NCBI RefSeq assembly: GCF_963675165.1 | Contig: NC_087377.1 | Span: forward strand, 14,194,198 to 14,258,197 | DNA length: 64,000 bases | Direction: 5' to 3' | DNA from: Halichondria panicea | Lineage: Eukaryota > Porifera > Demospongiae > Suberitida > Halichondriidae | In this document: positions 1 to 64,000 of the stretch, piece after piece | How the letters are laid out: every line of letters starts with the position of its first letter | Numbering within the stretch: position 1 is the stretch's first letter | Position numbers and translations under genes: made by a program | The notes under the pieces: model-generated | Database searches by the model: none | What the model was told of the DNA's origin: nothing | The model's input: only the letters and a program-made list of their open reading frames with translations

Positions 1-94
1 TAAAGCCACAGGAGACAAGTATTTGTTAAAAATAATACGGAAAGAAACTAGTAAACAAACTAGTTTACGGTATAATTTTACAAAGGTTTACTAA

Positions 95-200
95 CGTGAA
101 CGAATTCCCCAGATTCTGGGGAACTCAGTTTGCGCATGTGCACTATCACCCATGCAATAGAGACCAGGCCGTATTTTAATCGGCCTGGTCTCGAGGCTAG
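95..200 (+). repeat. TAGCCTCG-family foldback MITE, copy 1
   Basis: A hairpin at 160-192 (gagaccaggcc, then its complement ggcctggtctc around gtattttaatc) ends in TCGAGGCTAG. It is preceded by a GCGCATGTGCACTATCACC block and a short palindrome around CCCAGATTCTGGG. The same arrangement recurs at 15,224-15,316 (reverse orientation) and 16,888-16,987, which shows that it is a dispersed non-autonomous element. No coding sequence. Confidence 0.8.
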
Positions 201-399
201 ACATAATTATACCTGAGAAACTGCATCTATATATATATAGATTCCTATATATAGGTGATTGTTGTATTTATGTTGTGATTATTAGCTTATTATAGTGATA
301 ACACTGAGTACGCAAGTAGCAAAAGGGGTCTTCCCTGGGAAAATCCCGCATGAATCACATTCAACATCCATATAAAGTGATAAACCTTGGACTAAAGAC

Positions 400-510
400 C
401 AGAGGAGGTACGACATCCGCGTGTCAAAGGAAACGTTTTAGACACACATTCCTTAGGTCAAAGTTCGGAATGTGTTTGTTTAAGACACGCGGATGTCGTA
501 CCTCCTCTGG
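400..510. mobile_element. CAGAGGAGG-family foldback MITE with 8-bp target duplication
   Basis: Perfect inverted ends: CAGAGGAGGTACGACATCC on the left, its reverse complement on the right, about 35 bp per arm. It is flanked by an 8-bp direct repeat CTAAAGAC at 392-399 and 511-518. An 8-bp duplication is typical of hAT-type transposition. Related ends occur at 24,249, 33,338 and 33,972. Confidence 0.85.
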
Positions 511-825
511 CTAAAGACTATTAGTGGTCATAGCACACTATTAAGTGGAAAGTGCATGGGTGGGTTCAGGTGCAGTGGTGCACTTATAACAATTAGCTAA
601 ATCTATACTGTATTTAATTAGCAGTGGAAAGTGAAAGTGAAAGTGAAAGTTATTTTCTAGTATCATGATACCAGCCAGTGTGGAAGGGAGAGAACCATCT
701 TGTAACTCTGGGCTAACAGTTTACAAACAAGTGTTACTGACGTATATTCAGTCCTAGATGTAGAATGGATTGTGTGTGGGAGTTGGATACTCCTCTTAAT
801 GTACTCCTGCTTTCAAGAATACAAC

Positions 826-870
826 TAGCCTCGAGACCAGGCCGATTAAATACGGCCTGGCCTCTATTGT
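826..870 (-). repeat. TAGCCTCG-family foldback, short copy
   Basis: TAGCCTCGAGACCAGGCCG followed by a short AT spacer and the complementary CGGCCTGG. It abuts the foldback at 865-1070. Confidence 0.7.
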
Positions 871-1070
871 GTTGTCAAGAAGGCTTACAAGAGGCTCTCT
901 ACGATGGTCCTATGGTTGCAGTTGGAAGCACAGTCAAAGACTTACCATAGTCTGTCAAAAACCCAAATCAAAACATCACGACAATCCAACCATCATAGAC
1001 TAGAGGTAGATGAGAGCCTCTTCTGGCTTTGTGTGCAAGCATTCTCAACACAACACCATATAGAGAAGGC
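865..1070. repeat. Foldback element related to the one at 15.4 kb
   Basis: Left arm reads TTGTGTTGTCAAGAAGGCTT then AGAGGCTCTC; the right arm carries GATGAGAGCCTCTTCTGG and ends CTCAACACAACA. The same arms with the same spacing are found at 15,371-15,609, so this is a dispersed inverted-repeat element. No coding capacity. Confidence 0.7.
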
Positions 1071-1119
1071 CACATGCAGCTAGCTAGCTAGCTAGGCTAT
1101 AAAAAGCTTCATATAATAT

Positions 1120-1611
1120 GCACTTGTCAAAGTAATGCCTCACCTCCCCCCTACCGGGGATAAGTGGGGATTAGTTGGGGATTAGTTGGTGATCTGCCTA
1201 GGGGAATTAGACAGATCACCTGATGCATACATTGGGTCAAAGGTCAATTAAAGATCACATGATGTCCTTCCAACACATGCTGAGTACAGTGAGAGCAAAA
1301 TTTACTGTTCCTTAATCCCTGAGCAATCTCTGCCTTCTTGACTTCACTAGCTATAGGAGTATAGCTGTCAATATTTATATAGTAATTCTGATACTTCAAA
1401 TAATCTGTTTATCATTCTCGCTAGAAACCACAAAGAAATACCTATAGTGTGATACAGGTCTAATCCCCACATCACCCCCATGTTGTACTTGGGGCTACCA
1501 GGGGATTAGACCAAATAACATGCCCAAAGGTAGGGGTATTAGATCAGGTGATTGGTCTAATCCCCACCTATCCCCGGTAGGGGGGGGGTGGGGCATTAGA
1601 TTGACAAGTGC
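1120..1611. repeat. Foldback element with GGTAGGGGG arms
   Basis: The left end GCACTTGTCAAAGTAATGCC and the C-rich CCCCCCTACCGGGGATA are mirrored at 1,560-1,611 (TATCCCCGGTAGGGGG and TTGACAAGTGC). The interior has smaller inverted copies of the ATCCCCAC block. No ORF of interest. Confidence 0.75.
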
Positions 1612-1659
1612 AATAGTACATAGTACATGGGCGTGGACGGCCACGCCTATGATTAATTA

Positions 1660-1704
1660 CACAGATACCAGGCCGTATTTTAATCGACCTAGGATTCGAG
1701 GCTA
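1660..1704 (+). repeat. TAGCCTCG-family foldback, diverged copy
   Basis: ATACCAGGCCGTATTTTAATCG followed by an imperfect complementary arm and TTCGAGGCTAG. It belongs to the family defined by the copy at 95-200. The stretch 1,705-2,026 shows nothing recognisable. Confidence 0.65.
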
Positions 1705-2038
1705 GAATACAACCAACTCCTAAAACTCCACAAATGTAAGACAGGAAGTGCTACAAGTTGCCTCATGAATAAATTTGTTTCTGATAAATAAAGGTTTTTT
1801 GAAGAAGACAGTTTATGATAAGCACTTTAAATTATGAATTTAGGTCAAACTAGCATAAAGTTGTGTAAAATGATTGCTAAAAGTTTGAATTTTTGAGCAA
1901 GCTGTTCACCATCGACGTAGCAAGCTAAACATTGGTTGAACAATTAACTAAATAACCACATAAATGCCATACAGGGTTTTTGCAAAGCAGTCACACAAAC
2001 TTTAACATTAATACAAAACTTGGCAATAGCATAGAATA

Positions 2039-2375
2039 GGCCCTGATAAATTATGCTCGGAATAATTTTAGCATAATGGGTGTCTAAAGAATAAATTGGG
2101 CATCAATGTTCATTTTTGGTAAAGATCATTACATTAAGTTTTGCATAACTATGTTCTCCAAAATAGCTGTAAGGTGAATATTATGCATCAGTCAGCAAGA
2201 TAACACTTGGAACCATGTGATATGATTATTAATTATGTTGTGTCAGTTGTGTGCTGTGTTTATGTCTACGTCTTATAATTATTATTTCACATTTTTTGGG
2301 AATAATCAGAGAATAATCGGATTTTTTATGAGAATAAAATAGGATAATGGATAAAAAAAATAATTTATCAGGGCC
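2039..2375. mobile_element. GGCCCTGATAAAT inverted-repeat element with 12-bp flanking duplication
   Basis: The ends are inverted (GGCCCTGATAAATTAT left; ATAATTTATCAGGGCC right). The flanks carry an identical 12-mer TAGCATAGAATA at 2,027-2,038 and 2,376-2,387. The interior is AT-rich with no ORF. Part of the interior (CATCAATGTTCATTTTTGGT) resembles 58,280-58,300, inside an intron of receptor gene 3. Confidence 0.75.
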
Positions 2376-2967
2376 TAGCATAGAATACATCAGGAAAATG
2401 ACTTCAAGCCTTCTATAGCTTGCTGCAAAGCATGTACGTCCATCAGATACACTAGTTAATACTTCAGACAGTCACTGGTTCCATTCACATCTGCATGGAG
2501 ATATATGCAGCCATGAGTTCCACTAACCACAGAGATTATTCAGAATTAGCTAACTTTGACTTTTTGCGCAAGCTGTTCACACTATCTCAATCTAGTCCAA
2601 ACTTGCTGAGTCAATATATTGAACTAATTTATATCCTAGTAACAAGTTCTAATGGTCTGTGTTATGAGCTTTGGAAATCTATCCTTATGAAACCATTAAA
2701 ATACTTGTGGTATGTAATTCCTGTCTTGTCTTGCAAATGCTGAAAACCTAGGGGTCTTAGGGCAGACTGACTGTTCTATTTCAGAGGAGGTTGGTCACGA
2801 AGCCAAAAAGTTAATAATGACGTCATCTTTATGAAATACTTGAACCTTGAACCTACTTGTACCAAGCTCTTTTCTAGCCAGTATAAGGCCAGTGAATATA
2901 TCTGGCCACCTTTTCCGAACAAGAGTATAAAATTATACTTAGATGATGACATAGCTGAGCTATAATT
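2376..2967. other. Intergenic stretch without a supported gene
   Basis: One 82-codon open frame on the plus strand starts at 2,495, but it has no recognisable domain and no partner exon. A lone CAGAGGAGGTTGG end-like motif lies near 2,783. Confidence 0.4.
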
Positions 2968-3177
2968 ATACCGTATAGTGGGTAATTTTCAGGGGACAAA
3001 ATATTCGTAGTTCAGCAATATTGAGATATTTCGTGGGTAATATTTTCGTGGTAGCTGCTTGCACTGCAGGTAAAGGTAGACAAGGTTGCGTCAGGTAAAA
3101 TATTCGTGGTTAGACCTCCATCCAACCACGAAAACCACGAATATTTTACCCCACTAAAATTACCCACTATATGGTAT
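2968..3177. mobile_element. TATAGTGGGTAATTTT foldback MITE
   Basis: The left end ATACCGTATAGTGGGTAATT and the following ACAAAATATTCGT are mirrored by ACGAATATTTTACCCC and AAAATTACCCACTATATGGT at the right end. Each arm is about 45 bp. It is non-coding. Confidence 0.75.
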
Positions 3178-6150
3178 TTGCTCTACAGTACGGTCTAAAA
3201 GTCAAAGGTCAGTTTGACGTGACAGAGCAGCGACCTTTGTGTGAGGTCACCTCGAGAGTGCAAAATTTTTCTCGAGGGGCGCAATTTGCAGCAGCACCAA
3301 TACGAATTGGGGATGGCGTGGCCATGCAGACTAAATATGCCCAGAGTAACCAGACAGTTCTCTCTCTCCCACATGCACTACTAATGAGAACCCACTATCA
3401 CAAGACTCAGATTAGCAGAGCTTAGCATGCAACTTTCAAACTGTCACTGACTTATATCTTTGCATGCAGGGACGGTCCATAAAATATCTGGAAACTGACA
3501 GCACAGCTATAGTTTAGTTGTTCCTGTGTGCTATGTAAATTAATGTTCACATGCATGCAGAAACATTCACTAATACCGGCATTTCACGCGGCTCGCTATA
3601 CATGTAAGATGTGTAAGTATATATATAAGGCGTTTCTCTCTCGACTATAGAAAATCATTCTTTTTGCAGACATCTTCAGGACTTTCTGCACACACTTTCC
3701 AAATGACTATACAGCCTGGATTAAGGGTTTTTTGCTCAGATTTGCGAATACTTTCATGAGGCAGATGACCTTCAATTTACACAATTTAGATCTCCTGAAT
3801 GTAGTATACGTAAGCTGCATGGCTGTCATTTTATCACGCGACTTACTCGCAAACTATCAGGCTCATTCCTATCCTGTCTTCTCTTTATCACTTCTTGAAT
3901 TTCCACTTAATCAATATACTCCTATGAAAAAAACATGTTTAAATAATACATGCAATATGTGAGGATTGCCCGTGGGAACTACCAAAAAGCGTCGAGGGAG
4001 AGAGAGAGAGAGAGAGATATAATTATATATTATTATATATAATATATATAGGGGTTGCATGGTAGATTATGCTACCTATTATAATATGCTATTTTTTATG
4101 CTCAAGTTAACAGCTATAATTAGCCTTTATACTATTTTATACCTGAGGCGCGTTTTATTATTATTATTCCTCTAAAGCACAACATATAAATATAGATCCC
4201 ATTTCGTCGCACAAGTAATATCAAAACTATACAGAATTCCAAGGAGATAATCAACCACCAGTATACTTTGATCACGCCTACAAATGTTTTTACTATGATT
4301 CGTACTGACTTGTATTTCTAAAACCTGCCTATTATTCTCATAAAGGTGCTATTATGCATGCCGTACCATGACTGATGACTGTTATTTTCTCAGAATACAA
4401 GGTTAACCGAGGTATCTCCCATGCAGCCCTGCCTATTATCATTTACATAAAGACCTCGCCATCTTATATGCATGCGCATGTGCTCTCAGCTTACTACCTC
4501 GTACTGAGATATCTGCCTGTGCTATCCTGAGTAAAATCCAACCCTCCCTTGGTTTCTATAAATTTCTTTGTCGATCGTTACGGCAAGACTGTGACGAGGC
4601 TATGACTGGTGGCTATAGGCCACATCTTTATTCCCAAGTATACTTAATTAAGGGAGATATTAGAAATGCCTAATTATTCTTTATAATAGACTGCATTAAA
4701 GTCATCAGTTATATATGGTCCGGCTCGTGGAGCGTTGCGGTATTAAATGGGTATATGTTTAGAGTTGTACTTTATGCGTCATGTTCTTGTATAATTATGT
4801 GTATATATATAGTTAGGGCAAAGTGCAAGGCATGCACTTAGCATATGTTTCTCGGAGTAATGAATTATGCATGGCTTAACATACCGGCCTAAGTACACAC
4901 GCTGTTTACTAGTTGTCTGCGCATGCGTCAAATTTTCATTGTATGTGTGGTCAGCAAAGATATTTAATCAATAATTGACATTAAAAGTGAGTACAAAAGA
5001 TGCACATAGGGAGCTGCTTCACAAAGGGAGTTGCCGGTTGTGCTGCAGCATGATTATAGTGACCCAGGGAAACTTGAGGATGATTGAATGGCTCAAATTA
5101 CTTTTCAAGAAGGTTTAGTAGGCTGCTAGACCCCTCTGATTCTAGGCCCTTATTCGTCTCAGATAAATCTTGTTTGAGTAACATAGATTCTCTTGATGCC
5201 TCTGAGCTAACAGAAACAACGCTCGAACAGTCAGGTATATACACTCCAGTCCTGTGAGTAAGAAAAGATTAAAAGACAAAAAGATAGGTTTAAACTCTTA
5301 CCTCACACTGTCCAGTCTTGTCCGTTAGTATAGCCAGGAGCCCATAAATAATAAGGAGCGGCTGACTACGGGATCACATTTCGTAAGTGGTTATGACCGC
5401 ATTTCCAGAGTCACTTAAGTGGTTGAATCCCTACACGTGTTATACGCAACACAGGGCTGCGGTTTGCAAGCACTTATAGTCGATTCCATACAAGGAAGTG
5501 CGGTTTCACCGACAATTACGAAACGTGATCCCCGAGTATACGTTGAAGTTAGCCGCTCATTCTCTTTTTTATGGGCTCCTGGTATAGCCAAGAGGAGAAC
5601 TGTTGGGATAGCTAGATATTTAATAGCCATTGCTCCTGCATGTGCAGAAAAGTAGACATTCTATAATAATTATGTGTACAATGTACATTACATTTCTCGT
5701 ATTAAACAGGTTATAGTATCATTTTCGATCCCTCTGTTCAAGCTGATAATGGCAGCACCATGCAAGTCCTATAGCTCACACTCTTCACTTGATCCACCCT
5801 TAGATATATCAATGGTGGATTAGATCTTGCTAAACAAAAATGACTTGATATGATAGAACCGCACAAAAATATCTGACCTTGACAAAGCTAGCTATAGCCT
5901 CTTCACTTGTTCTTCTGTCTTCAGAATAACGTTTTCAAAGCTTCAGGGAAGATAAAAGCTTCAGCTAAGAGCCATTCCAATCGATTCCAATAATGATAAA
6001 CGGGATACTGACTATATATAGACTTCTATTACACGATACTATACTATCGTGCATGTATACTGGATATAGTACACAAATATAAATGTCACAAAAGTGAATG
6101 AGAATATCCATTAGTTAGAATCTGACTAACGACTGACGCATGCGCAGACA
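3178..6150. other. Gene-free intergenic region
   Basis: No convincing exon, RNA gene or transposon ORF is seen. A GA/TA-rich microsatellite occupies about 3,996-4,052. Several 60-85 codon frames (for example 3,171-3,425, 3,732-3,962 and overlapping frames on both strands at 5,415-5,655) have no recognisable motif and no matching splice partners, and are treated as chance frames. Confidence 0.5.
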
Positions 6151-6209
6151 ACCAGGCCTAGTTCACCTAACCGTTATAAAAGCGAAAACTCGGCCTGGGA
6201 TCGAGGCTA
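6151..6209 (+). repeat. TAGCCTCG-family foldback upstream of receptor gene 1
   Basis: ACCAGGCCTAGTTCACC, a spacer, then CTCGGCCTGGGATCGAGGCTA. The right half (GCGAAAACTCGGCCTGGGAT) recurs exactly at 17,601-17,628. It lies about 75 bp before the receptor start codon, so it may form part of the promoter region. Confidence 0.7.
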
Positions 6210-6285
6210 TTTTCGGTGTGAGCTTTTTCTAGATAGTATATATAATTATATAGATAGATCAATTAGTATACATAATTGTTGACTA

Positions 6286-8648
6286 ATGTGCCATTTACAG
6301 ACTGCTGTGCACGTCCAGAGTGTATTACACCTGCTGATCCTATGCCTTCTTATAGTTGAAGGTCAGTTATAATCATTATACAATTGACTTACATATAGGA
6401 GGGAGTGTACGTAAAGCTTGGAATTCATTACCTCGCTGTTTTTACCTCATTCTTATCTCTCAGCTGCTATGCATGTTGCATGCTAGCCTCCCCTGAATAA
6501 AATGCCTGCTACTGACTGCTTGCGCATGCGCAAAATTATTGCCTGTAAAATGTCCTGTAATACAGAATTTATCACAGAAATATCCTGACAATTGAAAGTC
6601 ATACACAGAGCTATTTTAGCTAGCTATATATAGCTAGAGAGAGCTGTATAGGTTTGTTGTACAGCTATTTTCTCTGATAGACTTTTCCCAAAGTTAGTGT
6701 CTGATGGGGGTGGCCTGTTGAATAGAGTTGTCAGCTTTCACCGGCTTCGTTCACAAACTGTTGCTGGCTGTGAGTCTTTTCTTAGCATAGTAGGCTAAGG
6801 GTATATATATAGCTGTCAGACTACCATCGGATGGGCTAGAAACCCTTCAATCGAACTTTCTATCTACTTCCTTCAATCTACTTCCTGCATGACGTCATTG
6901 TTTTACTGACCATAAACGTTGTTATCCGGATCCGCCAGATGGTTAGCGCATGCACAAGCAATCGATACCAGGCTATAGTTGTATGCATGTACATTGTTAT
7001 ACTCATCATGATAATTATGTGTATATATACATGTATAGGTATAACACCTTTTGTGTCTCTCACAGTTGATGGAGGAGGGAGTCTGGTTGGTGAACAATGT
7101 CCAGGAAAAGTCAAACTCTTCTGTAAGGGTGTAGATCTCTCTATTTTAAGATGGAGATATAATGGTGGAAATGAAATCTACTCATCAACCACTGACTTGC
7201 CAATGATCTCAATTCTGTCTAGTCCTGCTTTTGTGTCCGTAGAGTTAATTAATGTCACACAAACTCCAAATGATCCAAGATTCGGACAGTTTACTTCAGT
7301 TCTAATCGTGGATATTGCTCAACTTCAAGCTCAAAATATAGCAAGTATCAATTGTGGGGACCCTTTAACAATTGATTCCAAACCAGTTAACGTGATTACT
7401 CTCCAACCGTCTGTTCCCACTAGTCCCACGATAACTGCTGTGACTGCTACCTATAAGTTTGGCCTTTTGATGACCCTTGAAGTATCATGGATGGAGTTGG
7501 TTAGTACATTATCACATAATTATATGCAATGACAGTCTTTTACAGGAAGAAGTTTGCCTGGAATTCAAGGCCTCGTTTGTATACATGCTGAATCTAACTA
7601 GTCAACTATTACCACCCACTGTCATTGTGGTTGACCGAATTAGTTGCAGAGGCGGAATGTGCGTTGGACTATTTTCAAATATTTCAGAGAATGTAGAGGA
7701 GTACATTCTGTCACTGAGTGCTGGAAATGACATGGGATTAAGCGAAGACTCTACATATCAAAACACAATACGTAAGTTACTTTAATTTATAGATGTGATT
7801 ATTTTCATGTTTATGTAACTGCATAGAGCAACAAAGTGATCAATACTTCACTCCTGAAATCTTGAATTCTACAAGCTGCGAAATATTTGTTCGATGTGTG
7901 TCAACAGATACAAGTCTAAACAATGCTACATGTTCTGTGTTATATGGTATGAATGCCAGCACTGTCACTTTTCTACTTAACACAAACACAAAATTACGTG
8001 TTTTAAATGAACTTCAGTCAGCTGTAGTGTCACACTTATTCGTTTTCTCGTTGATGGTTGATCACATTTTAAGAATAAATGTCATCAAAGAGACGAGTAT
8101 TTCAGGTAACATGCATGCATAATAACTTTGTGCATGCATGATGATTGACATTCGTAACATGTACATACAGGTACCTGTGAGAGAAAAACGAATGACGCTG
8201 ATATCGATACAATATTTGTCGTCCTTTTCACATCAATTATTGTTGTGGTGTTGATGACGGTGTCAATTATTATAATGTGCCTTTTTGTTGTTGGAATTAA
8301 GGTAAAAACGCATATACTTTTGAGTGTGTCTGTTAAGAGAGCCGGCCATAATAACAAGAGTCTTGTTATTATGACTCTTGTTATTATGGCCGGCTCTCTG
8401 TCACCCATGCATGCACTTAATTGCACTTCATTGACAAGCCATTTTGTTTTGCACGAATTGCTATAATGATTAAAACTCACTCTGAATTACAGCCACCCCG
8501 TTACTCTGTATAAAATTAATTACAATTAATGCATGGTCAGTTCTATTACTTAGCCCTTAACACGATTGCTTACCCTTTTCTATAGCACTGTAACAAAAGT
8601 CAGAAGCCTAAAGAAGAGTATCCAGTGTCAAAAAATAATGACAATTAA
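6286..8648 (+). CDS. Receptor gene 1: Ig/FN3-like single-pass membrane protein
   Basis: Six exons with GT-AG introns: 6286-6361, 7039-7499, 7546-7771, 7827-8105, 8171-8301, 8586-8648; they join without a stop into 411 codons. Exon 1 is a signal peptide with a leucine-rich core (VLHLLILCLLIVEG). Exon 2 carries an Ig-like domain: cysteines in EQCPG and LFC, then LRW, then SINCG; it ends with an FN3-like strand (LEVSW). Exons 3 and 4 continue a cysteine-bearing FN3-like region with many N-x-S/T sites. Exon 5 encodes one membrane helix. The cytoplasmic tail is only about 25 residues (EEYPVSKNND). The start is the ATG heading the signal peptide. Genes 2-4 share the exon phases, but this member has no three-pass region and no signalling tail. 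No specific function is known to me; a cell-surface recognition or decoy role is inferred. Confidence 0.85.
8337..8398. repeat. Palindrome inside intron 5 of receptor gene 1
   Basis: GAGAGCCGGCCATAATAACA is followed by two AAGAGTCTTGTTATTATGAC-like halves and the complementary TTATGGCCGGCTCTC, giving a nearly perfect 62-bp hairpin. It is probably a miniature foldback insertion. Confidence 0.75.
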
Positions 8649-8719
8649 GGTATCATGATAACCAATAAATAACTATGTGATTCATGCTCAAATGTGTTTT
8701 ATAGTTAAAGTTATAGTTA

Positions 8720-8825
8720 TACTATGGTTGCTAGGGATTTATGGTAGTAAACCCACCAAGCACGAGTGCGGAGCCCGAGGGCGAGGTGTGGTTTACGTTG
8801 CCATAAATCCCTAGCAACCATAGTA
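8720..8825. repeat. Foldback MITE TACTATGGTTGCTAGGG
   Basis: The left arm TACTATGGTTGCTAGGGATT and the right arm AATCCCTAGCAACCATAGTA are perfect complements about 28 bp long, around a GC-richer core with GGAGCCCGAGGGCGAGG. It starts about 70 bp after the receptor gene 1 stop codon. Confidence 0.8.
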
Positions 8826-9003
8826 TGAGTGTTACATATCCTATGTGATTGGCTAGCTATAATTGCGCATTTACTCCTCTACCATTGTAACTCACGTTCA
8901 AACTATCAGAAAGCAAAAAGAAAGCATTGAGAAGAAGCTTGCTCTGTCAATAGCTAGCTAGCTACAGGTACTATTGCTTACCGTTCGACACCAGAGTTCT
9001 TGC

Positions 9004-9356
9004 TAGTCGAGCGCCGCCGCCCTCCTTGAAGGAGGTCGGGAATCAAGCCTATCCACAGTTTTGTTCTGGCCTGTTACGCAATAGTATCATGAATATCATT
9101 CATTCTATGTGGGTGCTAACCAATAGCGATGAATATCATTTATTAAAGTGGGTGTTGGCCACGCTTCTCAGTCAATCCAACGTGTGCAAAATTCACACGT
9201 GGTACAGTTGAGTGGGTGTGATCAATCCCCTTGAGATACTGCAATCTGATTGGAGCTGGTGGAATTGTTGGATTTCCAACAACAGAACAAAACTGTGGAT
9301 AGGCTTGATTCCCGACCTCCTTCCGGGCAACGGTAGAGGGTGGCGGCGCCCGACTA
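9004..9356. mobile_element. 353-bp foldback MITE with 9-bp target duplication
   Basis: The inverted ends begin TAGTCG(A/G)GCGCCGCC and contain CGACCTCC/GGAGGTCG and the shared CTATCCACAGTTTTGTTCTG; arms are about 75 bp. Identical 9-mers AGTTCTTGC flank it at 8,995-9,003 and 9,357-9,365. An 8-9 bp duplication fits a hAT- or MULE-like mechanism. Confidence 0.85.
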
Positions 9357-9365
9357 AGTTCTTGC

Positions 9366-9953
9366 CACGCTGTCAGCTAACACTCTGAGCCCCGCCCTGA
9401 CTCCTCCTCCATGACTAAAGCCTCACAAACTGCTAAAGCCACCCATACCCACAGAGCTAGAGCCAGACAGTGCGCAGTGCAGTGCATACAGTGCCAAGGC
9501 GCAGGCAGAGTGGTGCCAAGGCTCTCAGGCTCCACTAGCACTTGGACTGCACTAGCTCTCTAGTTTGAGAATCTCTTATCAAGTGCCTCACTATCATCCA
9601 AACATGTCTGGGGAAATATCAGAGGGAATTATCCTAGTTATCCCCTGGCATGACCATATCCTAGCAACCGCATGAAAACAGGATATAATAATATTATAAC
9701 AAAACCCCACAAGCACCTGAGTGCTTACTGCTATATAGCTTTCTCCCCTGCATGATGATAATTTTTCATCAGTAAAATACCGAGAGGTAAAAATTAAAGT
9801 GCAAGTGAAGGCTGTTGCTCTGGCAGTACATTTTCTTTGCGTTTGTAGCTCCCAAATAGCTAGTACTTTTATGCAAGGGCTAACTCATACAAAACTTTAT
9901 GTCGGTGAACTGATTCTACAACAATTCTGAACGCAACAGCCTTCACTGTATTC
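9366..9953. other. Gene-free stretch next to the assembly gap
   Basis: No gene is seen. A short inverted pair (GTGAAGGCTGTTGC at 9,805 and GCAACAGCCTTCAC at 9,933) resembles the dispersed repeat at 26,595-26,930. Confidence 0.45.
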
Positions 9954-10153
9954 NNNNNNNNNNNNNNNNNNNNNNNNNNNNNNNNNNNNNNNNNNNNNNN
10001 NNNNNNNNNNNNNNNNNNNNNNNNNNNNNNNNNNNNNNNNNNNNNNNNNNNNNNNNNNNNNNNNNNNNNNNNNNNNNNNNNNNNNNNNNNNNNNNNNNNN
10101 NNNNNNNNNNNNNNNNNNNNNNNNNNNNNNNNNNNNNNNNNNNNNNNNNNNNN
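9954..10153. other. Assembly gap (200 N)
   Basis: Exactly 200 unknown bases, a typical placeholder length. It falls between a foldback and the first repeat of the next element, so the gap is probably caused by repetitive sequence. Frames crossing it are meaningless. Confidence 0.99.
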
Positions 10154-11012
10154 CATACAGGGTTTTGCAAAATCCTTGCAACAGGGCTAAACAGACACTG
10201 CAAAGACTTCCATATATGGAAGTCAACTGCTGACTATAATATTTTGGGTACAGGGTTTTGCAGAGTTCTTGTAACAGGGCTAAGCAGACACAGCAATGAC
10301 TTCCATATATGGAAGTCAACTGCTGACTTTTACTATTAATTTTATTATTACTTTTATTATTGTACATGTGCAGGTATCTGTATTTTGAATTGAAAGATGT
10401 CCTGGAGCCTTAAGAGAGCATCAGCTTATTCACAAGATTTAATTAAGGTGGTGGGTGGTGCACCATGGAAATGCTTATCAGGGTGTCATTGAAAAGAGCA
10501 ACAGTTCTGCACACAGTTGAAGCAAATTGTCTTGTCACCAACTTTACGACATTTCCACCTGGTACACCGTCCATGCACCACCTTAAATCTTGTCAGGATG
10601 TCCTCCTGATCTTGTGATGCTCTCTTTTAGGCTCACAGGACAACTTTCAATTCAAGCCATTCAAATAATTATACACATACCAGAGTGTCATACAATTGCA
10701 ATTAGAGAGGGGACTTTCAAACATTACCATTTGAAACATCACCAGAACATAAAAAAAGGTCAACAGTTATTTCGATACCCTACCGCTATGGACACTCAAA
10801 TACAACTGAGTATCTAAATGCACATTTTAGGGGGGGGGGGGGATTGGAGCCAGAGGAGGGATATAATCATATCCCTCCTCTGTATGAGCAGTATGACACC
10901 CTGCATAGTACACACAATATTTTAAGTTAGCAGTTGACTTGACTTCCATATATGGAAGTCATTGCTGTGTCTGTTTAGCCCTGTTGCAGGAATTCTGCAA
11001 AACCCTGTAGCA
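10154..11012. mobile_element. Inverted-repeat element with CAGGGTTTTGCA ends
   Basis: Two direct copies at the left (10,155-10,245 and 10,251-10,335) contain ACAGGGTTTTGCA, CAACAGGGCTAA and the palindrome GACTTCCATATATGGAAGTC. One inverted copy closes the right end at about 10,925-11,011. A nested inverted pair (AAGGTGGTGGGTGGTGCACC near 10,445; GGTGCATGG-complement and ACCACCTTAAATCTTGT near 10,570) lies inside. A G-run at 10,829 and a small CCAGAGGAGGGATAT hairpin at 10,851-10,882 are also inside. The left boundary is lost in the gap. Confidence 0.7.
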
Positions 11013-11132
11013 AAACAATCACATAATAATCAGAATAGCAATGCAAAGTCCAAGTCATAATTATATAGAGTAACCACAATAGTTACTGTGAGTATGAAGA
11101 GTCACCCTTGCACAGCCTCTTCAAAATTGGAG

Positions 11133-11567
11133 GAGCCTCGGCTTTTGATCTGGTATAATATCGTTTTCGGGGAATCCGTTGCTTATAGCACTCTCCGGTG
11201 GCGGCTCATGAGGATGAGTGGAGTTGGGTTCTCTGGCTCGGGAGTGGAGTTTGGGTTCTTCTCTGGCTCAAGAGTGGAGTTTAGGTTCTTCTCTGGCTCG
11301 GGAGTGGAGTTTGGGTTCTTCTCTGGCTCAAGAGTGGAGTTCGAGTTATCTGACTCGGGAGTGGAGTTTGGATTCTCTGGCTCGGGGAGTGGAGTTCAGG
11401 CTCTCTGGCTCGAGAATGGAGTTCAGGTTCTCTGGCTCGAGAGTGGAGTCGGTAGTGTTCTTTGGCGGTTCGAGAGTGTTCTCTGGCGACTGAGTGACGT
11501 GTGTAGAACTGCGAGTTGATAGACCCATACCATAAACGATATTATACGAGATCAAAAGCCGAGGCTC
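11133..11567. mobile_element. Inverted-repeat element carrying a 30-bp minisatellite
   Basis: The left end GAGCCTCGGCTTTTGATC(T)GGTATAATATCG is mirrored at 11,533-11,567 (CGATATTATACGAGATC then AAAAGCCGAGGCTC). Between the arms lies the tandem array at 11,215-11,475. Confidence 0.75.
11215..11475 (+). repeat. 27-30 bp minisatellite
   Basis: About nine head-to-tail units with a core of GAGTGGAGTTTGGGTTCTTC followed by TCTGGCTC. The array is open in several frames, giving apparent GSGVEFGFF-type repeat proteins, but there is no start context, splice pattern or conserved flank to support a gene. Confidence 0.85.
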
Positions 11568-12475
11568 TGCTGCTACCAGTGCTACCAGAGCTACTGCTGC
11601 TACCAGCGCTACCATGCAGTGCTACTGCTGCTACCAGTGCTACCAGTGCTACTGCTGCTACCAGCGCTACCAGTGCTACTGCTGCTACCAGTGCTACCAG
11701 CGCTACCAGTGCTACTACCAGCGCTACTGCTGCTACCAGTGCTACTGCTGCTACCAGCGCTACCAGTGCTACTGCTGCTACCAGCGCTACTAGTGCTACT
11801 GCTGCTACCAGTGCTACCAGTGCTACTGCTGCTACCAGCGCTACCAGTGCTACTGCTGCTACCAGTGCTACCAGTGCTACTACTGCTACCAGCACTACCA
11901 GTGCTACCAGTGCTACTACTGCGCTACCAGTGCTACTATTGCTACCAGCGCTACCAGTGCTACCAGTGCTACCAGTGCTACTGCAGTGCTTCTGCTACTA
12001 CCAGTGCTACTGCTGCTACCAGTGCTACCAGCGCTACCAGTGCTACCAGCGCTACCAGTGCTACCAGTGCTACTGCTGCTATATACCAGTGCTACTGCTG
12101 CTACCAGCGCTACTGTTGCTACCAGTGCTACCAGTGCTACCAGTGCTACTGCTGCTACCAGTGCTACCAGTGCTACTGCTGCTACCAGTGCTACCAGTGC
12201 TACCAGTGCTACCAGCGCTACCAGTGCTACTACTGCTACCAGCGCTACCAGTGCTACTATTGCTACCAGTGCTACCAGTGCTACCAATGCTACCAGCGCT
12301 ACCAGTGCTGCTATACCAATGCTACTGCTGCTACCAGTGCTACCAGTGCTACTGCTGCTACCAGTGCTACTAGTGCTACTGCTGCTACCAGCGCTACCAG
12401 CGCTACCAGTGCTACTACTGCTACCAGAGCTACCAGTGCTACTGCTGCTATTACTGATACACCTACCAGCTACTA
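11565..12475 (+). repeat. 9-bp minisatellite, unit CTACCAGTG
   Basis: About 900 bp of head-to-tail nonamers (GCTACCAGT, GCTACCAGC, GCTACTGCT variants) arranged in higher-order blocks. Because the unit is a multiple of three, all frames stay open and encode low-complexity runs (SATAATSAT, LLLLPVLPV, CYQCYQRYQ and reverse-strand VALVALVAA). These are not supported as genes. Confidence 0.9.
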
Positions 12476-12695
12476 TGACGTCATTAGGAAGGTATATAGA
12501 TGATGTAATCTAGGATTGGTTACATGGAGAAACAACCCAGAATTGCTGCAATAGTTACCAGACGTTCCCTCCCTCCCACGTCTGCTCGCGAGATTAGAGA
12601 TAGGTTACCGTTAGTTTTCATCACTTAATGCAAAACCAAGGTTAGCCTCGACCCCAGGCCGATCCGTCTCCAATTGAACGCTAGGTCACCTACTA
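12476..12695. other. Spacer with a partial TAGCCTCG repeat
   Basis: A half-copy of the TAGCCTCG family (TAGCCTCGACCCCAGGCCGA) sits at 12,643-12,664; its matching half is not seen next to it. The other half may lie beyond the foldback that follows (ggcctgg at 13,941), consistent with insertion of that foldback into it. Confidence 0.5.
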
Positions 12696-13938
12696 CAGTG
12701 CAACAACCAAAGAGAGTAGATTTTTTTTATATTATTATTTTTCACATTTTGTGGCATATCTTCTGAAGTAAAGGTGATATGATCTATTTGAGTGCAGGTA
12801 CTGAAAGTTCAACTATTGGCGCTTCCATTGGACCACCACCTGTTACATCATATGACATCATCACTATGAAATGGCTGTCTAAAGATGTGTACCTCCGAAA
12901 ATATGTTAGGAATAGAAGTAGCTTATTTGTTTGAGTTAAGATCTGAAACTTGTTGTGCATGTACCTGAGTATATTGCTCATCTTTTGAGCTTCAACGGAA
13001 GTCTGGGCTACTAGTAAGTTCTGAGAAATACTGCATTTTGTTGTTTTTTGGTGGCAAATATGTTAGGAATACAACTTTCTATTTTATGCTAGTTAAGGTC
13101 TGATTTTTGAGAAGGATGTACTACAATAGTGTAAAATTCATTTGCACTAACTTACAGGAGCTAGACAAGTCTTTTCTTTGCTAGAGCGGCCCTTCTTGTC
13201 AAAAATGGTGATTTTGCTCCGTTTTGCTACTTTTGCTGACGTTGCAATGATATTCATTGATTTGTGACATCACAAATCATCTTGTTGTTATTTGCTACAT
13301 CCAAAGGTCATGTGATGTCTACCTGCAAATACACAGTTGGTGTTGGTCATTCTGTATCACAGGGGCGTGGCAATTGAGCCTTATACGTAGGCAAATCGCC
13401 CCAAAAGTCATAAAAAGCACTGTTTTTGACAAGATGGGCCGCTCTAGCAAAGAAGAGGCTAGCCTAACTCCTGTAAGTTAGTACAGATGAAAAGTACACT
13501 ATTGTAGTACATGCTGCTCAAAAATCAGACCTTAACTAATATAAAATCGAAAGTTGTATTCCTAACATATTTGCCACCAAAAAACAACAAAATGCAGTAT
13601 TTCTCAGAACTTACTAGTAGCCCAGACTTCGGTTGAAGCTCAAAAGATGAGCAATATACTCAGGTACATGCACAACAAATTTCAGATCTTAACTCGACAA
13701 AATAAGCTACTTCTATTCCTAACATAATTATTTTCGGAAGTACACATCTTCAGACAGCCATTTTATACTGATGATGTCATGTGATGTAACAGGTGGTGGT
13801 CCAATGGAAGCGCCAATAGTTGAACTTTAAGTACCTGCACTCAAATAGATCATATCACTTTTACTTTAAAAGATATGCCACAAAATTTTAAAAATGTGTA
13901 CCAAAAAAAAAAATCTACTCTCTTTGGTTGTTGCACTG
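12696..13938. mobile_element. 1.24-kb giant foldback, TA-flanked, CAGTGC ends
   Basis: Arms of roughly 520 bp (12,696 to about 13,222 and about 13,420 to 13,938) are nearly complementary along their whole length around a spacer of about 200 bp. The ends are CAGTGCAACAACC/GGTTGTTGCACTG with TA on both sides, the pattern of Tc1/mariner-type transposition. There is no transposase inside. Open frames in the arms are mirror images of each other and are not genes. Confidence 0.85.
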
Positions 13939-14131
13939 TAGGCCTGGTATTTGATTGTATTTGGGCGTGATCTGGGCGTGGTTTTTAATAAAATTGACTC
14001 TGTGGTACAACAAAAAATAAGTCCTCCAACATGAACAGTGGTCTTCAACAACAGCCTCTGGGGCAGTATACAGCAGGAAATACTTCTCTTCTGCTCTCGC
14101 GTACGCGTTATCCTGTGTTGGAAAACCAGGT

Positions 14132-14350
14132 CTAGTCTTGAAAGACAAGCAGCTGGAGGCGTTGAAGTGTCTGTACGCTGGTGTTTATGTGGGTACCGTA
14201 CCGACCGGCTATGGCAAGTCCCAGAGCAAGTCCATCTGCTTTCCAGACACTCCCTTTCTTGATTGATGTGAAGCTTGACAGGACCAGTGCACCTCTCTCT
14301 GAAAGAAGTGTTGTGATGGTGATTTCTCCTCTTGTTTCTCTGAAAGTGTT
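14132..14350 (+). pseudogene. RecQ-like helicase fragment (Walker A and motif Ia), frameshifted
   Basis: Plus-strand translation from 14,132 reads LKDKQLEALKCLYAG then TVPTGYGKS, which matches the Q-motif/motif I region of RecQ-family ATPases (PTG-x-GKS Walker A). A shift to the next frame near 14,220 continues with SKSICFQTLPFL and VVMVISPLVSLK, the motif Ia region. Walker B, the other helicase motifs and the RQC domain are not present downstream. It is therefore a short relic, probably of the RecQ-like ORFs spread with mobile DNA in invertebrate genomes. I am fairly sure of the family and unsure whether it came from a host gene or an element. Confidence 0.6.
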
Positions 14351-14454
14351 GGTGTGTCTGTTCGACGTTCAGTGCCATTCTCTCTGGAAGGAAGTATTGT
14401 TGTGACATTTGCCGAAAATTGGTCACAGAGTAAGTACGTGGTATCTGATCCGAG

Positions 14455-14880
14455 AACTGTGTGGCCTGAATGTGTTTACAATCCGAGGGACTTGTGTGTA
14501 TCCGATCCGAGGGACTTGTTGCTGAGTGTGTATCCGGACTTGTTGCTTGAGTGTGTATTAATGGATAGTGCTTTCAATGGTAAATCTATTGTGTAAATCA
14601 ATAAGTAGTCCTCACATTATGTTACGTCACAGCCACTGTACTTATCCACATTTATTTTTTACCCACAGGTTTAACTATGAGATTAACTTGTCGCCTGAGT
14701 GTGTATCCGATCCGAGCCTCAAGTTAAGGAATAAATCTACAGAGCTGATGTTTTACTTAGCTGTCTCTGTCTACAGTATATACAGAGAGGTAGCCTCTTC
14801 TTTTTCTTTTTTCTGTTCTTTATCACAATAACTGTTTTAACGTTCAATGAGATAAAATACGGTAAATAATAAATTAATTG
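14455..14880 (+). repeat. Short imperfect repeats and a fragment of the 21.7-kb repeat
   Basis: The phrases TGAGTGTGTATCCG and GATCCGAGGGACTTG recur four or five times between 14,455 and 14,710. At 14,795-14,880, TTCTGTTCTTTATCACAAT and CAATGAGATAAAATACGGTA match the left part of the dispersed repeat at 21,692-22,461. No gene is seen. Confidence 0.55.
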
Positions 14881-14901
14881 TCCACCCACGCGCCAATAGT
14901 A

Positions 14902-15316
14902 AATACCAGGCCCACTATTCAAGGGGCTGGAGTCGAGGCTAGCTAGCTATAAATTGAGAACATGACACGGAGCTACATTACTGTAACTTTTACGGGAGTA
15001 AAATGCCTCTACGTACACCTTTAGTATTACAGAAAAAATGCAGGAAACAAAATGTGAAGAATCTCTCTGCTTTAGTTTCCGGTTCCTGCCACGCCCAGAT
15101 ACAATCAATACCAGGCCGTATTTTTTCAACTTTGTTCTATTAAAAAAAAATCGGCCTGGGACCGAGGCTAAACCAAGGTATGTGTTAGCCTCGAGACCAG
15201 CCGTTCGTTATCTGAAAGAACACTAGCCTCGATTCCAGGCCGATTAAAATTCGGCCTGGTACCTATTGCATGGTGATAGTGCGCATGCGTTAGTTTATTC
15301 CAGAATCTGGGGAATC
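14902..15316. repeat. Cluster of four TAGCCTCG-family copies
   Basis: Copies or halves at 14,902-14,942, 15,109-15,170 (with an A-rich loop), 15,186-15,206 (half) and 15,224-15,316 (full copy in reverse orientation, ending in GCGCATGCG and CCAGAATCTGGGG). This clustering shows that the family inserts repeatedly near itself. Confidence 0.75.
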
Positions 15317-15370
15317 CCCTTTTTTCTTTCTCTCATCTATTTTCTATCTTTGTACATCAGCTTAGCTCTC

Positions 15371-15609
15371 TATTGCGTTGTTCCAGAAGGCTTTCACACT
15401 AGTCTGAAGCCAGAAGAGGCTCTCATCTACCTCTATGACAGTTGTATGGTCAGGATGTCTTACCTTGGATCTGTACAGGCTATGGGAAGTGTATGGTGCC
15501 TCAAACTGCTACTTGCAAAGACAACCCGGCTATAGGACCATACTAGACGTAGATGAGAGCCTCTTCTGTCTTAAAACTAGTGTTCAAGCCTTCTAGACCA
15601 ACGCAATAG
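15371..15609. repeat. Foldback element, second copy of the 0.87-kb type
   Basis: TATTGCGTTG and AGAAGGCTTTCACACTAG at the left are mirrored by CTAGTGTTCAAGCCTTCT and CAACGCAATA at the right. Internal GAAGAGGCTCTCATCTACCTC is mirrored by GTAGATGAGAGCCTCTTC. It is the longer and better preserved copy. Confidence 0.8.
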
Positions 15610-15763
15610 ACGGTATAAGCCACAGCTTCACAGAACTCAGTCATAGATAAAGTATTACGGTATAATTAATTTTTTTGTTTTTTTTGTTTTTTTTTTGCAT
15701 GCGAAATTTTTTGCATGCGCAATGATAGAAGGTTCAAGGTAAGTGAAAAAAAGAGTAAGTATA

Positions 15764-16625
15764 TATGGTGAGCCTTTTGTTTCAAAATGGCGATACAATA
15801 TACCATGTGTTGGTGTCCCAAACTGGAAGGATAAATCGACTCGATGTGTTTTATCAACTCGATTTTATCGACTTCTGTCTGGTAGGGATCGACTCGATGT
15901 GTTTTATCAACTCGATTTTATCGACTTCATCTGGTAAGGATCGACTCGATGTGTTTTATCAACTCGATTTCTTCTGGTGAGAGGATCGACTCGATTCCAG
16001 GTCGCTGGGGGGAAAAGGCGAGTTTCGAGGGCGGCCTGATATGGCTGTAGTCGCTGTACTCTAGCGTGCAACGAAGGCGCTAGGCTAGGCTCAGACAAGA
16101 CGCTGAGACTCTTGAGGCCACAGGCACGCCTACAGCAGCTCAGAGTAGCTACTTACTATGTTTCATGAACTCAAGAGTCAAGTAGACAAGCATTTAGTGA
16201 TTTAATTTACTGTGATCCAGCACAAGTAAGCTGCTGTGACCTTCTGCAGGCGTGCCTGGAAGGTCAGCTACTCTGACCTGCTGTGGGCCTGCCTGTGGCC
16301 TCAAGAGTCTCAGTGCCTTGTCTGAGCCTAGCACCTTTGTTGCAAGAGTACGGTCATATATAGCCTCGATATCAAGCCGCCCTCTAAACTCGCCTTTTCC
16401 CCCAGCGGCCTGGAATCGAGTCGATCCTCTCACCAGAAGAAATCAAGTTGATAAAACACATCGAGTCGATCCTTACCAGATGAAATCGAGTTGATATAAC
16501 ACATCGAGTCAATCCCTACCAGATAAAGTCGATAAAATCGAGTTGATAAAACAAATCGAGTTGATTTTTGGGACACCAACACATGGTATTTTGTATCGCC
16601 ATTTTGAAACAAAAGGCTCACCATA
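15764..16625. mobile_element. 0.86-kb giant foldback with internal 56-bp direct repeats
   Basis: The left arm starts TATGGTGAGCCTTTTGTTTC and the right arm ends GAAACAAAAGGCTCACCATA; arms are about 390 bp. Within each arm a unit containing GATCGACTCGATGTGTTTTA is tandemly repeated about three times. The loop holds a diverged inverted pair containing GAGGCCACAGGC. It is non-coding; several short open frames are arm artefacts. Confidence 0.85.
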
Positions 16626-16651
16626 AGTATAATGTAATGTTACATTCAGAG

Positions 16652-16846
16652 TTAACCATGCAGGTCCACGGCTGTAGGGGTTAACGCTGCGTGCCCACAT
16701 GAGGACCTTGCTCCTCTAATGGACATGATTGATGATCGGAGGAGAGAGAAAGATAGTCGGCATCTTAGCCAGCACATAGTACTACTGTAGGGATTGTTCC
16801 ATTTGGTTGCCAGAAGTGATGTCAGTCTTTTGTAAAATGTGTTGGC
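16652..16846 (-). pseudogene. C-terminal remnant of an R2-type endonuclease retroelement ORF
   Basis: The minus-strand translation contains FYKRLTSLL then WLRCRLSFSLLRSSIM and IRGARSS. The same segment order occurs at the C-terminus of the intact ORF at 53,456-54,385 (FYKRLADLL, WLRCRLSFASIRSAIM, IRGSRSS). Only the last 60 residues or so survive, so it is a 3' truncated piece. Confidence 0.8.
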
Positions 16847-16887
16847 CTGTGGCAGAAAGTACGAGTGGTGTGAAGGTTTTACGTTCG

Positions 16888-16987
16888 TAGTACGATTACC
16901 CATATTCTGGGTAATTTGAAGCGCATGCGCACTATCACCCCTGCAATAGGTACCAGGCCGTATTTTAATCGGCCTTGAATCGAGGCT
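16888..16987 (+). repeat. TAGCCTCG-family element, full-length copy
   Basis: It has the same order as the copy at 95-200: a CCCATATTCTGGG-like palindrome, GCGCATGCGCACTATCACC, CTGCAATAGG, then ACCAGGCCGTATTTTAATCG and CGAGGCTA. Confidence 0.8.
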
Positions 16988-17049
16988 AAAAGAACACCTG
17001 GTCAAGTTCTAATGTGCAACTTGTTGTCTAGCTGAGTCAGCATTTTATA

Positions 17050-18560
17050 GCATCATAAAATTGGCGAGCGAAGCGAGTCCCTTAGTTAGTCTTGCACGTG
17101 GTCCGGGTGGTGTATGTATGTATGTATGTCTGTCGTACCGGCATACACTTTTGTGACTCGTGATCCTTTACCAATTTCTATGTGACTCGATAAAGATATG
17201 AATAGCGGATCCTCAGAAACAGTTAAAAAGAGGGAAAGGAGGCTTACTAGACCCAGAGAAAGATACAGGGCACACAGGAGCAGCAGAAAGTGAAGGTATA
17301 ACTGACTCAAACGGTTCTGCAGGTGTCCAAGTTGCCTAGTAGAAAGTGCACAAGCCAGCAGAAAGTGGCCAAACATTATAAATTTTCATTACACTTACAG
17401 AGACTCCAGAGGCCATATAGGCACGCTTGAAGCAACACATGCAGGCAGAGGCATACAGAGTGAATCCCGATATGCCTCTATTCGAACACAGTTCAATCCA
17501 AGATGCTGTTTATATCTGCAGTCATGCCAATAATGTCTATCTATCGATTACCACTTGGACAATATGAATACGCAGGCCATTCATCAACCTGCCACAAGAA
17601 GCGAAAACTCGGCCTGGGATCGAGGCTAACCCTTTCCTTGCCATTTGTGAAATCTGGAACAGGATCGTCTTTAGGTCGATCAATTAGTGTGGATCCGGCC
17701 TCACCACGCCTCCATGTCATTCTATTAGTCTAGATCAGGCTAGCAATTCTAGCTGGGACTCCCAGTTCTAGCTCGTTTTGTTTAGCGTGTCAGAGACTGG
17801 GAGAAGATGATTGGCACTCCTTGGCTCCTTTGGATGTACAGCTGTCCAGATCCCTAGAACATACCCTCCATTCTGACGAGTTATCAGTGCATAGGGTGCT
17901 TACTAGATTCTTGCCAGCCAGTACAGTTCAAGCTACACACAGCACCGCTCAACTATTCTCTACCCCATTATCTAGCTAAATCTGGTCCAACTAGACAGCA
18001 GACACAGCTAGTTAATTCAGTAAAGCCAGGGGTAGCCCTACTTCTACGGTTGTTCAGTACCCACAGTAACAATTCCTCTGGGCTGGGCTAACTAGTTGAG
18101 CCACGCCTCCCAATTCTCAAGGCTAGGTACATGTCTCTGTCTAGCTGCTTCTTCAGCTTCTTGCTCAGTTTTGTGGCTTAGAGAAAGGCCAGCTACTCAG
18201 GGGGAAGAGTCCAGATGAAAGTCTGGCAGCCAGGTGACGTCCAAACGGTCAGTTATTCTTTCCACCAACTTTTTATTAATCTAGTCTAGTCCTGCTTGCA
18301 CTGCTACTACTACTGCTACTCTTCCTACTACTACTACTGCTGCTACTCTTCCTAGCTAGTCAAAGGTTTCTTTAACTACATATGCACAAAGAGACATCAA
18401 AGCTTACATCAAAGGACACAGATTTTTAGCCTACTTGACTGATAAGGCCGTTACCTAGACTACAGTTTGTTTGTCAGGGAGGAGCTCACATACAACTTCA
18501 TCTAATTCATCATAACGATTCGTTACCGTTGTTGTAATTTCTACAACAGATTGCCAAGGA
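17050..18560. other. Gene-free region with microsatellites
   Basis: GGCGAGCGAAGCGAG at about 17,062, followed by a TATG/TCTG microsatellite near 17,112-17,135, resembles the repeat type at 26.9 and 39.5 kb. A TAGCCTCG half-copy is at 17,601-17,628. A CTACTACTGCTACTCTTCC-type array lies at about 18,300-18,352. The 96-codon minus frame (17,086-17,376) and the 76-codon plus frame (17,503-17,733) have no recognisable domain. Confidence 0.45.
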
Positions 18561-18911
18561 AAGAGCTAAGTAGGTAGTTGGCTTACGTACCTATTTAGCT
18601 TTCGAAGTACGTAAGGTAGTTGGTGACTCTAAACGGAATGTCCAATAAATGCCCATTTAAATTAGATGGGCGTGGCCCTCCTCCCAAAGGGGAGACGGGT
18701 TGCAGCCCTATCTACAGTGGATTTCAGTTACGTTCGAATGTTGCGTTGATACGGACTTCCGTGTTGCGCTATAAGATAGGAAAAACGCGGGAAATTATTA
18801 TATTGTCACGTGAGCTTCCACGTGAAAATTTCAGAGCCTTCTCAGATTATTCACAGTAAGTGTCTGACAGTATTAAACAACATTAACAGGGACTCTGGCT
18901 GGCCTGATTAC

Positions 18912-19929
18912 ATGGAGAGTTGTGACTACCAGTCCCACTTACCATACCCTGGGCCTAGCCCTGGGTCTATCTCTATGGGTCGTTGTTGGCAAGGCCAAAG
19001 TAGAGTGGAAGTTTCAGCACCCAAAGCTACAGTTAGCGCTGCTTCTGGAAGCTGCATCGAAGTAGAAGTAAGTAAATAAAATTGGCTAACATGTTTCCAT
19101 GTAATACCCTTTGTGTACACAGTGTGAAACAGCACGGGTTAGGGTTTCCCCTTCAAAATTATCTTCTAAACACTACGTATATTCGGTAAAGGTAGTGAAC
19201 CCAGTACGCAAGTCCGAATACACTGTCAGAAAGCTTAGTACTTATGATCGTTTCTCCTCATTTGATGAACTAACAGAACAGTTGCAAAAGTGTTTGGACA
19301 AAATATCACCCAGCCAAATAGGCTACATTGAGCCAGGGCATGGATTAAAGGGGAAGCAGAGGTGGCTGTATACAGATGAAGATGTAGATACTATGTATGA
19401 CATTTACAAGAGAAAGACTGAGATTCTGCTCTGGTGCTTTTCTGAGAACCCTGAAGGATCTGAGATCACTACATGCAGTAAATCGAAAAAAGCAGAGACA
19501 AGTTCCAAATCTAAGAAGGAAGCGATTGCTTCGAAAATTAACGAAGTTGAGTGCATCGTGAAAAAACTTCAAGATAAGCATGGCAACCAATATTCAGTAG
19601 AAAAGTGTAATGCTTGGGCACATTTGATTCATGTGGGAAAACATGATTCACACGATGATCCTCCAGATTTACCATACTTCCGAGGAACAAAGAAACGAAA
19701 ATTGCAGACTGCTAGTGAAGGACGCGAGAATTCTCCACCTTCACCTCAAGCTGCCTCTAAGTCTTCACCATCAATTATTACTTCTCCCAGTAAAAGGGTT
19801 GGCCTCCGGAGTCAGTGCATTGAGCAGTTAGTTAAATGGCACTCACTGCTTGAGAAAGGTGCCATTTCTCAACTGCAGTATGATGAAATGCAAAAGGCAA
19901 TCATGGAGGAAATTAAATCCAACTATTGA
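18912..19929 (+). CDS. Transposon accessory protein (unknown function)
   Basis: Two exons, 18912-19067 and 19123-19929 (phase 0, GAA|GTAAGT and ACACAG|TGT), giving about 320 residues. ATG 18,912 is chosen because it follows a possible acceptor (TTAACAG at about 18,889); an upstream in-frame ATG at 18,810 lies nearly in the terminal repeat. There is an N-terminal half with a compact globular look (KVVNPVRKSEYTVRKLS, GYIEPGHGLKGKQRWL), then a Lys/Ser-rich linker, HDDPPDLPYFRG, a nuclear-signal-like KKRK, a Ser/Pro-rich stretch and a C-terminal helical part (RSQCIEQLVKWHSLLEKG, MEEIKSNY). I have no named domain for it. Similar accessory proteins accompany invertebrate DNA transposons, so a DNA-binding or transposase partner role is inferred only. 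Confidence 0.75.
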
Positions 19930-20046
19930 CTGTTTGTAACATTGCTAAATTCGAGAATCAAAGAATCAGGAAATTTCTTGCCTTCAAATCAAGTATTGTG
20001 TATGAATGACAATGTGTAACTATATTATATGAATGGAATGCACAAA

Positions 20047-21044
20047 TTATTTTGAGTAACCGCTGTGTCGAACCCAAGCAGTGCAATGTTCACTGGTGAT
20101 ACTATCAAAAGCTGAGTGTATTATATTATCAGTTGGGTTGGTGACAATTTGCAGTAGGTTATCGTGTTTCCTTAAGTAGTTTTTTACAAAACTAAACATT
20201 TCTTCTGCCGGATTGAGATCAGGACTATACGGTGGAAGAAATAGTAAAAGTATGCCCATTTGTCTGAATAGATCTGTGATATCTTGAGTGTGGTGCACAG
20301 ACAAATTGTCCATTATAACAATTGAACAAGGATTAGATCCGTTGAATGGTAGCATGTTCGGTATGAGGGATCGTCTTGCATAGTCAAAGAACACTTCCGC
20401 ATCAACATTAGACTTAGTAACTTCAACAGCTACTACACCATCAGTGCTCATGCCAGCAATAGCATTAACTCTTTGCCCACGACTCAACAGGCGTTTATTC
20501 TGTGGTGCCAATCCTCTTATTGCATATCCATACTTTCTGATATGATCTCTGGCATCTGAACCCGTTTCATCAATAAATACAAAGTTTACTGGTCTGGATT
20601 AAATAGTAAACACTGAGCCATAAATGCTCCACGGAGTGTATAGCACCTTTGGAGAGCTACTTGTTGAATCTTCTTTCGAGTGATCCCATATCTTCTAAGT
20701 AGCCGACAAATAGTTGGGGGAGTCACCACAACCCCCATTGCTTCCTCCAATTCGTGGCACACCTCAGAGAGATACATGGATGGATCCTCGAGCACCATCC
20801 AAACTGTATATATTTCTTCATGTACACTTAGCTTTCTCAGCTCTCTCCTTTGTTCGCTCAGTACAGGGTCTACTTTTCCTGTTTGCTGAAACCACCTCGT
20901 AAATATACTGTATGCTGTGCTTGCTGCAATATTTAAGTTAGTAGCTATCTTGTCATAGGTAAGATTCATACCAATTCTTTGATAGACTACTCTCCAGCGT
21001 AGATCTATGCCATAGGCTTTCTTTCTTCCCGGTTCAGCTGACAT
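20047..21044 (-). pseudogene. Tc1/IS630-type DDE transposase with one frameshift
   Basis: Minus strand from ATG 21,044. The first segment (about 150 residues) has a helix-turn-helix region (LTYDKIATNLNIAASTAYSI and TICRLLRRYGITRKKIQ). A shift of one frame at about 20,587 leads to the catalytic part: VFIDETG (first Asp), VIMDNLSVHH (second Asp) and PPYSPDLNPAEEMF (Glu), with 34 residues between the last two, the DD34E spacing. It ends at 20,047. Joined length is about 330 residues, normal for the family. The shift could be a real disabling change or a sequence error, since no stop interrupts the two halves otherwise. The terminal repeats fit a recently active element. Confidence 0.85.
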
Positions 21045-21691
21045 TTTGATCTGTAGTATTACATTTGAATTTCCCGCGGTTTTCCTCTTGTAAGCGCAAC
21101 ACGGAAGTCCGTACGTCAACGCAAATTCGAACGCAACTGAAATCCACTGTAGCATTCGTTCTGCTGCATCGCGTACTAACTATGAAATCATTAATATTAG
21201 CCGTGCCTCTAACCACAAAGCTCAGCTTGCTGCAGAGAGGGGAGGGGCTGGGAAGCTGTGGCGTACTCCTAGTAGCCACTAACCACAAACACTCAATCTG
21301 TGGTCAAGTTGAACTATGTGCTGTGTTATGGACTAGAAATATCTTAGTTGTTCTAGAGTAATCTTACACTAAGCAATTCTGGACTATTCTATGTATTGTT
21401 CTGGTTTGTTCTAGAACTGTTTTGTTTTGTATTTAAAACAGTTCAGTTTTGTGTCTAAGTTGTGTTATTCGTGCGTGTTCTTTATTGTTCAAGACAGCTA
21501 TTAAAAGTCAATTCTCCTATAGTCAAGAGTACTACGTTACAGAAGCCAACAAAAATGCATTACGTAAGGGTTATACAATCTGATTGGTGTATATGCATTC
21601 CTGAATGCAAACTGCTTACGTAATGTAGGCAGTCTGCAATCTGATTGGTGCTGCATGTTTTTCTGCAGCAAGAACGAATGCTAGAGAGGGC

Positions 21692-22461
21692 TAGCCTCTA
21701 CACAGGCTCTCCTTTTTCTGTTCTTTATCACAATCGTTCAATAAGATAAAATACTGTCTTAATCGTTCAATGAGATAAAATACGGTATTAATTGGAGGAA
21801 TAAAGAAAGAAATAGACGTAGAGTTAGGAAAAAAGAGAGCCTGTATCGGGAAGTCGCGTGAGGGTAGAAGGGTGGTAGAAGGGTGAAAATGAGCGTGGGC
21901 ATGCTGAGCTAGAGATGTTGGACTGCCCACGCAGATATCTATGACTAATAAAACTTTACCTGCAGCAAGCTGGACATGGACTTGGAACTGGAAGTTTGCA
22001 AGCACTATAGCTAGCTATATACCTTAGGCTTAGCTAGATGATCTACTAGTCTAGATTGTGTGTTCAGATTCTATCAGACTATTACCTTTTCTTGTGTCTT
22101 TCTACATGCTAGTATAGATCAAGAATAGCTTAGTCATCATTATTATATTGCAGGTAGCTACTGCCAGAGCTGGCCACGCTGGTTCTCTGATCTGACTTGC
22201 AGCACAGCTTGGGTGGTTGTCTCAGTACAGTTTTATATATTAACTCTGAATGCGTGGGAGAATACCTTAGGTCACGATTGTGGGCTACATATCGCCCACG
22301 TTCATAAAAATCCTTGTGGATCACGCGATTTCCCAAACCAGGCCTTACTTTTTCTTAACTGTACGCCCATTTCTTTCTTTGCTGCCTCACTATGTCTTTC
22401 TTGTGATTTACGGATGAACAGTGACAACAGCAAGAAAAAGTAAGGCCTGGGAACGAGGCTA
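21692..22461. repeat. Dispersed 0.75-kb repeat with TAGCCTC ends, copy A
   Basis: It starts TAGCCTCTACACAGGCTCTC and ends AAGGCCTGGGAACGAGGCTA. A copy in the opposite orientation occupies 40,981-41,719 inside the kinase intron. The interior includes CGCCCACGTTCATAAAAATC and CAGCTTGCTGCAGG in both. The ends match the TAGCCTCG foldback family, so this is a long member of that family. No gene is seen; the open frames are short and unlike any protein I know. Confidence 0.8.
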
Positions 22462-22521
22462 AGAGAGGGCTGCAACCCGTCTCCCCTTTGGGAGGTGGGC
22501 CACGCCCATCTACATTTAAAT

Positions 22522-23102
22522 CTTACTTAGTTCAGTGCTAAACGCTTTAGCCTTGCCATGGTGTTTGTGCTGTGTTTATACTGTAGAGAATGTCAGCATG
22601 CAGTGCTCCAAAGTATGTAATATCCTTAGCAAACTCTTGAAGTCTTGCAAGATGTTGCAGTAGCCTGAGACAGAGTTGAGTAGGAAAGGTAAGGAACTGT
22701 AGTTACAAATTCCCCTTCCTCTCCCCACAAAAGTAAATGTAAGCCTTACATCATAATTTATAGTATCTAACCTGAATCTGCTGTGCTTGTATAAATCTTA
22801 TAAATTGCTGTGGGTGGGAGGAGGGTCAACAGTACAGGTATACTGTTTGTAATCGTATAAACTAGATCTTTGTCTTGCAGGTTATTACTGCTTGCTTCGA
22901 AGCACTGTATGCTGAGCACAAGAACATACAGGATCTAAGAAGGAACGAGTGAACAAATGATATTCAATGTGTATTAGAAAATCTACAGTAGTGTGTGCAA
23001 TACTGTTACATGTTTCAGCTGAACCACAGTGCTGATATAGCATGTTCTCTGTGTGTCATTGCATCCAATGATTATAACACACAACAAAATAGTAAATAGT
23101 CA
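22522..23102. other. Gene-free stretch
   Basis: No exon, RNA gene or transposon end is recognisable between the outer repeat arm and the satellite. Confidence 0.4.
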
Positions 23103-24055
23103 CCAACTATCAACTTCGAAAGCTAAGTAGCTAAGCCAACTACCTACTTTGAAAGCTAAATAGCTAAGCCAACTACCTACTTCTAAAGCTAAATATGTAA
23201 GCCAACTACCTACTTCGAAAGCTAAATAGGTAAGCCAACTATCTACTTCGAAAGCTAAATAGCTAAGCTACTTCAAAAGCTAAATAGCTAAGCCAACTAC
23301 CTACTTAGAAAGCTAAGTAGCTAAGCCAACTGCCTACTTCAGGGGCGTAGCTACCATTGTTTCCTGGTTGCCCAGAAACCCCCCCAGGAGCTGCTGAGAA
23401 AATTGGGCAGGGCTCCCTATAATTGAAATCATGCAGCCCTGCCCATCTTTTCACACTTGGCTTTGTCTCAGCTAGTTAGTCTCAGCTAGCTACCTCAAAC
23501 AAAGAAGACCAAGACTTAAGTTCTAGATCTAGTATCAATCCTGAATGCTCTGGTATTCTCAGACTCAGCTCTAAGCACAACTTTATTCAGGAAGTGTACA
23601 AGTTTAGAAAAATCTCAGCCACATGAAATCTCTCAGGTAAATGACATTTAATTGTTGCTCAGCTAGACTAGCAATACACAATTGGCACCTGCATGCCTAG
23701 TATGTTACGTCTGTAGCTAGCTAGCTTCTCACAAACATGTAAAAAAGTCATGAACAATAGTCAATAAGCAGTAGGTGTGCCCCAATCAAGAGGGTGTGGT
23801 ACCGGAAGTGGGCGTGGCCACGAAAATTTCGCGGCGCTATCGCGCCACTGATTTTTCTGAAGAAACCCCTGTCTCAAAAGTCTGGCTACGCCCCTGTGTA
23901 ACTTCCAAAGCTATATAAGTAGGTAAGCCAACTACCTACTTCCAAAGCTACGTAGGTAAGCCAACTACCTACTTCCAAAGCTAAATAGCTAAGATAAATT
24001 GAACTACCTACTTCGAAAGCAAAGTAGGTAAGCCAACTACCTACTTCGAACGTCA
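23103..24055. repeat. 34-bp satellite, AAGCTAAATAGCTAAGCCAA unit
   Basis: Head-to-tail units of about 34 bp (CAACTACCTACTTCGAAAG then CTAAATAGCTAAGC) run from 23,103 to 23,339 and again from about 23,900 to 24,055. The element at 23,340-23,896 splits the array. Inverted units of the same satellite occur at 18,566-18,625. Confidence 0.85.
23340..23896. mobile_element. CAGGGGCGTAGC-ended DNA transposon remnant
   Basis: The left end CAGGGGCGTAGCTACC and the right end GGCTACGCCCCTG are inverted. It interrupts the 34-bp satellite. Similar ends bound the element at 38,622-39,258. No transposase frame remains. Confidence 0.7.
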
Positions 24056-24248
24056 ACTGCAAGTAGCTCTCAGGGCCACCGTACAGAAGTGATGCTCTCT
24101 CAACGTTCACAGTCTGACATTGTATTGCAACATTTTGCAAGCTAAAGGAGTTTGTTTTTCCATATGTGTTTAGTTACAGTACACTCGAGGCGACCATTTC
24201 CTCGAAAAGTCGCTGCCCTCTACCTCTGCTACCGCTCATCCCATAGAT

Positions 24249-24685
24249 CAGAGGAGGTTGGACGCGCGTTATCCACCGTCAGGTTTTATCACGTGCGCTC
24301 ATAAGAATCTAATTAAAATGGCCGATTAGGCACCATTAGGCACCTCCATGCTCGATGCTCCACTGTTTTGTAGGCTGTACAGAGACACTGCAAGTAGCCA
24401 GAAGTGGTCTAGGAGCATTCCCACCGCCCTTTCACCTTCCCTACACTGCTGAAAAGATTCCAAGATGGATCTAGACTAGTATTTAGCACTTTTCCAATTT
24501 TTGTTTAACAGGATTATGATCTACATGAGCAGAGGAGGTCAGAGCACCATTAATGTGTTTCTCTTTAGCGTTCTCTAGCTCTTGCACTGATAAGCTTTTA
24601 CATTCTCACCTTTGACCTCAAAGGAATTCATAATTATCACATGACTCAAGGCGTCATGATGATGATGCGTGTCCAACCTCCTCTG
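24249..24685. mobile_element. CAGAGGAGGTTGGACGCG MITE, copy A
   Basis: Ends CAGAGGAGGTTGGACGCG and ACGCGTGTCCAACCTCCTCT are inverted. The internal sequence (CCACCGTCAGGTTTTATCAC, GAGCATTCCCACCGCCC) is repeated almost exactly at 33,972-34,409. An internal GCAGAGGAGGTCAGAGCACC also occurs in both copies. Confidence 0.85.
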
Positions 24686-26218
24686 ATGATATGTAGGTAG
24701 AGTCAAGGGCGTTTATAATTATATCTAATTATATCGAGTCACTACCTACATTTTGCACTGTCCCTCGATCTGAGCCAGGCCGTCTAAAATGAAGGTGAGT
24801 TGAGAGGGTTGCTCATAGACGTAGACATGATAGTGCCAGGTAGATCTAGACTAGTATTTAGATTTTTTTGACACTTTTCCAATTATAGATACTGCTAGCT
24901 TGGGTCTCTAATAATAAGTCCAAAGTGCCTGATGGTCTAGAGATCTAGATCTTGTTTACATGAAGAACAATAATCTAACTTTGTCCTTTCATAGAGAGGG
25001 GTTGGAAACGGAAGTGCTGCACATGACCATTTAACATTAATAGTTCTACACAGAGGCCTCGAAAACTATCCGCTTTTCGTCCTATTTTTTGCCAAGTAAT
25101 AAACTTATTCAAAATAAGAAAGTAGACATCTCAATTTTTAACACGCTTATTCTATGAGCCGCGTGTAGTACTAATAACTGACAACACCCAAGACATGAAA
25201 GAAGCTTCACATACGTGCTATTGGTCTTTAACATGTAAGCGTCCTGGTTCTAAAATAGGTATATGAGCACATTTACTAGACTAAGTGGTTTCTTCTCCAC
25301 AGTGTGTAGAAATGGCATTAACTTGGCTACCTTTCAAGCCACGCCCTTTGCAGATAAGGCTGCTAAAGACAGCACAGCAGATGTTCATTCGAGGGTACTT
25401 CCGTTTCCAATTCCTCTTTTTCCTTTATCTCTGGTCCTTTTAATTAACCCATGATCATGTGTAATTTTGATAATTTGATCACCTTATATCTATAAATTTA
25501 TATTCAAGAGCAGTTCTATGTGGCTGGTGGATTTCAGTTATTTTGCTTGCCTGGCTATTATGATGTGCCCTTTCATAGTTATTTATTACGAAATATTCAT
25601 GATGCATGTGACTGTCATGAATGTCATGGATTGGATGCAGGTGTTCATGTTAGTAATGCTATTCATTCATGGTCACTATGTTATTGTTAGATCCCATTTG
25701 AGTGTATTTTGCTATAATTTTAGTACAGCAGTTTTAAGCACCTTTGCAGCACATGAACACAAGCATAAAACCACAATGTACTATTGTAGTAAATTGTGGT
25801 TACTCAAATAGGAGACCATCTGCAGTGCTGTCCAATCCAGTGGTGTACTAAAAGTAGGAACCAGGCCCCTTACACTGCATGCTTGCTTTTTACCCAAGCT
25901 CAATTGAATCAAAGATCAAGCTTTTAATTGTACCAAATACACCAATCAATACCAGAGCATGCAATTTTTTTAGGGAACTACCCTAAGATCCCTTGCAGGC
26001 GCACTTTAATATGTGTGCACATGCGTATCAGCTCCCCTTCTAAACTTTTTCCATGCTCTCTAAGTGATAACTCTCTTCCCACGCCACTGCTATCACTGCT
26101 GTCAATAACTAGTGTTCAAGCTGGCGCTGTGCTAATGCCTCTCGCCATGTTTTTGCTTTCGCTTAAAAGTATTAGAGTGTTATATTAGTATTAAAGTTAG
26201 CTTATCTATATAAAGTCA
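24686..26218. other. Gene-free intergenic region
   Basis: No gene is recognised. A 97-codon frame (25,518-25,811) is rich in Met, Val and aromatic residues but has no homology I can name and no neighbouring exons. Confidence 0.4.
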
Positions 26219-26219
26219 C

Positions 26220-26445
26220 TGAGAAGAAAAGACTTATTTACATGCATCTATTGTTGTATTATGTGGCTTACCAGGATCTTAAGAAAAAAGAAAATTGATT
26301 CTTCCAGGATCTGTAGTTCAGTGTATATAATATCTAAGAAGAAAAGACCTGTGTACATGCATATTGTTATCTATATTGTTGTTTTGTGGCTTATATACCA
26401 GGCCCTCAAGACAAAGATGATTCTGCCAGGAGGATCTTGGGATAT
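26220..26445 (+). repeat. Direct duplication of about 110 bp
   Basis: GAGAAGAAAAGACTTATTTAC, ATTGTTG, TGTGGCTTACCAGG and GATTCTTCCAGGATCT at 26,220-26,310 recur with changes at 26,333-26,440. Confidence 0.6.
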
Positions 26446-26594
26446 TATTTTCTCACACGTGGGGAATGAGCGCGCATGCGCATTACATCCACAGGAATAA
26501 TTAAAGGGTGTGTCCAAAGAGATCAATTTCACAAATGGCTACTGCTAGCTAGCTGTTTTAACAGATATTTTCTGAGTATTGTAGCTAACAAAAA

Positions 26595-26930
26595 GCTAGC
26601 GCTTTAGTGCAAGGCTAACTCATATGTTGAATAGAAAGTTTGTGCGGACAGACGATGCTATGAAAGATTCTGAAGAGACTGCAACAGCCTTCAATGTGAG
26701 TCAAACTAGCCATAACTCGAGAAAGAAGCTTTAGTTTGCTAATTCACGAATCAAAATCCAAGAGAATGTGGCTAGAAGCCTATAGAAGCTGTTAGTTTTC
26801 GTTACATTGCAACCGTTGAGCAGTTATAGCTGGAATACACACACACACACACAGACAGACAGACACACACACAGTCAGCTTTACCGTATCCCTCGTGCGG
26901 CTACGCCTCGAGGCATAATTATGTTCGCAT
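26595..26930 (-). repeat. Dispersed repeat with CA microsatellite, copy A
   Basis: On the minus strand: ATAATTATGCCTCGAGGCG, TACGGTA, a GTGTGTCTGTCTG microsatellite (26,836-26,873 as CA/CAGA on plus), then CTTCTATAGGCTTCTA and CTCGAGTTATGGCTAG. The same order is found on the plus strand at 39,505-39,720. The family looks like a short interspersed element, but I see no clear Pol III boxes. Confidence 0.6.
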
Positions 26931-28098
26931 TTCAAATTGCTAGTTATTTTTTCTGTGTGATATGAGATAGACCAAGTACACACCTCAGCTCTGGTACACC
27001 ATTCTCCATCTCACGTGAATCTGTGGAGTAGGCCTTATTAACTGCAACCTTGTATAGCTAGATCTATAGTTGTTGTGTTTTTTTGAAACCACTCAAGGAT
27101 GTAGTCCATGTTTACATTGTGGGTTTACATTGTGGTTTACCCATTTGTGTGTGTGTGTTGCAAAGGTGCTTAAAAGTGCTGTACCAGTAGTAGTGATTGC
27201 TCCAACTACTACATTATACATTGTATTGTCATTAACCCGAGGCGCGTGGGCGGCCACGGGTTATAGTAGTCTGTCTGTTTGTTTGTTTGTTTGTGATTGG
27301 CTTTTCTACTTACCTGGATGCTACAGCACTGCGTTTACAGCATGGATAGCCTTCACACAACAATATCTTGGTTTAAATAGTGGCAGATTTTTATGTTAAA
27401 GCTTCTTTGTCGAGCAAAAGCTAAGAAGCTTGAACAAGCTTGTGACTAGGTCTGCTTACCTGGATGTTCTAGCACTGCGTTTACAGCATGAGTAGCCTCC
27501 ACACAACAAGTTAGTACTTTGGATAGTGGCAGCTTTCGTTTTTAAAGCTTTGTTGTCTAATAAAAGCGAGCAAAATGTAGCTTGAACAGAACTTGCACAT
27601 GCGTTACTTATAACTGAAGTGATCCTGTACCAAGAACGATGGAACAGGGTCACTAAAGTAGAAAGCTTGAATTATAGCTCCTGCTTAGCTGACTGGGATC
27701 CTACTCCACAGGACCTGGAGCCATACTTCTCTGAGACTCCAGGCTTCTTTGCTGTGATCCTAATCCACAGTGCATATAGTACCACTACCTGTTCTCAAAT
27801 GTTTCAGCATGCCTCCAGTCTGGTTTAGTTTTATTGCTCCTTAGTTGCTGTGCAAGTCATACGTGATAACAACATCACTATATATGGCACTGCATTATAT
27901 TTCTGGTTTCTTTATAATCATGTCACCAGCCGAGGGTTTGCACTTTAGTGCTCTAGTTTACAAGGAGATACACATGTAAAACATAATGTAATAGCTAGAT
28001 GCTTAGTCTAATATAATAACATAACTAGAATGGAAGAGAGAAGCTCTAGTTTCTTCTTTTGGCTTTATTCGAGATCCGTTCGTTTCTTGCTGTGCTTG
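26931..28098. repeat. Gene-free stretch with a tandem duplication
   Basis: TTACCTGGATG, AGCACTGCGTTTACAGCATG and TAGTGGCAG appear at 27,310-27,400 and again at 27,458-27,550, a direct duplication about 150 bp apart. A GTCTGTTTGTTTG microsatellite lies near 27,270. No gene is seen. Confidence 0.5.
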
Positions 28099-28265
28099 TT
28101 TGCTGCAAGGCTGCATGGGGGAGGAGCTGGATGTAGGAAAGTGCTGGGATTTTAACGAGCGGCTTCTATTTACTCGAAGAAACCAAAGTAAAATCTCAGC
28201 GCTACATCCAGTTCCTCCCCCTTAGCATTGCAGCAAACAAGCTCAGCACACTGCCCAGCAGCTCC
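28099..28265. repeat. Foldback with GCTTGTTTGCTGCAA ends
   Basis: GCTTGTTTGCTGCAAGGCTG and GGGGGAGGAGCTGGATGTAG are mirrored by CTACATCCAGTTCCTCCCCC and TTGCAGCAAACAAGC. Arms are about 65 bp. Confidence 0.75.
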
Positions 28266-28497
28266 TACTCGAACAAAGCAAGCTGTCTATTACGTTAATT
28301 ACATGGCTGTGTATAATATATATATCCAAATAATTTAAGTTGATGTTGTAGTTTGTAGCCCAGAGCAATCTATCGGTACTATAGCCTGCTAAATACACTC
28401 AAATGCAGTGACGGATCCAGGGGATCTCCCCTTTCAGTCCAGCTATTGTGGCTTTATTATACAGCTACCAGCTAGGTATTTATCAGTTTTCGTAGTT

Positions 28498-28895
28498 TGG
28501 TAGAACCTCGCTAATCCGAATAGAGCCGGACTAGACCCCATCCGAATACATGAAATTTTCCGGATTAACGGATGCCATTAATTGATTATGAATATCATTA
28601 ACGAAGACACTTTTGTACATGCATTATGATATTACTGTGCATGGCCAGAAGGGAATTAGCTGCTAGCTAGAATAGTCTTTTATAAAATCCAATACGGTGA
28701 TGAGTCTTGTGAGAGCTCTCTCTTCGTTTTCTTTGCAGTGGACATTGTTTGAGCAGTTTATAATAAAATTATTGCTGATTCAGCAAAGAAAGTTAGTCTA
28801 TTCTACTGACAGCCCCTCCTCCTTTTCAGTTTGCCGTTTTGTTCGGATTTGCGAGGTTTCAGACTAAAGAGGTCCGGATTAGCGAGGTTCTACTG
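28498..28895. mobile_element. pogo/Tigger-like MITE (CAGTAGAACCTCG ends)
   Basis: The right end GGATTAGCGAGGTTCTACTG is followed by TA; the left end is the complementary GGTAGAACCTCGCTAATCCG with the outermost bases worn. CAGTAGAACCTCG-type ends and a TA target are typical of pogo/Tigger elements in many animals. The interior, about 370 bp, is non-coding. Confidence 0.8.
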
Positions 28896-29122
28896 TAATT
28901 GTACCTGTTGTTTTGATGTATCAACTGCCAAAGGAGTATTCAAAGTCAATGGTTAGCCTATAGGCTAGCTAGTTGATTGTTCGTGGCAGCTAGCTAGCTC
29001 TACGCAAGTGACTTACTAGATTAGGGAAAATCCCATTCTCAGCCAGGGGAAGTCACTTTGAAACCCCCCTTTCATTTTTTTCTAAATCAACCACTGAAAT
29101 AGGTAACCTGCATGTGTGCAGA

Positions 29123-29558
29123 TACCGTAGAAACTAGATTATTAGCGCTTACTCGACTATAAGCGTATCTTTATTTTAGGCTTTTTATACTTCAATTGAA
29201 GCGATTTTCCAGTTATATTGGTGATATCCATCTGTAAGGACTCTCTGGGCACCTTGTCTGATCATGCTGAGAGAATGTGAGACATGATGATGTCCTTTTA
29301 TTCCAAGTTCCTGGTCAATATGAATGTTTTTATAATATGAACTGTAAAATGAACTGTAACATTATAATAGTATGATATAGATCCAGTTAGGGTTGCCTGC
29401 TAGCTCACTTTCTAGCCAGCTTGCGACTCATCACAGAGACATCCGGTTGCTGGGTGGGGCTTGAAATGACTGCATTATAGGCGCATTCTCGAATATAAGC
29501 GTATAGAGCTCTGCTATTGACCCTAAAAGCGCATGCGCTAATAATCCAGTTTCTGGTA
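29123..29558. mobile_element. MITE with GTAGAAACTGGATTATTAGC ends
   Basis: CCGTAGAAACTAGATTATTA at the left, TAATAATCCAGTTTCTGG at the right. The subterminal ACTCGACTATAAGCGTAT is mirrored by TCTCGAATATAAGCGTAT-type sequence. A fragment of the same family is at 43,735-43,870. Confidence 0.75.
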
Positions 29559-29814
29559 ATCTTGCTTATATAAATGGCAAACCCTTGTACTAGGGGAGGT
29601 GGGGTACAGGTGGGGATTTGAACATTATATAACTGCGATGTAAATTCCCTGTCTATATATACAATCATCAGCACATGGCTGCCCATGCATGGGCAATAAT
29701 TATGTCAAGTCAATATAGCTTGCCTTGATAATTTATTGTAATTGTATAGTGGGGTTTTCCTAGGGAAATTTCCTAGCCAGCATGTAACCACGTACATTGT
29801 TCTAATTACCACAG

Positions 29815-32800
29815 AAACATCTCATTCATCTGGGTTACATTGTCCTGGTTGTAACTGCACACTTGACAGCTCAGTCTCAAGGTGGGAAATCAAAACGTCA
29901 CTCGTGCACATGTAGTTGATCTTGTTGCTTTCTTTTAAAGGTACAAATCCATCACTCACACTGACTGTTGAGGGAGGAGGGAGTCTGGTTGGTGAACAAT
30001 GTCCTGGAACTGTCAAGATCTCATGCATTGGAATCGACTTGTCGATTTTAAGGTGGAGATTCAATGGGAGCACAGATGTAGTAACATTTTTCTCAGACAA
30101 TGTGGCACCTTCTCCATTCACAAATAATCCAGCATTTATAAGTGCCAAGCTACTGTCTGCAGCACCAGATCATCTGGATCCAAACTTTGCTAACTTTTCT
30201 TCAGAACTTGTTGTAGATGTGTCAAAACTGGAGACAGAGAGTGTAACAAGTATTACTTGCGGTGAGCCAGATACTTTCAAAATGATTCCAGTAGATGTTG
30301 AGATCATACAACAAACTGAGCCAGAGAGTCCCAATGGAACTAATGTGACAGCTCTCTATGAAGATGGATCCTTGACAGATGTCACTGTTTCTTGGGAAAA
30401 ACTGGTGAGCTATTAACAAACGACGAGAAAAGTTTTAAATGAAGTACCTTATTGTTACTATTATTAACGGCTACTAATTTTAGCGAATTTATAATTAACG
30501 CTAAATTAAGTACACACTAATAATAAAACGCAATTAAAAATTGTGAATCTCATTAAAAAAATAATAATAATAATTTTCCTTTCTTTTTTTCTAATGTACT
30601 ATAGTATAATGTAATGTACCATCAAGGTAATGTTTTTTTGCTGCAGGAAGCACGTTGTCCTGTATTTCAGTCTTCTTTAGTTTATCAAGTTCAGTTTGGC
30701 TTTAGTGTCGTTGCAGTAAATCACACAAGCTGTGGAGAAGTGTGTATCGTCAACTTCCAGAATTTTTCTGATGCTTCTGAGGAGGATAGGGTATCACTAT
30801 CTGCTGTGAATGTAATCGGGGCCAGTAAAGTTGTTGAACATTCAACCCTCATCGGTGTGTTTAAACAATCATGTATATGACCCATAATTATTACCTTGTG
30901 CATAATTATAATTACGTTATTCTATTTTCAGTGAAACAAAGCAGCTTCTACTTCACACCTATTTTCCTTTCAAACGATTGTCTGTTTACTTGTGAATGCT
31001 TGTCAAATGGAAGTCTGGATATAGACAGTTGCAATGTGTTGTACACGACTGACTCGATGTACAGGGATCCAACGATGATTGTTTCTCCACTCAATACGCA
31101 ATTTGAAATAGCTGAAATTACCACTGACAGAGTCTATTATTTTGAGTTCTCCACGTCTGTGAATGTCACTCTGCTTGTTAGGAACAGACTTACTGAAAAA
31201 GCAATATCAAGTGAGTATATATCACACAATTACAGACGTTTACAGACGTTAACTAATCTCTGTTTTCAGGTCCGAGGTTCAGTGCAGTGGTTATAGTTTT
31301 CCTTGCTCTAACCATTTTGCTTATCACTGTCGGAACAGCATTTGGTATAGGTATACATTATAATGTAAAATTGCTTTACGTCTTGCACATTTTTGCAGTT
31401 ATCTGTGTTACAAAGCCGCAGGGGATTAAAACAAAGATTGTTTTGTTGGTATATCTCTTGGGAATGTTGAGCTTGATTTTTCTAGTTGTTTTCTCCATTA
31501 TCACTGGTGTTCAACAAGGTAAGTTTTTACTGAGTTAAATATATTTTCTAAGACATCTCTCTGTAGACACATGCAGTCTGGATTGGAGCAGAGCACGTGA
31601 TGCATTGGTCATCGTAGCCTTTCTGTTTGCTCTATTTGGAAATGCTCTTCTGGTCTGTTTCCTGCTTGCCTCTTGCCAACAGAAAAGTAAGGCATCTTTA
31701 ATTCTCAAATTAATAGCAATCAATTTAATTTGTGCCTGTGCCTGTTGTCAGAGTCCCAGATGAATTTGCAGTTTAGCGAAGATTCCCAGACCAACATGCA
31801 TAGGTAATAATATTATAATATAGTAATTATAGGTATACAATTAATATTTTTGATTTCCTCAGTATCTCAGAACAAACGGACGCAATAGCTGAGGTTAGTA
31901 GTTGCTTCTATCAAAACTATTGTGTATGTGTTGCATAATTATATAGGAGAAGACAAACAACACTTCAGGGGATAATGCACATTCGGAGAATATAAACGGA
32001 GAGCTGGAGTCTAGTCAAAACAAAAAGAAGAAATTCACTGTCTACAAAGTTGTGGTCAGACTTGAGGATAGGTCGTACTTTGTGTTCAGAAGGTGATCAT
32101 GCAATGCTGTCCTTTGTTAGATCATTATGTAAAGTGTTGTAACTGCAGGTACAGTGAATTTGAAACTCTTTTTGGCGAAATTAAGAAGAAGTACCCATCC
32201 AGGGATAAACTGGTGAAATTGCCGGGGAAGAAAGTCTTGAAGAGCAAATTTGATCCGAATTTGATCGATGAACGTCGCATTGGGCTGCATGATTTCATTA
32301 TCAACCTCATGAATGTATGCTTCAGTTGTAATAGTGACTTGTAGGTATGTGAGCATATTATACACACTCCCAGATCCCCAACATCCTAGAGTTTCTCCCG
32401 GTTCGTGAATTCCTTGCCATCGACGACCCACGTTCAGCACTCCCCATCAACGACGAGCCGGCAGACGAACAGAAAGTGAAAGAGGCGGCAAGGGGGGAGC
32501 TTGGTGAGAAGGAGGACGCCACTGCCAAGATCACTGACCTTGACCTGCTCAAAGTTATTTGGAAGGGAACCTTCGTGAAAGTAGGTATAGCTTGTGAGAG
32601 TTAATTTACGGTAAAGCCTGACCTCCCATGCAAAATGTTGCTACAAATCACCTATCAGCCTCAAAATTACAGTCAGACAATGGACAAACTCACTTATATT
32701 TCAAGGTCTATACCTATTGTAGTAGTCATAACCAGCACGCTTACACGTTACATGTTCCAATAGCTCTAAAACAGCCTTGGGAACATATAACTTTATTGGA

Positions 32801-35800
32801 AAGTCTCTTTTACTGGGTGTGGTCAGTCATTAGCAAGTACTACACGTGGCTCATGGACTAGGCGTTTTATAAATAGCTGAAAGAGATGATGTCTCGAGGA
32901 AACACAGCTTTGGGAGTTACCCGGCAAAAATGTGCTTAATAGCCTCGTTCATAGGGCGTAACGCGGATAATTTTCGAGGCTCCACTGCAGATTCAATGTA
33001 AAATCATCACGTGCACCACTCCGTTTCCTATCCCTCTAACTCTTCAATCTATGATAAAACTAAGGATTTTATGTGTGTATAATCTTACGCCTGATTTTTT
33101 GTATAGATGAAATTGTATGACTAACTTTAATAATTATGTTGAATTCATGTCTAAACAAAATTGCATGTTGTCAAATCAAAACAGTCCTTTTCACAATAAG
33201 CTGCTGACACAGTAATTTATCTGGCTGGAGTCCCATTTTGGTGGCTGTGTGGGGAATTTTTACCGATGTAAAATTGATGATCTTTACAAGTACATTTAGT
33301 AGCCATTTCTTCTAATATAAGGATGCTATTAAATGCATCAAAGGAGGTACGACACGGTCACTTGACCAGCCAAAAGGATTATGAATCTCATTAACTTGTG
33401 CATGATGAAGACTGTGTACTTTGATAGTGGATTTGGTGTTTTTAGTGTAATTCCGTTTTAGAGTGTTTATTCAGGATATAGGATCACTGCCAACATCTGA
33501 GCCTTGGTTCTTACAACAAACCTAATCTCTACTTGTAAAACTCTAGTTACTAGCCAGCAACAAATTCACTGAGTTTTATGCTCTCTTTATGGCGCTTACT
33601 TGCCACCAGCTGAAGAGTTTTGGAATGCATTTTTAACGACTTCTTTGTCTTTCTTGCCTTCAATCAAGAAATAGCAGCGACGTGAGCTTAACCGAGTGTC
33701 GTACCTCCTCTGTAAATGCACCAAGTTTGATGTTCTGAATCAAAACTACACCTGAGTTGTGGTAGCTTGTATACTTGTCTACTAATATGGCTCTAATATG
33801 GCTCAGCTTGACTCTTCTATGACCAACCAAGAGAAGAAAAAGGTTTTTCTCACTGAAGTAGATTGGGAACTCTTAGAATTCAGCTAGATCTACATACACT
33901 TTATGTTGATTTAGTGAGTGCTGTATAGGGGGGTATATCACAGGTGTAGTTTCTTTCTAGAACATCAGACATCAGAAGGTTGGACGCGCGTCATCCACCG
34001 TCAGGTTTTATCACGTGCGCTCATAAGAATCTAATTAAAATGACCGATTAGGTACCATTAGGCACCTCGATGCTCCACTGTTTTGTAGGCTGTACAGAGA
34101 CACTGCAATTAAGTAACCAGAAGTGGTCTAGGAGCATTCCCATCGCCCTCTCACCTTCCCTACACTGCTGAAAAGATTCCAAGATGGATCTAGACTAGTA
34201 TTTAGATATTTTTGACACTTTCCCAATTTTTATCTAACAGGATTATAATCTATATGAGCAGAGGAGGTCAGAGCACCATTAATTTGTTTCTCTTTAGCGT
34301 TCTCTAGCTCTTACTTGCACTGATAAGCTTTTACATTCTCACTTTTGACCTCAAAGGAATTCATCACAAGACTGAAGGGCGTCATATGACGCGTGTCCAA
34401 CCTCCTCTGGGTAGAACAAGCTTCAAATTTCTTTTGGCAGCCTTATATGAACTTGGTGACCTTGTAATGATCATCAATTTTACATCGGATTGATAGTAAA
34501 AACGCTCACACAGCTACCAAAATGGGACTTCAGTGGCGACTGACATTAATTTGACAGGCATGCAAATATTTTTTTTTATCGCGAGCCCTGCCTATTGTCA
34601 GGTTTAGCATATTTTGGCCCAGCCCGGATCTTTGATGTATACAGGCACACATGTAGCACCAAGAGTAGATAAGAGTAAGAGTGTTGAACTGCTAGTAACA
34701 GCATTTGCCTGCTCCTGCGTCATCACTTGATATAGTAATCAGTACTAATTTGTTATGTTAGCAACACTTCCCAGAAACCGCACAATCTGTGATTGCGCAG
34801 TTCAGTACTACAAACCACAGACCACAGTTTACTTAACAGCACTCATTAATTGAACAGTGACGACAGTGATGACGCATGTCAAGGTAAATGCGGTTCCACG
34901 ATTACTACAGCAGTTCAACACTCTTACTCTTATCTACTCTTGATAGCACACGTTAAACTTTTAAGAGCATTATTTTAGGGGACTGAGCTCAGTAATTCTC
35001 CTTTCTGAACAATGGCAGACTCCTTCGATTGTGACTGTAGGGGTACGTGTATCTCTAGCCCATGAAGTGGGCTAAATCAGTTAAATTCATTAGTATATCT
35101 ATGGTCTTAGACACTAGTTGATAAGATCTACATGGGAAGTACAGTGGAACCTCCTTTAACAACCACCTCTGAATAAAGGCCAGTTGCTATATAACGGCCA
35201 GACACCCAGGTCCCAAATGAACAGTTTGTGTACAAAACAACCTCTCAACAAAGGCCACCTCTGTATAAAGGCCAAAACATTGTTCCCCAAAGGTGTCCGT
35301 TATAGAGGGGTTCCACTGTACATGGGAAAAGTGCTTCAGAGCAGGTATACTATGGGACTTAGTATACCTGCAAGTTTACTTAGTATACCTAGTATTCCGT
35401 TGTCAAGTAATTGTATTGTAATTGTATTGTAGTCAAGCGGTTTGCGCATGCGCACTAGTATCTAAATGAGTTAGTCACTGTTTTGTCGGTGTCCATGTGA
35501 TTTAGAAGCCCTCAGCTATTTTAGTACCCTCGCTATGCACGGGATACTAAATCAGTGCCTTTGGGCTTCTAAATCCCATAGACACCTCCAAAACAGTGTC
35601 TAACTATTATATAGTGTCCCTCAGCCCTCGGGCTACGATAACGCCCTAGGCTCTAACATAATACGTACAATCATGCGTCCTATAGGAGAACACATGGTAC
35701 AAGGTTCATTTTCGTGGCATGACTCATGCATGTGTATCGATTTATAGAGTAAATGATCGTCTTATTTAATGATAGGCACATAAGAAAGCTAGGTTTGTGC

Positions 35801-38800
35801 ATTCAATAAAGACAGTGTAGAAATTCACTGTGAGATCAGAAGTGGTCCAGAGAGTCTTGTGTTGATGTATAGACTACGTATTTGAGTTTAGATAGAAGTA
35901 ATATAAGCTAGGGTACAGAAGTAGCGCTGGAGACCTTATTTAATTAATAATCATTCTTGTGGCGGTTAGTCACTGCATGTAAGGAGGCATAATAATAGTT
36001 CACTAACAGAGCTTTCCTGTGGGATGATATTAAGCTAGTGCATGCATGGTTTAAAAGGGTTAAATTCTTGTGTTGATGTACAACAAATGTAAACCTGCAT
36101 GTGATCGACAATTCAACACCACTATACCACTACAATGCACATGCAGTGGTGGATCCAGACAGGTTTTCACACAAGAACACACTAGAGATCAACTTACTAT
36201 AGCTAGCAACTCAGCTTGAATGATCGTGATAAGTTACCAGGCTGATTTCGTGCAATTAATAATTATGTGGGCAGGGCTCTCTAATATACGCATGCTCATT
36301 GCTTAGGAAAAGTGATGACCTATTTTTTAGTAAAATTAGCTGTTTTGGAACCTCCCTTTCAACATTCCTGGATCCGCCACTGATGCACAATGATTGATTT
36401 CGATTGAACTCAGTTATAGCCCGGAATAATCGGACATTATTTAACACAGATTGTTTTACTCTTCCTATATAATCTTATCAGATATATATCTTTAATGCTA
36501 TCACATGATCTCTATGCAGCCAATCAGCTTATCTAAAGTAGTTACCTGACCATGCTTTAAATAACTTAATTCACACTGAAGTATAGTGTTCTTTAAGTTA
36601 CTTTGGCACACAGATTTAATGTTGGCTAGGTGTGTTCTATAATATCCACTGCACATGTGCACTCTAACCACACATATTATACTCTCTCACAGGTATACCT
36701 GGGTCGACACAAGGAAACTGGTGCTTTCTATGCCATCAAAGTCCTGCAAAAGGAAGCAATCATCAAACGCAGCGAGGTTGAACTCATCATGGCAAAGAGA
36801 AGCATCGCGATCCACCCGTTTCTAGTAGGCCTACATTGCTCCTTTCAGACAAGGACCAAGCTATATTTTTTGTTGGAATATGTAAATGGTGGAAGGCTGT
36901 CCTCTTATCAGGAAAGGCTGGAATATGTAAATGGTGGAAGGCTGTCCTCTGATCAGGAAAGGCAGAAAAATAATGTGTTTGATGAGCGCAGTGCAAGGTG
37001 AGTAGTCAGACGCCAGTTATTATTATGCTAAGCGGATTATTTAGGTAGCTGCATAGCCTAAACTCAGTTTGTTAGCTCTTATTAAGCTCCTATAACATAA
37101 TAATGATCAACTCTACGTAAATGTAGTGTATTATTATAATTATGCCTTCAAATTAGTTCAAGTTCCTATGATACTGCCGCCGATGACCTTACTGCATATG
37201 TTGGTTTTTGAAATCCTGCATGAGTGTCGTACAGTGTCTGTCTGACGTTGCTAAGAAATGGACAAAGAAATTCAGCAAGAGCATAACTTAGATTCCAGGA
37301 TTCGAGCTGGTTCAAATAAAGGGTGTGGTCTCATACATATTTACGCAACACTAGAGCCACACTTTTTTCCTTTAAAAAGGTGTGGTGTCTATGAGATTTC
37401 ATTTCTGAATCACAGATTTGGTTCGAGATTTCATGGAATATTCCGGATTGATTCCCTTTCCCCGTTGAAGCCGTCATAATTATGACGGCCACTCTATTGG
37501 TCATTTTCAAACATTTGCTGTGCACGCTGTGTTGGAGCTATGCGCACGCTGTATGTACCAGCACATGCGCATTGAGCTGCTCTTTCACGTGGTATCTTTA
37601 ATATACTTCCTCGAGGTACAGTAATGTCGAAAGAAAAGTGACCGTTTCAAGATCTTCGTAGTACAACCTCAGCGAGGTTCTAGAGCAGCTAGACAGTGAG
37701 AATATCAATGCTTATGGTCTTGTTGAGTGAGAGAACAGTGACTGGGATCATAGCTAGATAAGAAGCTACCTCAAGCTAGAAAATATAGAGCCTGAAGGCC
37801 TGAGGAAGAAGCTCTTGCGATGGACCGACTTCTTGGATCTGGTAAATCTAGAGTAGCATCTGTAGTCTTGATAGCTTCAGTACAACTGTATTTAGGCTAT
37901 AGTTAGTACAGCAGTGGACATCACCATTGAACTTGTAAACCTGAGTGTAGGTGAAGAAAACATTTCCCGGGAAAAGGGCGTCTGCTGATACGACCTCGCA
38001 GATAACTTTCTGCAGATCCTGATTGAACCATGTCACTGTGAGAACATTGAGAACACTGCATGTCTTTAGCCACTCTGTGCCTTCATACAATATTGTTTGT
38101 GTACATGGATTGAGTATGTTTGTAAACAATTGCTAATTAGTGGGGGTGCATGGTCAGTTGCTAGGTAACGATGATGGTGTCAAGATACCTCTGGTGTCTG
38201 CGCTACCTGTAGAAAATAGTTACAAGTCATTTCAATGTATGGTTCATGAGATATGCATTTTTAAAGAAAATTGTGTTCTCAGAATTATGTCTCCTCTGAT
38301 AACGTTTTAGTTTGTGGGGGGGATGGGTGTGGCTTGTATCATTTATTCTGTATTTTCTTGCTTTAATTAAAACGGGGAAAGGGTTAAGGCTATATATAAT
38401 TTATGAGATTTCACGTTGTTGCCAGCCCCTCGGTTCGATCTTACTCGAGAAAAGACTCTTAATTGTCTCTCACCCTTGTGAGCTTTCCTTTGTTACAATA
38501 CAGTGTAGCAAGTGCTATAGATACTCATAGCAAGTCTTTAGAAAAATCTTGAACCTCTGCATGGATGGCTGGATATTGATGAGAATCACACAAAGCAAAT
38601 CACACGAAGTATAAACAACATCAGTGGCGTAGCCAGAGGGGTGCAGAGGGTGCTCCAGCACCCCCCTCTGGCCTCAGACTCTGCTCCACAAGTTCCTTTT
38701 TTACTATTAAACTAAGCTGATATGAGAGAACTAGAGCTAGCTCTATATATATTGCACGACGATCAACTCAAAACTCCACCTCCAACTAGCTAGCTCCACT

Positions 38801-41800
38801 TCCAAATATTCATTCATCATGCGCAAAGCCACGTGGGCTGAGCAGACCAAGGTCCCCCACAGAGTTGCAGATTGTTCAGCAGCTATCACCATCATCATCA
38901 TGTCACTCTTTGAGTATTTTTCAGTTGAGCCCAGTTCACAGAGCAGCACTCCAACTGTAATTCACAAGCAGAAGTACCTGGTTAGCAGCTGCATGATTTA
39001 ATTGTCACAAAACAATGCATTTTCTAGGACATCTTCAGATGAAGATGTGGCTTAACCACCAGTACCCTCAAAGCAGCAGTACCCTCATTTCTTTAGCCAG
39101 ATTGCGTTAGAATCAATCTCAGAACATGTAACAACACATTTTCTGGGGGAATGCCCCCAGACCCCTGTTGGGGCGCATTTTGCTCCGCGTACTGGTAATT
39201 CGGACAATCCATTCATCCATGCAGCACCCCTCTCTCTCAAATCCTGGCTACGCCCCTGAACATAGACATACACAGTTACTTCAGCTATACTGTTCTTAGG
39301 TACTCTAGTACAAATAAGTATAGATCAATGCTTGCATGTAGAGTGCATGGAAACGGAATGCGGACACGGAATGCGGACGCGGAAAGCGGAAACGGAAATA
39401 TCTTAGCTGTCTAAAGTTAACGACCATTATACCATTCTGTGTTTTTTTTTTTACACAGAATGGTAATGATGAGCAAAAAACATGCACAGAATGGTAAATA
39501 TGAAATAATTATGCCTCGGTGCGCATGCGCAAGCGAGGTATACGGTAGTGTGTTTGTGTGTCTGTCTGTGTGTGCATGAGTGTGCAGACTATACTATACA
39601 GCTGCTCAAGGATCAATCAAGTGCAAGTAAGAGTTCTATAGGCTTCTATAGTCATGTTTTCTTGGATTTGCAAAAATTAATAATGCTTCATTCTCGAGTT
39701 ATGCCTAGTTTTGCTTGCTTGGAATGCCATTGCAGCCTTTTCAGAAGAGTGCGTAACAAAACTTGCATGTTCACCGCGCGAGTGTTGCTACTCTAATTGT
39801 AGTTAGCTCTGCACTAGAACACTATAAGCTATTGGTAGCTGCAAGAGCGAGAAGAGAGCTGGCAAGGCTCTGCTGATCCATGCAGCCATTAATTTTAGAC
39901 TTGAACTTTTGGCATCGATCATTTTTAACAGCAATCATGGTCGATTATTACCCACTCCTTGAATTTGCATGCAGCAAAATTAATTAATGCAAAAATTCAT
40001 CACAATGATTGTGTGTATAGCTTTGGCACCTCCACCGAGGCATCACCACCCGCGATGCTTTCATTCATATAAACATGAAAGTATGAGAGTGAATGAAGTG
40101 AACGTTTCTGCATGATTTAGAAGCCCAAAGGGCTGGTAGTATCTCGAACGCAGTGCCCTGAGGACTTCTAAATCACGTGGAAAACTTCCTAAACAGTGTC
40201 TAAGCATTTTAGAGCATAGCAACCATGAGTATTTAGCCAATCAGATTTGAATGTTCTTATCTCTACATGATTTCTACATGAAAGCACCTTGTCTCTAGCT
40301 ACCTTACCTAGTTGCTCCTTGAAGCTATAGATAGATTTGATAGATTTGATAGGTTTCCCCACAGCACCCCTCTACAAATACATCTGCCTACAAAAAAATT
40401 AATGCTTTTATGTTCATTTATTCATGTCAAAAACACAGAATGGTAATGGTCGTTAACTTTAGACAGCTGAGATATTTCCGTTTCCGCTCTGCTTTCCGCC
40501 TTCCGTTTTCCGTTTCCTTCTTTTCCATGCACCCATACTTATAATTATGCTTCATAAATTATCTTATTGAGGCTGCTGCATGAGGAAGATATCTCATGTG
40601 TCGAACTTGAACTATTTATTACTCCTCTGATTTGACGGCACTCATTATGTAGACACTACTATAGATATTGTTGAAGTGTAAATGGCTCTTGTCTGGAATC
40701 TCCTCACCCGGCTTTAAAGACATGTCTTCACTTCAATTTAGATTGCTAGGCAACCAAAACACGTTCAATATGTCAAGAATAAATAATTTTTGCCACATCA
40801 TCTAACATTAGAATTTTTCTTAGTACGTACATAATGGTGTGCAGTGAAAATTAATCTGACAGTTAAAAAGTGCTGAATCAGCGAATAAGCCTAGCGCTTA
40901 TAGTATGTCCCGTGGCTGGACTCATTGCATAGGGGAAGTACAGGGGGTGGGTGTAGCTCATTGCTAATTCAGTAAAAAACGCTGTTGTCACTGTTCATCC
41001 ATAAATCATAAGAAGACATAGTGAGGCAGCAAAGAAAGAAATGGGCGTACAGTTAAGAAAAAGTAAGGCCTGGTTTGGGAAATCGTATGATCCACAAGGA
41101 TTTTTATGAACGTGGGCGATATGTAGCCCACAATCGTGACGTAAGGTATTCTCCCACGCATTCAGAGTTAATAAGACTGTACTGTACTATATATACTGTA
41201 TACTGAGACAAGCTGTGCTGCAAGTCAGATCAGAGAACCAGCGTGGCCAGCTCTGGTGGCAGTAGCTACCTGCTATATGATAATGATGACTTGATCTATA
41301 CTATAGACTATAATTATAGCATGTAGAAAGACACAAGAAAAGGTGCATGATAGTAGAATAGGATAGAATCTGAACACACAATCTAGACTAGTAGATCATC
41401 TAGCTAAGCCTAAGGTATAGCTAGCTCTAGTGCTTGCAAACTTCCAGTTCCAAGTCCATGTCCAGCTTGCTGCAGGCAAAGTTTTATTAGTCATAGATCT
41501 CTGCGTGGGCAGTCCAACATCCCTAGCTCAGCATGCCCACGCTCATTTTCACCCTTCTACCACCCTTCTACCCTCACGCGACTTCCTGATACAGGCTCTC
41601 CTTTTTCCTAACTCTACGTCTATATATTTCTTTCTTTATTCCTCCAATTAATACAGTCTTATTGAACAATTGTGATAAAGAACAGAAAAAAAGAAAAAGG
41701 AGAGCCTGTGTAGAGGCTAGATAATCTACTCAGCTTGTGATGTCAGTTAGCTCTAGCTGGTATAGTTTAGTAAAACGGGTTCGTTATGGCGAAAATCGAA

Positions 41801-42731
41801 TTATTAGACAACATTTTTCACTGTTTCGACAACATTTTTGCTGGTTGTTACAGGCAATTATTTGATAATTATTTGTTTGTGAAATACATGAACTTTTACC
41901 AGGCGCACTTTGATGTCTAACGGAGTTCGGCGACTTGCTGTAAAGTTTTAAAATAGCCCTATTAACTCAAAAACACTCTTACAATTGCGACTTTATAACT
42001 AAATAAGGGCATGCACTATATACTGCCAGTGACTGGACTATAACATAATTTTATTATTATTTACCCGTTACAGATTCTATGCTGCCGAGATCACCTCCGC
42101 CCTCGGGTACTTGCACAGTCTCAATATTATTTATTGGGATCTCAAACTTGAAAACATTCTACTAGACACTAACGGGCATATCATGCTAACAGACTTTGGA
42201 CTCTGCAAAGAAGAGGTCAAATTTGGAGAGGCAGTAACAACTTCTGGCACTCCCTCATACCCTGCCCCTGAGGTGCTCAAAAAGAAAGAGTACGGTTACA
42301 GCGTCGACTGGTGGTGTCTGGGCGTGGTAACCTACGAAATGCTGTACGGGCTGCCACCGTTTTATTCTGAAGATGTTGCTCAAAGGCACAGTAAAATTTG
42401 TCAGATGTCACTAGATCTGCAACTACACATCACGTTCAGTGCTCGAGACTTGCTCGAAAAATTGCTACAGGACAAACGTGATCGATTAGGTGAGATTGGT
42501 GATGCTAAAGACATCAAGGCTCACTTATTTTTCAAGTCCATCAACTGGGATGACCTGTTTGATAAGCGATTGAAGCCTCCTCCGTTCAACCCTCCGGTAA
42601 AGAATGCCCTCAAACTCGGACCATTTGGGTCCGAGCTTACTGCCAAGGCTATTTCTGGCGCACAGAAACACGGCACAGTGGGTTTGCCATGTGTGAGCAT
42701 TGCTGACGACACTTTTAGTGTAATGAACTAG
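29815..42731 (+). CDS. Receptor gene 2: Ig/FN3-like three-pass receptor fused to PX-SGK-like kinase
   Basis: Fourteen exons with GT-AG borders and matching phases: 29815-29881, 29941-30404, 30647-30854, 30932-31210, 31270-31344, 31399-31518, 31567-31686, 31752-31803, 31863-31893, 31947-32092, 32149-32314, 32374-32580, 36693-36997, 42074-42731. They total 966 codons without an internal stop. Order: hydrophobic signal-like segment (YIVLVVTAHLTAQSQ), Ig-like domain (EQCPG, ISC, LRW, SITCG), FN3-like region, three membrane helices in exons 5, 6 and 7, a polar linker, a PX domain, then an AGC/SGK-like kinase. Exon 10 holds linker and PX start in one reading frame. No initiator ATG is visible in exon 1, so an upstream exon or a lost start is needed. 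The alternative is two genes, with an SGK gene starting at a Met in exon 8; transcript data would decide. Confidence 0.72.
31947..32580 (+). other. PX domain and kinase entry of receptor gene 2 (exons 10-12)
   Basis: The protein reads FTVYKVVVRLEDRSYFVF then RRYSEFETLFGEIKKK, followed by KLPGKKVLKSKFDP, DERRIGLHDFI and PVREFL. This is the order of the PX domain of SGK3 (CISK), including the RRYSEF phosphoinositide-contact arginine, the KLPGKK loop and the later basic ERR. PX domains of this type bind PI3P on endosomes. Exon 12 then runs through an acidic/basic linker into ITDLDLLKVIWKGTFVKV, the first strand and glycine loop of an SGK kinase domain. Confidence 0.88.
33338..33712. mobile_element. 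CAGAGGAGGTACGACAC MITE with 8-bp target duplication
   Basis: The left end CAAAGGAGGTACGACAC and the right end GTGTCGTACCTCCTCTG are inverted; TAAATGCA is repeated at 33,330-33,337 and 33,713-33,720. It is the same family of ends as at 400-510. Confidence 0.85.
33972..34409. mobile_element. CAGAGGAGGTTGGACGCG MITE, copy B
   Basis: A near-identical copy of 24,249-24,685 in the same orientation, with the outer left end slightly shortened (CAGAAGGTTGG). Confidence 0.85.
34663..34952. mobile_element. Foldback with AAGAGTAGATAAGAGTAAGA ends
   Basis: CAAGAGTAGATAAGAGTAAG then AGTGTTGAACTGCT is mirrored by AGCAGTTCAACACT and CTTACTCTTATCTACTCTTG. The interior is non-coding. Confidence 0.8.
35142..35318. 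mobile_element. Short CAGTGGAACC MITE, TA-flanked
   Basis: CAGTGGAACCTCCTTTAACA at the left and GGGGTTCCACTG at the right, with TA on both sides. Repeated AAAGGCCA phrases are inside. It is pogo/mariner-like and distinct from the 28.5-kb type. Confidence 0.8.
35471..35612. repeat. Foldback with TGATTTAGAAGCCC arms
   Basis: TCACTGTTTTGTCGGTGTCC then ATGTGATTTAGAAGCCC is mirrored by GGGCTTCTAAATCCCATAGA and ACCTCCAAAACAGTG. A diverged copy is at about 40,110-40,205. Confidence 0.7.
36144..36382. mobile_element. CAGTGG(T/C)GGATCC MITE
   Basis: CAGTGGTGGATCCAGACAGG at the left and CCTGGATCCGCCACTG at the right. A similar left end (CAGTGACGGATCCAGGGG) occurs at about 28,406. Confidence 0.7.
36693..36997 (+). 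other. SGK-like kinase N-lobe exon with 45-bp internal duplication
   Basis: VYLGRHKETGAFYAIKVLQK matches the SGK/AKT N-lobe; the ATP-anchoring Lys of YAIK is kept. The helix C region reads ELIMAKRSI where SGKs have an AER: the conserved Glu is Lys. HPFLVGLHCSFQTRTKLYFL and EYVNGGRL follow the family. The segment LEYVNGGRLSS(Y/D)QER is present twice in tandem (36,873-36,917 and 36,918-36,962), a 45-bp in-frame duplication. The exon ends at AG|gtgagt. Confidence 0.9.
38622..39258. mobile_element. CAGTGGCGTAGCCAG-ended DNA transposon remnant
   Basis: CAGTGGCGTAGCCAGAGGGG at the left, TGGCTACGCCCCTG at the right. A 5-bp repeat AACAT lies on both sides (38,617-38,621 and 39,259-39,263). No transposase is seen. 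Confidence 0.75.
39343..40532. mobile_element. 1.2-kb foldback with GTGCATGGAAACGGAA ends
   Basis: The left arm GTGCATGGAAACGGAATGCG, then AATATCTTAGCTGTCTAAAG and CCATTCTGTG, is mirrored at 40,430-40,532 (CACAGAATGG, CTTTAGACAGCTGAGATATT, CTTTTCCATGCAC). The interior includes a copy of the CA-microsatellite repeat (39,505-39,790, plus strand) and a TTTAGAAGCCC foldback (40,110-40,205). Confidence 0.8.
40981..41719. repeat. Dispersed 0.75-kb repeat, copy B
   Basis: The reverse complement of 21,692-22,461, with the outer GGCCTGG end missing on the left; the right end is AGAGCCTGTGTAGAGGCTA. The two copies look very similar by eye. Confidence 0.85.
42074..42731 (+). other. SGK-like kinase C-lobe exon
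   Basis: Starts FYAAEITSALGYLHS; the catalytic loop reads IIYWDLKLENILL (SGK consensus YRDLKPEN), DFG is intact (LTDFGLCKE), the activation segment is TTSGTPSYPAPE, then VDWWCLGVVTYEMLYGLPPF, KRDRLGE, LFFKSINWDDLF and KPPPFNPPV. The C-terminal tail ends ADDTFSVMN and lacks the FxxFSY hydrophobic motif needed for full AGC-kinase activation. The catalytic Asp, Lys and Asn survive; the HRD Arg is Trp. The single exon ends at TAG 42,729-42,731. Confidence 0.92.
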
Positions 42732-42976
42732 ATACCAAGTATTTGTGTGCTCAACGACTGTGTATCATTAGTCTGCGAAGCTTAACGTTCGAGTTTCAAT
42801 TCAATGTTTGTAGATCTATAATTATTGCATTCAAATGTGTTTTTCTCAAATTTTGATCTATCTGCACAAAAACAATCAAAAGAGTACGTCTAATTCACCA
42901 TTTTTCTAGAGCGGCGCAGTAGCTAAAAGTAAACTAATTTGCAGCAGCTATAACATGAAGTGGCTATTTATTATAA

Positions 42977-43320
42977 GGCCACTCCAAATGAGACTGTAGT
43001 TTCCCGTCAGAGACTCCAGTAAATTATAAGCGGATGTGAGCAATATTATTATTATGAATATAATTATAAATTGATCCGTCATCAATGAATTTAATTAAAT
43101 AGCCACAAAAATTCAACCAACCATGTGCTTAGAGGCAACAAAGAACAAGAAAAAAGTAATTTCAATATTTCATTGATAATAAATTATTAGTGAAATAATG
43201 GCCATAATGACTATCAATGAGGTAGCTAGCCTCGAGACCAGGCCTGGATTCGAGGCTATGAGGTAGCTAAAGCAGGAAGCGCGAGTTGGACGGGAAACTA
43301 CAGTCTCATTTGGAGTGGCC
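42977..43320. mobile_element. GGCCACTCCAAATGAGACTG MITE with TAA target duplication
   Basis: GGCCACTCCAAATGAGACTG at the left and CAGTCTCATTTGGAGTGGCC at the right; arms are about 30 bp. TAA is present on both sides, a 3-bp duplication typical of PIF/Harbinger-type elements. A TAGCCTCG foldback (43,227-43,258) is nested inside. It starts about 245 bp after the kinase stop codon. Confidence 0.8.
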
Positions 43321-44144
43321 TAAGCAGTCATGCACACTTGTAAATTTACTGCACAAAACATGAGCACACGTGGATTCAATTAGTGACCTTTTGACCCTGT
43401 CCAGCCTCCAACGAGAGGGCGGCAAGTGAAGGCGAGTGACCTTTATCGGCCAACATATCCCGCTATAGCTATATAGTTAATCACTTAGTTATTTCTTGCA
43501 CTTTACGTTTACAAAACAATGTACATGCATGCTTATTCCCAAGCCGATTTGTCTACGCATTGATTGCATCTAGGTGTAGTTAGAATTCGCTGGGTATGAC
43601 GGAAACTGTACATTGTATACATGTAAATAATCATCAGTGGCTAAAACTAGGGGAAATGCTTGATTTTGCTCCTGTTTGACGTGACAGGCTAAAGTCTTAA
43701 TGAGTAGGCGTAATTTCTAGACATAACTCATCCCACCTGTAGAAACTGGATTATTAGCGCATGCGCTTTTGGGGTCAATAGCAGAGCTCTATACGCTTAT
43801 ATTCGAGAATGCGCCTATAATGCAGTCATTTCGAGCCCCCTCCCAGCAGTGAAATTTACGTTAGTTATAATATATTAGCGCTTATAGCTAGAATATTGCT
43901 GACTCAGCACTTTACAACCTCAAAACGAAGCAAGTGTAGCTCCGCTTTGCAGGGTCGCCTGATTCTGGGAATTGCTCCACTCTGTACTGCACTCTATATC
44001 TAGATTGTACCAATTAAGGGCGTATACAGAGAAGAGGGCATGCAACTCGCCCTATTCTCAGAATCATCTGACTTCGTATTGAGCTATTTTTAGATCCCAT
44101 GCATTTGAGTGTATTTAGCAGGGAACTATGAGCTATAGTATTAT
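43321..44144. other. Gene-free stretch with a MITE fragment
   Basis: 43,735-43,870 contains GTAGAAACTGGATTATTAGC, GGGGTCAATAGCAGAGCTCT and TATTCGAGAATGCGCCTATA, matching the right half of 29,123-29,558 in inverted orientation. Otherwise nothing is recognised. Confidence 0.5.
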
Positions 44145-45505
44145 ACCGGTGTCATAAAATTTTAGGCCCCCCGGGCCTAGAATTTTAACATTTTAGGCCC
44201 CCCCATTAACAGTGCAAGCAGCGATAACATTATGTGACAGTGCATTCTCAAAATACACCAATACAGTCTTCTATGGTCTTCACAGTCTATGCATGCAGTG
44301 CCAGTTACTGAATGCAGCTCTCCTCACACACACACATTTCATGCATGTACAGTAGTACCACTGGTCTCACAGCCATCACACTGCACCATGTCATTCTATG
44401 ACCTCATGCAACACGAAGCACATAGGTGCCAACTGTCCCGAATTGGTCAGGACTGCTGTCCAAGATTACCCTTGTCCCGAAAGGAAACTGTTATTCACCT
44501 CAGATATCCCGGATTTTAAGGTTGCTGCTTCTGAGCTGGGTTACTAAGCTCCAAAAGGCTTATCAAGCCTGAAACTACTGCATGCTAGAATCTTCAAACA
44601 ATGAACAAAAACAGCTTTACACAAGAAACTTAGTTTATATAGCAAGGGCATATGAGAGAAGCGCCCTTGTACTATGATACAGTCTAATAAGTGGGCAGGG
44701 CTCACTTGCTTGCACTCTTATTACATGTATATACATGTACTGTGATTCCACCATAGATACAACAGTTTCTCTCTTGACTTCTATATCTATGATTCCACAT
44801 TACTTGAGAGCTGAGCCAGTGATGCTATTGGAGCATCCCCACAACAATTTACATCTTCTATGTAGGAAAACATGGAGGAAGATATGAATTGTTGTCTTTG
44901 CACTGAAAATTGTGTGCTTTATACTTTATAATTATTGTGAATTCACAAAATTTTGCCTCCTTTGGCGGCCAGCCGCTTGGGGATAACGCCGCCATGTTTT
45001 GTCCTGAAATTTGGCTGAGAAAGTAAGCACAATGTTGCAAATATGGCGATAGCTATGCACAACATCGATTGTCTTACAGGCAGATCGAACATTGCAGAGC
45101 TGCATCAAAGCATTTAACTCTTATAGGTAGAAGCATGAGTAACTTGAAAGGTAAATCTTCCTTCACTTTGAATTCCATAGAATAACAATTTTGCTACTTT
45201 GATACAGAGTCTTTGCATGCATGCAGTCTCTTTGATGCTTTGTAACTAATAGAGCTAACCTTACCATAATTCTTTGACTTCGTTCTATCATAGATAAAGA
45301 TTTCTGTTCGTTTATCTATGGTTCTATATATCGTGCAGAAATGAGGGGGGCCTAATCTCACAGTGGGAGGCCTAGAATTTTAATAGATTGGACCCCCTGG
45401 GGGGCCTAAACTGTTAACATTCTAGGCCCGGGGGCCCACAATTTTTAAAATTCTAGGCCCGGGGGGGCCTAAACATGGGGGGGCCCAAAATTTTATGACA
45501 CCGGT
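44145..45505. mobile_element. 1.36-kb element with ACCGGTGTCATAAAATTTT ends
   Basis: The left ACCGGTGTCATAAAATTTTA then GGCCCCCCGGGCC is mirrored by GGGGGGCCCAAAATTTTATG and ACACCGGT at the right. Strong C/G runs sit just inside both ends. No transposase is seen. Confidence 0.8.
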
Positions 45506-45640
45506 GTAGAAGCAATATGGGGCTCCCCCCGTTTTCGGGGCCCCCCGGCCCTAAAACGCTAGCGATTTGGGCCCCCCCTACGGCCCTATTTCACTAGCGC
45601 TTTGAGGCCCCTCCAGCGATATGGGGCCCCTATAGATGAT
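45500..45640 (+). repeat. GGGGCCCC-rich repeat, copy A
   Basis: ACCGGTGTAGAAGCAATATG and GGGGCTCCCC, CCCTAAAACGCTAGCGAT, CCCTATTTCACTAGCGC. The reverse complement with the same phrases lies at 55,141-55,290. Confidence 0.7.
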
Positions 45641-46063
45641 CTGCATGGGCAACCACAAAGTGCTGACCATTCGCTCAAGAAAAATTCCCTGCTGATCTAT
45701 CCCACAGTGCTGACTCCATAAATCTCTCACAATGTGCTGACTCTAGGTGCTGGCTGACCCATGGGACCAAGCTCTCTTGCTGACACTGATAGTCCAGATT
45801 TACTACACACTAGCACCCTCAGGCTCGCCCAATCATGCTAAGTAGAGTCTGATGTCTCCCACATAGTGCTTACCATTCACAAAGTCATGGTGACCAAGCT
45901 CTTGTGCTGACTAGTGTAGTAGCTAGAGCTTGGTAACTATGACTTGCAAACACAGTTAGTTGTCAATGAATCAGGTGTATATAAAGACAATGCAGTACAG
46001 TTTGGCTAGTATTTTAGTTACTGTATAGTCTACATTGCTCCCACAATTCCGAAGTCAGTGAAA

Positions 46064-47880
46064 ATGGACTCCAAAGTGCAAATTGGCTCCTCTAAGTTGC
46101 AAATGGAAGAGCAAGAAACTGAGACGTACCCATATGCTGCCATCACTACTTACCTACAATCAGGCATGTATCCACCAGACGCTGACAAAAAGGAGAAGCG
46201 TGCATGGCCTCCGCAAAAGAGCGAAGTATTTCGTGCTGTTCGGGGGCAAGCTGCAGTATGTAGGAGGAAATAAGAAGAACACTCCTAGGTTGGTAGTGGA
46301 AGATGAAGAAGACAGAAGAAAGATCATTGAGAGCATCCATGGGCAAGCTCATCTAGGAAGAGACAAAACACTTTCTCAGCTAACTCAACGATACTACTGG
46401 CCAAACATGCATGTACAAGACAGCATGTGCCTACGTAAGTTTCAAATTTATATACCTTGTTATAGTGCAGGTGTTTGGTGCATTGAACGGTATTTCTCTT
46501 GCAGATTGCTTCATGTGACCACTGCATGCCAGCGCCAAAACCATAAGTTGCATAAAACTAATGCAACACTTCATATCCCATTCCTGTTAAAGAAGAAGCC
46601 TGGTATCAGGTTGGAATGGATTTAGTGGGCCCTCTGCCTGTAACTCCAGCAGGAAACAAGTTCTTGATGACAATTACAGATTACTACACAAAGTGGGCTG
46701 TAGCTGCTGCTCTAAAAGACAAAACTGCATTGTCAGTAGCCAACGTCTTATACTCGGTATAATTATATAAATTATGTGCTGTGCATGCAACGGCCCTTAG
46801 TTATAATTATTTACTGTAACGCAGGTATTTTGCACATACGGCTGCCCTATACTGTTATCCTCAGTGACCAAGGAAGAGAATTTGTCAATAAAGTTACTGA
46901 GGCACTCTTTAAAAGAACAAACACACAGCATAGAATCACTTCCGCCTATCATCCTCAAGTAAGAAGCATGCATGCACATAATTAAATACTGTATAATAAA
47001 TTATGGCATATATAGATATACTTTCACACCACCCCAGAAAGGAAGTTCGAAAAAGGAGTGAACGTTTTTACTTTTACCTAGTGCAAAAAGGAGTGAATAC
47101 ATATAGGATATACATGCAACTATTATAATTATGGTATAATTATTATGGCTAATTACTGAATTTTCAGACTAATGGCCTCACAGAGCGATTCAATCAGACA
47201 ATCTGTCGTTCTCTCAGCAAGTTAGTGAATGAAGCACACAATGATTGGGATACAAAGCTAGACACTATTCTGTTTGCATACCGAGTGTCGAAACACCGAT
47301 CAACCGGCTATTCGCCATTCTTCATGATGTTTCATCGTGAAGCTCGGCTGCCTATAGAAGCAGATGTAGAGCAAAACGAAACAGTGACCAGTGAAGATAT
47401 AGATACAGAGACAACTGCAGATGCTTTTATTGAGAAAATGCTCAAGAGGCAAGAAGATATAAAGAGCATAGCTGGTGAAAACCTCAAAAAAAGCAAAAGG
47501 AGTGCTATGATAAACGGCATTCACCAGAGGTATATAATTATACAGCCCTATATATATTATACAGGCTGCATGCAAGTATATATACACTTGCACATTCATG
47601 TGTGTGAATGCTATAATTATATGTACGAAGCATATATGATTTCAAACTGTGCAGTTTGTTCTAAGCAAATTAAATACATTTTATATTTAGGAACTGCAAC
47701 CTGGAATCAAGGTTTTGGTTGAGAACACCCAACAAAAGGAGAGGAAAGGTGGAAAGCTCGAAAACAAGTATAGTGGACCATACATTATTAAGACCTCAGA
47801 TGGAAAGGGTGTCTATATACCCGGACTTGGATGGGAAGGTGTTAAAAAAGAAATGTAATATCAAACGTCTCAAGGTAAAT
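46064..47880 (+). pseudogene. Ginger-type DDE integrase, frameshifted
   Basis: Exon pieces at about 46064-46434, 46505-46756, 46825-46958, 47168-47528 and 47690-47875. Recognisable parts: LRKRAKYFVLFGGKLQYVGG, HGQAHLGRDKTLSQLTQRYY and CDHC (an H2C2 zinc finger), VGMDLVGPLP (first Asp), ILSDQGREFVNK (second Asp), TNGLTERFNQT (Glu), FAYRVSKHRSTGYSPFF and the KYSGPYIIK stretch. All three catalytic acids are present. The frame changes near 46,204, 46,530, 46,575, 46,850 and 47,830, so this copy cannot make a full protein unless these are sequence errors. Confidence 0.85.
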
Positions 47881-48059
47881 ATGAATGTATATAGCTAATC
47901 CTATAACTATATACCATAATTGTGATAAATAACACATGCATAATACAGGCTTATATGGATCCTTCTTCATTGGTTGAACAAAAAGGTATTTATTTAGCTA
48001 CCAGCACAGGTGGCAATTTGATACTGCACATATATACATGCATGTAGCCTGCATGCGCA

Positions 48060-49470
48060 TGAGATTCGATCCCTAATGTAGCTCTCAGTGGCCAAACTTC
48101 ACCGGAAAATTCCAATGGCTCTACCCCACCAGAGAAATCCAATGGCCCCACCCCACCAGAGAAATCCAATGGCCCACCTCACCAGAAGATCCAAATGGCC
48201 CCACCCCACCGGAGAAATCCAATGGCGGCTCTACCCAACCAAAGAAATCCAATGGCCCCACCCCACCAGAAGATCCAAATGGCCCCACCCCACCGGAGAA
48301 ATCCAATGGCCCCACCCCACCAGAAGATCCAAATGGCCCCACCCCACCGGAGAAATCCAATGGTCCCATCCCACCAGAATATCAAAATGGCCTCGCCACA
48401 TTGGATGATCCCAATGTCCCTACTTCACCGGACGGGCCCAATGACCAATTGTCGGATCCCAATGGACCCACACTCCCGGATAATACGCCTGGCCTCTCTT
48501 CAGAATACGTTTCCAGTGGGTTTGATGATCCTATTCTGATGGAATGTCTGTTTGATCCAAGCCTTTTGAGACTGTACAGAACAGGAGCTTCTACACATCT
48601 GTACAGAAGAGAGGAGGATGATGATTTTGATGTGAGTTCACTGCTATATTAAGTGTATTGTATTGTACATTTTTAACACTTAAATTTCATGTAGTGTATA
48701 ATTATATAGATTACTGACAATTCTCCATTGCAGTTATCGTACCTCTTTCAAAACAAGCACGAGTATGGCTTGAGCAAAGATACTGATGTGGCACTGTGGC
48801 TAGCTTACAGAGTATACACCCATCAACCAGACTTAGTTGAAGCGTTTGACTTCGTGGTCGTCAATTCACTCCTTCACAATCAGTTTAACGACTTCAAAAA
48901 AGCAGAAAACACTGACATCAGCTACTTAGAAATGAACAGCCTGTTACATTTCTACATTCGTCAACACCCCCAGTCTGGTACTTTCCTGACAAAAAAGTAT
49001 GGTAAAACATACCTAACCTGCACTTGTGGTCAAGTCAATGAACTATGTCAATGGATCTACGATATGAGAAAACAACACCCTCAAGGTATATACGGTAAAA
49101 CTATTATGCATGCGTGTATACTAAAACTGCGTGTGTGTATAATTATCATCTCACTATGTATATTCCAGACTTGCCACAAAGTTCTGTGATGGGCAAAGAG
49201 CAGCAAAAGATGCCACTTTGCTCAACACCAGACGTGAGCCTTACACATGGACCTGTGGTGACTCATTTGCAACCAATTGATGTCCCCTTAGACCGTCCAC
49301 CACCACCTAAGAGACGAAAGTCTAATCAGTCTGTACCTAAGAGTCAAAACGTAACTTCTGTCAGCCACGTGTATGGCATGTATAATTATAATTGTCCTGA
49401 CATTAATTTTGTGATCAGGCACGGTCAATTAATATGTATAGATCCGACTAGAAAAACATTTGCAATGTGA
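48060..49470 (+). pseudogene. Middle part of the Ginger-like protein: Pro-rich repeat and unknown domain
   Basis: 48,085-48,400 is a tandem repeat encoding NGPTPPEDPNGPTPPEKS units in one frame, with slips near 48,170 and 48,230. It continues through DDPILMECLFDPSLLRLY to a donor at 48,631. Exon 48,734-49,085 encodes a helical segment (DVALWLAYRVYTHQPDLVEA) and a Cys pair (LTCTCGQVNELC). 49,170-49,470 has PPPPKRRKSNQ, a likely nuclear signal. I recognise no named domain. Confidence 0.55.
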
Positions 49471-49996
49471 AAAATTGCTAGGATTGGCCAGGGGAACCAC
49501 AAAAAAGCGTGGGAACAAGAAATCAGACGAGAGCATAACTCCAATCCGTTACAACGTCAATCACATGTATACTGGTAGTTTTCCCATGTTTTCCCAGCCA
49601 ATATGCCACGCAATTTTTACTGGTGGAGTGATGACCAATCCCTATATATATTTATTACACATCCATTTTAGAATGTGGGGCACATAATCATGATGATTTG
49701 TGATGAATTGATGTTCCTAATACATGCAGTGTTGAGCACAGGTACACACAGTCCATCCATGCGTAGTAACATGCACGGACCGTACTGGTGACTGCATGGA
49801 ATGATGTGGTGGATGGAGTCTGATAGGTGGATCTGGAACACAGTCTATTATTTAATATACTATGTATTGTACATGTTCATGACGTTGTAACGGATTGGAG
49901 TTATGCTCTCGTCTGATTTCTTGTTCCCACGCTTTTTTGTGGTTCCCCTGGCCAATCCTAGCAATTTTTCACATTGCAAATGTTTTTCTAGTCGGA
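49443..49996. repeat. Inverted 118-bp pair inside the Ginger-like element
   Basis: CGACTAGAAAAACATTTGCA through ACGAGAGCATAACTCCAATC and CGTTACAACGTC at 49,443-49,562 is repeated as a nearly perfect reverse complement at 49,877-49,996. About 315 bp of unassigned DNA lie between. It interrupts the element between its middle exons and the protease. Confidence 0.85.
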
Positions 49997-50004
49997 TTCC
50001 CTTT

Positions 50005-50984
50005 CTTTTTCAGTACAGTTTACGTATCATGACATGCATAAGTGGAACGTCAAGAGGCAGTACAAGAAGAGAAGACAGGACTAATCAGATATCTTCTCGA
50101 ATATCTCTGGACTAATAATTATAGTATAATGAGTAATAATTTATTGCTTGATAATTATGTTGAATTTGCGAATCAGTATTAAATGACAGCCATTTTAAGA
50201 GCATGATATCTAGCCAGTGCATATAGCATGCCTGTCAGAGAAAGGGAGCTAGAGCTGAACAGTGTGAAGAAAAGGAACACCTCAGGCTCTGGAAAAGCAC
50301 TGCTGCACTGATTTTAGGCACACAGTTTATTAGCCACGCCTATCTATTATTATTGGCCACAAAGCAATTGCTGAGTCATTAAAGATGGCGGAATTGTCTA
50401 GGTAAGAGAAATAGAGACTGAGAGGTCATCTGCCTCGTGGAAGCAATCGCAAATCTGAAGAAGCGCTTTGTAATCCAGGTTGTAGTCGTTTGGAAACCCT
50501 GTGCAGAATGTCCTGGAGATGGCTGTACTTGGAGTAAATGCTGGGCAAGAAACTTACTTACTTACTTACTTACTTACTCACTTACTTACTTAGTCAGTCA
50601 GACAAAGAGCGGTGAAACGTCGAAATAGTGCAATTTTTAAAATGAAAATATTCATTCATTAAAATGTTTATGGATTATGAAATGAGAGATACAAAGAGAG
50701 AAAAGGCTAAATAAACTATCTGTTCAGCCAGTTTCTTGATGTGGCCTTTCCCTGCAGAGATAGAACAGTTTGAACATGAGTCAAAATAATTGAAATATTG
50801 CTAAACATGGGCAAACCCACTGCCAATCCTATGTAAAACCTACTGGTTTTACTAATATATACTATTAACTACATAATAATTATTGTACATGCTCAGACCA
50901 GGTATGCTGGGAGTCTCTGGATACCTGACTAGATCTACGTTACAGGGGTAGGGCAGTTGTAAAGAGAGGAAAACTATGTGACAA
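50005..50984. other. Non-coding part of the element with TTAC microsatellite
   Basis: CTTA tetranucleotides repeat from about 50,548 to 50,601, followed by GTCAGTCAGACAAAGAGCGG. The preceding 130 bp (ending CTGGGCAAGAAACTTA) looks like the 3' end of a retroposed sequence ending in a simple repeat, but I cannot name it. Confidence 0.4.
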
Positions 50985-51632
50985 GCATATATGTATGCTG
51001 CCCATGAAGTGCTGAGGTATCAGTTCCCTCATCTGCATGGTCTTCAATCGACATTACTTACTCAAAAAGAGTTTAAAGCAATGCAATGCCATGACTCTGT
51101 TGTAAGAGGTAAGGGTTAGGCTTATATAATGTTATCTCGATGGATCACTAATTATATTACTGTAATGTACATAGTGTATAATAATAATTATCGCCTATAA
51201 TTATATGCAGCCGTTCAGATACTATTTGTTGAGGAAAGAGAGCACTGGGTTGTTTCCAGCCTCACCAATGGAAAACTGAGACTATACGACAGCAGCTGTT
51301 CAACTGGAGAATTAACCTCAAGTCTTCAAGTACAGCTAGCTCAAACATACGGCAATCAATTTGCGGTAAACAACAAACTCAAAGTTTACATTGAGCCTGT
51401 ACAGCAGCAAGAAGGAGAAATGGACTGTGGTGTTTTCAGCATTGCAAATGCATACAATGCTGCACAGGCGAAGAGTACGAAAGATGTAACGTATGACTCA
51501 CAACAAATGCGTTCATACATTCAGCACTGTTTTGAAGCTAAAACGTTCAGCACTTTTCCTCAATCTAAAAATTCGGCAGCAATCAACAGATGTGATCCCA
51601 AACAGATAAGTGGTTTCACTTTAAATGCATAA
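50985..51632 (+). CDS. Ulp1-like (C48) cysteine protease exons of the element
   Basis: Two exons, about 50,985-51,108 and 51,211-51,632, joined in phase 1. The first gives QFPHLHGLQSTLL, the second FVEEREHWVVSS, LRLYDSS, EGEMDCGVFSIANA. This is the His, Asp, Gln-before-Cys and DCG arrangement of Ulp1/SENP-type proteases that cleave SUMO or related modifiers. All catalytic residues are present and the exon is uninterrupted, unlike the integrase part. The upstream join to the rest of the protein is not resolved. Confidence 0.75.
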
Positions 51633-52066
51633 ACATCAAGGTCAGGCCAAGAGGATGGCTGTGTATAACATGTAGATCTAATTCATGTTAACTGTATCAC
51701 CAAACTGTTAAATTGTTATTAAATAGCTAGCTAGCAAGCTATATTATGGACATTGAATATTATTGTTTTGCCATTATTATACGTAGACCATTACTTGTTT
51801 TTGCCATTGATTCTCGACTCAACCTCCATTACTTCTAATACGTACGACGCTGGCCTCATCTCATACCGATATAATTTATGTGTAGAACTAGGAGTAGTTA
51901 ATAAGAAGAAGCATGTATACGTGTACATATAATTATAATGGTTTATTGAAAGCAGTTTATAGTGACAGTTAATTAAATTTGAGGGATCAGGCCCTCTTGT
52001 AGCAAGAGTGATGTAGCATCACGTAGGGGTCCATGATTTGATGATCTTGTTCCGTAGGGTCCATGA
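51633..52066. repeat. Spacer with 36-40 bp tandem repeat
   Basis: The phrases GGGTCCATGATT and TGATGATCTTGTTCC occur three times between about 52,024 and 52,121, overlapping the 3' end of the degenerate endonuclease copy. Otherwise no gene is seen. Confidence 0.65.
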
Positions 52067-52866
52067 TTATTTTGATGATCTTGTTCCGTATATAGGGGTC
52101 CATGATTTGATGATCTTGTTCCACGGATGCACATAATTGAAGATCGGACGGCAGCGAAGGATAGCTTGCACCTTAGCCAACTGATTAATTACTACTGAGT
52201 ATAGTTTTTTCCTTATTTCCAGGCGAGCATGTCTGCTAGTCTTTTGTAGAAGGTGGCGGCCTCTTGCCCCAGTCCACCTGTGGTTTATAGAAGACGTCGA
52301 CGAGGGGGTGAAAACTCCTTGCTCAATGTCTCTGACGCGTTGGCCGTAAGCGCGTTTAATTTTGTCCTCATGTTTCTTGTACCTCATGTTTCTTGTAGGC
52401 AGCTTTGATGGTTCTGGAGCTGTTGCTGGGTGCATTCGGGTACATCAAAATATGCGTTTTGAACAGCAAACCAGAACCTCTTGCACGGATGTCTAAGCGG
52501 GCATCGTCAGTGGTTAAATGGCTGAGCGGTGGGATAAAGATTCTCGCTTAGTGGTTGTAGTCGGGGTTCTCATGTTCTGTGGCAACATTGTGGCAGACTT
52601 TGGTGAGAAGTGAAGCAGTCAGGTCACGTAGCTCGTTATGCCTTCTAGTTGGGAAGTCGCCCTTTGGTAAAAATCATTGCGCATGATTTGCTGAGAAGGC
52701 TGAGCCACAGTTGCACTTAGTTGGGGTTGATGGCAGTGGCCAGCCATAACAAATACAGGGTGCATCTCTGAAACCGTGGTCATCAATAGGTAGAACTGAA
52801 AGCCACCTTCAGAGGTTGTACCTGGCAGCTAGCTCATCGATGAGGCACCTTTCTCTCCTGGTAGAC
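52067..52866 (-). pseudogene. Degenerate CCHC + restriction-like endonuclease ORF
   Basis: Minus-strand pieces parallel the intact ORF at 53,456-54,385: a KCNCG-type zinc motif near 52,710, then RRHNE-type, RKHEDKIKRAYGQRVRDIEQ and GVFTP, and a C-terminal part near 52,130 to 52,240. Stops and frame changes separate them. It ends next to the left border of the foldback at 52,869. Confidence 0.75.
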
Positions 52867-53455
52867 TACAGTTCATTTAGTCTAGAGAGTAGATTACCAC
52901 AAATGTGTAAGTAGTTGTACTTAAATGTAAATATCTTTTGATTGGAGCATTTTTATGAAATGGTGTTGTTACCCGTGTGATGAATGACTGAACTACAACA
53001 TATACAAAAATGTTTCCATGGAAACATAAGGTGGTGGGTTTGTGGTGATTAATAGAACAACAGCAAATTGTTATAGTGGGTAATCGGTTAGAGTAATAAA
53101 ACAGTAATCTTGTACAGCTAAGGTCCTAGACTTCATCACATAATTGTTCAATGGTTTAGGTATCCGACCATCCCCTTTTTATGGGTGTTACAAATGTTCA
53201 CAGTGTTTATAATTCATGATTTACTGGTTTTCAGGTACACTTTTGGTTAGAGTAATAACTTTTGAAAAATTAATAGCTTAGCTTTAAAATTTCTGTAGTA
53301 AGTTTACAGATAAATTTTTTTTTTTTTTTTTTTTTTGCATGAAAGCTCTCCATCTCGGGGCTAAGAAAAAAAGTACATTGTACAAAAGAAGGAGGTAGTT
53401 TAGTGATAGTAATTATGTAGCAGTCAAAAATAAAAACAAAGCGAATATAAGTAGT

Positions 53456-54385
53456 TCATAGATGAATTATGTATTCAGGGGGGGGGACTCGCCCCTCCTG
53501 AGATACAAGGTTGATATTGTCCATGTAGACAGGTCTGTGCAACGATGAACGGCTTCCTCTAATGCACATTATTGCAGAGCGGATCGATGCAAAGGATAGC
53601 CTGCATCTGAGCCATCCCATTACTGCTGGGTACGGATTTTGTCTTTTTGAGGATAACAGATCAGCGAGCCTCTTGTAGAAAGTTGCTGCTTCTTTGCCCA
53701 TTCCTCCCCAGGTTGAGAGGACTAAGGGTGTGAAGACTCCCCGCTCGATTTCTCTGACCCTTTGTCCGTATTCCCTCTTTTTTGCTTGCTCGTGTCTCCT
53801 GTAGGCATCTCCGGAACGGTTACTAGGTGCGTTAGGGTAGAATACCCTTACATCAAAAAATGCATCTTGGTGGTTGTTCCAGAAGCCTCTTGCACGAATA
53901 TCGGGGCGAGCATGGTTGCTTGTGTTTACTGATCTGGCAGAGAAGAGCTTTCCAGTGAGGGGCTGGAGGGGTGGCTCTGTAGCGACATTATGGCATACTT
54001 CTGTGAGCAGTGAGGCTGTGATGTCACGAATTTCGTTGTGGCGAATAGTCGGGAAGCCCCCCATGTGGCAAATCATGGCGTGATCTACAGAGAAGTTTGC
54101 ACCACAGTTGCATGTTTTAGGGATGTTGCTGAGCTGCCAGTTATATCTCAGACGTAGAGCGTCTCTGAAATCTCCCTTGTGTAACTGGAAGCCGTGTGTG
54201 CCTATGGGTATGACCGATAGCCATGATGAGGCTCCTTTTTCACTTGCCAGGTCTGCGTGATGTTTCAGATCACTGGGTAACTTGTCCTTGACATCATTGG
54301 CTTGTTGAGCATGTTCCGCACGGTTTAGGGCTCTCACATCTCTTTTAGCGGTTGCTGTTATCATCGGGTCTGGATTCTGATCCAT
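53456..54385 (-). CDS. Solo CCHC zinc finger + restriction-like endonuclease (R2-type C-terminus)
   Basis: An uninterrupted 309-residue frame from ATG 54,385 to the stop at 53,456. Residues about 65-85 give HGFQLHKGDFRDALRLRY; CNCGANFSVDHAMICHMGG is a CCHC finger of the kind preceding the endonuclease in R2-clade retrotransposons; GGFPTIRHNEIRD follows; ARPDIRARGFW and FFDVRVFYP give the PD...D core of a restriction-like endonuclease; YGQRVREIERGVFTPLV, FYKRLADLL and WLRCRLSF make the conserved tail. In retroelements this module is the C-terminal part of a much longer ORF with a reverse transcriptase. Here only about 300 bp separate the ATG from the foldback arm, so no reverse transcriptase is attached. 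It may be a truncated retroelement or a stand-alone nuclease. Confidence 0.8.
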   Translation of the reverse strand: MDQNPDPMITATAKRDVRALNRAEHAQQANDVKDKLPSDLKHHADLASEKGASSWLSVIPIGTHGFQLHKGDFRDALRLRYNWQLSNIPKTCNCGANFSVDHAMICHMGGFPTIRHNEIRDITASLLTEVCHNVATEPPLQPLTGKLFSARSVNTSNHARPDIRARGFWNNHQDAFFDVRVFYPNAPSNRSGDAYRRHEQAKKREYGQRVREIERGVFTPLVLSTWGGMGKEAATFYKRLADLLSSKRQNPYPAVMGWLRCRLSFASIRSAIMCIRGSRSSLHRPVYMDNINLVSQEGRVPPPEYIIHL

Positions 54386-54523
54386 GTCTTAAGACACGAT
54401 GAGAGATACTAGGGGTTTACATTGATACCAAGAACATCCTATATGCTTATTCCATTGCTGAGATAACACTGAAAAGCTACATAATTTACTATTTTCTACT
54501 GTTTTGATGACATCAGCAGCATG

Positions 54524-54602
54524 CTTTAATCAACCACAAACGTAATTAAAAGTGGGCGTACAGTTATTGTACGCCCACTTACGTGGTTAATTAAAGTGTC
54601 AT
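54524..54602. repeat. Palindrome GTGGGCGTACAGTTATTGTA
   Basis: AAGTGGGCGTACA and TGTACGCCCACTT form a perfect hairpin extended outwards by an imperfect TTAATCAACCACAAACG/ACGTGGTTAATTAA pair. It lies between the endonuclease start codon and the right foldback arm. Confidence 0.75.
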
Positions 54603-55140
54603 CGATTTGTGGTTAGAGAATATGTAGTTTTTCAGTGATATCTCAACAATGGAGTAAGCATAGAGGATGTTCTTGGTATCAAAATGTAGCCCATTTATTT
54701 GTAAACTTACCAGAGAACTTTTAAAGCTAAACTATAACATTTTCAGAAGATATTACTCTAACCAAAAGTGTACCTAAAAACCGGTAAATCATGAATTATA
54801 GACACTGTGAACATATGTAAGACCCATAAAGTGATGGTCAGGAAACCTAAACTATTAAACAATTGTGTGATAAAAGTCTAAAACCTTAGCTGTTTAAGGT
54901 TAGTGTTTTATTACTCTAACCGATTACCCACTATAACAATTTGCTGTTGTTCTATTAATCACCACCTTATGTTTCCATGTAAACATTTTTGGATATGTTG
55001 TAGTTCAGTCATTTATCTACACACGGGTATCAACACCATTTCTTAGAAATGCTCCAATCAAAAGATTACAACTACTCACACATTTGTGGTAATCTACTCT
55101 CTAGACTAAATGAACTGTACATGGTAGAACATTGCGTTGC

Positions 55141-55290
55141 TATCTCGAGGGGGGCCCTAAATCACTATGGGGGGCCTATATCACTAGCGCAATAGACCCC
55201 CCCCCTAACACCCCAAATTGCTAGCGTTTTAGGGCCGGGGGCCCCAAAATAAGGGGGAGGCCCATATCGCTTCTACACCGGTACTATAAA
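55141..55290 (-). repeat. GGGGCCCC-rich repeat, copy B
   Basis: The reverse complement of the repeat at 45,500-45,640: GGGGGGCCCTAAATCAC, CCAAATTGCTAGCG, CATATCGCTTCTACACCGGT. Confidence 0.7.
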
Positions 55291-56060
55291 CTACAACATT
55301 AACAGTTTATTGTGATTTACAATGACAGTAATAACAAAATAATTATAAGAGCTAGATAATTGCAGTCGAGTAACGTAATAACATAACTAATGGTTGAGAG
55401 AAGCTCCACTGTCGACGATGGACCCGTGGCTGTATTGGTTGATGTTCACTTGGCAGTTATGGAAGTTCATGACTGCATGGAACAGATGAGTGAGTTGCAA
55501 TGTTCGCTGTGTTTTCTGCCAGTTTCGTCATTTCCACATTGAAACTGGTTTCTTTTTTGCAGATAAAACTCTGGATACGGCATTCTGTTGCTTCTCACTT
55601 GTACGCTCCAATGCCCACAAAAACGCCCACGCGTAACCTTTGACCGCACAAGGTAAATCAAAGTCTATATAATTATCTGCAAGTACGTAGATCTAGCCGC
55701 ACACAATCTGGAAAATCTGGAACAGTTCCATCACTTCCTAATTGAACAGCTCAGCAGAACATCAAAGGATAATCGCATTCATGATACTATCCAATCTGCC
55801 ACAGAATCCAATATCATGCAACATTCACAAGTTGTTGATAGCACGCTCCCTCCCAGATTGTTGTTGTAAAATTTACAACATTTTGACCGGTAAAGGGATA
55901 TCGGTATGATACCGGTGAATTCTGAATTGATTATGCAACTAATAATGCAGCAGGAAGCATATAATTATACTTATAGGCATGCACAAAATTTAATGAACAA
56001 CAGTATTTTCAGTTGCTGCAAAGCAGAGAATTACTTAATGCAGAGGTCAATACATTTATA
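55291..56060. other. Intergenic stretch upstream of receptor gene 3
   Basis: No gene is recognised. It includes the presumed promoter; no clear TATA or other element can be assigned. Confidence 0.4.
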
Positions 56061-59000
56061 ATGAAGTATCATGCAAGACACTTTGTGATCTTTCTGCTAA
56101 GCTGGTTACACTACTGTCAAGGTATGTTTAATGATCGATTATACTCCGAGTACTCTTTATTGACTTGTGTATATAGGAACCTCAGTAAGTGTAATTACGG
56201 ATGATGGAAAAGATACACTTTCTGGTTCGTACTGTCCTACTACTGTTAAACTTATCTGCAATGTTACAAGTCTTCCTCATTTGCGATGGACGTACAATAC
56301 CAGCAAAAACATAATTGTTATTTTTCACTCGGATAGTGTAGTACGTTATCCAATTGCAGCATTTCCATTTTACCAGTTAACACAATTTAATGTATACAAA
56401 AATAATATGAATCGGACTCTGATTAATGCTTCAACGATCCTCACTGTTGATCTGTCAGATCTGAACAAACAGAATATTGAAATTATTTCTTGTGGTTTTT
56501 CTGCTCTGGACAAGACAGTGCCAGTGAATATCAGCATTTTGCAACCATCCTTTCCTTCTGTCAGCCCCCAAGTTTATACAGCTGTCATTGTATGCTATGA
56601 GTCTGGACTTGTATCTAGTGTAGATGTATCATGGAGAAAATTTCAGGTACATATAATATAATAACTATAGAAAGAAATGCAAATGCAAACCCATGGTTCC
56701 TGTAGCAACCAAATTGTCCTGAATATGAAAATTCCCAAGAATACCTCATCAATGTCACTGGATGTGGGTGGACGTGGCTCAACCACAGTACCTGTCAGGA
56801 TACTATTTGCTCGTCCGTTTTCAGTAATTGTACGGAGAACCTGAGTAAAATTACCCTACAAGCCAAGATCGCTGACATTGAGAGTGGACAAGTAGTTTTT
56901 CCCACATCTGTAGGTGAGGGCATTAATCTAGTAGTTTTTAGATGTATCGGCTTTTTTTACAGATTACAATAATCGGTACTTTAGAGCTGCTGTTAACCAG
57001 TCATCTAGATGCCAAATTCATGTGCAGTGTTTACCCATGAGAGGAGATGTTAGTATACATCAAATGTGTACCATTCGATACACTACAGATCCAGATTATG
57101 GAAATCTATCAAATCCTATCACAACTCTAGTTGGCACAGCACCTGTCTCACTTTCACTTACTACTCCTGGTACCATGTACTACTTTGAGTTCTCTGTGTT
57201 GATGAATGATACCCTGTTGATTGTGGAACGAATACAGTACACGATTACAGAATCAGGAGGTATGGCACGTGATTAAGAGGTTCATGTGTATTCACTTCAA
57301 TTAGCACAAGAAGTTCATGCACTTGTGTTCATTTTCTTACCGTATTACCATACACCTACAGAATCGTTCCAGTTGGGTGCAAGAGAAGGCGTCATCATTG
57401 CCATTACATCAGTTTTCTTAGGATGTTTTACTGTGCACACTACTATCATGATATTGTGCCATTTAAAATTTAGCAGTAAGCAATTCTTGTCACTCAGACG
57501 ATGGTACATAATGATATCATTGCAGGTGATGATCATACTGTTTCCAGATTGAAAAAGTTAATTACTAACAAACGAATTCAAATCTCGATAACACTGATTC
57601 TCCTGGTGCTGTTTATTGGGTGTAGCACTCTGCTGACAACCTTTGCCATTATTTCAAACGGTATATTGGAGTATTAATATTGTGCTAATTTGATAGAATC
57701 AGAGTGTTTAGTATGTGTTTGAGTGTTTTCTTTTCAATAGATATGTGTTTCACAAACCAACAAGTTCCCAACAGTTTGCTTGATGCATTGTTAGTAATTT
57801 CAATCATTGGGATAGCATCCATTCTCCTTTATTGGGTCTCAGTGGGATACACAGTTTATAAACAGAGTACAACAGAAGGTAAGATATTACAGTTGTACAT
57901 GTATAGACTCATATTTTTCATGCAGGAAACAAAACCAAGCTTCAAACAATGTATGTTCTCCCTCAGTAACAATGTTCTGTTTATGTGACATACAATAATT
58001 ATAGGTCTTGTTGCGACAGCAATCTTCACAAGAACAGCAAATCAAAAACGCATGAACGTAATATCCAAGAGGTAATTTGTTTATGGTTTATGATGTAGAT
58101 TGTATTTACGAAGGATATATACCACATGCAGGAAAACTATAACACTCTGAAGCACACCCATAGTTTAAGGCCATCAGACAGACATGACATACAGGACGAA
58201 ATTTACGGGAAACTTGAAGAGGTTTTACTATCATGTATATACTCTCGAATAAATATTAGGGAATAAAATAAGCATTGCATCAATGTCCATTTTTGGTAAA
58301 ATTTAATAATTATTAAGTTTGCCATACAACATCCTATAAAGGTTGGAGACTGGAGAGTTTATAGTCGGCAAAATAACACTGAGAGTCATATTATGTGTTT
58401 TGTCACTTGCATGTGCATGTAATAATTATTTTTTATGGAGACAAATTTTTCAAATAGAATATAATTGGGGGGGCCAGAAGAATAATATTATTTACTCTGT
58501 CAATTTCCCCCCTAAATTAGACATTTGAGTATCTCCCTATGAACGTCAGTGTGTATGAGCCACTGAGGGCTGGAGAAAAATCGCAACCTGTTCATAACGT
58601 AGCCAATGCAAGTTACTCCCATATTGGAAGACAATCAGAACCTGCTGATACTCATGTTCTATGCAACATGCAGATCCATAACATGAGAGTAAGACGTAAT
58701 GTCATAATTATGCATAATATAACCTTGATGAACCTCAGGATGATTACGATGTTCTGGATAGAAATGAGATGTCCTTGTGTACCAGTGCCGATATCCATGA
58801 TCCATGTGAATCGGTGTATGGCAATCTTGATGAGGTAAGCAAAGTCTATATAATAATTATATCCATGCAATTCAAAACTATACGAGCACGCATTTGAAAC
58901 TATTTTTGTCACACAATCTATAGGCCTCCATTGAACCCCATGGTGATGGTGTCTATAGTCAGCTAAGGCCAGGGGAGAAGTCAAGGCCAGTACCAAACAT

Positions 59001-59079
59001 GACTGATTCCAACTACTCCCATGTGGATTTTAAAGAACAAAGTCCAAAGAGACAACATGAACTGAAGAAGCTAGACTAG
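56061..59079 (+). CDS. Receptor gene 3: three-pass Ig/FN3-like receptor with ITIM-like tail
   Basis: Thirteen exons: 56061-56121, 56177-56646, 56706-56913, 56963-57259, 57362-57475, 57526-57660, 57741-57878, 57926-57950, 58005-58071, 58132-58221, 58530-58688, 58739-58834, 58924-59079; 671 residues, no internal stop. Signal peptide (FVIFLLSWLHYCQG), Ig-like domain (SYCP, LIC, LRW, IISCG), FN3-like region with many N-x-S/T, and membrane helices in exons 5 (GVIIAITSVFLGCF), 6 (ISITLILLVLFIG) and 7 (LLVISIIGIASILLYW). The cytoplasmic tail has eight YxxL/I/V motifs: YNTL, YGKL, SVYEPL, YSHI, YDVL, SVYGNL, YSQL, SNYSHV; three fit the strict ITIM consensus. Such motifs recruit SH2 proteins after phosphorylation in known animal receptors; that role here is inferred. 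The exon 11 acceptor (TTTGAG) was chosen because it alone keeps the frame. Confidence 0.85.
58222..58529. other. Intron 10 of receptor gene 3 with repeat remnant
   Basis: This 308-bp intron contains CATCAATGTCCATTTTTGGT and nearby phrases that match the interior of the 2,039-2,375 element. Confidence 0.5.
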
Positions 59080-60124
59080 ACATTTCAAAAAAACTAGATC
59101 TGGTAAATGACTATATAATCAGTTTTTATTATTACTTAACTGAGCTGTATACATGCATGCATTTATAATAGAGAGTACGAACGAAGCATAATAGCCTTGC
59201 ATCAGGTATGCATGTATTTGGAAAGTAACATGACTGAAATCCTGCTTGGTAACTGACCAATTCAAGTGCCTGATCTCATGAGCCACCACTTACCTCGATC
59301 GGAGGCAGCAATACTGCTAAAATTAATGATTAATGTATAATTATATACTAGAACATTAATTGGTGGGTGTTTTAATTTGTTGAATTGGACCATGCAAGTT
59401 CCTAAACACAAGGTATATAAATTATGTACATAATTAAATTTATACTACCTCACGCATGCGTGTATACATTACCCCAAAAAAGGAGTAATGTGTACATTTA
59501 ATTTGTGGACCTATACTGTCACTAAAACGATGTATTTGAAGTTGTAGCTATAAAAATATAGTCCATGTTATAATTTGATCATTTATTTTTGATTTATTGT
59601 GTCAAGCCAAGTATAGTTACTGCATGCAGGTGCCCTCGTGCAACATGCCATACTGGATGACATAATGCCCGAGGGCCGCAATCTAACTTGTTGCCCAATG
59701 ACGTTAAACTCTTCTGAATGGTCGAGTTTTTCCCTGTAATAAAAAGACATGTGTTTTGATTAGATTTGCTGAGTTCCATAGTAAATTCTTAGGTTTTCTT
59801 CCCACAATTAGTGCAAAAGGTAGTAGCCTATAAAATGGAGTTATTATTGAGTGGGATGGTGGGGAATAAGTCCAAAAGCCACTGCATTTACACCCTACAT
59901 GCACTATTGCATGGGTAATATGGACCAGCTAGGCAATTGATCTTATCTGCTCAAATATTGCCTTTTATGTTCAATAGCATACTGAAGATGAAGAAGTTAA
60001 TGATCACTCCTTAATTAATATTAAAGCTTACACTCGCACTCACACAGGGAGTTATTTAGTCTTGCAAGCAGCCATCAAAAGAGGTGAAGGTTTATTCTAT
60101 CAATCCCCTTCGTTTCAATTCCCC
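59080..60124. other. Intergenic stretch between receptor gene 3 and the kinase relic
   Basis: No gene is seen. The short frames on the minus strand (59,594-59,904) have no recognisable motif. Confidence 0.45.
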
Positions 60125-60279
60125 ATGCACCCATTCCCATTTGTAGTGCTATATTTATACAGCTTTGGGTCTGTATATAGAAAGGCATGCCACACGTTGT
60201 GTTCGACGATTGTTTTCTTTTGAAGGATGTTGATGGCATATAGAAACCACCAGTTCTTGTGGCGACTCAGGTAGATCTT
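60125..60279 (-). pseudogene. Relic of the SGK-like kinase N-lobe exon
   Basis: The minus strand translates to IYLSRHKNWWFLYAINILQK and KTIVEHN, then DPKLYKY, lining up with VYLGRHKETGAFYAIKVLQK, EAIIKR and RTKLYFL of the exon at 36,693-36,997. The catalytic Lys is Asn, the middle part is deleted, and NGG is reached only in a worn form. No flanking kinase exon is found. It is a decayed, inverted copy lying between receptor genes 3 and 4. Confidence 0.85.
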
Positions 60280-60916
60280 TGATGGTGCATGGGTGCATGT
60301 GATGCATATATCATGTGTGTGGTGAAAGCCTATAATTATGGCATGGTGAGGGTGTGTGTGTATAATTAAATGACCTGCTTGTTCCATAAGTGCTATTGGA
60401 GTCTCCTTAACCTCCGGCCAGCAGAGGACGCACTCGAACCCGAGAGGTTGGCTCTGCCTTTATACCGCGCCAAGGCTATTATGACGCACTCTCCCCTTTG
60501 AAACACGAGACAGGGGACGTGTCTGTGAGCGCTACAGATCACACTTTTGTTATAATTTATCACCGGAAATGAACTAGAATTTGACTCTCTGTGTGTGTCT
60601 GTTTTTATAATTATTATACCGGTATGTACATTATTGATTGTGACATTATATTTATAAATTCAAGCAGTTCTAGCGACTGCATGCTTTACAAGACGTATAT
60701 TATAGTAATTATAGATGATGATCTATAGTATACGTAATGTACATAGTGATGTACTGATCTATATAATGTATTGTGTTTGTACTGCAGATTATGATCATTT
60801 TATGGTATTAAAATAATGCAACAGGAAGCGTGCACATGCATAATTATGAAAAAGGAGAGTATAGATTCTATATACAGTCATAAGTTAAGCACACACAGAA
60901 TCCAGATGCCTTTATA
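60280..60916. other. Intergenic stretch upstream of receptor gene 4
   Basis: A GC-richer patch at 60,405-60,510 contains, on the minus strand, TTGGCGCGGTA and GGGTTCGAGTGC, which resemble the A and B boxes of tRNA-type promoters, but the spacing is too short for a tRNA. Otherwise nothing is recognised. Confidence 0.35.
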
Positions 60917-63551
60917 ATGGTGAAATATTACTTTCTACTCTTTATTCTAAGCTGGTTACACTACTGCCAAGGTATGTGAAACAATTATAATTATAAATTA
61001 TTCAAGCTAAAAATTATTACAATCCCTTGTGGATGGACAATGAATAATTATAGGAACTTCAGTAAGTGTAATAACGGATGATGGAAAAGACACACTTTCT
61101 GGTTCATACTGTCCAACAACTGTTAAGCTTATCTGCAATGTTACGAATTTTCCTCATTTGCGATGGACGTACAATACCAGCAAAAACATAATTGTTATTT
61201 TTAACTCGGATAGTGTAGTACGCTACCCAATTGCAGCATTTCCATTTTACCAGTTAACACAGTTTAATGTATACAAAAATCATATGAATCGGACTCTGAT
61301 TAATGCTTCAACGATTCTCACTGTTGATCTGTCAGATCTGAACAAACAGAATATTGAAATTATTTCTTGTGGTTTTTCTGCTCTGGACAAGACAGTGCCA
61401 GTGAATATCAGCATTTTGCAACCATCCTTTCCTTCTGTCAGCCCCCAAGTTTATACAGCTGTCATTGTATGCTATGAGTCTGGACTTGTATCTAGTGTAG
61501 ATATATCATGGAGGAAATTTCAGGTACGTATAATATAATAACTATACAGAAAGAAATGCAAATGCAAACCCATGGTTCCTGTAGCAACCGGATTGTCCTG
61601 AATATGAAAATTCCCAAGAATACCTCATCAATGTCACTGGATGTGGGTGGATGTGGCTCAACCACAGTACCTGTCAAGATAATATTTGCTCGTCCGTTTT
61701 CAGTAATTGTACGGAGAACCTGAGTGAAATTACCCTACAAGCCAACGTTGCTGACATTGAGAGTGAACAAGTAGTCTATCCCACATCTGTAGGTGAGAGC
61801 TTTAACTTGGTAGTATTACATTTATCGACCTGTTTTTTTTATTTACAGATTACTATAATCAATATTTCCGACCTGCTGTTAATCAGTCGTCGAGGTGCCA
61901 AATTCATGTTCAGTGCTTACCTATTCATAGATATTTTAGAGGGAATCAAAAGTGTACCATTCGATACACTACAGATCCAGAGTATGGAAATCTATCAAAT
62001 CCTATCATAAATCCTGTTGGCACAATACCTGTCTTACTTTCACGTATCACACCTGGTGCTATGTACTACTTTGAGTTCTCAGTGTTGGTGAATGATACCT
62101 TACTGATCACAGAGAGAATTGAGTACATTACAGAATCAGGAGGTACGGGAATGAAATTTTCTTGAGATAATGCCACTTTAATCAGCAAGATCTTGTCTCA
62201 TAGACGTGTGCATGCTCATTTTATACTGCACACATGCACCTACAGAATTGTTTCAGTTGGGTGCAAGAGAAGGCGTCATAATTGCCATTGCATCAGTTTT
62301 CTTAGGATGCTTTACTGTGCACACTATAATCATATTGTGCTTAAATAGTAAGTATATATATATATACGTTAATTTTTGTCACTCATCAGTATTGGCATAA
62401 TAATAATAGTATTATAATAATTATTGCAGAGGGTCATCCTACAGTTTCCAGGTTCATTTCTAACAAACACATTCAATTCTTGATGACACTGATCCTCTTC
62501 ATGTTCTTTATTGCGTGTGGAACTCTGTTGACAACCTTTGCGATTAATTCAAATGGTGCGTATTGGACTTGTGCCAACTCTCGTTTGCAATACTTTGTGT
62601 GACATTGTTTTTAATACAGATGTGTGTTTATTGAATGAAGAAGTTCCCAACAAATTGCTTGATGCAATGTTAGTACTTTCATGTGTTGGGATAGGAATTC
62701 TTCTCCTCTATTGGGTCTTTAGACGATATAAAATATATAGACAGCATACTAAAGGTAACTTAGAGAGAGTAATTAATATTGTATACATCTTTTCATGCAT
62801 CTTATTTTGTGTATAGGAACCAAAAACAAGCTTGAAAACACGACGTATGTTCTTCCTATGTAGTACAGTTCATTATATTTTAATATAGGTCTCATTGCGA
62901 CTATGCTCTTCATCCGAACACCTCTTCACAAAGAGCTCAATATAACGCTCAAGAGTCACCTGAGGTAATTAAATTGTGTTTCAAATTAAGACAATTTATT
63001 TTGCTATTCAGAAGACACCTGATTCTCAAGAGTGCCAACAATTGCATCCCGAAGGCGTTAATGAAATGGTTCCAATGCCTAAGAAGCCTTCGAATGGCAG
63101 CCAGCTAATGACGACACCTAGTAGGAAATGTCCACCCTCTACACTTCCCAAACAAAGAAAGTTAGGTCAGCATTCCAACACTGTTTTGTACGATGAGGTT
63201 GGTTTAGCGAAAATCAAAGGCAATGTCTCGGATATGACAGAAGTTGAGTTGAAAGCTAACGAGTCTTACGGGCACATAGACAAAAGGTTTTCAACTGCCA
63301 AGAACAACGTGACTGCTTGTCCATTATGTTCAACACCAGCCAGCAAAATCCAGCAAGATTTGTCATTAAGTCATCAGTACAGTGAGATTAAAGCGAAACC
63401 GAAGGGTGAGCATCCTGAGCTGAATGCTATTGAGCAGGAGCAGATAGAGTTGAAGTGTAATCAGTCGTATTGTCAGCTAACAAGTGCTGTGGGTCAGATA
63501 GGAGGATGTGAACCACTGCACGAGTACGACTATATATACGTGGACTCCTAA
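60917..63551 (+). CDS. Receptor gene 4: three-pass Ig/FN3-like receptor with tyrosine-rich tail
   Basis: Ten exons: 60917-60971, 61054-61523, 61585-61792, 61849-62142, 62246-62347, 62430-62555, 62620-62754, 62817-62844, 62889-62964, 63012-63551; 677 residues, no internal stop. It has the same architecture and phases as gene 3: signal peptide (YYFLLFILSWLHYCQG), Ig-like domain (SYCP, LIC, LRW, IISCG), FN3-like region, and three membrane helices (GVIIAIASVFLGCF; FLMTLILFMFFIACG; LDAMLVLSCVGIGILLLYW). The last exon is a single 180-codon tail unlike gene 3, with VLYDEV (strict ITIM), SYGHI, QYSEI, SYCQL and EYDYIYV, plus a CPLC pair. The stop is at 63,549-63,551. An SH2-recruiting signalling receptor is the likely role by analogy. 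Confidence 0.87.
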
Positions 63552-63918
63552 TAACGAGGGATAAGAACCACTGCACAAGCATATCATAAATGGCTATATA
63601 TACATAATTATAAACGAACGGCACCTATATATAGTAACTATATAGTTCATCACACACAATTTCATAAAGGATTGCAATTAATGTATAGCAAACTGAGTAT
63701 AATTCTGTCATCGTAACATCTGAGTGTATTGCATGTGTGTTATCATAATTATATTTGTTGGGAATAATTAAGCTGCTTAAAATAGTCCCTAGAATTCTTT
63801 AGATGTACAGTACAGTACTATGTTTAGCCAGCATTGTTTGTCCATTGCAGACACTCTCACACATGTACACACACCCTCACACCTTGTCATACGTTCACCA
63901 CACATGAACACGATAACA
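63552..63918. other. Spacer after receptor gene 4
   Basis: No exon is recognised; it is AT-rich, followed by a CA-rich ACACTCTCACACATG stretch. Confidence 0.4.
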
Positions 63919-64000
63919 TGTCTAATTGGGTTGGACGCAAGGAAACTGAGGCACCAACGTCCTGCAAAACAAAGATCAAACACATTATGCCCAAGAGAAA
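63919..64000 (+). pseudogene. Second relic of the SGK-like kinase N-lobe exon (cut by window end)
   Basis: Nucleotides TTGGGTTGGACGCAAGGAAA, CTGAGGC, GTCCTGCAAAACAAAG, ATCAAAC and CAAGAGAAA line up in order with CTGGGTCGACACAAGGAAAC, TGGTGC, GTCCTGCAAAAGGAAG, ATCAAAC and CAAAGAGAA of the exon at 36,693. Small deletions and insertions destroy the frame. It is about 370 bp downstream of receptor gene 4 on the same strand and may continue beyond the window. Confidence 0.8.

Follow-up and report, generated by a model that had tools for sequence, protein, structure and literature searches.

A predicted sponge membrane protein with an Ig/FN3-like ectodomain, three membrane passes, a PX domain and an SGK-derived kinase-like tail

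Does a receptor of the sponge Halichondria panicea carry a PX domain and an SGK-type kinase behind its membrane helices, in one and the same chain, and is the kinase active? The question is raised by positions 29815-42731 (+) of the window, by which we mean the whole 64,000-nucleotide stretch of DNA that was analysed (contig NC_087377.1, forward strand, positions 14,194,198 to 14,258,197). A first, sequence-only reading of the locus had joined receptor and kinase and had proposed a new class of ligand-driven receptor Ser/Thr kinase. The explanation that we favour, with a probability of about two in three, is that a single gene would encode a single membrane protein composed of an Ig/FN3-like ectodomain, three passes, a linker, an SGK3-type PX domain and an SGK-derived kinase-like scaffold. 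In what follows, the window copy of the gene is W and its paralogous copies are A, B, C, D and E; comparisons were made within a genome of 131 Mb, in which the window lies on contig C1.

Rebuilding the W gene from sequence recovered the same 14 exons that had been described before, with GT-AG at every border and matching phases. The joined frame extends from the Ig-like exon through to the kinase C-lobe and comprises 967 codons and one stop, a correction of the 966 open codons originally counted. All exons lie on the plus strand. Exon 1 (29815..29881) encodes a signal-peptide-like stretch, KHLIHLGYIVLVVTAHLTAQSQ, which has no Met and recurs as the same peptide in copy A. An Ig-like domain and the start of a first FN3-like domain are assigned to exon 2 (29941..30404), which shows 32-91% identity to 19 other family members, and a second FN3-like domain to exon 4 (30932..31210). 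The remainder of the first FN3-like domain is placed in exon 3 (30647..30854) by sequence pattern only.

The two structural assignments differ in strength. When modelled singly, exon 4 gave an FN3-like fold (pLDDT 70.6, VIA Z up to 9.9), with matches to FN3-type domains, and 285 of the 998 aligned PDB chains reached Z >= 8. The single model of exon 2, confident at residues 22-110, is Ig-like in a weak sense, with VIA Z at most 6.0 and none of 1000 PDB chains at Z >= 8; its best matches were of Ig type. Foldseek alone returned no match at E <= 0.001 for either model, the whole W ectodomain found no match among PDB sequences at E up to 10, and the sole Pfam match on the ectodomain was Big_4, a bacterial Ig-like family, which in W scored 17.2 bits, below the cut-off of 22.1. 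The Ig/FN3-like character claimed earlier for the ectodomain is plausible for exon 4 (Z 9.9) and less so for the Ig-like part in exon 2 (Z 6.0).

Hydropathy places three membrane helices in W at residues 337-373, 375-407 and 416-444, in agreement with the earlier count, and the hydropathy segments of copies A (five) and B (four) map to the same three places. The first helix is encoded by exon 5 (31270..31350), the second follows a short basic loop in exon 6 (31399..31518), and the third follows an outer loop (DTCSLDW) in exon 7 (31567..31686), whose DNA is 95% identical to that of copy A and 98% identical to that of copy B. The basic loop between helices 1 and 2, together with the KK that follows helix 3, matches expectation for a cytosolic tail, and the proposal that three passes would put the kinase in the cytosol fits both features and the hydropathy.

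Comparison of the upstream DNA of W with that of A, B, C, D and E yielded no start Met for W or A, nor did it, together with the first exons of other family members (8 of 10 loci gave an anchor), point to an upstream coding exon common to the copies. An ATG lies inside exon 1 in copies B and D and is absent from exon 1 of W, A and E. A GGGGTTTTCC-AGGGAAATTCC block at 29751-29773 resembles Rel/NF-kB sites and may serve as a core promoter; each of the five aligned copies (W, A, B, D and E) has it, roughly preserved, some 40-65 bases upstream of exon 1. Against an expectation of 2.5, GGGRNWYYCC matches the window 12 times, at eight places.

The case for one chain is carried by the paralogues and by the exons that connect the membrane to the PX domain. 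Copy A (C1:14011805-14025365, 0.21 Mb before W) and copy B (C1:14401363-14410211, 0.18 Mb after W) contain the same 14 exons in the same order, with 981 and 965 codons respectively, no inner stop, no frameshift and all splice sites kept. The cytosolic linker occupies exon 8 (31752..31803; 52, 58 and 55 nt in W, A and B), exon 9 (31863..31893; 31, 40 and 31 nt) and the beginning of exon 10 (31947..32092; 146, 200 and 182 nt), which continues into the first PX strands. All five length contrasts of these linker exons are multiples of three, as are all 15 exon length contrasts among W, A and B, an outcome with a chance of about 7e-8 in a test that is not wholly blind, given that borders in A and B were placed with the help of alignment, manual inspection and the GT-AG rule, a procedure that allows few alternatives at exons 8 and 9. 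Borders set by hand from sequence were those of exon 1 of B, exon 5 of A and exon 10 of A and B. Of the 18 corresponding intron contrasts, 3 are divisible by three. Consequently, the earlier claim that receptor and PX-kinase belong to one chain gains from two paralogues of the same design and from linker exons that stay in frame, and one chain is, on these genomic comparisons, the best model for W.

An arrangement of two adjacent genes that were copied together, a receptor ending after helix 3 (for example by retention of intron 7) and a PX-kinase starting at a Met of exon 8, would account for several details of the same region, and we consider it quite improbable. The linker and PX-start exon had been described as having no in-frame Met; this is true of exon 10, but exon 8 of W holds two (MNLQ..NMHS), both conserved in A and B, so an inner start of a separate PX-kinase is thinkable. 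If translation runs on from exon 7 into intron 7, the frame closes after a short tail in each of the three full copies, so that a receptor without PX may be a second product, and the relatives D and E indeed end without PX. AATAAA occurs in intron 7 of copy A and in intron 9 of copy B; introns 7-11 of W, of 53-65 bases, have neither AATAAA nor ATTAAA. Against separate genes stands the need for a promoter inside the membrane-helix exons or inside introns of 48-65 bases. Furthermore, the exon 8 acceptor joins exon 7 in phase in all three full copies, as it also does in C when read by eye, and the linker exons vary by threes only, while a kinase started in exon 8 needs no fixed phase with helix 3. 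With exon 7 spliced to exon 8, the reading frame of W, A and B stays open as far as the kinase end. In copy C (L008), read by eye, the frame continues through exons 8-10 to the first PX strand before a stop appears; this copy lacks the GT at the aligned exon 5 donor and may thus be broken. A 515-base query of joined exons 7-11 found no retrocopy of a spliced message in the genome: its 14 matches were single exons, or exons 10 and 11 across the short intron 10.

The tail of the favoured single chain begins with a PX domain that is close to that of SGK3. Its core lies in exon 11 (32149..32314) and its end in exon 12 (32374..32580), which also encodes a link and the start of the kinase N-lobe. 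The PX of W scored 47.2 bits in Pfam (cut-off 21.6), and the three closest solved PX domains were all SGK3 entries (E 2.6e-24, 1.1e-23 and 3.9e-23 in PDB). The PDB alignment shows that the FRRY/RRY and RR.GL positions of SGK3 are retained. We take these RRY and RR.GL positions to be those that contact PtdIns3P in SGK3, and their retention suggests that the PX of W may bind this lipid. Leaving aside the separate SGK gene described below, SGK3-type PX exons were found in the genome at E <= 0.001 only in W, A and B (9 of 12 matches listed at E up to 10). The Pfam profiles were run on W and A, with B left out.

The kinase belongs to the SGK line. In W it scored 182 bits with the Pfam Pkinase profile (cut-off 31.7), as compared with 83.4 bits for PK_Tyr_Ser-Thr. 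The closest solved kinase was SGK1 (E 2.6e-98), with AKT2 behind it (3e-74), and the best 60 of 2438 PDB matches comprised SGK, AKT, PKC, S6K and PKA, that is, AGC kinases, with no member of the TGF-beta receptor line. The identification of a PX domain and an SGK-like kinase in the sequence-only reading is thus confirmed by Pfam and by the closest PDB structures. We compared this domain with SGK1, in the PDB alignment, and with the last exon (C1:17683570-17684229, minus strand) of a separate SGK gene (L003), which served as reference for intact SGK motifs; that gene was read in its last exon only, which is preceded by a run of N, and it retains YRDLKPEN, TFCGTPEY and the hydrophobic motif FAGFSY.

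All three full copies share changes at sites required in SGK-type kinases. In W, A and B the Arg of the HRD motif is Trp (YWDLKLEN versus YRDLKPEN in the separate SGK gene), the third Gly of the glycine loop is Val (KGTFVKV versus KGSFGKV in SGK1; in W, exon 12 reads IWKGTFVKV), and four residues are missing before HPFLV relative to SGK1. The first loop Gly is gone in W and B. The activation loop is altered in all three copies (TTSGTPSYP in W versus TFCGTPEY in the separate gene), and the C-terminus is cut off at the point at which the hydrophobic motif would start (DTFSVMN or DTFNVMN versus DTFAGFSYVPS). The alpha-C Glu of SGK1, which we take to sit in SERN, would be Lys or Arg in W, A and B. 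Copy A has DLG in place of DFG. Exon 13 of W (36693..36997), which encodes the part of the N-lobe that includes the Lys (FYAIKVL), contains a near-exact tandem duplication of 45 bp (LEYVNGGRLSSYQER / LEYVNGGRLSSDQER), equivalent to 15 residues and absent from A and B. Exon 14 (42074..42731) encodes the C-lobe (YWDLKLEN, LTDFG, TTSGTP) and stops at DDTFSVMN, before the hydrophobic motif.

These lesions bear on the model in which ligand binding switches on an active SGK-type receptor Ser/Thr kinase. W keeps the Lys (FYAIKVL), the Asp (YWDLK), the Asn (LEN), the DFG Asp and a Thr in the activation loop (TTSGTP), and with the catalytic Lys, HRD Asp, Asn and DFG Asp in place weak kinase activity may persist. 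Yet the changes that W, A and B share in the HRD motif, glycine loop, activation loop and hydrophobic motif, the four residues gone before HPFLV and the 15-residue insertion by duplication in W mean that an active receptor kinase is not the likeliest reading, and we regard it as unlikely. The proposal of a new class of ligand-driven kinases is the weaker part of the earlier reading. It looks as if the SGK-derived domain lost its standard activation sites before W, A and B parted and its fold was kept under selection. In W the tail is probably a scaffold built on PX, its kinase being weak or dead, and the kinase-like domain more likely serves for docking or as a switch than as a strong catalyst.

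The pattern of substitution is in line with a fold that is kept. We calculated dN/dS by the Nei-Gojobori method, with bootstrap intervals, for the three pairs among W, A and B. Values were 0.29-0.37 in the ectodomain and 0.25-0.35 in the kinase N-lobe, with all three pair intervals excluding 1 in both regions. For the PX domain (0.22-0.40) and the kinase C-lobe (0.41-0.65), two of three pair intervals exclude 1 and the third reaches above it. Intervals include 1 for the helices (0.47-0.68), the linker (0.52-0.60) and the link between PX and kinase (1.18-1.50, over 34 codons only). Ectodomain, PX and kinase fold consequently look kept, the C-lobe less tightly.

The same values weigh on the view that the genes are fused yet decaying, the copies being pseudogenes or on the way to becoming so. 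Such decay would agree with the missing start Met of W and A, with the exon 13 duplication and the kinase lesions common to the copies, and with the presence of partial copies (C and D), an isolated exon 13-14 pair and five short kinase fragments. On the other hand, three copies of 965-981 codons have no frameshift or inner stop and keep every splice site, and dN/dS is below 1 in the ectodomain, the PX domain and both kinase lobes (with one PX and one C-lobe pair interval extending above 1). We hold decay of the copies to be an unlikely account of the locus.

Our preferred reading of one receptor-PX-kinase gene places W in a large local family. A search with the receptor half gave at least 100 matches, all on contig C1 (90 of 111 candidates were scored), and 92 of these lie between 13.88 and 14.54 Mb on both strands. 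The three-helix block occurs in six copies among the matches listed, namely W, A, B, C, D and E. After the helices, copy D, read by eye, closes at a stop behind a short tail, and copy E has a different tail, with no PX or kinase match within 19.8 kb. Because tails differ among family members, the PX-kinase tail is one of several. An exon 13-14 pair stands alone at C1:14377419-14379523, with no PX match in the preceding 8.9 kb. The beginning of exon 14 recurs as five short pieces (C1:14077639, 14099133, 14159617, 14168451 and 14493423, plus strand), every one of them 1-2 kb ahead of an ectodomain copy on the minus strand; they are perhaps relics of further fused copies that spread in a repeated block.

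Further Ig/FN3 family members lie in the window at 6996-7809, 56179-57234 and 61056-62162. Downstream of the second of these, a more distant relative, open stretches with unjoined exons at 57277-59076 encode three hydrophobic segments and Tyr motifs (SNYSHV, VYSQL) that resemble an ITIM/ITAM tail. Upstream of W, a stretch at 27957-28364 was found whole once (81%) and partly again (77%) before copy A; by eye it is palindromic and MITE-like.

Trees of single exons do not tell one history. In the tree of exon 4, the copies with PX exons (W, A, B and C) fall on one side (79/89), B grouping with C. The tree of exon 2 groups B with D (81/80) and both with C (94/96), and leaves W, A and E without resolved placement. 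The exon 2 alignment used 20 of 28 rows, partial or overlapping ones having been dropped, and its tree 10 of the 20; alignment and tree of exon 4 used 10 of 10. The disagreement between the two trees suggests exon exchange between copies, and with such exchange the trees do not establish a single gain of the fusion.

We propose that in one subgroup of the receptor array the PX and kinase exons of an SGK3-like gene landed behind helix 3, and that the joined unit then reached three full copies (W, A and B). The ectodomain would bind a surface ligand, with uptake as the next step. The PX domain may then bind PtdIns3P in cis, on the endosomal or phagosomal membrane that carries the receptor, and so hold or sort it there. 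Because the normal SGK activation sites are lost, the kinase-like domain would serve mainly as a docking or switch module that couples the receptor to partners, with catalysis weak at most. The large local array suggests that the receptor could recognise microbes, food or other cells. The broader idea, that a receptor line arose by tail swapping in a fast-changing array and that one chain reads both a ligand and the identity of the endosome or phagosome membrane through a PX/AGC-fold tail, seems to us evenly poised between true and false. A chain that is actually produced would show how the receptor array of an early-branching animal swaps its signalling tails, and it would open the question of whether a PX-bearing receptor reports the arrival of its ligand at the endosome or phagosome.

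Such a chain, if produced, would be an animal receptor with a tail of the AGC/SGK line and its own PtdIns3P reader; we know of no described receptor with this combination. The full-text literature on sponge SGK/PX transmembrane receptors and on metazoan SGK3 PX architecture, in a coverage that holds a minority of subscription papers, yielded none, and among the titles listed on the Amphimedon kinome and receptors, on sponge Ig/FN3/ITIM receptors and on AGC pseudokinases in Porifera, none announces such a protein.

Known systems share parts of the design. SGK3 (CISK) has the same order of a PX domain followed by an SGK-type kinase, and its PX is the closest to that of W among solved structures. 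SGK3 is soluble, whereas in the fused model the pair sits behind a three-pass receptor and has lost the activation loop and the hydrophobic motif. GPCR-phospholipid kinase proteins have seven passes and a lipid kinase; W, in contrast, pairs three passes with a PX of the lipid-binding kind and with the fold of a protein kinase. In joining a multi-pass receptor to a phosphoinositide-linked module, W resembles the described GPCRs that carry phospholipid kinase domains at the C-terminus (PMC5784254).

The TGF-beta receptor family likewise combines an ectodomain, a membrane anchor and a cytosolic kinase fold of Ser/Thr type in one chain; it differs from W, where the kinase is of the SGK/AGC line, the passes are three and a PX domain is present. 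Ig/FN3 receptor tyrosine kinases differ in the kinase itself, that of W scoring higher with Pkinase than with PK_Tyr_Ser-Thr and having AGC kinases as its closest structures. Receptor pseudokinases (HER3, RYK and the receptor guanylyl cyclases) offer the likeness of a kinase-like domain in a receptor tail without normal catalytic sites. They belong to tyrosine-kinase or related lines and have one pass, whereas the domain of W is derived from SGK and has a PX ahead of it. Set beside these systems, what appears to be new is a receptor with a PX and kinase-like tail, rather than a new class of active receptor kinase.
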